Source: an uncultured Fluviicola sp. (GTDB lineage Bacteria; Bacteroidota; Bacteroidia; Flavobacteriales_D; Crocinitomicaceae). Taken from it: a stretch of 35,328 nucleotides of DNA. A program made the position numbers and the translations under genes. Of this stretch, positions 1-35,328 are shown piece by piece. The notes beneath the pieces are model-generated. The model was not told where the DNA came from, ran no database searches, and saw only the letters and a list, made by a program, of their open reading frames with translations. The stretch is from positions 1 to 35,328 of the forward strand of contig NZ_CABHOL010000005.1 of the NCBI RefSeq assembly GCF_902168135.1, written 5' to 3'. How positions within the stretch are numbered: the stretch's first letter is position 1; every line of letters begins with the position of its first letter.

Positions 1-281
1 TTTTGCTTTTCTACAATTTAGTGATTTGAAAACAATTAATTAAAATCGAATAAATCACTAATAAATAGATAGTTACTAAAAATTCTGTTCACAAATTAGC
101 GAACAATCGAATTCTAAAATTTGAAAAACTCTGAATTTTGGAATTCAACTCTTCCAGCCTCAAATCAGGCTTTAAAGACCAGTTTACAGTAGGAAGCAAT
201 TCCCCTTTATAAAGTATAACCCGGTGGTAAAATATGGCCTATTATGAATCAAATCCCGCGTCTACTTTGACTAAGATTTAG
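1..281. other. AT-rich intergenic leader, no gene seen
   Basis: This stretch before the first gene is AT-rich and holds no convincing open frame on either strand. The only structure I see is a weak hairpin, AGCCT at 156-160 pairing with AGGCT at 167-171. It may carry the tail end of upstream regulation, but nothing more can be supported. Confidence 0.6.
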
Positions 282-289
282 TATATTTG
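282..289 (+). promoter_or_regulatory. Bacteroidota -7 box for the E1 dehydrogenase gene
   Basis: The sequence TATATTTG matches the Bacteroidota -7 consensus TAnnTTTG at every fixed position. It ends 20 bases before the ATG at 310, giving a short leader. No good -33 TTG is seen at the usual spacing. Because the box overlaps the GTG at 289, that GTG is unlikely to be the start codon. Confidence 0.6.
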
Positions 290-309
290 TGCAACTTTAT
301 AACAAAGCT

Positions 310-2754
310 ATGGCATCACAAACACCCCAGGAAGAATTGATCGCAGTCGACTTTAACACCTTCAAATCGGAAGTATTGAAAGACTTTCGTTTGGCAAGTA
401 TCTCAAGAGAAGCATCTCTTTTAGGTCGAAAAGAAGTTCTTACCGGAAAAGCAAAGTTTGGAATTTTCGGTGACGGAAAAGAATTGGCACAAATTGCATT
501 GGCAAAACAGTTCAAAGACGGCGATTTCCGCTCAGGATATTACCGCGACCAAACCCTGATGATGGCCATTGACCAGTTAAATGTCCGCGAGTATTTCTCC
601 GGATTGTTCGGGCATACAGATGAAATCATTGAACCGCAATCCGCAGGAAGACAAATGGGTGGACACTTCTCCACGCGTAACCTGGACGAGAACGGGAACT
701 GGAAAGACCTGACAAAACAAAAGAATTCCTCTGCCGACATCTCTCCTACTGCCGGACAAATGCCGCGTTTATTGGGATTGGCACAAGCATCGAAAGTATA
801 TCGTGAACACCCGACATTGAAAGACCTGGAAGCATTCAAAAAATTCTCGAACGGAGGAAATGAAGTAGCTTTCGGAACAATCGGAGACGCATCCACTTCA
901 GAAGGACCTTTCTGGGAAACCATTAACGCCGCCGGAGTTTTACAGGTGCCAATGGTTATGTCGGTTTGGGATGACGGATACGGAATTTCAGTTCCACGCG
1001 AACACCAAACGACGAAAGGAAGTATTTCCGAAGCATTGAGCGGTATGCAGCGTACGGAAAACTCAAAGGGTTATGAAATTTTCGTGACAAAAGGATGGGA
1101 TTACGCGCACTTATGCGAGACTTACGAAAAAGCCGTTGAATTGGCTCGCAGAGAACACATTCCTGTATTGGTGCACGTGAAAGAAGTAAACCAGCCCCAG
1201 GGTCACTCTACTTCAGGATCTCACGAACGTTATAAAGATGCAGCACGCCTGCAATGGGAATCAGACTTTGATTGTATCAACAAATTCAAAGAATGGATCC
1301 TGAATTTTGACGCTGACGGTCAAAAATTAGCAACCGAAGAAGAATTAGCGCAAATCACAAAAGAAGCGAAAGAATACGTAAACGAACAAAAGAAAGAAGC
1401 GTGGACACTATTCACGCAAGATCTGAAACAGGACCTGGAACGTGCTGTTGGTGTTTTGGAAGTCCTGGCAAATGAAAGCACTAACGGAGTTTTCATTAAA
1501 CGCGAGATCGAAACGCTTCAAAAAACCATGAACCCGATCCGCAAGGATATTTTCAATACTGTTCGAAAAGTATTGCGCCTGATTCGTGATGAAAATACGC
1601 CATCCAGAACAGCTTTGATCGCATGGCTGAAACAGGAAACTGAAAACAATGCAGATCGTTACAGCAGTTATTTATACTCCAATTCGGAAAACAGTGCTTT
1701 AAAAGTAACAGCAGTTGCTCCGGCTTACGATGGAAGCGGACACATGGAAGACGGCCGTATCATTCTACGGGATAACTTCAAGGCAATCTTTGAAAAATAC
1801 CCGGAAGCATTGATTTTTGGGGAGGATGCAGGAAAGATCGGTGGTGTAAACCAATCTTTGGAAGGATTACAGGAACAATTCGGAACACTTCGTGTATCTG
1901 ATGTCGGGATTCGTGAATGTACCATTATCGGACAGGGAATCGGGATGGCCATGCGCGGATTGCGTCCAATTGCTGAAATCCAATACCTGGATTACCTGCT
2001 TTACGGAATCCAAATCATGTCGGATGATTTAGCAACTGTACAATACAGAACCAAAGGCGGACAAAAGGCACCGTTAATCATTTCAACACGCGGACACCGT
2101 TTGGAAGGAATCTGGCACAGTGGTTCACCAATGGGAATGATTATCAATTCCATTCGCGGAGTACATGTGTGTGTTCCGAGAAATATGACAAAAGCAGCAG
2201 GTTTCTACAATACCCTGATGCAGGCAGACGAACCGGCTTTGGTCATTGAACCACTAAACGGCTACCGCATCAAAGAACAGATGCCTACAAATATCGGAAG
2301 CTTCACTACTCCGCTGGGAATTCCTGAAATCGTTACCGAAGGAACAGATCTGACAATCGTTTCTTACGGTTCCACTTTCAATTTATGCGAAGCAGCATTA
2401 AAACCATTGACAGAAATGGGAATTTCAGTTGAATTGATCGATGCTCAAACCCTGCTTCCGTTTGATATCAACGGAATGGTTGCCGAGTCTTTGAAGAAAA
2501 CAAACCGTTTGATGATTGTTGACGAAGACGTAAGTTCAGGTGCAACAGCATTTTTGTTAGACCAGATTCTTGTTAAACAAGGCGGATACGTTCATTTGGA
2601 TTCTGCTCCGGTAACTTTGAGCGCGAAAGATCACAGGCCGGCTTACGGAACTGACGGTGATTATTTCTCCAAGCCGAGTATTGATGATATTGTTGAGGCA
2701 GCTTACGCTATTATGAACGAAGCAGATCCAACAGCTTTCCCTTCGATTTACTAA
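310..2754 (+). CDS. Fused 2-oxoacid dehydrogenase E1 component (alpha and beta halves)
   Basis: This enzyme is the thiamine diphosphate-dependent E1 of a 2-oxoacid dehydrogenase complex (pyruvate or branched-chain 2-oxoacids). It decarboxylates the oxoacid and passes the acyl group to the E2 lipoyl domain in the cytoplasm. The alpha half covers roughly residues 20-390, with the cofactor region GDAS (192-195) followed by WDDGYGIS (220-227). The beta half covers about 465-814, with an FGEDAG motif and a transketolase-like C-terminal domain. A helical linker of about 70 residues joins them. Single-chain alpha-beta E1 of about 800 residues is usual in Bacteroidota. I chose the ATG at 310 (814 residues) over a GTG at 289 because that GTG lies in the promoter box. 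The substrate cannot be fixed from sequence: no E2 or E3 gene is nearby. Confidence 0.93.
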   Translation: MASQTPQEELIAVDFNTFKSEVLKDFRLASISREASLLGRKEVLTGKAKFGIFGDGKELAQIALAKQFKDGDFRSGYYRDQTLMMAIDQLNVREYFSGLFGHTDEIIEPQSAGRQMGGHFSTRNLDENGNWKDLTKQKNSSADISPTAGQMPRLLGLAQASKVYREHPTLKDLEAFKKFSNGGNEVAFGTIGDASTSEGPFWETINAAGVLQVPMVMSVWDDGYGISVPREHQTTKGSISEALSGMQRTENSKGYEIFVTKGWDYAHLCETYEKAVELARREHIPVLVHVKEVNQPQGHSTSGSHERYKDAARLQWESDFDCINKFKEWILNFDADGQKLATEEELAQITKEAKEYVNEQKKEAWTLFTQDLKQDLERAVGVLEVLANESTNGVFIKREIETLQKTMNPIRKDIFNTVRKVLRLIRDENTPSRTALIAWLKQETENNADRYSSYLYSNSENSALKVTAVAPAYDGSGHMEDGRIILRDNFKAIFEKYPEALIFGEDAGKIGGVNQSLEGLQEQFGTLRVSDVGIRECTIIGQGIGMAMRGLRPIAEIQYLDYLLYGIQIMSDDLATVQYRTKGGQKAPLIISTRGHRLEGIWHSGSPMGMIINSIRGVHVCVPRNMTKAAGFYNTLMQADEPALVIEPLNGYRIKEQMPTNIGSFTTPLGIPEIVTEGTDLTIVSYGSTFNLCEAALKPLTEMGISVELIDAQTLLPFDINGMVAESLKKTNRLMIVDEDVSSGATAFLLDQILVKQGGYVHLDSAPVTLSAKDHRPAYGTDGDYFSKPSIDDIVEAAYAIMNEADPTAFPSIY

Positions 2755-2761
2755 TGAGGAT

Positions 2762-3163
2762 TTGAAAAAAGCTGCAGGCATATTGAGTATTGTTTTCGTA
2801 ATGGCCTTGCTTTGGAAGGATATTGCGGCATTCTCATGGAATGTCTGGTTTTATAACAACCAGGTCGAACTCGCAGCCAAATACTGTGTCAATAAGAAAA
2901 AACCGATGCTTCATTGTGACGGTAAATGTTATCTGGCAAAACAACTGAAGAAATTGGAACAGGAGGAAAAGAAAAATCAACCTGTTCCTAAAATGCCTCT
3001 AAAGCTGAAAGAAAACGTCTGGAATTCGGATTCACAGGTAATCACTGATTTTGAAGCAAATACTATCGAAATTCTTTCAGAAAAAACAACTGTCTTCTTT
3101 TACCAAAACACAGAACTGAATTCCTTTTCAGGTTCCGTCTTCCACCCACCCGCTGTCGGATAA
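2762..3163 (+). CDS. Small membrane-anchored protein with HC-x3-C motif
   Basis: This is a 133-residue protein with an N-terminal hydrophobic segment (about residues 5-24) and a metal-site-like pattern: Cys42, then HCDGKC with His51, Cys52 and Cys56, followed by a Lys/Glu-rich helix (59-77). I recognise this as a conserved Bacteroidota family of unknown function that tends to sit near metal-related genes; that link is from memory. The start is a TTG, seven bases after the stop of the E1 gene, so translation is probably coupled. The next possible start is the ATG at 2801, which would remove much of the signal/anchor. Its two downstream neighbours are also Cys- or His-rich envelope proteins. 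A role in copper or other metal handling is inference only. Confidence 0.7.
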   Translation: MKKAAGILSIVFVMALLWKDIAAFSWNVWFYNNQVELAAKYCVNKKKPMLHCDGKCYLAKQLKKLEQEEKKNQPVPKMPLKLKENVWNSDSQVITDFEANTIEILSEKTTVFFYQNTELNSFSGSVFHPPAVG

Positions 3164-3194
3164 TTTCATTCATAGACTCTGTAAGGTTTTTTGC

Positions 3195-3376
3195 CCGCAG
3201 ATCTCGCTGATTACGCAGATTTTTATTAAAAATAATGTGTCGAGCATATTTTCGTGAACAAAAACCTAAAAACCGTTACTCTTTCGAAAGTATCGTAATA
3301 GGAATTTTTATGAATTAATATCAGGGCATAGCTATATTCATTCACTATGGATCTGCGGAATCCGCGAGATCTGCGT
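3195..3376. repeat. Long-arm inverted repeat (CGCAGATCTCGC type)
   Basis: The left arm 3195-3220 and right arm 3351-3376 are reverse complements over 26 bases with three mismatches, separated by about 130 bases of AT-rich DNA. The arms are built around GCAGATCTCGC and CGCAGAT. It fills most of the gap between the genes ending at 3163 and starting at 3429. It looks like an interspersed Bacteroidota intergenic repeat rather than a simple terminator, since the loop is so long. Confidence 0.75.
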
Positions 3377-3428
3377 GAGAACAGTTTACTATGCTTATTT
3401 CTTAGAACAAATTAGTAATTACAGCACC

Positions 3429-4325
3429 ATGAAAAAAAGTTTCCTCTTTTTCGTGTGTCTTGTCGTGTACCAAACCGCGCTGTCATGTGACGTGTGCGGG
3501 TGCGGAGCTTTTAACTCTACACATGGTTTGGGAACATTGGCACAAGGCAATCGATCGAGCATCGGATTAAACTATCAATACCGCCTGTACAAAAGTGAGC
3601 ACCCGGAAGTTTTCGGAAACGGCATCGAACGCAGTACGGATTATTTTCAAAGATTGGACATCCTGGGACAATTGCGCATTTCCAAAAGATGGCAGTTACA
3701 GCTTTCCCTTCCTATTGGATTTAACAAACATATCGCCGATGACACCACTTCACAAAAGAACGGATTGGGAGACCCGACTCTGATGGTCAACTTCTTCCTG
3801 TTTGACAAGCAAGACAGCCTGCAGACCCGCCGTTTTCGCTGGATTGTTGGAGCAGGAATAAAAAGTCCGCTTGGAAAGTTCACTCATCCCGGGGATGCCG
3901 ATTTGTATTTGTATCCGGGAACCGGAAGTTTTGATCCGGTGTTTCAGAACTCGTTCTTCTTCCAAAAGAAAAAATGGAGTTTGCTTCAAACAGCACAATA
4001 TATTTTGCGAGGAGAGAACAAATACAACTACATTCCGGGGTCCTTGTTCAATGCAAGCCTTTTCGTACAGTACAAATTCAGGACCTGGGGTATTTACGCA
4101 GGAACACAATACTCCTGGAGCGGGGTCGACTACCTGAATCGAAAAGCGATCTCAAGCTCTCCCACTCAGGGACAGGTATTAAACGGAATCATCGGAGCAT
4201 CGGTACAATTCAATTCCTGGGTAGTACAGGGAAATTACCACATTCCGATAGCTCAAAACCTGGGAGATGGAAACTCCCACCAAAAAACAGCATTTAGTAT
4301 TTCACTTAATTATTTTTTCAATTAG
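3429..4325 (+). CDS. Secreted Cys-rich outer-membrane barrel-like protein
   Basis: This 298-residue protein has a clear signal peptide (MKKSFLFFVCLVVYQTALS) followed at once by CDVCGCG at the mature N-terminus. The rest is made of alternating amphipathic strands ending in aromatic residues (SLNYFFN), typical of an outer-membrane beta-barrel. Bacteroidota proteins of this kind are often annotated as transporter or MetA-pathway-of-phenol-degradation-like barrels. The N-terminal Cys cluster suggests metal binding at the cell surface or periplasmic face, which is inference. I chose the ATG at 3429 because the open frame upstream runs through the inverted repeat and would hide the signal peptide. 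The next gene starts two bases after its stop, so the two are an operon. Confidence 0.75.
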   Translation: MKKSFLFFVCLVVYQTALSCDVCGCGAFNSTHGLGTLAQGNRSSIGLNYQYRLYKSEHPEVFGNGIERSTDYFQRLDILGQLRISKRWQLQLSLPIGFNKHIADDTTSQKNGLGDPTLMVNFFLFDKQDSLQTRRFRWIVGAGIKSPLGKFTHPGDADLYLYPGTGSFDPVFQNSFFFQKKKWSLLQTAQYILRGENKYNYIPGSLFNASLFVQYKFRTWGIYAGTQYSWSGVDYLNRKAISSSPTQGQVLNGIIGASVQFNSWVVQGNYHIPIAQNLGDGNSHQKTAFSISLNYFFN

Positions 4326-4327
4326 AT

Positions 4328-4732
4328 ATGAAACCATTTTTTATTACAGCAATCCTTGTAAGCAGCATCTCTTTAACTGCTTGTAAAAAAGACAAATCAA
4401 CAGACGACAGTCATGGGCACGAAGATCATGCAACTGCAGTAATCACCATCACTTCACCAACTGAAAACGACACCATCCAGGGAAATTTTTCGGTAACGGG
4501 AACGATAGTTGGAACAGCTGAAATGCACGGATACCAGGTTACAGTAACCAATGCCCTGAATGATTCGATTATTTACCAGAACGACATTCATGACCATTTG
4601 GCTAATTTCACCATAAACCAGGCAGTAACACATTCGTACACAGCTTACACACCCCTGAAACTGGAAGTGGTTGCAGCTTTGGACCATGAAGGGAATACCG
4701 CATCAAAGATTGTTCATTTTGTGGTACATTAA
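4328..4732 (+). CDS. His-rich lipoprotein with Ig-like fold
   Basis: This is a 134-residue lipoprotein. The signal peptide ends in the lipobox LTAC with Cys19 as the acylation site, followed by a short Lys/Asp linker and a His/Asp-rich patch (HGHEDH) that could bind metal. The remainder resembles a single Ig-like/macroglobulin-type beta domain (ITITSPTENDTIQGNFSVTG) with further His residues (MHGY, DIHDH, LDHEG, HFVVH). It starts two bases after the barrel gene, so the two are probably co-transcribed and act together in the envelope. Metal capture or sensing is inference from composition and context. Confidence 0.7.
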   Translation: MKPFFITAILVSSISLTACKKDKSTDDSHGHEDHATAVITITSPTENDTIQGNFSVTGTIVGTAEMHGYQVTVTNALNDSIIYQNDIHDHLANFTINQAVTHSYTAYTPLKLEVVAALDHEGNTASKIVHFVVH

Positions 4733-4762
4733 TTAAAAACATCAGGTTACCAAGAATAATCT

Positions 4763-4842
4763 GTGGGGACGCGAAGCATCGCGTCCCTGCTGTTTGCAAA
4801 CAGTGGGGACGCGAAGCATCGCGTCCCTGCTGTTTGCAAACA
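4763..4842. repeat. Two tandem copies of a 40-bp double-palindrome element
   Basis: Units 4763-4802 and 4803-4842 are identical. Each holds a perfect hairpin, GGGACGCGA-AGCA-TCGCGTCCC (9-bp stem, 4-base loop), followed by the perfect palindrome TGTTTGCAAACA. The array lies between the lipoprotein stop (4732) and nth. The hairpin core CGCGA-N4-TCGCG is shared with the hairpins at 17642-17685 and 32528-32555. It may end transcription from the upstream operon, though no T-tract follows. Confidence 0.9.
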
Positions 4843-4867
4843 ACCATTCTAATTCCGATCATTTCCT

Positions 4868-4875
4868 TATTTTTG
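4868..4875 (+). promoter_or_regulatory. -7 box for nth
   Basis: TATTTTTG matches TAnnTTTG fully and ends only six bases before the nth ATG. If it is the real promoter, transcription would begin at or next to the start codon, giving a leaderless message. Confidence 0.5.
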
Positions 4876-4881
4876 CACGTC

Positions 4882-5526
4882 ATGACTAAAAAAGAAAAAG
4901 CAAAATACGTAATCGACGAACTGGAAAAGTGCTACCCCGAAACTCCGGTTCCATTGGACCATTGGGATGCATATACCCTACTGATCGCTGTTCTGCTTTC
5001 AGCACAATGTACAGACGAACGTGTAAATAAGATTACTCCGGCTTTATTCAAACGCGCATCACGCCCGCAGGACATGATCAAACTATCCGTGGAAGAAATC
5101 AGGGATATCATCAAACCATGCGGACTTTCACCACGGAAATCACAAGCTATTTACGACCTTTCACATTTGATTATCGATAAACACAACGGAGAAGTTCCGC
5201 AAACCTTTGAAGAATTGGAAGCACTACCCGGAGTCGGACATAAAACAGCTTCTGTTGTCATGTCGCAGGCATTCGGGGTTCCTGCATTTCCTGTAGACAC
5301 ACACATTCACCGTTTAATGACCCGCTGGGGGCTGACAAGCGGGAAAAACGTGGAAGAAACCGAGCGTGACGCCAAGAAATTATTCCCGCGTGAATTGTGG
5401 AACAAACTGCACCTGCAGATTATCTTTTACGGCAGAAGCCACTCTCCTGCCCGCTCCCCGAAAAGGGAAATTGATTACATCACCGCGACGATTGGAACCA
5501 AGAAGGCTTTGGAAGAACTGAAATAG
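4882..5526 (+). CDS. nth: Endonuclease III-like DNA glycosylase/AP lyase
   Basis: This base-excision repair enzyme removes oxidised pyrimidines and cuts at abasic sites. At 214 residues it has the family's usual length. The helix-hairpin-helix LPGVGHKTA carries the catalytic Lys121, and the conserved Asp139 lies in VDTHIHR. The C-terminal tail (YGRSHSPARSPKREIDYI) lacks the four cysteines that hold the [4Fe-4S] cluster in E. coli Nth; the only cysteines are 17, 43 and 80, so this is a cluster-less form. I chose the ATG at 4882 because the frame upstream runs through the hairpin repeat. The last 88 bases of the gene are duplicated in diverged form at 6377-6464, beyond the next gene, so the present 3' end may have been brought in by an insertion. 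Confidence 0.93.
   Translation: MTKKEKAKYVIDELEKCYPETPVPLDHWDAYTLLIAVLLSAQCTDERVNKITPALFKRASRPQDMIKLSVEEIRDIIKPCGLSPRKSQAIYDLSHLIIDKHNGEVPQTFEELEALPGVGHKTASVVMSQAFGVPAFPVDTHIHRLMTRWGLTSGKNVEETERDAKKLFPRELWNKLHLQIIFYGRSHSPARSPKREIDYITATIGTKKALEELK
5439..5471 (+). repeat. Left 33-bp direct repeat in nth (possible attachment site)
   Basis: These 33 bases within nth, coding for HSPARSPKREI, are identical to 6377-6409. Upstream of this point the two copies share no similarity, and downstream they diverge at scattered, mostly silent positions. The distance between the copies is 938 bases. This is the pattern left when an element enters a gene's 3' end and supplies a replacement tail. Confidence 0.8.
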
Positions 5527-5561
5527 TGTCAAAATTTCGCAAGAAGACTTAAAAAATCAAC

Positions 5562-5569
5562 TAATTTTG
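5562..5569 (+). promoter_or_regulatory. -7 box for the cassette lipoprotein
   Basis: TAATTTTG matches TAnnTTTG and ends 24 bases before the ATG at 5594, so the lipoprotein gene probably has its own promoter and does not depend on nth transcription. Confidence 0.55.
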
Positions 5570-5593
5570 CCCTAAAATTAAATTGTTATCCAA

Positions 5594-6346
5594 ATGAGGT
5601 TCTTTACCACCTTTATACTCATTTTTGCCCTTTTTTCATTAAATAGTTGTCAGAAGACAAAAAAAGAATCTTGTTCAAAGCCTCCTGAACCAGTAGGTTT
5701 ATCAAGCAACGGACCAGTCATTAAGGGATGGCCTCTTGTTTTAAATACAGTACATTATGGTACAGGTTATATATATAAATGGAGAGGTCCCAATGGTTGG
5801 GCAATGGAAACAACTGACAGTTGGGAAAATTACGAACCAAATAAAGTAACAATAGATTCTGCATCCATCAATAATTCAGGAAGATACTTTGTTGAAATCA
5901 TTCACGAAGGATGTGTAATTGAAGGAGGAAGTGTAGATGTTCAAATAATTGAACCTCCACTTCCACCATGTTCCGTTTCAAATAACTCAAGTACATCAAC
6001 CCTGGGTGGAGTTGGCGGAACAACTTATACATCAGTTTCCCACTCTGGAGGTATTTATTATTCTGTTTATGCGAGTGGCGGTATAAATCAAACCATCAAT
6101 TTCATTTTTAAAGGAACACCAAAGCCCGGAATGTACCTGGTAGATCAAGGATACTATCCTTCTGAATCTGATCACGCTGCAGTATATATTCAATCCGGAT
6201 TTTACGACTTTTTTATGGAATCATACCATACTGTTTATGTCAATGAGGTAAATGGAAAATTGCAGTTTTCATTTTGCAATTGTCATTTCAACAATCCCGT
6301 AGGCTCAACTGAAATCATTATTTCTGCAAAAGTCACCCTTCCATAA
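5594..6346 (+). CDS. Lipoprotein with Ig-like segment, carried between nth tails
   Basis: This is a 250-residue lipoprotein with a signal peptide ending in the lipobox LNSC (Cys19). Residues about 35-120 read like an Ig/PKD-type domain (YKWRGPNGW and SGRYFVEI, as in Bacteroidota adhesin-like repeats). The C-terminal part is Gly/Ser/Thr-rich with many aromatic residues and ends in a strand-rich segment (FSFCNCHFNNPVGSTEIIIS). I do not recognise a specific family. The gene is visibly more AT-rich than nth and lies between two copies of the nth 3' end, so it is the only cargo of a putative 938-bp insertion. A surface role is likely from the signal; the function is unknown. Confidence 0.75.
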   Translation: MRFFTTFILIFALFSLNSCQKTKKESCSKPPEPVGLSSNGPVIKGWPLVLNTVHYGTGYIYKWRGPNGWAMETTDSWENYEPNKVTIDSASINNSGRYFVEIIHEGCVIEGGSVDVQIIEPPLPPCSVSNNSSTSTLGGVGGTTYTSVSHSGGIYYSVYASGGINQTINFIFKGTPKPGMYLVDQGYYPSESDHAAVYIQSGFYDFFMESYHTVYVNEVNGKLQFSFCNCHFNNPVGSTEIIISAKVTLP

Positions 6347-6376
6347 ACGAGTTCAATTTCTCCTATGGCTCGATAA

Positions 6377-6464
6377 CCACTCTCCTGCCCGCTCCCCGAA
6401 AAGGGAAATCGATTACATCACAGCAGCGATAGGAACCAAGAAGGCATTGGAAGAATTGAAGTAA
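6377..6464 (+). pseudogene. Displaced nth 3' end (88-base remnant)
   Basis: This fragment aligns without gaps to nth 5439-5526 and still ends in a stop (TAA at 6462-6464, against TAG in nth). There are nine substitutions in 88 bases. Eight are silent, including the stop codon, and one changes Thr to Ala. Such silent divergence means the copy evolved as part of a working nth gene rather than decaying after duplication. It is most likely the original tail of the resident nth, cut off when the lipoprotein cassette entered. The first 33 bases (6377-6409) are identical to nth. Confidence 0.85.
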
Positions 6465-6469
6465 AAAGC

Positions 6470-8002
6470 TTAATAAGCAATTCGCACCCATTTATCCTTA
6501 TTACCCTTCGTAAACCGGTAACGAAGCAAATATTCATTCGTACTGAGTATAGTAACCGGCCAAAATAAGTCGTATTTCGCCGATTGCAAATGGATAAGCG
6601 GCTTATGAGTAATGACCTTTCCATCATCCAAATCCATTACACGTTCCGTCATAACTACCGACAAACCATTCGCAATTCCCCGGGAATCATCGTATTGATA
6701 GGATCCGGAGGAGAAATTCCTGATGAATTCTTTCGTATAGACATGTAATTCGTCATTCTGCAAAAAGAAAAACGCATTGGCATACAATTCATTCGAAGAG
6801 TAAGGAAGGATTTTGGTCCATTTCAACTCTCCGTCTGCCGAAATACAAAGGATGCATTTACTGTTCGTGATTTTCATGAAATTTGGTGAAGCAATCGTAT
6901 TTACAACATACAATGCACTTCCATCCGGCAAAAATTCAAAAAGTAAGACATTCGCATCTAAATTCAGGCGGGAAACTTTTGAATCATCAAAGTCCGGGTT
7001 GGTCATTCCTATCGAAGTAATCAAATCGGTTTTCTTCAACTGCACCAACTTCGTCTGCACTGATTTCCCCGATTCATCCCATTCCTGGTAGACATAACCG
7101 TATTTCGAATCTGATTCGGCAGTTTCTCCGGAAGATCTGTTTACCATAAAAATCCCTTTGTAAACAGCGAATTTCTTGTCAAAGCGAACTTTCACAGAAC
7201 TCACGTGAAGTCCTTCTTCAAGCTCATATTCCAGGGAAATATTCAGCGAATCTCCGGAAAAATTGGTCCGTAAAAAAGTGATGGCTCCTCTTTGCTGCTT
7301 TCCCTGCTCTTTTACCGGCATTTTTTGAATAATGGGAACACTCAGCACAGAATGTTCGTCAACCGAAATCTCGTTCAGATAGGGATTCAGACGGGATTCG
7401 TAAGCACTCAAATCCAACGAGGCTAAAGGCTCCAAATCGTAGTCAAATCCTTTAATGAGGGTCGGAATAATTTCAGTTGGATTACTTACAGTCATGTAAT
7501 TCAATCCTCTTCCGTGCGACATGTAAGAATCTCCCAAACACACATAAAAACCTTCTTCCAGGGTTTTGACAAACTTGACCTGTGTATTCAGCCGGTTTAT
7601 CATTCGCTGACTGACGATCTGCATTGTCCTAAGATCGCGTTTCACGATGACCGTGTATCCTTTTGCATTTCCTGCATGTCCGGGCAAGACGGTATTTGTG
7701 AAAACATAATCAATCTCGTAAATAAAATCTTCGTGGATAAAACAGTTTGTCGTACCGACCTTCTTAGCATCATCCGCTTGCGGACCGATCTTAAAAGTCT
7801 TCACTTTCGGTTTTTCAAAAGTCGTATCCAGCACCTGCAGTTCCGGGACCAATGTAGTATTCATTGAAATCAGTTTGCCTTCCCAAAACCCGACAATCCT
7901 GCCCGCGGATTCAGGCATATCAGAAGACACGCGAATTTCCTGAGAATAACTGGTTTGAAAGAATAATAGAAAGCTGAGGGCAGTAATTAGTTGATTGGTC
8001 AT
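6470..8002 (-). CDS. Secreted protein of unknown function, paralogue A
   Basis: This is a 510-residue protein beginning with a signal peptide (MTNQLITALSFLLFFQTSYS). It is similar along its length to the neighbour at 8121-9578, most clearly in the last third: ILPYSSNELYANAFFFLQND here against MLPYSSNGLYLNADFFVSDN there, each followed by a SGSY segment, ERVxDLxxG and a C-terminal RYxFT. The strand-rich pattern with repeated W/F and G-D turns could be a beta-propeller. There is no T9SS tail and no lipobox. I chose the ATG at 8002 because it starts the signal peptide and lies just after a -7 box; 19 upstream codons are open but have no signal character. Function unknown. Confidence 0.75.
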   Translation of the reverse strand: MTNQLITALSFLLFFQTSYSQEIRVSSDMPESAGRIVGFWEGKLISMNTTLVPELQVLDTTFEKPKVKTFKIGPQADDAKKVGTTNCFIHEDFIYEIDYVFTNTVLPGHAGNAKGYTVIVKRDLRTMQIVSQRMINRLNTQVKFVKTLEEGFYVCLGDSYMSHGRGLNYMTVSNPTEIIPTLIKGFDYDLEPLASLDLSAYESRLNPYLNEISVDEHSVLSVPIIQKMPVKEQGKQQRGAITFLRTNFSGDSLNISLEYELEEGLHVSSVKVRFDKKFAVYKGIFMVNRSSGETAESDSKYGYVYQEWDESGKSVQTKLVQLKKTDLITSIGMTNPDFDDSKVSRLNLDANVLLFEFLPDGSALYVVNTIASPNFMKITNSKCILCISADGELKWTKILPYSSNELYANAFFFLQNDELHVYTKEFIRNFSSGSYQYDDSRGIANGLSVVMTERVMDLDDGKVITHKPLIHLQSAKYDLFWPVTILSTNEYLLRYRFTKGNKDKWVRIAY

Positions 8003-8013
8003 ATCTTTTTTCA

Positions 8014-8043
8014 CAAAACTACATTTTTTTTGCAGGGAACAAA
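8014..8043 (-). promoter_or_regulatory. -33/-7 promoter for paralogue A
   Basis: On the minus strand TTTG (8043-8040) is followed after 18 bases by TAGTTTTG (8021-8014), a full match to TAnnTTTG. It lies 11 bases before the ATG at 8002. Confidence 0.6.
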
Positions 8044-8060
8044 ACCCGGTCCTTTCCAAA

Positions 8061-8093
8061 CTAAAACATCCAATCCCATAAAGAGATTGGATG
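8061..8093 (-). terminator. Intrinsic terminator after paralogue B
   Basis: On the minus strand a perfect 9-bp stem, CATCCAATC pairing with GATTGGATG (8093-8067, 9-base loop), is followed by TTTTAG. It lies 28 bases after the stop of the gene at 8121-9578 and just before the promoter of paralogue A, so the two paralogues are probably transcribed separately. Confidence 0.7.
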
Positions 8094-8120
8094 CCAATTT
8101 TGCGAATTTAATGCTAAATG

Positions 8121-9578
8121 CTAGAAATCGATCGTTAAAAACCGTTCCAGGTTTCTAGCCGTAAAAGAATACCTCACAATGGCTTTCCCATCTTTGTTGT
8201 AAATAACTTTTGTAGGCATAAATTTCTCGGATGGATTTGCGATGAACCTGTTTGACAATTCGTTCCCGTTCTCCAAATCAAAAACGCGCTCCGACAAACA
8301 CACCGTTTTGCCGCTGGCAGGTGAATTAATAATCGCGTATTTGTATGAACCGGATTCGAATGATTTTACAAAATCCTGGATCAGGAAGTGAAGCTGGTTA
8401 TCAGAAACGAAAAAATCAGCATTCAGGTACAACCCATTGGAAGAATAAGGAAGCATTTTTTGCCAAATCAACTTCCCGTCAGGTGAAAGCAGGAACATGA
8501 CTTTGCTGTTTTCCATTTCTCCAACGTATTTTCCCAAAGAAGTTGCAACAAAAAGAGCATTTCCATTCTCCAAAAAACGGATGTTTGAAAAAGCAGGATA
8601 GCGCATCCACTTATCAAAATCACACTTCTCAGGTTTTACTCCCATCACGGGAATATTCTTTTTCATATCCTCATCCATGAAATCATTGAAAACAAAATCA
8701 TGCTTTTCGTGATTAACAATAGAACCTTCATCATCCCATTTCAGGAATGTATAGGCAAATCCTTTGGCAAATCCGGGATTCGCTCCAACTTCTTTTGCAG
8801 TGATGAACAAACCGCTCAATTGACTGGTCTTAGCATTGTAATTAAATCGTGCAGCCTGCACTGTAAGACTTTCCGGAATTTCAGGACTGATTACTTTAGG
8901 TTCTTCCCCATCCGGGTTTGTAATGATAAAAAGCAAAGATGATTTTGCAGGAGGGGTTGATCCGAAGAACTTCGTTTTCACCTGCTCATCTACGGCAACA
9001 GTCATTAATACATTCAAATTATCGTCGATCTCAATAGATGTTAAGCGAACATTCACATCACTGAACATCTCATAATCCCTTTTCCAAACCAGGTTAAGAT
9101 CCAGGTCGATACGGTATAATTTCGTTTTTGAAAACAGGTACATTCCGCCCTCATCACATTTAGCATATTTGAAGGTATAATCTTTCAATTCCAGAGCGCT
9201 TCCACTCTGCTCCAATGTCTCCAGGCTTCTTTTTACAAGAGCGATGGAACCCGCAGTTTCGTAAACCTCATAAATAAATGAACCCTGAACAAGCACACGT
9301 TTGATGGAACCTCCGGCTTCACTGAACTCGACCTTGGGCTTGGTCGTTTTTTTCTTTTCTTCCGGATTTTTGGTATTTACGGCGATGTATTCAACCGAAA
9401 CCTTACCGGTAATCCCGTTGATATTGGGTTTACTATAAATCATCTTATCCTCGGTTGCACCGACAAACTCCTCCCGAACTTCGGGCAATTCTGCTGAAAA
9501 TTGGACTTCCTGAGCGTGACTTAGATGAGCAATGCCTGAAAAAAAGAACATCAGGCAAATGAAATAGGCGTTTTTCAT
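8121..9578 (-). CDS. Secreted protein of unknown function, paralogue B
   Basis: This is a 485-residue secreted protein with a signal peptide (MKNAYFICLMFFFSGIAHL, cleavage probably after SHA). It is a paralogue of the 510-residue protein downstream, sharing the segments LPYSSN, SERVFDLENG and the C-terminal RYSFTARN. Blocks such as LLSPDGKLIWQKMLPYSS look like blades of a beta-propeller in which a stored value is compared or reported, but no catalytic motif can be named. No T9SS sorting domain or lipobox is seen, so the periplasm is the likely place. It has its own promoter and terminator. Function unknown. Confidence 0.75.
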   Translation of the reverse strand: MKNAYFICLMFFFSGIAHLSHAQEVQFSAELPEVREEFVGATEDKMIYSKPNINGITGKVSVEYIAVNTKNPEEKKKTTKPKVEFSEAGGSIKRVLVQGSFIYEVYETAGSIALVKRSLETLEQSGSALELKDYTFKYAKCDEGGMYLFSKTKLYRIDLDLNLVWKRDYEMFSDVNVRLTSIEIDDNLNVLMTVAVDEQVKTKFFGSTPPAKSSLLFIITNPDGEEPKVISPEIPESLTVQAARFNYNAKTSQLSGLFITAKEVGANPGFAKGFAYTFLKWDDEGSIVNHEKHDFVFNDFMDEDMKKNIPVMGVKPEKCDFDKWMRYPAFSNIRFLENGNALFVATSLGKYVGEMENSKVMFLLSPDGKLIWQKMLPYSSNGLYLNADFFVSDNQLHFLIQDFVKSFESGSYKYAIINSPASGKTVCLSERVFDLENGNELSNRFIANPSEKFMPTKVIYNKDGKAIVRYSFTARNLERFLTIDF

Positions 9579-9592
9579 GTTATAATTTTGGG

Positions 9593-9600
9593 CAAACTTA
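9593..9600 (-). promoter_or_regulatory. -7 box for paralogue B
   Basis: On the minus strand TAAGTTTG matches TAnnTTTG and ends 14 bases before the ATG at 9578. No clear -33 element is seen. Confidence 0.5.
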
Positions 9601-9675
9601 CTTCAAATTATTGATTTAATAAGTTATCCGGGAGATAATTTCCTACCTTTAATGCGATCTTACAAAATCTATCAC

Positions 9676-9894
9676 ATGTCATTTCAAGCGTACCTGGACA
9701 ATATTCAGTCGAAAACCGGAAAAACAGCCGAAGATCTTCAAAAACTAGCTCAGGAAAAAGGATTTTTGAAGGATGGAAAATTAATGGCAGAAGTTAAGGC
9801 CGGACAGATTGTAAGCTGGCTGAAAGACGAATATAACCTGGGACACGGACACGCCATGGCCATCTATGCGTATTTCAAAGGGAAACGATCATGA
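9676..9894 (+). CDS. DUF4287 domain protein
   Basis: This 72-residue protein is almost entirely a DUF4287 domain. The pattern MSFQAYLDNIQSKTGKT, a KGF segment, a KAGQIVSWLKDEYNLGHGHA core and a closing AIYAYFKG are typical of that small family, which has no known function. The ATG at 9676 is chosen because the family starts with MSFQ; the ATG at 9652 sits directly on a -7-like box (TACCTTTA at 9644-9651). Its stop overlaps the cupin start by four bases (ATGA), so the two proteins are translationally coupled. Confidence 0.85.
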   Translation: MSFQAYLDNIQSKTGKTAEDLQKLAQEKGFLKDGKLMAEVKAGQIVSWLKDEYNLGHGHAMAIYAYFKGKRS

Positions 9895-10385
9895 GTTCAA
9901 AAGAAATTCAAATCACCAATAAAGAAGGGGCCGAAACCATTGCGATCGGAGCTTCCGCATACAGTATTTTACTCAACAGCCAGCGCTCGGAAGGACAGTT
10001 GGCAATTATAGAAATGCTGGTTCCGCCAAACGGTGGCCCTATCCCGCATGAGCACAAAGGATTCCAGGAATGCTTTTACGTGCTGGAAGGAGAAGTCGAA
10101 ATGATTACCAAAGAAAGCAGGATCCCGGCCAAGCAAGGCGATTTGGTACACATTCCTTTAGACGGACCTGTTCATTGCTTTAAGAACACCACTTCAGTAA
10201 ACGCCCGTCTGCTCTGCATCGTTGCACCCGCCGGATTAGACCAATTCTTTGAAGAGGCCGGTCGAAAAATTCCTCCGGGAACATTGCCCGAACCTGTTCC
10301 TCCGACTCCCGAACAAATTGCATTTGCAAACCAAACTGCTGAAAAGTACGGTCAAAAATTATACCCGAAGGATTATTTGGATTAA
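9891..10385 (+). CDS. Cupin-domain protein
   Basis: This 164-residue protein has one cupin barrel. Motif 1 is PIPHEHKGFQECFYVLEGEV with metal ligands His53, His55 and Glu60. Motif 2 is GDLVHIPLDGPVHCFKN with His95, so the metal site looks complete. A Pro-rich C-terminal tail (PPGTLPEPVPPTPEQ) is common in cupins annotated near quercetinase-like or sugar-binding proteins. It is likely a cytoplasmic dioxygenase or isomerase-like enzyme, but the substrate cannot be deduced. It overlaps the DUF4287 gene by four bases and is followed after three bases by the next gene, giving a three-gene operon. Confidence 0.85.
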   Translation: MSSKEIQITNKEGAETIAIGASAYSILLNSQRSEGQLAIIEMLVPPNGGPIPHEHKGFQECFYVLEGEVEMITKESRIPAKQGDLVHIPLDGPVHCFKNTTSVNARLLCIVAPAGLDQFFEEAGRKIPPGTLPEPVPPTPEQIAFANQTAEKYGQKLYPKDYLD

Positions 10386-10388
10386 ATC

Positions 10389-11033
10389 ATGAAACAGTTC
10401 CGGTACATACTGGTAATTACCGCTTTTTTCCTGGGATTTTCAAAAACAGCATCTGCAGATTCGATTCCCAAACAAGGAAGAATGGCTCTTCAGATTGCAC
10501 CGCTTTCCTTATTGGATTTCTACAATGGTTCCTGTTACAAATTGGGAACCGAGGTCCGATTATCAAAAAGCCTTTATTTGTCGTTGGATGCGGGAAGTTA
10601 TTTCCCAAACTTTAACAGCTTAAAAAACGTGAAAGGCGGCAACCTGGATTTCCGGATCAAATACCGCTTACCCAGTTCAAACTCCCTGATTTCAATGGGT
10701 TATTTCTACAAAAAACAGTCGTTTGAGTATCACGATGCATACGAAGAACAGCCTGACGTCCCGATAACGGTTTACACCCGGAAAAACATTCACTGCTTTA
10801 ATATCAATTATGAATATCGTGTGGCGCAGCTTTTCAGAAAAGGATATATAGACGTTTTTGCAGGATTAGGCCTGCGCTTCAGAAATGTGAAATCTTCTTT
10901 TGAAACACATCATGATTTTGACAAGCTGGTTGAAGGCGGAGATTCACAAACCCTTTATTTTGTATTAATCCCGGGAGAAACTACCTGGCTGAATCTAAAC
11001 TTCGGCCTCCGCTTCGGCTTCTATTTGTTTTAG
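10389..11033 (+). CDS. Secreted outer-membrane barrel-like protein
   Basis: This is a 214-residue protein with a signal peptide (cleavage probably after ASA at residue 23). The mature part consists of alternating amphipathic strands and ends in NFGLRFGFYLF, the aromatic C-terminus expected of an outer-membrane beta-barrel. The length and pattern resemble DUF3575-type or similar small barrels, but no family can be named with confidence. It starts three bases after the cupin stop, so it is part of the DUF4287-cupin operon. Confidence 0.7.
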   Translation: MKQFRYILVITAFFLGFSKTASADSIPKQGRMALQIAPLSLLDFYNGSCYKLGTEVRLSKSLYLSLDAGSYFPNFNSLKNVKGGNLDFRIKYRLPSSNSLISMGYFYKKQSFEYHDAYEEQPDVPITVYTRKNIHCFNINYEYRVAQLFRKGYIDVFAGLGLRFRNVKSSFETHHDFDKLVEGGDSQTLYFVLIPGETTWLNLNFGLRFGFYLF

Positions 11034-11059
11034 TTCCCACTATAAAATCAGCAAGATTT

Positions 11060-11087
11060 AATTCGTAATTCGTAATTCGTAATTCGT
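11060..11087 (+). repeat. Heptanucleotide tandem repeat (AATTCGT x4) at a promoter
   Basis: Four perfect copies of AATTCGT run directly into TAATTTTA (11087-11094), a 7-of-8 match to the -7 consensus, and then the ATG at 11099. Slippage of this repeat would move any upstream control element by seven bases per unit. The same 13 bases AATTCGTAATTTT occur before ribD at 14278-14290. Confidence 0.85.
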
Positions 11088-11098
11088 AATTTTATAAA

Positions 11099-11410
11099 AT
11101 GATTTCAGTACTAGTCACTTACCAGGTAAAACAAGCATTTGCAGAGCAGAACAAAGCTAATATTCAGCAGTTTTTAAGCGATTTCGAACAATTGGACGCT
11201 TCGAAATTTAACTATAGCGTATCTGTAAAAGAGGATGGTGTTTCATTTGTCCACTTCTCTCAATATGCGGATGAAAATATACAACAAGAGCTTTTAAACG
11301 TACCATCCTTCAAAGCTTTCCAGGAAATGCGCGATGCCAGTGGATTAAACGGTTCGCATAAAGTAGAAATCCTCCAATTAGTTGGCTCAGAGGGAAATTA
11401 TCAATTATAA
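11099..11410 (+). CDS. Small ABM-like (ferredoxin-fold) protein
   Basis: This 103-residue protein begins MISVLVTYQVK and has the beta-alpha-beta-beta pattern of the antibiotic biosynthesis monooxygenase/dimeric alpha-beta barrel superfamily: a strand, a helix (AEQNKANIQQFLSDFEQL), a strand (FNYSVSVKEDGVSFVHF) and a helix with PSFKAFQEMRD. No catalytic residue set can be pointed out, and members range from haem-degrading enzymes to proteins of unknown role. It stands alone behind a repeat-bearing promoter. Superfamily assignment is probable; function unknown. Confidence 0.65.
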   Translation: MISVLVTYQVKQAFAEQNKANIQQFLSDFEQLDASKFNYSVSVKEDGVSFVHFSQYADENIQQELLNVPSFKAFQEMRDASGLNGSHKVEILQLVGSEGNYQL

Positions 11411-11489
11411 ATTACTGAATTATCACGGAACTTTCAGCCACGGCTGACTCAGTCTCCTTGTTGATAATTGATAATTCCGTCATTGATAC

Positions 11490-12767
11490 TTATTTCAAAG
11501 CTTTCTTCAACGCCTCCGGGTCTAATTGCTTTTCCCAGCGGGCTACTACAATTGTCGCAACAGCATTCCCGATCAGATTTGTTAAGGCTCGGCATTCCGA
11601 CATGAATTTGTCTACACCTAAAATTAAGGTCATACCGGCAATGGGTACATCAGGAACTACCGTTAAAGTCGCAGCTAAAGTCACAAAACCTGCACCTGAA
11701 ACTCCTGCTGCACCTTTCGAACTCAGCATCGCCACCAAAAGTAAGGTTGCCTGCTGACTGAAAGACAAGTCCACATTACAGGCTTGTGCAATAAAAAGCG
11801 CTGCCAAAGTCATATAAATATTGGTTCCATCAAGATTAAAGGAATATCCGGTAGGAACTACCAATCCGACTACTTGGTTCGAACAACCTGCTTTTTCCAG
11901 CTTTTTCATTAAGGAAGGTAAGGCAGATTCAGATGAACTTGTACCGAGAACCAATAATAATTCGTCCTTTAAATAACGAAGCAGTTTTAAGATATTGAAA
12001 CCGTTATGCCTAGCAACCAACCCCAGAATCACTACCACAAAGAAACCTGCAGTAAGGTAGAAGGTTCCTACTAAAAAAAATAAATTCTGAAGTGTCTCAA
12101 CACCATATTTCCCTATTGTAAAAGCCATTGCACCGAAAGCACCGATTGGAGCCAGCTTCATTAAAATATCTACAATCTTAAAAATCGGGTGTGTTAATGC
12201 CTGGAAGAAATCCAATACCGGTTTGCTTTTATCAGCTGTTAAAGACAATGCTACACCAAACATAATTGCAGCAAACAACACCTGTAAAATGTTCTCACCA
12301 GTGAGTGAGCTCATAAAAGTTTTAGGGATAATGTTCAGGATGAAGTTAGAAAAGGAATTTCCATGAGCAGCTGAAACATATTCAGAAACATCCTTTTGAT
12401 CCAAGGTACTCGGATCAATATTCAGTCCATTTCCCGGTTGAACCACATTACTCACAATCATTCCGATAATCAGTGCCAATGTAGAAAATGTCAGAAAATA
12501 AATAAATGCCTTTCCGGTGATTCGTCCGACTTTCTTTAGGTCATTCATCGAAGCAATACCTACTGTAATCGTAATAAAAATTACAGGAGCGATGATCATC
12601 TTGATCAGATTGATAAATCCATCTCCAAGTGGTTTCATTTTTTCTCCAAGCTCCGGGTAAAAATACCCCAGTGATACTCCAATTACTATTGCAACCAATA
12701 CTTGAAAATACAGGGCTCTATACCACGGTTTCGGTTTTGCGGGTTTCGCGTTCGGATCTATTTCCAT
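11490..12767 (-). CDS. dctA: Dicarboxylate/glutamate:cation symporter (DctA/GltP type)
   Basis: This inner-membrane carrier belongs to the dicarboxylate/amino acid:cation symporter family and imports C4-dicarboxylates or acidic amino acids with protons or sodium. At 425 residues it has the usual length. Seen in order are the first membrane helices, the Ser-rich re-entrant loop [12 protein letters not shown] (about 274-285), the NLDGTNIYM signature (311-319) in helix 7, the second re-entrant loop ([14 protein letters not shown]) and helix 8 with [19 protein letters not shown]. The RALTNLIGN segment is typical of DctA, which is why I prefer it to GltP. It lies about 70 bases downstream of the MFS gene on the same strand, a likely operon of two organic-acid transporters. 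Confidence 0.9.
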
Positions 12768-12837
12768 CAGAGAATTTCTTTTTTGAGAATAATGCGTTGA
12801 ATATAGGAATTATTGTGCGAATGAAATGTTCGCGGAT

Positions 12838-14094
12838 TTACTCTTCCACGAAATCCAGGTCACGTCCATGCGTTTCCGGAATACTCCAGGTACTGTAAAT
12901 TCCGATAGCGAAGGAAACAAATCCAACAATTCCCGCAGCAGTGAGAACCGCGTACCCCGATCCTATCAGAGATTCAAATCCGATAGTCATTAAGATTACT
13001 GTTCCACGAACCATGTTTGGAATAGTCGTTGCGGCAGTAGAACGAATATTGGTACCGAACTGCTCTGCTCCTATCGTTACGAACATCGCCCAGTAACCGG
13101 TGCCGAAACCGAACCAGCAGCACATAAAATAATACATTCCGGCAGAATGGATGGTTCCGGAAAGGATCCAAAGCACACTGATCAGGGTGAAAGCCATCAT
13201 CCACAAAATAGATTTCCGGCGTGATTTCAGCCAATGACTCAAAACTCCGCTAAAGATATCTCCTGCTGAAATACCAATGTATCCCCACATAATTGCATCA
13301 CCCGGATTGATCCCTTCTTTGATCCCTAAAGCTTCTCCAAAAACATTTCCGAACATTGCCAGTATCCCGATACAAAACCAGGTCGGAAGACCGATTCCTA
13401 TGCAACGGATATACCGCCAAAAGCGGTTCCAGTTCGTAAAGAACATCCCGAAACTTCCTCTTCTTACTTCCAGTTTCCTGGCTTCATTGAAAATACCGGA
13501 TTCCAGCACTCCGATCCGCAATAAAAGCAGCCCGATTCCCATTCCGCCGCCAATGAAATAAGCGATGTTCCAATCCGGAGTGAGCTTAACGGTTAAATTG
13601 GCAACTACAGCTCCGGAAAGCCCGATTCCGGCAACCAGCGAAGTCCCCAGAGCTCGCAATTCCTTTGGCAGTACTTCCGAAACAAGTGTAATTCCTGCTC
13701 CCAATTCACCGGCTAATCCAATTCCGGCAATAAAACGCAATGCAATATAAGCGTAAGTCAAGTTCTCTTTGTCATTCGGAAAATAAGGCAAAAAACCGCA
13801 CATGATATTGGCAAGCGAGTACATCACAATCGACCCGAAAAGAACCGATAATCGTCCTTTCTTATCTCCCAGAATTCCCCATAAAATACCGCCCAATAAC
13901 AAACCTCCCATCTGCCAGTTTACGATCATCGTACCCACATGAGTAATTTCCTTTTCATTAAATCCCAAACCCTGTAAACTGGGCACACGTACAATTCCAA
14001 AAAGAAGCAGATCGTAAATGTCTACGAAGTAACCAAGTGCAGCAACAACAACAGGCAGCGACCACAAAGGTTTATAAGAAGTGATTTTTTCCAA
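12838..14094 (-). CDS. MFS transporter (metabolite:H+ symporter-like)
   Basis: This is a 12-helix major facilitator. Helix 1 carries the acidic VDIYDLLLFG; the loop between helices 2 and 3 has the signature GDKKGR; the segment RFIAGIGLAGELGAG is typical of the sugar and MHS (organic acid/osmolyte) branches. The substrate is unknown, but its place before dctA suggests organic acids. Start choice: the frame stays open to a GTG at 14154, but those first codons (AERSRSY) lie in a dispersed TTCGACTCCGCTCAG repeat. I favour the TTG at 14094, which begins EKITSYKPLWSLPVV just before helix 1. If the GTG is used, the repeat would supply the N-terminus. Confidence 0.85.
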   Translation of the reverse strand: MEKITSYKPLWSLPVVVAALGYFVDIYDLLLFGIVRVPSLQGLGFNEKEITHVGTMIVNWQMGGLLLGGILWGILGDKKGRLSVLFGSIVMYSLANIMCGFLPYFPNDKENLTYAYIALRFIAGIGLAGELGAGITLVSEVLPKELRALGTSLVAGIGLSGAVVANLTVKLTPDWNIAYFIGGGMGIGLLLLRIGVLESGIFNEARKLEVRRGSFGMFFTNWNRFWRYIRCIGIGLPTWFCIGILAMFGNVFGEALGIKEGINPGDAIMWGYIGISAGDIFSGVLSHWLKSRRKSILWMMAFTLISVLWILSGTIHSAGMYYFMCCWFGFGTGYWAMFVTIGAEQFGTNIRSTAATTIPNMVRGTVILMTIGFESLIGSGYAVLTAAGIVGFVSFAIGIYSTWSIPETHGRDLDFVEE

Positions 14095-14134
14095 AGTAGT
14101 TTGTTTGAGCCGAAAATAATCATTGAAAAGGTAA

Positions 14135-14197
14135 CTTCGACTCCGCTCAGCCACCTTTTTTCAAAAATCAAGCTAAATAAACCGGTGACTGAGCGGA
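14135..14197. repeat. Imperfect inverted repeat, CTTCGACTCCGCTCAG family
   Basis: The left arm contains CTTCGACTCCGCTCAGCCACC and the right arm GGTGACTGAGCGGA, which pair over about 14 bases with one mismatch. The same family is found at 30177-30243. It overlaps the extreme open 5' end of the MFS frame. Confidence 0.7.
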
Positions 14198-14256
14198 ACA
14201 GAATACGAATTCGGAATTCAATTTACCAATTATCAACACACAATTCGGAATTCGTA

Positions 14257-14274
14257 TCCCGATAATTATCGGGA
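14257..14274. repeat. 18-bp perfect palindrome, CCGATA-NN-TATCGG family
   Basis: TCCCGATAATTATCGGGA is a perfect palindrome lying between flanking GAATTCG-type short repeats (ATTCGGAATTC occurs twice nearby, at about 14209-14219 and 14243-14253). A relative with a different centre lies at 30281-30300. Confidence 0.8.
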
Positions 14275-14283
14275 CGGAATTCG

Positions 14284-14291
14284 TAATTTTG
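14284..14291 (+). promoter_or_regulatory. -7 box for ribD
   Basis: TAATTTTG matches TAnnTTTG and ends four bases before the ATG at 14296. Either the message is nearly leaderless or the true start is the downstream ATG at 14317. Confidence 0.5.
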
Positions 14292-14295
14292 AAGG

Positions 14296-15333
14296 ATGAC
14301 TTCCGACGAAAAATACATGCTTCGTGCCCTTCAGCTGGCAAAGCTGGGTGGTGTTGCTACAAAATCCAATCCGATGGTTGGAGCGGTGATTGTTCTCGGT
14401 GGTGAGATCATCGGTGAAGGATATCATCAAAAATACGGAGAAGCACATGCTGAAGTCAATGCCGTGAACTCAGTAAAAGATCTTTCTCTGCTCAAACAGG
14501 CAACGATATATGTAACGCTTGAACCCTGCTCTCATTTCGGAAAGACTCCACCTTGTGCTGATTTATTGGTAAAACACCAGTTTAAACGGGTGGTTATTGC
14601 GCAGATAGATCCGTTCTCGGAAGTATCGGGTCGCGGAATAGAAAAGCTTAAAAACGCCGGCATTGAAGTCACTTGTGGAATTTTACAAAAAGAAGCCGGG
14701 GAACTAAACAAACGCTTCATTACCTTTCATACCAAAAAACGTCCGTATATTACCTTAAAATGGGCACAAACCGCTGATGGTTTTATAGACATCGACCGTT
14801 CACAAAAACAGGAAACGGGAATTCACTGGATTTCACAACCTGAAACACAAGTGGTCACACATCAGCTTCGGGCAACGGAACAAGCAATCCTGGTTGGCTG
14901 GCGGACGATCCAAAATGACAATCCTTCCCTCACCACCCGTGCGTTCAAAGGACCAAATCCGCTTAGAATAGTTATCGATCCAAACTTAAAAGCTCCAAAT
15001 GATGCGGCTGTTTTCACTGATGGATTAAAAACGATGGTATTCAACCTCCTGGAAGAGAAAGAAATCGGGGAAGTTCAATATATCAAACTGACCGATATCT
15101 CCCCGGTATCGATATTGGAAGCTTTATACCGAAACAATATTAACTCAGTTTTGATCGAAGGCGGAGCCGTTACACTGACCTCGTTCATGGAATCAGCTCT
15201 TTGGGACGAAGCACTGGTAATCACCGGAAAAAACCATTTTAAAACAGGACTTCGTGCCCCCGTAATTTCCAAAACTCCCCTAAAAACGATTCCATTCGGA
15301 AAAGACCTTCTGAATTATTTCCGAAATATTTGA
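14296..15333 (+). CDS. ribD: Bifunctional riboflavin biosynthesis deaminase/reductase
   Basis: RibD catalyses two steps of riboflavin synthesis in the cytoplasm: zinc-dependent deamination of the pyrimidine intermediate and NADPH-dependent reduction of its ribosyl group. The N-terminal deaminase has the zinc site HAEVNA (His51, Glu53) and PCSHFGKTPPC (Cys78, Cys87). The C-terminal reductase, from about residue 150, includes RPYITLKWAQTADGFI, the RxTIQNDNPSLTTR segment and LIEGGAVT. At 345 residues it is complete. No other rib gene is adjacent, so the pathway is scattered here. The start follows GAAGG, a possible ribosome-binding site. Confidence 0.95.
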   Translation: MTSDEKYMLRALQLAKLGGVATKSNPMVGAVIVLGGEIIGEGYHQKYGEAHAEVNAVNSVKDLSLLKQATIYVTLEPCSHFGKTPPCADLLVKHQFKRVVIAQIDPFSEVSGRGIEKLKNAGIEVTCGILQKEAGELNKRFITFHTKKRPYITLKWAQTADGFIDIDRSQKQETGIHWISQPETQVVTHQLRATEQAILVGWRTIQNDNPSLTTRAFKGPNPLRIVIDPNLKAPNDAAVFTDGLKTMVFNLLEEKEIGEVQYIKLTDISPVSILEALYRNNINSVLIEGGAVTLTSFMESALWDEALVITGKNHFKTGLRAPVISKTPLKTIPFGKDLLNYFRNI

Positions 15334-15438
15334 CGCTAAAAGTCCATAATCCATTGCTAAACTCCCCGAATTTTCTATTTTAGTTCGCTGTAAAAAATCT
15401 GCGCCATCAGTAGAATGAATACACTGAAATAAAATAAG

Positions 15439-16296
15439 ATGAAGATTTACCCAATTGAAACAGGCACCTTTAAATTAGACGGTGGGGCTATGTTCGGAGT
15501 AGTTCCGAAAAGCCTTTGGTCAAAGACAAATCCGGCCGACGAAAATAATTTGTGTACCTGGTCTATGCGCTGTCTGCTCATAGAAGATGGAAACCGATTG
15601 ATATTGATCGATACCGGGATCGGTGACAAACAAACAGAAAAATTTTTCTCGCATTATTACCTGGCAGATACCAAAACGCTGGAACAAAGCCTGAACAAAC
15701 TCGGATTCGGCTTAGATCAAATAACCGATGTTTTTCTTTCCCATCTTCATTTCGATCACTGCGGCGGCGCTGTTAAATGGAATTCGGACCGCACGAAACT
15801 GGAAACGGTTTTCAAAAATGCCATATACTGGAGTACGGAAAACCACTGGAAGTGGGCTACTGAACCTAATGCTCGTGAAAAAGCATCTTTTTTAAGTGAG
15901 AACATTCTTCCGCTGCAGGAAAGCGGTCAGTTGAAATTCATAGAACGAACGGGGAATTATACAAAGTCGGTATTCAACAATTTTGATGTCTTGTTTGTTG
16001 ACGGACACACCGAAAGCATGATGATCCCACATATTCATTACCAGGATAAAACCCTCGTTTTCATGGCAGATTTGCTTCCGAGTACCGGGCACATTCCACT
16101 TGCTTATGTTATGGGTTATGACACACGTCCATTAATCACACTTGGTGAAAAAGGAGAATTCCTGGACAATGCCGCAAACCGGGAGTTTGTGTTATTTTTA
16201 GAGCACGACAGTGTCAATGAATGCTGTACCGTAGAACAAACTGAAAAAGGTGTGCGTTTAAAAGATAGCATGACTTTTTCATCCATATTTGGATAA
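15439..16296 (+). CDS. Metallo-beta-lactamase-fold hydrolase
   Basis: This is a 285-residue cytoplasmic hydrolase of the metallo-beta-lactamase fold. The metal motif HLHFDH supplies His102, His104, Asp106 and His107. A later VDGHTES holds the third-site His, and VFMADLLPSTGHIP supplies the bridging Asp and final His, so both metal sites look complete. The overall layout (LIDTGIGDKQ, then LSHLHFDHCGG) resembles the lactonase/hydrolase branch that includes quorum-quenching enzymes, but that activity cannot be claimed from sequence alone. A gap of 105 bases separates it from ribD. Confidence 0.88.
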   Translation: MKIYPIETGTFKLDGGAMFGVVPKSLWSKTNPADENNLCTWSMRCLLIEDGNRLILIDTGIGDKQTEKFFSHYYLADTKTLEQSLNKLGFGLDQITDVFLSHLHFDHCGGAVKWNSDRTKLETVFKNAIYWSTENHWKWATEPNAREKASFLSENILPLQESGQLKFIERTGNYTKSVFNNFDVLFVDGHTESMMIPHIHYQDKTLVFMADLLPSTGHIPLAYVMGYDTRPLITLGEKGEFLDNAANREFVLFLEHDSVNECCTVEQTEKGVRLKDSMTFSSIFG

Positions 16297-16325
16297 AATT
16301 GTAAATTAGACCAAAACTTCACATC

Positions 16326-17630
16326 ATGAACAATTACTTACTGCAACTATTAAAAGAGGTTAAAACATTGATTATTCCGGGACTTGGAGCATTAACAGTG
16401 ACCAATGAATCAACCGGAGAGATCTTGTTTATGCCTTATCTGAAGTTTGACGACGGTACGCTGGCGAAGCACATTGCAAGTAAGGAAGGTATTGAGCAAA
16501 ATGATGCTTCGAATATGATTTCCAAGTTTGTTCGTGAAGTTACGGCTGAACTCGATAAGGGGAATTCCTACGATATGTACCAATTCGGACGCTTTGTAAA
16601 AGTAGACGGAGAAATCGCATTCGAAGTATGGTCTGCAAGCAATGGAGGACAACAAATTGCTGCCGAAGCTCCTAAACAGGAACCGGTTATTGAAAAACCT
16701 GTTGAACCGGTTAAAGAGGAACCGAAAGTTGAAATTAAACCTGCAGAAGAAGCTCCAAAACCTGTGGAGCCTAAGATTGAGAAAATTGTCCCACCAGTTG
16801 CAGAGACACCAAAAACAGAACCTAAAACCGAGAAAACACCACCCTCGGTTGTGGAAGAACCAAAAGTGGAGGCTTCGAAGGTTGAAAAAACCGTTCCACC
16901 GGTAGTTGAACCTAAAAAAGAACCTGTAAAGCAAGAAGCCAAAAAGGAGCCTGCTAAAAAAGAGAAACCGGTTAAAGCAGAGAAAGCTCCAAAAGAGAAA
17001 AGAAAAACTTCCGTGTTCTCCTATATTTTATGGGGATTCCTGGTACTGGTATTAGGTGCCGGAACTTTCATTGCAATCCAATTTGACAGCCTGAAAAAAG
17101 ATTTCCCTATTTTGGCTGACTTAGCTGGTGAAAACGATGATGCCGCAAAAGGAAGCGAGGAAATCAAACAACTGGAAGAAGACCCGGATGCAAGTACGGA
17201 TTCCGCTGAATCAGAACCAATCCCTGAAGACCAGGTGCAAATTGTAGAAGACCAGCTTCCGGCTGAAAAACCGGTTGAAGAACCGAAAAAGGAAGAAAAA
17301 GCGAAACCGAAGGAAACTCCAAAGCCAAAGGTTGAAGTGACCGTTAATAAAAAACCGGTAGCAAAGCCAAAATCTCAGAAAACCGGTTCTACGGCAAGTT
17401 TCGACGGCTCAAAACATTTCCACATTATTGCCGGATCTTTCGGCTCCGAAGCGAATGCAAACCGATTGGCCGGAAAACTGCAAGCTAAAGGATTCGGAGA
17501 AGCTTCCGTAACCATGAACGGTGGAATGTACCGCGTAAGCGTAAAAGGATTTGCAACGCTCAATGAAGCAACTGCTGAGGCTGCAAGTATCCAAAGTTCC
17601 GTTCCGGGAGCATGGGTATTGAAAATGTAA
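16326..17630 (+). CDS. HU-like domain / transmembrane / SPOR-domain protein
   Basis: This 434-residue protein has four parts. Residues 1-105 form an HU/IHF-like domain of the type seen at the N-terminus of Bacteroidota SPOR proteins (LIIPGLGALTV, YDMYQFGRFVK). Residues 110-225 are a Pro/Glu/Lys-rich low-complexity stretch with repeated KPVEP and EKT-PP blocks. A membrane segment covers about 228-251. After a second charged linker comes a C-terminal SPOR domain (about 365-434, FHIIAGSFGSEANANRLAGK), which binds denuded peptidoglycan at division sites. The order places the HU-like domain in the cytoplasm and SPOR in the periplasm, so the protein could join nucleoid or cytoplasmic partners to the septum. 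That role is inference. Confidence 0.85.
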   Translation: MNNYLLQLLKEVKTLIIPGLGALTVTNESTGEILFMPYLKFDDGTLAKHIASKEGIEQNDASNMISKFVREVTAELDKGNSYDMYQFGRFVKVDGEIAFEVWSASNGGQQIAAEAPKQEPVIEKPVEPVKEEPKVEIKPAEEAPKPVEPKIEKIVPPVAETPKTEPKTEKTPPSVVEEPKVEASKVEKTVPPVVEPKKEPVKQEAKKEPAKKEKPVKAEKAPKEKRKTSVFSYILWGFLVLVLGAGTFIAIQFDSLKKDFPILADLAGENDDAAKGSEEIKQLEEDPDASTDSAESEPIPEDQVQIVEDQLPAEKPVEEPKKEEKAKPKETPKPKVEVTVNKKPVAKPKSQKTGSTASFDGSKHFHIIAGSFGSEANANRLAGKLQAKGFGEASVTMNGGMYRVSVKGFATLNEATAEAASIQSSVPGAWVLKM

Positions 17631-17641
17631 AACAAAACACG

Positions 17642-17685
17642 ATAAACAAGTAGGCCCGCGAATAATCGCGGGCCTACTTGTTTAT
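17642..17685. terminator. Perfect 20-bp hairpin between convergent genes
   Basis: The arms 17642-17661 and 17666-17685 are perfect reverse complements around the loop ATAA, with the core CCCGCGA-ATAA-TCGCGGG and AT-rich outer ends. It lies 11 bases after the SPOR gene stop and 10 bases before the GAPDH stop on the other strand, so it is well placed to end transcription from both sides. It belongs to the CGCGA-N4-TCGCG hairpin family. Confidence 0.88.
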
Positions 17686-17695
17686 ATAATCAGGA

Positions 17696-18700
17696 TTAAC
17701 CAAGTTTCAACACCAAATCAATCAGTCTATTGGAGAAACCCGCTTCGTTATCGTACCATCCCACCACTTTGATCATATTTCCGATCACAGAAGTCAGTTC
17801 ACTGTCAAAAATACAGGAATTCGGATCCCCAAGAATGTCTACCGAAACGATCGGATCAGCAGTATAACGCAAAATTCCTTTCAAATACGAATCAGCGGCC
17901 TTTTGGAAAGCTGTGTTGATCTGTTCCACTGTTGGCGGATTTTCTTTTACAATAACCGTCAAATCAGTCAAAGAGCCATCCGGAACCGGAACACGCATAC
18001 CACACCCCCCCATTTTACCTTCCAATTCCGGGAAAATTCGGGTAATTGCTTTAGCAGCACCAGTTGAAGTAGGTACAATACTCTGAGCTGCGGCACGTGC
18101 TCTTCTCAAATCTTTATGCGGACTGTCGTGCAAACGCTGATCAGAAGTGTAACTGTGAATCGTTGTAATATATGCTTCTTCAATATCACAAAATTCTTTT
18201 AAAACTGCTACCAGCGGAGCCGCTGAATTGGTTGTACAGGAAGCATTACTAACAATCTTGTGCTCAGCCGTCAACAAATGGTCATTCACTCCAAGAACCA
18301 CATTAAAAATATCATCACCTTCCGATGGAGCACTTAAAATAACACGCTTCGCCCCGGACTTTAAATGAACGCCTGCTTTTTCAGAACTCAGGAACAATCC
18401 CGTTGATTCAATCACAATATCAACTCCCAGTTCGCCCCATGGAATTTCTTCCGGGTTCTTATGCTGCAGGAATTGAATATTTTGGGTTTTATTAAAGATC
18501 AATTGATTACCGATGATTTCAAATTCATCGTGCATGCGCCCGTGAACAGAATCATACTTTAATAAATGTACCAGCGTTCCAACCGGGGCCAGATCATTTA
18601 CTGCTACCAAATCAATTCGCGGGTTTGCCAAAGCCAATCTGCTGAAATAACGTCCGATTCTTCCGAATCCGTTTACACCTACTCTAATGCGTTGTTCCAT
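17696..18700 (-). CDS. gap: Type I glyceraldehyde-3-phosphate dehydrogenase
   Basis: This glycolytic enzyme converts glyceraldehyde 3-phosphate, NAD+ and phosphate to 1,3-bisphosphoglycerate. At 334 residues it is complete. The Rossmann motif VNGFGRIGR is at 9-17, Asp36 after the second strand points to NAD specificity, the catalytic Cys155 is in SNASCTTN, and the partner His182 is in TTIHSYT. The later PTSTGAAKA and WYDNEAGFSNR segments are canonical. It is a single gene between a bidirectional hairpin and the terminator of the T9SS gene. Confidence 0.96.
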   Translation of the reverse strand: MEQRIRVGVNGFGRIGRYFSRLALANPRIDLVAVNDLAPVGTLVHLLKYDSVHGRMHDEFEIIGNQLIFNKTQNIQFLQHKNPEEIPWGELGVDIVIESTGLFLSSEKAGVHLKSGAKRVILSAPSEGDDIFNVVLGVNDHLLTAEHKIVSNASCTTNSAAPLVAVLKEFCDIEEAYITTIHSYTSDQRLHDSPHKDLRRARAAAQSIVPTSTGAAKAITRIFPELEGKMGGCGMRVPVPDGSLTDLTVIVKENPPTVEQINTAFQKAADSYLKGILRYTADPIVSVDILGDPNSCIFDSELTSVIGNMIKVVGWYDNEAGFSNRLIDLVLKLG

Positions 18701-18752
18701 TTGTTTTTATTGTAAAAATTAAATACGCTGTTTGTAATCTTTTCTGAAAGTA

Positions 18753-18760
18753 CAAAAATA
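18753..18760 (-). promoter_or_regulatory. -7 box for gap
   Basis: On the minus strand TATTTTTG matches TAnnTTTG, 52 bases before the gap ATG. It overlaps the T-tract of the preceding terminator, so the end of one transcript and the start of the next are packed together. Confidence 0.5.
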
Positions 18761-18789
18761 AAAAAGGCCCTGTTTTCACAGAGCCTTTT
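18758..18789 (-). terminator. Intrinsic terminator after the T9SS type B gene
   Basis: On the minus strand AAAAGGCTCTGT pairs with ACAGGGCC (8 bp with one G-U, loop 18774-18777) and is followed by TTTTTTATTTTTG. It begins 15 bases after the stop at 18804. Confidence 0.8.
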
Positions 18790-18803
18790 AACATCATTTT
18801 TAT

Positions 18804-21728
18804 TTAGTGAATGACTTGAACAAATCCTTGTTGTTGTATTTCTTCACCGGTCATTAGTTTCGCTGTAAACTTATAGAAGTAAGTTCCTTCGGAAACAATC
18901 TCTCCATTTAAGTTCCTTCCGTCCCATGCTGCTGCCGGACTCGGATCATCGTACTCAGCAACCAAACCACCCCATCTGTTAACGATAGAGATGTGGAATT
19001 CTTCAACACCATCATAAGTAAGGAAGAACTTATTATTCCCGACAGTAGATGATAGTGTGATAATGTTCGGTGCATTGATGTAACAAACTTTTGCGCCGAT
19101 CGTCATCGTAGATGAATACGAATTACACTCATTCGATGCCGTAACCGTATAGACACCAGGACCTACAGTGACATCAGGCCCTACAGTACCATTACTCCAT
19201 ACATAGGTATCATTCTGAGGATAAACACCACAAGAAGTTATAATCGTTGATCCCATACAAATAACCGTATCAACTGTATTCACAAATGCCCAATTAATAA
19301 AATCAATATTAGAAGAAATTGAAGTATTACATTGGTTATCGGTGTACGTAACTTCATATACCCCTGGGACAGAAGACGTGATGACCGGATTTTCAACATT
19401 CGCACTCGGAATGAAGTGGATATTCGTATCAGCACTATGCCATACACCTCCGTTCGCTGAAACCGTTCCGACCACATTATAGATCAGATCACATGCGGAA
19501 GTATCAGGGAAAATCTGTGGAAGTAAGAACAAGGTCACCATGGAAGATGTAGAATTGTTACAAACATTATCTGTATAGGTAACCTGGTATTGACCACTTG
19601 TTGTTGCAGTAATGTTAGGATTCGCAACGGTATTATTCGGAAGGAAGATTACCTCCGGTGATAATGCCGACCATATTCCTCCACCAGGATAGGCTTGTGT
19701 TCCCACAACCTGGAATTGATCAGCACAAAGGACTGTATCATCAAAAATAACCGGATATGGTACAAACACTATTTGAGATGAAACCGTATCCTGACAGGCA
19801 TTATCCACAAATGACACCTGGTATGTACCAGCTCCGTTTGGCGATGTAATCACCGGGTTATTGCTGGATGCTGTGTTAAAGTTCAAATCTCCTGGAGTAG
19901 AGAACCAAGTTCCACCCTGGTAAGCTTGTGTACCTGCCACCTGGAAAGTCATATCACAAGCAATCGTATCATTGAAAATTGTTGGTAAAGGAAGTGTAAA
20001 CACGTTTACTGTCGTATCATAGTGACAACCAAAATCATCAATCAGGTTATAAGTATAGGCATGGTTTCCTACCTGAGTTGGAATTGCAATACTTAAAGTA
20101 TCATTTGATGTCGCTGGGTCAATCGTAGGATCAGGACTCCAGTATGTTTGAACAGGATTATTGGTATAGTTACCCATACCCGGGAAGAATGAAGGATCAA
20201 AATACAATCCCCACTCGAAGATGTACCCGTTATCCTGACCCAGGTTATCCTGTACGTGAATTGTCCAGTCTCCGTTCAATGGACATCCCAATAAAGCCGT
20301 TGCAGCATCAAATGCCTCGTCCGGAGCATAGATATCCGAAGGATCCACAGAGTTTCCTGCAGAAAGTTCCGGTGGACCAGCCTGGTATGCAACCGGAACT
20401 GTATTCCCCCAGTTAGCACTCATTGGCCCGATTGTATTAAATGCGGAGCTGAAACAATATTCCCATCCGATTCCCGGAGTTGCAGTGTTGTTATCAAGCG
20501 GGTGACCTAAATAGATTCCGCCACCACTAGCACCACCAGGTAAAATTCCCGGATTATAAGAATTCAATAAATCTACTGTTTGACCATTCGGGCATTCCAG
20601 CCAAATTTCAAGGTCACCTGTAAAAGAGTGCTCCATTGTCAAACAAACCTGGTTCAAATCCTGGGCATCGTCAACAACCGCGCCTGATGGAAAACCACTC
20701 ATCGTAATCGTCGTTTCGTATTGTTGCCCGGAACCATCCGGTAAATAAGTCAAACCGGCAAAAGAACCACCCAATTGGAAAGATCCCGGAGGGAATAATA
20801 CCCCAACCGTATCCGTTGGTGTAAATCCTCCAAGCAAAGAAGCCTCTGATCCTAAACAAATTGTATCCTCAATAGGTCCTGTTCCGTAAAAAATAGGTAA
20901 TTGTGAAACCCTTACTTTAGAAACAAGACGCTCTACAGCAGGAAAAAGATCCGTAATTTTCAAGTCTACGATAAAACCATTGCGTGTAGGGGGTACAAAC
21001 CAAATAGAATCATTATTCGGGTAAGTTCCTCCATCGGAAATATTCCAATCGTAAACAACATTGTCCAAATTTTGAGAATAACCATATCCGGTAGCTTCTA
21101 AAGAATTTGGGAACAAAGGTTTTGCAACTAATAAAATACTATCTCCCAGACATACATCTACATATCCTGTATCAATCGGACTGATAGCATTATTGATATC
21201 ACCATTCACAAAAGCCTCCATGTGCATTTCAAAAGGTTGTTGTGCATTACCGCACTCAAGGCTGGCATCCCAACCCGTTCCCTGGTTCGCTCCGTCTGAA
21301 ACGAATACAATGGTTAAACAGCCACTGGTATTACTCCAGCTTGCAATGTGTCCAAAACCGTTAGGATCCGTAACTGAGTTATGAACGCCTAATAACGGAG
21401 AACTTGTAGTCGGTCCATCATATACATAGATTGAATCCGACCCGTGAACATCAAAAGTGTAACCGGCATTAATACCAAAGGTAACCCCCATTTTTGTTCC
21501 CAGTGCTAAATCCGGACAAACAACGATCGTATCATTAAAATTCGCAGAATAATTTCCTGCAACACCGTCATCAACGAAATTAGTGGTTGAACCGTCGTAA
21601 ATATTACAATCTGCCGGGCTGCTTTGAGGGAATTCCATCCCGGATCCCATAATAATAGTTTGTCCAAATGCAGATCCGGAAAGGATAAATAGTATAGAAA
21701 TTACTAAAAGTTGCGTGTATTTTTTCAT
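18804..21728 (-). CDS. Large secreted T9SS type B multidomain protein
   Basis: This 974-residue protein has a signal peptide (ending SAFGQ) and a C-terminal gliding-motility-type (CHU_C, type B) sorting domain over about 885-974 (FHISIVNRWGGLV, WDGRNLNGEIVSEGTYFYK), so it is exported by T9SS to the surface. In between, residues about 38-160 resemble a CUB domain, about 330-520 a proprotein-convertase P-domain (LEIWLECPNGQ, GDWTIHVQDNLGQDNGYIFEWGL), and about 585-815 hold three similar Ig-like modules of about 75 residues, each starting P-I-F-D-T and containing TY-V-Y/F-TDN-C. No catalytic domain is seen; adhesion or matrix binding is likely. Its start overlaps the stop of the 121-residue gene by four bases (ATGA). 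Confidence 0.9.
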   Translation of the reverse strand: MKKYTQLLVISILFILSGSAFGQTIIMGSGMEFPQSSPADCNIYDGSTTNFVDDGVAGNYSANFNDTIVVCPDLALGTKMGVTFGINAGYTFDVHGSDSIYVYDGPTTSSPLLGVHNSVTDPNGFGHIASWSNTSGCLTIVFVSDGANQGTGWDASLECGNAQQPFEMHMEAFVNGDINNAISPIDTGYVDVCLGDSILLVAKPLFPNSLEATGYGYSQNLDNVVYDWNISDGGTYPNNDSIWFVPPTRNGFIVDLKITDLFPAVERLVSKVRVSQLPIFYGTGPIEDTICLGSEASLLGGFTPTDTVGVLFPPGSFQLGGSFAGLTYLPDGSGQQYETTITMSGFPSGAVVDDAQDLNQVCLTMEHSFTGDLEIWLECPNGQTVDLLNSYNPGILPGGASGGGIYLGHPLDNNTATPGIGWEYCFSSAFNTIGPMSANWGNTVPVAYQAGPPELSAGNSVDPSDIYAPDEAFDAATALLGCPLNGDWTIHVQDNLGQDNGYIFEWGLYFDPSFFPGMGNYTNNPVQTYWSPDPTIDPATSNDTLSIAIPTQVGNHAYTYNLIDDFGCHYDTTVNVFTLPLPTIFNDTIACDMTFQVAGTQAYQGGTWFSTPGDLNFNTASSNNPVITSPNGAGTYQVSFVDNACQDTVSSQIVFVPYPVIFDDTVLCADQFQVVGTQAYPGGGIWSALSPEVIFLPNNTVANPNITATTSGQYQVTYTDNVCNNSTSSMVTLFLLPQIFPDTSACDLIYNVVGTVSANGGVWHSADTNIHFIPSANVENPVITSSVPGVYEVTYTDNQCNTSISSNIDFINWAFVNTVDTVICMGSTIITSCGVYPQNDTYVWSNGTVGPDVTVGPGVYTVTASNECNSYSSTMTIGAKVCYINAPNIITLSSTVGNNKFFLTYDGVEEFHISIVNRWGGLVAEYDDPSPAAAWDGRNLNGEIVSEGTYFYKFTAKLMTGEEIQQQGFVQVIH

Positions 21729-22090
21729 CGTTTTTGCATTTTCATTTCACCATCCAATGCCCAAGTAGACTTAACGACTAAATATTGGTTAGTTCCGGTT
21801 ATTTTATAGTATTGATCTCTGTCGGTAATTGCAATTCCCATATCCGCCGGATTTACCTTCTTTGCTTTTTCAGCTGAAATTTCGCCATCATATTGAATAG
21901 CGTTTCCATCTTTTTTTACCTCTGTAAGAATGTAACTTCCATGTTCAACAGCATACTTCGTCATCTCTGCTGTCAGAACCGGAACCGGATATTTAGATCC
22001 GTCGCGCGTTTTCAGAGTTTTACCCGTTTGTTGCCCATAAGTTAATCCCACACAAAGAAAAAAACCAACGGAGAGTATTGTCTTTACCAT
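21725..22090 (-). CDS. Small secreted protein coupled to the T9SS type B gene
   Basis: This 121-residue protein has a signal peptide (MVKTILSVGFFLCVGLTYGQ). The mature part, about 100 residues, has short strands and a basic C-terminus (EMKMQKR). I do not recognise a family. The stop overlaps the start of the 974-residue T9SS protein by four bases, so they are translationally coupled and probably share a process such as surface display or chaperoning; that is inference. A full -33/-7 promoter lies upstream. Confidence 0.7.
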   Translation of the reverse strand: MVKTILSVGFFLCVGLTYGQQTGKTLKTRDGSKYPVPVLTAEMTKYAVEHGSYILTEVKKDGNAIQYDGEISAEKAKKVNPADMGIAITDRDQYYKITGTNQYLVVKSTWALDGEMKMQKR

Positions 22091-22154
22091 AGTTTTAAAA
22101 TTGTTTAATCGTTAATCAAGACTCTTTCCTATCGAAAAGAGTTGCGTGAAGGTT

Positions 22155-22184
22155 CAAAACTAGTTAAAAAAAAAAGAAGAGCAA
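22155..22184 (-). promoter_or_regulatory. -33/-7 promoter for the 21725-22090 / T9SS operon
   Basis: On the minus strand TTG (22184-22182), 19 bases, then TAGTTTTG (22162-22155), a complete Bacteroidota promoter. The leader that follows holds a 7-bp hairpin (ACTCTTT at 22121-22127 with AAAGAGT at 22136-22142). The promoter is back to back with that of the transketolase operon. Confidence 0.65.
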
Positions 22185-22198
22185 GCCGATATAAACCT

Positions 22199-22206
22199 TA
22201 GATTTG
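22199..22206 (+). promoter_or_regulatory. -7 box for the transketolase operon
   Basis: TAGATTTG matches TAnnTTTG and ends 22 bases before the ATG at 22229. It is divergent from the T9SS operon promoter about 40 bases away. Confidence 0.6.
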
Positions 22207-22228
22207 CAATGCCAAATAGCAAATAACA

Positions 22229-23071
22229 ATGGAAATTCAACAATTACAAGCAATTGCATCACAGGTAAGAAGAGATATCGTCCGAATGGTTTCCGGAGCA
22301 AATTCAGGTCATCCGGGAGGTTCTTTGGGATGTGCAGACTTCTTAACAGTCCTTTATTTTGAAATGATGAAACACAATCCGGACCATTTCTCCATGGACG
22401 GAAAAGAAGAAGATTTATTTTTCCTTTCAAATGGCCACATCTCCCCTGTTTGGTATTCTGTTTTGGCAAGAGCAGGTTATTTTCCGATCGATGAGTTGGC
22501 GACTTTCCGTAAATTGAATGCAAGGTTGCAGGGACACCCAAGTACAGACAAAAAGATCCCCGGTGTACGCATGGCTTCCGGATCTCTCGGACAAGGCCTT
22601 TCCAATGCAATCGGTGCAGCTTTGACTAAGAAATTGAATAACGATAACAGAACCGTTTATACGCTTCATGGCGATGGCGAATTACAGGAAGGACAGATCT
22701 GGGAAGCTGCCATGTATGCTGCCGCAAATAAAGTGGATAACTTAATTGCTACCATTGATTACAACGGGCGCCAAATCGACGGTGATGTGGAAGATGTTCT
22801 TTCTTTGGGAGACCTGAGCGGAAAATGGCAGGCTTTTGGATGGGAAGTATTGGAAATGGACGGACACAGTTATCCGGACCTGATCGAAACATTGAATAAA
22901 GCCAAAAGTATGACCGGAAACGGAAAGCCGATTGTTATTATTATGAAAACTGAAATGGGTCAGGGAGTTGACTACATGGTAGGTTCTCACAAATGGCACG
23001 GTGTCGCTCCGAATGTAGAGCAATTACAAGAAGCTTTGATCCAATTGGAAGAAACCTTAGGCGATTATTGA
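22229..23071 (+). CDS. Transketolase, N-terminal (TPP pyrophosphate-binding) subunit
   Basis: This 280-residue subunit is the first half of a split transketolase, which moves two-carbon units between sugar phosphates in the non-oxidative pentose phosphate pathway. Seen are SGHPGG with His28, SNGH (67-70), the GSLGQGLS loop, and the cofactor motif GDGELQEG (148-155) closing at DYNG (177-180). The second half is encoded at 24432-25385. Split transketolases are well known in bacteria, but the halves are normally adjacent; here a 452-residue VWA gene stands between them. Its TGA overlaps the VWA start by one base (TGATG). Confidence 0.93.
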   Translation: MEIQQLQAIASQVRRDIVRMVSGANSGHPGGSLGCADFLTVLYFEMMKHNPDHFSMDGKEEDLFFLSNGHISPVWYSVLARAGYFPIDELATFRKLNARLQGHPSTDKKIPGVRMASGSLGQGLSNAIGAALTKKLNNDNRTVYTLHGDGELQEGQIWEAAMYAAANKVDNLIATIDYNGRQIDGDVEDVLSLGDLSGKWQAFGWEVLEMDGHSYPDLIETLNKAKSMTGNGKPIVIIMKTEMGQGVDYMVGSHKWHGVAPNVEQLQEALIQLEETLGDY

Positions 23072-24429
23072 TGAAATACTGCGCGGTCATTTTTTGCATC
23101 TTCTTTTTGAGCTTTTCACAGGCTCAGGGGCAAAAACTGACCCGTATTTTGTTTATCCTGGATGCTTCCAATTCCATGAATGCCAAGTGGGACGGAACTC
23201 AAACCCGAATTGATGCAGCCAAAGAACTATTGATTAAAACAGTAGATAGCCTCAACGGGTCTGCCAATTTGCAAATCGCCCTGCGTGTTTACGGGCATCA
23301 ATCACCGATTACAGCAACTTACCAGGATTGTAATGATACCAAGCTGGAAGTTCCTTTCGGCCCGGATAATTTCACGAAAGTCCGGAACAAAATCAAAACC
23401 GTATTAGCGAAAGGTACTACTCCTATTGCCCGTTCCCTGGAAGCAGCAGCAGCCGATTTTCCGGATACCAATGCACGGAATATTATTATTTTGATCACCG
23501 ACGGATTAGAAGCCTGTGACAACGATCCCTGCGTTATTGCAAAAAAACTCCACGACAAAGGCGTGAAAGTAACTCCTTTCGTAATTGGTTTGGGACTGGA
23601 TATCTCATACCTCGACCAATTCAAATGTATCGGAAGCTACATGGAAGCAGAAACTAAAGAAGCTTTCCGGAATGTTTTGAAAACAGTTGTCTCAAAAGCT
23701 GTCATTAATACAACTGTACAGATTAACCTCAATAACATCCACAAAGTTCCGAATGAAACGGATGTAACGATGTTATTATATAAAGCGGGAACAAAAGAAT
23801 TGATGTACACCTTTGTACATACGCTCGACCGCCAGGGAAATCCGGACACATTGACAATGGACCCCAATTTCAGGTATGACCTGGTTGTTAATACCATTCC
23901 AAAAGTCTATAAGAACAATATCGGCATCATAAAAAACACCCACAACGTTATTCCTGTCGATTGTCCGCAAGGATTTATCAAACTGCGCTTTACAAATGCT
24001 ACAAGTCCTTACCAGGTGATTTCCCGTGTCTACAAAAAATCCGATCAGCTGACCTTAAACTCGCAGCTGGTAGGTTCAACGGATAAATATATTGTCGGGG
24101 AATATGAAATTGAGATACTTACACTGCCACGCATTTATCACACCGTAAATGTAGTACAAAGCGGTACGGAAACGATCGATCTGCCTGCTCCCGGTCAATT
24201 AAGTTACAGCGCAACCAAAATGATTGCCGCTCAAATATTTGTAGAAAGTGACAATGGCAAAATGGACTGGGTATGCAACCTGGATCTGGTCAACCTGAAA
24301 GGATTAGTTTACCTTCAGCCTGGAAATTACCGCATTGTTTACAGACAAAAGCAATTAAGATCGACGACCTACACTGTAGAAAAGAAATTTAAAATACAAT
24401 CCAATAAAACAACTTCGATTAATTTATAA
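23071..24429 (+). CDS. Secreted von Willebrand factor A (VWA) domain protein
   Basis: This 452-residue protein has a signal peptide (cleavage near SQAQG) and a VWA domain over about 22-215. The metal-ion-dependent adhesion site looks complete: DASNS (Asp31, Ser33, Ser35), Thr in GTTPIAR (about 116-117) and Asp144 in ITDGLE. Two nearby cysteines (149, 154) may form a disulphide. The C-terminal 230 residues are strand-rich with no family I can name. I chose the ATG at 23071, which starts the signal peptide; the longer frame runs inside the transketolase gene. It overlaps the transketolase N subunit by one base and ends two bases before the C subunit. Why a periplasmic VWA protein is locked into a transketolase operon is unknown. 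Confidence 0.88.
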
Positions 24430-24431
24430 CA

Positions 24432-25385
24432 ATGAAGCAATTTGAAATTTTAGGAAAGAAAGATACCAGATCTGGTTTTGGTGAAGGTTTATTAGAAATC
24501 GGTCGTCAGAATCCGGATGTAGTAGCATTGTGCGCGGATTTGACAGGATCTCTTAAAATGGACGCATTCCTGAAAGAATTTCCGGATCGATTTTTCCAGG
24601 CTGGAATTGCAGAGGCAAACATGATCGGGATGGCAGCCGGTATGACTATCGGTGGGAAAATTCCTTATACAGGGACTTTCGCAAATTTCTCAACAGGTCG
24701 TGTTTACGATCAGATCCGCCAATCGGTTGCATATTCTCAAAAGAATGTAAAAATTTGTGCTTCCCATGCCGGTCTGACATTGGGTGAAGATGGTGCGACA
24801 CACCAAATCCTGGAAGATATCGGGATGATGCGCATGTTGCCACACATGACAGTAATCGTTCCTTGCGATTTCAACCAAACAAAACAGGCTACTATGGCAA
24901 TTGCCGATCACAAAGGACCTGTTTACCTGCGTTTCGGAAGACCGGTAGTTCCTATTTTCATTCAACCGGATGCAAAATTCACCATCGGTAAAGCAGATAT
25001 TTTGATCGAAGGAACAGATGTTACCATCATAGCTTGCGGACATTTAGTCTGGAAATCCATCGAAGCAGCGCAGCAATTAGCTGAGCAGGGAATCAGTGCT
25101 GAAGTAATAAATATGCACACGATTAAACCTTTGGACGAAAAAGCAATCTTAGACTCTGTTGGCAAAACCAAATGTGTTGTTACCGCTGAAGAACATATGT
25201 TAAACGGTGGTTTGGGTGATGCTGTGGCACAAGTACTTTCACGCCACATGCCTTTACCTCAGGAGTACGTCGGAGTAAACGATACATTCGGAGAATCGGG
25301 AACACCGGATGAGCTAATGGTAAAATACGGTTTGGATACTCCGAACATTGTTGAAGCAGTTAAAAAAGTACTAAAACGCAAATAA
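24432..25385 (+). CDS. Transketolase, C-terminal subunit
   Basis: This 317-residue subunit completes the split transketolase. The pyrimidine-binding domain carries the catalytic Glu61 in [13 protein letters not shown], and the loop [15 protein letters not shown] (111-125) is typical of the family. The C-terminal transketolase domain spans about 190-310 ([17 protein letters not shown], then [10 protein letters not shown]). It starts two bases after the VWA stop and ends four bases before the sigma factor gene, so it is in the middle of a long operon. Confidence 0.93.
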
Positions 25386-25389
25386 AAAT

Positions 25390-25953
25390 ATGAGTCAAAT
25401 TCCCGATGAAAATACTATCATTTCTTATTTTCATCGGGATGATGATTTGGCTTACAAAGCTTTTACCTGGATCGTAGATCTTCATAGTAAAAGGCTTTAT
25501 ACTACTATCCGGCGCTGGATCAATAATCACGAGATTACCAACGACATCCTGCAGGAAGTTTTCATCAAGATTTGGAACAATCGAAAACAATTCCAGGGAA
25601 ACAGTGCCCTTTTTTCATGGATATACCGCATTGCATACAATGAAACCATCCATTTCCTGAAAAAAGAGAATAAACATAAAAGTCTCGATATACAGGAACC
25701 GATCGTTTCTTTCTCACATCAATCGGAACATTACGGAAAGTTATCTTCCGAAGAAATATCCAAACTCCTTTTTGAAGCTGTTGAAACCTTGCCTGAAAAA
25801 CAACGCATGGTCTTTGAATACAAATACTTTGAAGATATGAAGTACGAAGAAATAGCCAAACTAACAGGTGGTTCTGTCGGCGGGTTAAAAGCCAATTACT
25901 TTCATGCAGTTGGAAAAATCGAAGAATTTTTAAAAGGAAAATTAAACCATTGA
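25390..25953 (+). CDS. ECF-type RNA polymerase sigma factor
   Basis: This 187-residue protein is an extracytoplasmic-function sigma factor. Region 2 covers about 20-92, with the core-binding and -10-reading segment DILQEVFIKIWNNRKQF and SALFSWIYRIAYNETIHFL. Region 4 covers about 128-183 (LPEKQRMVFEYKYFEDMKYEEIAKLTG, a helix-turn-helix for -35 binding). The next two genes encode a single-pass membrane protein and a Spy/CpxP-like periplasmic protein, a usual arrangement for an envelope stress regulon. It begins four bases after transketolase C, so metabolism and stress genes appear to share a transcript. Confidence 0.92.
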   Translation: MSQIPDENTIISYFHRDDDLAYKAFTWIVDLHSKRLYTTIRRWINNHEITNDILQEVFIKIWNNRKQFQGNSALFSWIYRIAYNETIHFLKKENKHKSLDIQEPIVSFSHQSEHYGKLSSEEISKLLFEAVETLPEKQRMVFEYKYFEDMKYEEIAKLTGGSVGGLKANYFHAVGKIEEFLKGKLNH

Positions 25954-25975
25954 ACGAACTAGTAATCTTAGAGTT

Positions 25976-26563
25976 ATGAACCAGGAGGACAAACATATTA
26001 TTGATGATTTACAGGTAAATCCGATTCACATACCTTCAGACTTGTATTTTGAAGAATTGAAGAAGAATATCCTTACTGAAGTCAGAAATAACAGTTTAAA
26101 AGAAGAGGGAGCTTTGCTTCCGAAGACCGAAGCCTCACCTGGTAAAGATGAAAAGCAGAAGGAACAACCGGGAATTATCTCCATGTATCGCCGTTGGTAC
26201 GTTTGGGGATCAGCTGCAGCAATTCTGGCGTTCGCCCTTCTTTTTCCCTGGAACAACCATACAAGTCCATCAACAAATCCGGAACCAATCAATTTGTCTT
26301 CCGTAAGTAATGAAGAGATTTATCAGTACCTGGATGAAAATATCGAAGATCTGGATACCGAAGTAATTGCCGCTCATTTAAGCAAAGATGAAATGGTGAA
26401 TTCTGAAATCACAGAAAACCGCGACGAGGCTTCTGCAACAGAAAACACCGATAATTTCACTTCAAGATCTCCCCTACTGGAACACATCAAAGACGAAGAG
26501 ATCCTGGACTATCTGAACGATGAATCCGGTGAATTGGACGAATATTTACTCATCGAAAGTTAA
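25976..26563 (+). CDS. Single-pass membrane protein, probable anti-sigma factor
   Basis: This is a 195-residue protein with a cytoplasmic N-terminus of about 72 residues, one membrane segment (about 75-92, WGSAAAILAFALLFPW) and a very acidic periplasmic part. The acidic part contains two similar stretches, EEIYQYLDENIEDLDTE and EEILDYLNDESGELDEYL, so it may be an internal duplication. Its position directly after an ECF sigma gene, with 22 bases between, is the main reason to call it an anti-sigma factor. The classical zinc-binding anti-sigma HxxxCxxC motif is not present, so the mechanism would differ. Confidence 0.7.
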   Translation: MNQEDKHIIDDLQVNPIHIPSDLYFEELKKNILTEVRNNSLKEEGALLPKTEASPGKDEKQKEQPGIISMYRRWYVWGSAAAILAFALLFPWNNHTSPSTNPEPINLSSVSNEEIYQYLDENIEDLDTEVIAAHLSKDEMVNSEITENRDEASATENTDNFTSRSPLLEHIKDEEILDYLNDESGELDEYLLIES

Positions 26564-26601
26564 AAACCTCCGACTATGAATCGGAATCTAAAGAGAAAGA
26601 A

Positions 26602-27096
26602 ATGAAAATGTTACAAAAAATTGCGTGGATCTTCCTTCCCCTGGTGATCACAACTGCCGCATTCGGGCAGGGGCCCGGAGAGGATAAGGAAAAAGACGAA
26701 AAGATTGAAGCACTGAAAGTTGGTTTCATCACCAAAGAATTAAACCTTACTTCTGCCGAAGCTGAAAAATTCTGGCCGCTTTACAATGAAATGGAAGATA
26801 AGATGAAGGAAATTCGTCAAACTTTCCGCAAAATTAATCATGAAATGAGAGATTCGGAAGACAAAATCTCCAATGAAGATGCTAAGAAAAAACTGAATAC
26901 TCTTTTTGAGAATGAACAGAAAGAACTCGACCTGAAAAAAGAGTACAGCGAAAAATTTATTAAGCTCATCGGTGAAAAAAGAACCCTAAAACTCTTAAGT
27001 TTGGAACATGAATTCAGACGGGTGCTCCTCGAACGGTTAAAAGAACGCCGAGAAGGAGGTCCGCAAGACAGAAAACCGCATGGAGGCAAACCGTAA
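26602..27096 (+). CDS. Spy/CpxP-like periplasmic protein
   Basis: This 164-residue protein has a signal peptide (cleavage near AAFGQ) and a long charged helical body. The repeat LTSAEAEKFWPLYNEMEDKMKEIRQ matches the LTxxQ-like helix pattern of the Spy/CpxP periplasmic chaperone or stress-sensor family as found in Bacteroidota. Most such genes sit beside ECF sigma and anti-sigma genes, as here. A Gly/Lys/Arg-rich tail ends the protein. Its last 17 bases overlap the aminotransferase start. Confidence 0.8.
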   Translation: MKMLQKIAWIFLPLVITTAAFGQGPGEDKEKDEKIEALKVGFITKELNLTSAEAEKFWPLYNEMEDKMKEIRQTFRKINHEMRDSEDKISNEDAKKKLNTLFENEQKELDLKKEYSEKFIKLIGEKRTLKLLSLEHEFRRVLLERLKERREGGPQDRKPHGGKP

Positions 27097-28273
27097 AGAA
27101 GATTTTTTAAAACATTTAGGACAAACAAATCCCTTCCCCTATTTAATTGATGTTGAATCGGCGGAAGGGATTTTCATTTACGATAAATCCGGGAAACGCT
27201 ATACCGATATGATTTCAGGTGTTTCCGTAACAAACATTGGGAACCGCCACCCGCAGGTCATCAAACGCATCCGCGAACAATTGGACAAATACCTCCACGT
27301 AATGGTTTACGGAGAATTTATCCAGGATGCTTCCCTGGAAATGGCCCGTTTACTTCGGAAATTTCTTCCCAAAGAACTCGATTGTGTTTACCCTGTAAAT
27401 TCAGGTACAGAAGCCAATGAAGCCGCATTAAAACTGGCAAAACGCGTTACAGGGCGAACACAATTAATTGCATTCAAAGGTTCTTACCATGGAAACACGC
27501 ACGGATCCTTAAGTGTGTCTGCAAACGAGATTAAGAAAACCCCTTTCCGCCCGCTTTTACCGGATGTCGATTTCATTCGCTTAAATGAAATCGCAGACCT
27601 GAAGCGGATCACTAAAAGAACAGCAGGGGTTATTCTGGAAACCGTTCAGGGCGATGCCGGAGTGCGAAAAGCTTCCGATGAATTCCTGAGGGCACTTCGC
27701 AAACGCTGCGATGAAGTGGGCGCACTCCTGATCTTCGATGAAATCCAGTGCGGAATGGGTAGAACCGGGAAAATGTTCGCATTCGAGCACAGCGGAGTCA
27801 TTCCGGACGTTCTAACCCTTGGAAAAGCGCTTGGAGGTGGTTTACCGATCGGAGCCTTTATCTCGAAATACGAAACCATGAACCAGCTGAGCCATTCACC
27901 CATGCTCGGACATATCACCACATTCGGCGGGAATCCCGTGATCAACGCAGCAGCCTGGGGAACTTTGGAAGTATTCGAACAAGAGATCAACTTCAACGAA
28001 GTAGAAAGATTGGGTGCTTTATTGGAAAGTTACTTAAAGGAGATCGACGAGATATTTGAAATTCGCCGGGAAGGAATGATGTTTGCCTGCGACATGGCCA
28101 GCGACGAACGTGTGGCAAAAGTGGTAGAACGGTTGTTGGAACTCGGAGTCATCAGTTTTTGGTTTCTCTCCCACCCTTACAGCTTCCGGCTTTCTCCACC
28201 ACTAAATATTACAGAAGAACAAATCCACGAAGTAGGGAAATTGATTCAGCAGGCGGTGAAGGAGACGAAGTGA
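27080..28273 (+). CDS. Class III pyridoxal-phosphate aminotransferase
   Basis: This is a 397-residue fold-type I aminotransferase of the class III (acetylornithine/ornithine/4-aminobutyrate) family. Seen are SGTEAN (108-113), SYHGNT (135-140), the cofactor-binding DEIQCGMGRTG (220-230) and the Schiff-base Lys249 in TLGKALGGG. The amino donor cannot be fixed from sequence. The start overlaps the Spy-like gene by 17 bases, so it belongs to the end of the transketolase-sigma operon. The stop is followed by a weak TTTTAGG/CCTAAAA hairpin (28274-28302). Confidence 0.9.
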   Translation: MEANRKEDFLKHLGQTNPFPYLIDVESAEGIFIYDKSGKRYTDMISGVSVTNIGNRHPQVIKRIREQLDKYLHVMVYGEFIQDASLEMARLLRKFLPKELDCVYPVNSGTEANEAALKLAKRVTGRTQLIAFKGSYHGNTHGSLSVSANEIKKTPFRPLLPDVDFIRLNEIADLKRITKRTAGVILETVQGDAGVRKASDEFLRALRKRCDEVGALLIFDEIQCGMGRTGKMFAFEHSGVIPDVLTLGKALGGGLPIGAFISKYETMNQLSHSPMLGHITTFGGNPVINAAAWGTLEVFEQEINFNEVERLGALLESYLKEIDEIFEIRREGMMFACDMASDERVAKVVERLLELGVISFWFLSHPYSFRLSPPLNITEEQIHEVGKLIQQAVKETK

Positions 28274-28307
28274 TTTTAGGGCCTTAAACTATCTTCCTAA
28301 AAATAAA

Positions 28308-28338
28308 TTTGTTAGTAAAAATAGTCAATCTAAATTTG
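28308..28338 (+). promoter_or_regulatory. -33/-7 promoter for the DUF433/DUF5615 pair
   Basis: TTTG (28308-28311), 19 bases, then TAAATTTG (28331-28338), an exact Bacteroidota promoter. It lies 25 bases before the ATG at 28364. Confidence 0.7.
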
Positions 28339-28363
28339 TATTTTTATACTAATTAGATTCCTC

Positions 28364-28591
28364 ATGAGAGATTATAAAGAGATAATTACGATTGAACCAG
28401 GAAAACGCGGAGGAAAACCGACGATCCGAGGCATGAGAATTAGTGTCAGTGACATTCTTAATTGGCTTGCCTCTGGGATGACTATTCCTGAAATACTTGC
28501 GGACTTTGATGAATTGACGCAGGAAGATATTTATGCTGCACTCAGTTACGCTGCTGATAGAGAAAATAAAATCTATCAAATTGCAGTATGA
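28364..28591 (+). CDS. DUF433 protein, probable antitoxin
   Basis: This 75-residue protein is a DUF433 domain: the GGKPTIRGMRISVSDILNWL core and EILADFDELTQEDIYAALSYAA are characteristic. The family is a winged-helix-like antitoxin partner for PIN-like toxins. It overlaps the next gene by four bases (ATGA), the usual layout of such pairs. Both genes are more AT-rich than the operon upstream, suggesting a separate origin. Confidence 0.88.
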   Translation: MRDYKEIITIEPGKRGGKPTIRGMRISVSDILNWLASGMTIPEILADFDELTQEDIYAALSYAADRENKIYQIAV

Positions 28592-28931
28592 AGTTGATTT
28601 TTGATCAAAATATTTCTCATAGAATTCTTAAAATTTTGTCCGGACATTTCACAGGATCAACTTCTGTGAAAACAGAGAATCTGATTGATAGTTCTGACAA
28701 AGCAATCTGGGAGTTTGCAAAAAAATCAAATTACATAATCGTCACTCAAGATTCAGATTTCAACGATTTGAATTCACTTTATGGGTTTCCACCGAAAATC
28801 ATTTGGATTAGAACCGGAAATCTAAGAACAGAAAAATAGCGGAAATATTAGAAAGTCATTTTTTAGAAATTCAGGATTTTGTAAATAATCCAAATTTCGG
28901 ATGCTTTGAAATTTTAACTATCAAACAGTAA
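28588..28931 (+). pseudogene. DUF5615 PIN-like toxin, broken by a one-base deletion
   Basis: The reading frame from 28588 gives MKLIFDQNISHRI, the start of a DUF5615 (Mut7-C-like, PIN-type) domain, with the later acidic residues in IIVTQDSDFND and the conserved PPKIIWIRTGN. It stops at 28837-28839 after 83 residues. One frame over, from ATA at 28836, the sequence continues IAEILESHFLEIQ through NFGCFEILTIKQ to a TAA at 28929-28931, which is the missing domain end. The break is at five A's (28832-28836), where six would keep the frame. The toxin is therefore probably inactive or truncated, unless the deletion is a sequencing error. Confidence 0.85.
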
Positions 28932-29005
28932 TTCAATTTTATCCTTTTAATTATTTCTTCTCCCACAAACGATTTCTCCAAATTCTGCGTTAGTCAAACA
29001 AACAC

Positions 29006-30172
29006 ATGATCATGAGGGGAATATTCATCCTGTTTTTATGCTTTACCGCCGGTATTCACGCGCAGACATGGACTTCTGTCAGTTCTGTTCCAACAGCCGG
29101 ACGAGATGATGGTATCTGCTTTTCCCTCAATGGATACGGTTATATTGTAACGGGTTACCTGGGAACGTTCAACGAGAGCAATAAACTGTTCCAATACGAT
29201 CCAAACACCAACTCCTGGAATGAAAAAGCAACTTTTCCGGGAATTGCCCGACAATATGCAAGCGTTTTCACCTTAAAAAATAAAGCTTACCTCATTGGTG
29301 GTTATTCAGAAACAAGCCTGGCGTTAAAAGATGTCTGGCAGTACGATGCATTCACCGATTCCTGGCTGCAATTGAATGATTTCCCCGGATTGGCACGCTG
29401 GCATGCAACAGCACTTCAGATACAGGAAACCGGTTATTTCGGGATGGGGACAACAGCCGATTCTACACTGGCGGATTTCTGGAAATACAATGTCGACCTG
29501 GATTCCTGGTCACGAATTTCGGATTATCCGGGCGGACCTAATCGCAGCGTACTGGGTTTTCAATTATTGAATGAAGGAATTTTCGGCGAAGGATTTGACA
29601 TCAACCCGATCACTTATTCTACCAGCTGGTTTTCATACAATCCGGAAAAAGAAACCTGGACTTCAATCTCTCCGCTGCCATCCGGAATGCGCTCCTATGG
29701 AACGGCAGTCAGTACCGGTTTCAGTGCTGTGATATGCGGTGGAATGGATCAGAACAATGTCTTCCACAACGATTGCTACCTGCTCGATCACGCGAAAACA
29801 TGGCGTTTAGTTGGCCAGATCCCGCCTAACGGATTAAGAGGCTCCAAAGGATTTACCCTCAACGGGAATTTCTATTTGGGAACAGGATTAAACGACAATA
29901 TGGTCCGCATTTCAGATTTCTACAAAATGGAAATGCCGGTTTCGAGCATACAGGAAACCATGCTTTTCCCGAATCCAAGCAAAGATTATTTCAACCTGAT
30001 CTCCGAACCTTACGCAAAAGTTTCCGTGTTTTCGGTTGGCGGACAACTCATTCAAACACTTGAAACGAATGACGCAGGTTTTTTAGAAATCAAACAGCTC
30101 CCGATTGGTTTGTACGTATGCCTGATAGAAGGAAAAAGCAGCTCTGAAATCAAAAAAATTGCCAAACTGTAG
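29006..30172 (+). CDS. Kelch-repeat-like protein with T9SS type A sorting domain
   Basis: This 388-residue protein has a signal peptide (cleavage near IHAQ) followed by about five Kelch-type beta-propeller repeats, each with a GYIVTG, AYLIGG or GYFGMG turn and a YD-Y/W segment with TNSW or TDSW (about residues 40-310). The C-terminal 75 residues (MLFPNPSKDYFNL, then the ISVFSVGGQ-type and LPIGLYVCLIEG segments) form a type A T9SS sorting domain, so the protein is carried to the cell surface or released. No enzymatic domain is seen. A second ATG at 29012 would also keep the signal peptide. Confidence 0.9.
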   Translation: MIMRGIFILFLCFTAGIHAQTWTSVSSVPTAGRDDGICFSLNGYGYIVTGYLGTFNESNKLFQYDPNTNSWNEKATFPGIARQYASVFTLKNKAYLIGGYSETSLALKDVWQYDAFTDSWLQLNDFPGLARWHATALQIQETGYFGMGTTADSTLADFWKYNVDLDSWSRISDYPGGPNRSVLGFQLLNEGIFGEGFDINPITYSTSWFSYNPEKETWTSISPLPSGMRSYGTAVSTGFSAVICGGMDQNNVFHNDCYLLDHAKTWRLVGQIPPNGLRGSKGFTLNGNFYLGTGLNDNMVRISDFYKMEMPVSSIQETMLFPNPSKDYFNLISEPYAKVSVFSVGGQLIQTLETNDAGFLEIKQLPIGLYVCLIEGKSSSEIKKIAKL

Positions 30173-30176
30173 GTGC

Positions 30177-30243
30177 CTTCGACTCCGCTCAGTCACCTTA
30201 GAGTAGGCATTTTACAATTAAAAGGTCATTGAGCGGAGTCGAA
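30177..30243. repeat. Inverted repeat, CTTCGACTCCGCTCAG family
   Basis: The left arm 30177-30199 and right arm 30222-30243 pair around CTTCGACTCCGCTCA and TGAGCGGAGTCGAA with few mismatches, leaving a loop of about 22 bases. It directly follows the Kelch protein stop and may act as its terminator. A relative lies at 14135-14197. Confidence 0.85.
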
Positions 30244-30280
30244 ATGACTTTTTAATTTCTTTGAACTTTTGAACCCTTTG

Positions 30281-30300
30281 ATTCCGATAGCTATCGGAAT
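30281..30300. repeat. 20-bp perfect palindrome, CCGATA-NN-TATCGG family
   Basis: ATTCCGATAGCTATCGGAAT is a perfect palindrome followed by TTTTTAACTTTT, which could make it an intrinsic terminator on the plus strand. The element at 14257-14274 shares the CCGATA and TATCGG arms but has a different centre. Confidence 0.85.
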
Positions 30301-30338
30301 TTTTAACTTTTAAAAGGCATCAAGCCTTTTAAAGTAAC

Positions 30339-30346
30339 TATCTTTG
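30339..30346 (+). promoter_or_regulatory. -7 box for the FUSC-family gene
   Basis: TATCTTTG matches TAnnTTTG and ends 19 bases before the ATG at 30366. No -33 TTG is seen at the right spacing. Confidence 0.55.
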
Positions 30347-30365
30347 TTAGGAAATTCACTTTTCT

Positions 30366-32525
30366 ATGCGGTTTCAGCCGATCAAGCAATTCAATACCAT
30401 TCTCCAACAGGAATATTTGGAACCCACTATCAGTTGGTCCATCAGGGTAGTTTTGGCGTTAAATGTTCCCTTGATCGTCTTCCCGATTTTCCTTGGTTTT
30501 TCCTACCACATTATTTGGGCAGCTTTCGGAGCCTACATGCTCACACTGATCGATTACAGAGGTTCTCATTATAAAAAAATGCTGATCCAATTTGTTGAAG
30601 CCATTCTCATTCTGACCGCAGCCATACTTGGAATGAACATCGGAGGTTCGGTTATACTTGCTACGCTCGGAATGTTAGTCATAGGTGTTTTTGCGGCTTT
30701 GATCCGGAATTGGAGTGATTACGGTTCTACCATCGGTGTTGGAGTAGGATTCTTCTACTTATTCGGTATTTCCAATCCCACCCATTTTTCAGAATCACTT
30801 GTTTATGGAAAATACATCCTGTTCGGAGCAGCCTGGGCAATTGCCATTATCTTTTTGTCTTTTCCATTTTCTGCTTCCAATCCCTTAAGAAGATCAGTAG
30901 CAACTATCTGGAAACGGAACACCGATTACCTCGATGCGCTCATTCAGCAATTTTTGGAACCGGATGCCAAACGCGACCTATTGAGTATTACAGCTAAGGA
31001 AATCGAGATTCGCAATGCGGTCGACAAATCCATTGAATTATTCAATCGCAGAAAGGAAAACTCCAGTTTCAAAGCCGAACACTACGATCAAATGATCGAG
31101 ATCCGAAAATCCGCTGCCTATTTTGGAGCAAGTATTAAATTACTGCATGAAGAACTGGAATCCATCAAGAACGAACCGGTCTTAGTACAGAATCGTTCCA
31201 TTCTTTACAAAACACTTTCAGCTTTGTCACAGGCTTCTGCCCGACTTTCCATTGTTATCTTCACATTTCGCGGGGAAGATTTGACCATGGCGAAGGTACG
31301 GATCAAACGTTTTGAGATCGCGGCCAAAATCCTGAAGGAAAATTTACAGCAGCAGGACCTTTCGGAAGATCACAAACTGATCCTGAACCAATTTATTGTG
31401 AGTTTGAACCAATGTCAGCAGTTCATGGAAAATACCATTCAGCTCATGGACCAGAAGCTGAGTTTCAAGCGCAGTAATTATTTTGAGAATTATAAATTGT
31501 CTTTCAACCATTTCATTGCCGGATTGCAGCCGCGTGTACTCTTCCAGATCGTACGTGAAATCTTTAACTTCGATTCACAGCAGTTTAAGTATGCCCTTCG
31601 TGTAGGATTAGGACTCGCACTTTCTGTTTTCATATTTAAATTCTTCAAAATTGATCACGGACACTGGATTGCATTGACCTTGCTGATCGTTATCCAGCCA
31701 TACTATGGCGCAACTCGCAAAAAAGGATTTGAACGGATTGTCGGGACTGTAGCCGGAATTTTGGTCGGTGGTGCAATTATGCTGCTTCCAATCAAACACG
31801 AACAGTTTGTTGTAATCCTGATATTCATATCTTTCTTTGTAGCTTATTACCTGCGAAATAATTACAAAGTGGGAGTTTTCTTTGTAACCATCATGCTTGT
31901 TGTCATGATGCAGCTTTCCAAACAGGGTTCCTGGGATTTAATCTGGTGGCGGGTGCTTTCCACACTGATCGGTTCTGCACTGGCAATCCTGATCAGCTTT
32001 GCATTCTGGCCGATGTGGGAGAAGCAGCGTTTTCCTGCTTTGCTCAATAGTTCATTCAATCAGAATTTATTCTTCCTGAACCAGGTAATCCTGAATTATC
32101 AAAAGAAACTTCCCACAGGAATTACCTGGCACAAAAGCCGTCGATTAAGTGAAGCTGCAAACAATAACTTATTTGCCTGTATTCAGCGCATGTATGAAGA
32201 ACCCCAGGCCCACCAGCGCCAGATCGATGTACACTTTGCCAAAGTGGGATCGAATATTCGCATTTCACGGGAAATTACCAGTTTGGCTTTTGCGCTCGAA
32301 AAAGAAACTTCCGGAAAATTGGCTGAAACCCTGAACAACTATATGGAAGCCATCCAAATTATTTTCTACCAGTTCATCCAGCATGAAAAAGAAATGGATT
32401 TCCAGCCGGTTAAAACCATTCTTCAGGATCCTGTTTTTGAAGAAAACGAGCAGTTTCAGGCCATCCAGGTGGATTTGGAGAAGATAGTGTTTGAGTTGGA
32501 AGCGTTGAAAGAGTTTAGAGGTTAA
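30366..32525 (+). CDS. FUSC-family (YccS-like) inner-membrane protein
   Basis: This 719-residue protein has the layout of the FUSC/YccS family: an N-terminal bundle of membrane helices (about 25-175), a cytoplasmic helical domain (about 180-400) and a second membrane bundle (about 405-540) that opens with FKIDHGHWIALTLLIVIQPYYGATRKKGFERIVGT (the FUSC core), then a C-terminal cytoplasmic helical part. Members are linked to aromatic acid efflux, but the substrate is unknown. The gene stands alone and ends two bases before the bidirectional palindrome at 32528-32555. Confidence 0.88.
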   Translation: MRFQPIKQFNTILQQEYLEPTISWSIRVVLALNVPLIVFPIFLGFSYHIIWAAFGAYMLTLIDYRGSHYKKMLIQFVEAILILTAAILGMNIGGSVILATLGMLVIGVFAALIRNWSDYGSTIGVGVGFFYLFGISNPTHFSESLVYGKYILFGAAWAIAIIFLSFPFSASNPLRRSVATIWKRNTDYLDALIQQFLEPDAKRDLLSITAKEIEIRNAVDKSIELFNRRKENSSFKAEHYDQMIEIRKSAAYFGASIKLLHEELESIKNEPVLVQNRSILYKTLSALSQASARLSIVIFTFRGEDLTMAKVRIKRFEIAAKILKENLQQQDLSEDHKLILNQFIVSLNQCQQFMENTIQLMDQKLSFKRSNYFENYKLSFNHFIAGLQPRVLFQIVREIFNFDSQQFKYALRVGLGLALSVFIFKFFKIDHGHWIALTLLIVIQPYYGATRKKGFERIVGTVAGILVGGAIMLLPIKHEQFVVILIFISFFVAYYLRNNYKVGVFFVTIMLVVMMQLSKQGSWDLIWWRVLSTLIGSALAILISFAFWPMWEKQRFPALLNSSFNQNLFFLNQVILNYQKKLPTGITWHKSRRLSEAANNNLFACIQRMYEEPQAHQRQIDVHFAKVGSNIRISREITSLAFALEKETSGKLAETLNNYMEAIQIIFYQFIQHEKEMDFQPVKTILQDPVFEENEQFQAIQVDLEKIVFELEALKEFRG

Positions 32526-32527
32526 AC

Positions 32528-32555
32528 GTAGTGGCGCGATTAATCGCGCCACTAC
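32528..32555. terminator. 28-bp perfect palindrome between convergent genes
   Basis: The whole 28 bases are a perfect palindrome; the arms GTAGTGGCGCGA and TCGCGCCACTAC surround TTAA. It lies in the 35 bases between the FUSC gene stop and the stop of the minus-strand gene, so it is placed to end both transcripts. It is the third member of the CGCGA-N4-TCGCG family. Confidence 0.85.
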
Positions 32556-32560
32556 TTGCA

Positions 32561-33250
32561 TTATACTGCGGGATTCAACGGTTCATTTCCCTTGCTGCCT
32601 TTATTGCCGTAATCGATGGTGATGCGGGCACTGGTGTAGGCTTCAACAAAGGCCGGGTGTGAGTGTTTGAATACCAGGATCAGGCGGTCAAATTCTACGC
32701 GGAGCAATTCGTTCAGTTCCTGCTCCAGTTCTTTGATGGACTGGGTGATCCCTTTTCGTTTGATGATCGCTTTGCGGACGCTGTTGTTTACTTCGCTCAC
32801 ATTTTCCAGGAGCGGAATGAGTTCATCGAGGACCTGCGTAGTGACTCCATAAACAGCTAATTGCGGGCCGTAGGTATCGATGTCTTGTTTCAGTTCGGCG
32901 CTTCGGGCTGCCAGCTGGGTGAGCCGCAGGTCTTCCAGATCGGTTTTGGTGAGGTTGTTGCGTTCCCGCAGCAATACATCGCCGGTGGCGCGCCCCAGGA
33001 GGAAGAGTGCGTGCTGCACAATGAGCATTCGCTCGCGCAGATCCGTGATGCGTAGTCTTTTGTCGATGGCCACACCGGTAGTTGCACCCAGTTGTTCGGT
33101 GACGCGCACCCGGAGCAGGTTCAATTTCGTTTCAAAAGCCGCTTTGGCACTTACAAAAGCCGGGATTCCCTGCCAGGTTGCCTGATGATCGTTTAAAACC
33201 GAAAGTACACTCCCGTACATGTTCAGTTTGTTTGCGGTGGATTTTTTCAT
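32561..33250 (-). CDS. Helical cytoplasmic protein of unknown function
   Basis: This 229-residue protein has no signal peptide or membrane segment and reads as mostly helical: a first amphipathic stretch (AFETKLNLLRVRVTEQL), a charged middle and a long helix (RKGITQSIKELEQELNELLRVEF). The C-terminus (SKGNEPLNPAV) is unstructured. I recall similar proteins in Bacteroidota without an assigned role, but no family can be named. The gene is markedly more GC-rich than the DNA that follows it toward the right end. Confidence 0.7.
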   Translation of the reverse strand: MKKSTANKLNMYGSVLSVLNDHQATWQGIPAFVSAKAAFETKLNLLRVRVTEQLGATTGVAIDKRLRITDLRERMLIVQHALFLLGRATGDVLLRERNNLTKTDLEDLRLTQLAARSAELKQDIDTYGPQLAVYGVTTQVLDELIPLLENVSEVNNSVRKAIIKRKGITQSIKELEQELNELLRVEFDRLILVFKHSHPAFVEAYTSARITIDYGNKGSKGNEPLNPAV

Positions 33251-33740
33251 TGTTCCAGTTATTAAATGGTTAATACCCCTATAATGAAAAATGATGCCAA
33301 ACTATTGTTTATCAATCGTTAAGAGACGTTAATACCGGCTCTTGACTGATCAAAGTGTTGCTGGACGCTTTCAAAAGGTAGTTTTGGATGAACCATGAAG
33401 TAGACTAAAGTCACTTCATGATTCCTAAATATTTTTAGCGGGGTTTACTGCACATTGACTGGGGTTCGTTTTCTACGAGCAAAGGTTAGCGCGAGATTGA
33501 GTTCCGTTTGCTTTCCACGAGGAAAGGTTGGTTGGAGATTGAGTTAGGTTGGTTTTCTACGGGCAGAGGTTTGCTTGAGATTGAGTTCCGTTTGCTTTCT
33601 ACGAGGAAAGGTTGGTGTGAGATTGAGTTCCGTTCACTTTCTGCGAGGAAAGGTTGGTGTGAGATTGATGTGGGTTGTTTTCTGCGGGCAGAGGTTTGTG
33701 AGAGATTGGCGAAGGTTAGTTGGAAATACAATACACTTTA
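33251..33740. other. Gene-poor interval holding the 42-bp minisatellite
   Basis: These 490 bases separate the unknown helical gene from the KAP gene. Apart from the minisatellite at 33460-33711 and a decayed unit before it (about 33431-33459), no gene is supported. Two short open frames, one on each strand, exist only because the repeat length is a multiple of three. Confidence 0.7.
33460..33711. repeat. 42-bp minisatellite, six units
   Basis: Six consecutive 42-base units start at 33460, 33502, 33544, 33586, 33628 and 33670. Each contains a TTTCT-CGAG or -CGGG block, then AAAGGTT or GAGGTTT, then GAGATTGAG. Units 2, 4 and 5 form one subtype (CACGAGGAAAGGTTGG) and units 3 and 6 another (CGGGCAGAGGTTTG). 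There are no unique spacers and the units differ from each other, so it is not a CRISPR array. The 42-base period keeps both strands open, with 14-residue periods, but no start site supports translation. Confidence 0.9.
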
Positions 33741-33770
33741 TTGAAGATTGAATAGATTTCCTTAGATTTG
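33741..33770 (+). promoter_or_regulatory. -33/-7 promoter for the KAP NTPase gene
   Basis: TTG (33741-33743), 19 bases, then TAGATTTG (33763-33770), an exact Bacteroidota promoter. It lies 22 bases before the ATG at 33793 and just beyond the minisatellite. Confidence 0.7.
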
Positions 33771-33792
33771 AAGTATAACTTATTTTACCTCT

Positions 33793-35270
33793 ATGCCTGC
33801 TGAAAAACGGAATAGATCACTACTATTCGAAGACTTAAAACAACTCGATAAATGGCTTTTCTCAAAAAAAACATTTATATCAATATTCTCAATTGGCTTA
33901 ATAATTTTCCTAAAACCGCTATTTGAACATCTAATAAATCAGTTTTTAGTTAGCAAAGAATCATCATCATCTGCAATGATGGATGTAGCGGTAATTTTTA
34001 TCGGGTTATTTATGTTTTCTTTTGGCATTTACAAATTCCGTTTAAAATACCAACCTTCATACAATCATATATTGATGATATTACTAGGAGTATTAGCATA
34101 TTCATCATTCAGATTCGGTGAGCATTCATTTAATTATGACAAGTTCATGTGGAACAAACTGTCTAGTATTTACTATTTAGATTTTCTAGTGATTACAAGC
34201 TCTTTTTTTCCATTTCTAAATTCATTACTTGCGCAAACCAAATCATTTAAGAAGTATAAGAAAATTGAGTCAACTTCTACAAATACTTATTTTGAAGATC
34301 GTCCTATCAATCAAAACCAGCAGAATGAACATTTAGTTAAGGAGATTTGTGATGCTATATGCTCAAATGAATTTTTAGGATCTTTTTCGATTGGCGTAAT
34401 GGGAACCTGGGGACATGGAAAATCAAGTTTCATTCAAGCATTAAAACATAGATTAAAATCGACCGAAGAGGCAAACGGGATAATTGAAATTAACTTCTCT
34501 CCATTCTTAAATCATAAGGAAGAAGATCTTATCTCTGATTTTTTTAAGTCGTTTAGCAATCAACTTTCCCGTTACAGTGGGCAATTATCTCAATCATTAA
34601 TTGAATATGCAGGAAGTATTACAAAATTCTATAAACGAGGAGAGATAACTGATCTTTTAAGTAATATATCAATAGCTAGTGGAAATCCTGCATTCGAACT
34701 TTATAATAATGTAAACGATTTGATTGGAAAAACGGAACGAAAAATTGTTGTTTATATTGATGATTTAGACCGTCTTAGCTCAAAAGAAATCCTTCAAATA
34801 TTTAAACTAATACGTAATACCTCAAATTTCAAAAACACATTTTTCATTCTGGCATTAGACAAAACTTATGTTGTCAATGCATTAGCAGCGGATAAAAGTT
34901 TTATGGAAAGTAATTTTATTGATAAGTTTTTTCAATTAGAAGTCTTTTTGCCAGAAATAAATGAAATAGAATTAGCCACCTATCTATCAGATCTCTTGAT
35001 CAAATCTAAAAAATTTAATGCTGATCAAATATCTACCATTTTGAAGCCTATAAGGGAACAAGAAACATTATTTGGAAACTATATTAAAAATTACCGAGAT
35101 TGTATACGCCTAACAAATCAAATAATATTTGATCATTCAGTTTTGGAAAATTTAATTGCCGAAGTTTCTGTAATTGACACTCTCAATCTAATTTTTCTTA
35201 GAACCAGATTTCCACAAATATTCAACGAATTGCACCAGAATAGAAGAAGATTTCTAATAGAGGATACTAG
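33793..35270 (+). CDS. Membrane-anchored KAP-family P-loop NTPase (3' end missing)
   Basis: Residues 1-150 hold four probable membrane helices (about 27-47, 62-80, 92-108 and 126-146). The KAP NTPase domain follows: Walker A GTWGHGKS (204-211) and Walker B IVVYIDDLDR (318-327), the latter with the DDLDR signature typical of the KAP family. After it come FFILALDKTYVV and a helical region. KAP NTPases with N-terminal membrane helices are known, and some lie in phage-defence loci, but that role is only a possibility here. Genomic sequence ends at 35270, after about 492 codons; the last dozen residues of the open frame (LLYTSPSPRD) come from the sequencing adapter. The gene is strongly AT-rich compared with its left neighbour. 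Confidence 0.88.
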
Positions 35271-35328
35271 CTGTCTCTTATACACATCTCCGAGCCCACG
35301 AGACTAAGGCGAATCTCGTATGCCGTCT
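35271..35328. other. Illumina Nextera adapter sequence (artefact)
   Basis: Bases 35271-35289 are the 19-bp Tn5 mosaic end CTGTCTCTTATACACATCT. Then comes CCGAGCCCACGAGAC (35290-35304), the 8-base i7 index TAAGGCGA (35305-35312, the N701 index from memory) and ATCTCGTATGCCGTCT (35313-35328), the start of the P7 flow-cell end. This is library read-through, not genome. Confidence 0.98.

Follow-up and report, generated by a model that had tools for sequence, protein, structure and literature searches.

The window analysed here, the whole of contig C5 (35,328 bases) of a draft assembly from the genus Fluviicola (G000), carries the 3′ end of its nth gene twice, once in place and once beyond a single lipoprotein-like gene, and sequence comparison suggests that the downstream copy is best read as the resident nth end, pushed aside by an insert that brought an nth end of its own. 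The explanation favoured for this arrangement, with somewhat more confidence than doubt, is homologous single-crossover integration of a small circularised fragment from a related strain, leaving a duplication of the target. The G000 assembly comprises 56 contigs and 4.38 Mb with a contamination estimate of 0.91, repeat scanning covered approximately 27% of it (1.17 Mb), and the genomes with which it was compared were species-level representatives only.

The nth gene (4882..5526, positive strand) encodes a 214-amino acid endonuclease III-type HhH-GPD protein, assigned from its open reading frame, its translation and matches to PF00730 and PF00633. A repeat search of window positions 1-12000 returned 5439-5525 and 6377-6463 as the largest direct-repeat family, ungapped, with 91% identity and a spacing of 938 bases. 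Including the last base of the stop codon, the repeat covers 88 positions (5439-5526 versus 6377-6464) and contains nine differences, at offsets 33, 45, 48, 49, 54, 69, 79, 84 and 87, corresponding to the codon pairs ATT/ATC, ACC/ACA, GCG/GCA, ACG/GCG (Thr/Ala), ATT/ATA, GCT/GCA, CTG/TTG, AAA/AAG and TAG/TAA. Eight of the nine differences are silent and one exchanges Thr for Ala; the sequence-only reading had described the repeat in these terms, and its coordinates, spacing and differences proved correct to the base. When 5380-5526 was used as a DNA query against G000, two places only were matched (E ≤ 0.001), the second copy with an E value of 1.2e-28, and no third copy of the nth end was found in this genome at E 0.001. 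In the repeat alignment, the first 33 bases (5439..5471, positive strand) are identical in both copies; were the nine differences placed at random over the 88 positions, these 33 would be free of differences with a probability of 0.011. Judging from this alignment, the left crossover most probably lies inside 5439-5471, and a position further left is also possible.

The closest relative at the nth locus, G002, provides an empty site. Its nth is 95.4% identical over the first 458 bases and its neighbour gene 95.7% identical, its nth end runs straight into the counterpart of the 6470-8002 gene, and the lipoprotein gene is absent from the site. At all nine variable sites the G002 base is that of the right copy. 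Over the last 55 bases, the left tail (5472..5526, positive strand) differs from G002 at 12 positions versus 3 in the right copy, and 12 or more differences in 55 are expected at 4.6% divergence with a probability of 6e-6. The empty site, the G002-like right tail and the divergent left tail together suggest that the right copy is the resident end and that the left tail and the lipoprotein gene make up the insert; the left tail is thus probably donor-derived. An empty site with the right-type tail directly at the 6470-8002 gene and without the lipoprotein gene had been predicted from the window alone, as had the displacement of the resident tail, and both are borne out by G002, at nine of nine variable sites in the case of the tail. 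The proposal that the insert carried its own nth 3′ end is likewise supported by the divergence of the left tail from G002 and by the reading frame of nth, which is open through to its stop with its terminal portion forming part of the insert. The G002 nth itself contains an NN gap and therefore cannot be judged as intact, and its true nth end gave no repeat match in its tail.

The displaced resident 3′ end (6377..6464, positive strand), now without its gene, matches the nth end of G002 and runs on into what comes after that gene there. Next to it lies the resident neighbour gene (6470..8002, negative strand), which encodes a 510-amino acid protein of no Pfam family and adjoins nth in G002 and likewise, as a gene of the same type, in G012; the G008 homologue is 50% identical. 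The 30 bases from the lipoprotein stop to the displaced tail (6347..6376) end at the junction 6376/6377. They were considered as decayed nth sequence and rejected as such, as their similarity to the nth stretch before the repeat was not significant (p 0.07 anchored, 0.49 local).

The inserted gene (5594..6346, positive strand) encodes a 250-amino acid protein of no Pfam family with what we take to be a lipobox, LNSC. Homologues lie directly after nth in relatives G013 (48%) and G001 (39%), so that the insert looks like a relative's ordinary nth end with the next gene; in both genomes the lipoprotein homologue is followed by a frame resembling window 9652-9894 (DUF4287), as judged by eye. In G012, a homologue (35%) stands between DUF4287-like and cupin-like genes (by eye), and G002 and G008 carry divergent homologues (27-30%) after a cupin-like gene. 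Strong matches to the lipoprotein family were found in 6 of 14 genomes of the genus, G000 included, all on the nth contig and within approximately 5 kb of nth; some match at E 0.001 was present in 11 of the 14, those that are not strong being weak, partial and located in long proteins. The family occupies varying positions of the nth-DUF4287-cupin neighbourhood from one genome of the genus to another (the window, L041, L035, L033, L045 and L036), as if locally mobile. The donor itself was not found among 12 relatives, from each of which the left tail 5472-5526 differs by 10 to 17 in 55 bases. The nearest is G008 with 10 differences; the two relatives with the lipoprotein gene after nth, G013 and G001, have 14 and 17. 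As the left tail is not closest to G013 or G001, a simple donor story is weakened.

A similar scar is present at a second gene of the same genome, indicating that such scars are not specific to nth. It surfaced when 643 genes of G000, G008 and G049 were scanned as a control; the other hits, so far as they were looked at, were repetitive proteins or tandem paralogues. The end of a gene named dnaE from its sequence, by eye (contig C17 of G000, L121), at 1274-1342 is repeated at 1785-1853, with 69 bases and five differences, all silent including that in the stop codon, and the repeats enclose one 106-amino acid reverse frame without a Pfam match above the cut-off. G002 again has the empty site: there, the gene end is joined directly to the stretch found beyond the right copy in G000. 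The left copy has the G002 base at three neighbouring sites of the five that vary and the right copy has it at the stop codon, which would place an allele switch within the 16 identical bases between them; the remaining one, site 24, contradicts the simple switch pattern, and at three further positions both copies depart from G002. An apparent allele switch within the repeat is seen at dnaE with one contrary site in five, and nth is compatible with a switch in its first 33 bases.

Repeated nth ends with different cargo, as anticipated in the sequence-only reading, also occur elsewhere. An exact repeat of the final 26 bases of nth lies beyond a gene of the 6470-8002 type in G008. In G049, which belongs to another family of the same order and is assembled as a single contig, 126 bases of the nth end are repeated at 92% identity 1265-1389 bases past the stop; the second copy aligns with a one-base gap and is identical over a run of 50 bases or more, and the cargo between the repeats is one reverse gene with AAA_14 and DUF4143 domains. 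These two genomes were the only ones with strong nth-end repeats among 53 relatives' nth loci, a set that includes loci with little downstream sequence; in a scan of 59 relatives' nth loci, 2 ended with such a repeat.

From what is directly visible, namely the empty site, the G002-like right copy, the order of nth and lipoprotein gene in two relatives and the similar scars elsewhere, we infer the donor, the circularisation, the single crossover, and the route and time of transfer. A short chromosome fragment of a related strain, consisting of the nth 3′ end and the lipoprotein gene that follows it, would have entered the lineage, and its ends would have been joined into a small circle closed at what is now 6376/6377. 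One homologous crossover in the nth end would then have inserted the whole circle, giving the order nth with the donor's last codons, lipoprotein gene, resident nth end and resident neighbour. The apparent allele switch inside the dnaE repeat supports such a crossover with a circle, since one-sided illegitimate joining would not give a switch. The 33-base core at nth is short for homologous recombination, which counts against single crossover, and a literature search on DNA uptake in the genus Fluviicola returned no paper. Homology-facilitated illegitimate recombination, in which a linear donor fragment with nth homology on its left is joined non-homologously just inside the resident nth end and leaves most of the resident tail in place, is the less probable reading and on balance unlikely. 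It accounts for an insert with homology on one side and a junction showing none on the other, makes a circle unnecessary for the window if the left crossover lay left of 5439, and is the process that the relevant part of PMC5361080 proposes for immunity genes that end up downstream of a newly arrived effector-immunity module. However, it predicts a wholly resident right copy, and at dnaE three sites are G002-like in the left copy but not in the right; nor does it predict that the nth repeat should begin with an identical stretch (p 0.011). Such events, according to the sections of PMC3240628 that deal with them, are moreover usually accompanied by the loss of a segment of roughly the insert's length. 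On the strength of the apparent dnaE switch and the precedent described in those sections, single crossover is ranked above homology-facilitated illegitimate recombination.

Restoration of the target gene's 3′ end is known from integrative elements, to which the sequence-only reading had likened the nth locus. The two are alike in having a restored target end on one side and a displaced end on the other; they differ in that no recombinase is seen here, that the crossover intervals share no common stretch and that more than one gene is targeted. A Pfam scan of 29 of the window's proteins, the smallest frames excepted, found no recombinase family. Crossovers at a dedicated attachment site should all fall at one point. 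In nth positions, the crossover intervals are 558-590 (window, with G002 as a stand-in for the resident), 620-645 (G008) and approximately 578-635 (G049); the G049 interval overlaps both others, yet the three do not intersect at any position. The scar at dnaE, the lack of a recombinase among the 29 window proteins scanned and the lack of a common crossover interval make a dedicated site-specific element unlikely, and this part of the sequence-only reading is not supported; its alternative, recombination with a related strain, fits better with a lipoprotein homologue directly after nth in two relatives. A cassette without its own recombinase, using a fixed attachment site at the 3′ end of nth and mobilised by an integrase acting in trans, would explain the architecture of a restored gene end, a displaced resident end and single cargo genes, the differing cargo of the three nth cases, and the greater frequency of repeats at nth ends than at the other gene ends scanned (2 of 59 nth loci). 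It is nonetheless improbable on the same three counts: the intervals without a common point, the like scar at dnaE and 29 window proteins without a Pfam recombinase. In a literature search on the nth end as an attachment site, the best 10 of 1,830 papers made no mention of the end of nth, and the main text of PMC8547433 contains neither term. Tandem duplication of nth and its neighbour in this lineage, followed by deletion down to a tail remnant, would dispense with foreign DNA but is very improbable, with a left tail differing from G002 at 12 of 55 positions against an nth body 95.4% identical, and given that G002 has a single tail there and lacks the lipoprotein gene at this place. An assembly chimera of two strains, suggested by the draft state of the assembly with its 56 contigs and contamination estimate of 0.91, would need a shared stretch at 6376/6377, where none is evident, and would leave the like anatomy at dnaE and in other assemblies, including the single contig of G049, to be explained; it is likewise very improbable.

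The present case belongs with several known kinds of insertion. The sections of PMC3240628 describing an E. coli conjugation assay report that 56 of 60 Lac- clones gave a PCR product diagnostic of a duplicated target end, that 109-950 bp were duplicated in the 14 clones sequenced and that one-sided illegitimate events apparently accounted for 4 of the 60, and its authors there explain these clones by a molecule that was partly degraded, recircularised and then integrated through a single crossover. That system resembles the nth locus, as read here, in that copies of the target end flank the insert and that one crossover by homology is paired with one end-joining junction; it differs in using an engineered plasmid donor and a lacZ target, whereas the case described here is natural, with a donor that was seemingly a related strain and with two ends that differ almost only silently. 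Insertion with long target duplication is described for H. pylori (Nobusato et al. 2000, as presented in passages of PMC3031569 and PMC1643837), where genes inserted with long direct target repeats were suggested to represent a mode of gene mobility. Here too, long target repeats flank the inserts (88 bp at nth and 69 bp at dnaE), with G002 empty at both. The H. pylori cases as presented there are often tied to restriction-modification genes, whereas single genes of other kinds are involved here, and one copy is seemingly the donor's allele; the cargo found comprises a lipoprotein-like protein, other proteins without a Pfam family and an AAA_14/DUF4143 ATPase, with no restriction-modification genes. 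For T6SS effector-immunity loci, part of PMC5361080 proposes that old genes are displaced when a new module arrives, with conserved sequence upstream serving as its anchor, and a portion of PMC2884548 attributes small variable segments of E. coli largely to illegitimate recombination, an origin that PMC3240628, where it comments on these segments, doubts in the case of homology-facilitated illegitimate recombination. Both resemble the nth locus, as far as these passages describe them, in that a new 3′ part and the next gene arrive at a conserved upstream anchor and the old part is displaced downstream; in those systems the exchange changes the effector, whereas the new end here encodes nearly the same Nth protein. 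What is special here is the combination of housekeeping targets, a new end differing almost only silently, and recurrence with empty sites.

These scars may mark a recurring way of gaining single genes without a recombinase. With empty sites in a relative of approximately 95% identity, they are natural examples of single-gene entry, apparently recombinase-free, that leaves the target unbroken. Their signature, a single foreign gene followed by a silently diverged second copy of the preceding gene's end, is easily searchable, which makes the share of this route in gene gain, and its rules, measurable. They also warn that a restored gene end alone is no proof of a site-specific element. A more far-reaching and distinctly unlikely idea is that conserved gene ends such as those of nth and dnaE could be the homology sockets of a loosely defined group of single-gene cassettes that lack a recombinase; the direct repeats left by each insertion would allow cargo and gene end to loop out as a circle and, by ordinary homologous recombination, to enter that gene end again in another strain or species.

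A long gene-end duplication of this kind is rare. A scan of 2.49 Mb in 95 pieces, with 2131 genes of at least 100 amino acids, gave 27 direct-repeat pairs within its limits, three of them gene-end repeats with an orphan second copy (the window nth, G000 dnaE and G049 nth); pieces overlapped by 4 kb in G012, nth loci were deliberately over-sampled, the window had been chosen for its repeat, and the 26-bp repeat of G008 falls below the threshold. No gene-start repeats were found in the 2131 genes scanned, which also speaks for the single-crossover reading. A second scan, for exact downstream repeats of at least 17 bases of a gene's last 60 and thus blind to the window's own case, was positive for 9 of 2052 genes. 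These include nth of G008, nth of G049 and dnaE; the other six comprise L126 (a tandem paralogue), L130 (a repetitive protein) and four hits that by eye resemble dispersed repeats or related proteins, so that dnaE alone among the seven non-nth positives resembles a scar by eye. The 2 of 59 relatives' nth ends hint that nth is used more often than genes are on average. The wider surveys of nth ends were blind to short repeats such as the 26 bp of G008. A search with the nth tail across the family matched 221 of 240 genomes, with two matches only in G000 and G094; an A2 profile across the order matched 237 of 245 genomes, with two or more matches in G000, G049, G094 and G314; and across the class 136 of 396 genomes were matched, G000 alone twice. 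G094 and G314 were rejected as tail repeats, their matches being two separate copies in long open frames; the two nth-like copies of G094 (C1:17260 and 52176) have opposite orientation and equal scores and are perhaps an assembly artefact. As no further long nth-end repeat appeared at the level of family, order or class, nth is not a busy site. Among viral contigs one relative was found, L090, in which (1-400) a phage-like gene run stands approximately 180 bases after the nth stop at the contig edge.

Several other repeats were observed in the sequences scanned. In contig C9 of G000 (62040-62414), 66-base repeats (94%) flank a small open frame and are palindromic rather than gene ends, as judged by eye, and in contig C17 (142583-143376) two nested repeat pairs (164 bp at 91% and 71 bp at 80%) surround a short stretch. 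The tandem paralogues of L126 (contig C1 of G008, 17-3561) are 99% identical in their last 148 bases versus approximately 82% overall, perhaps reflecting gene conversion of their ends. Within the window, a 25-base inverted repeat pair (92%) with its arms 130 bases apart lies at 3196-3375, and a 40-base unit with inverted-repeat arms occurs twice in tandem at 4758-4837, just upstream of nth.
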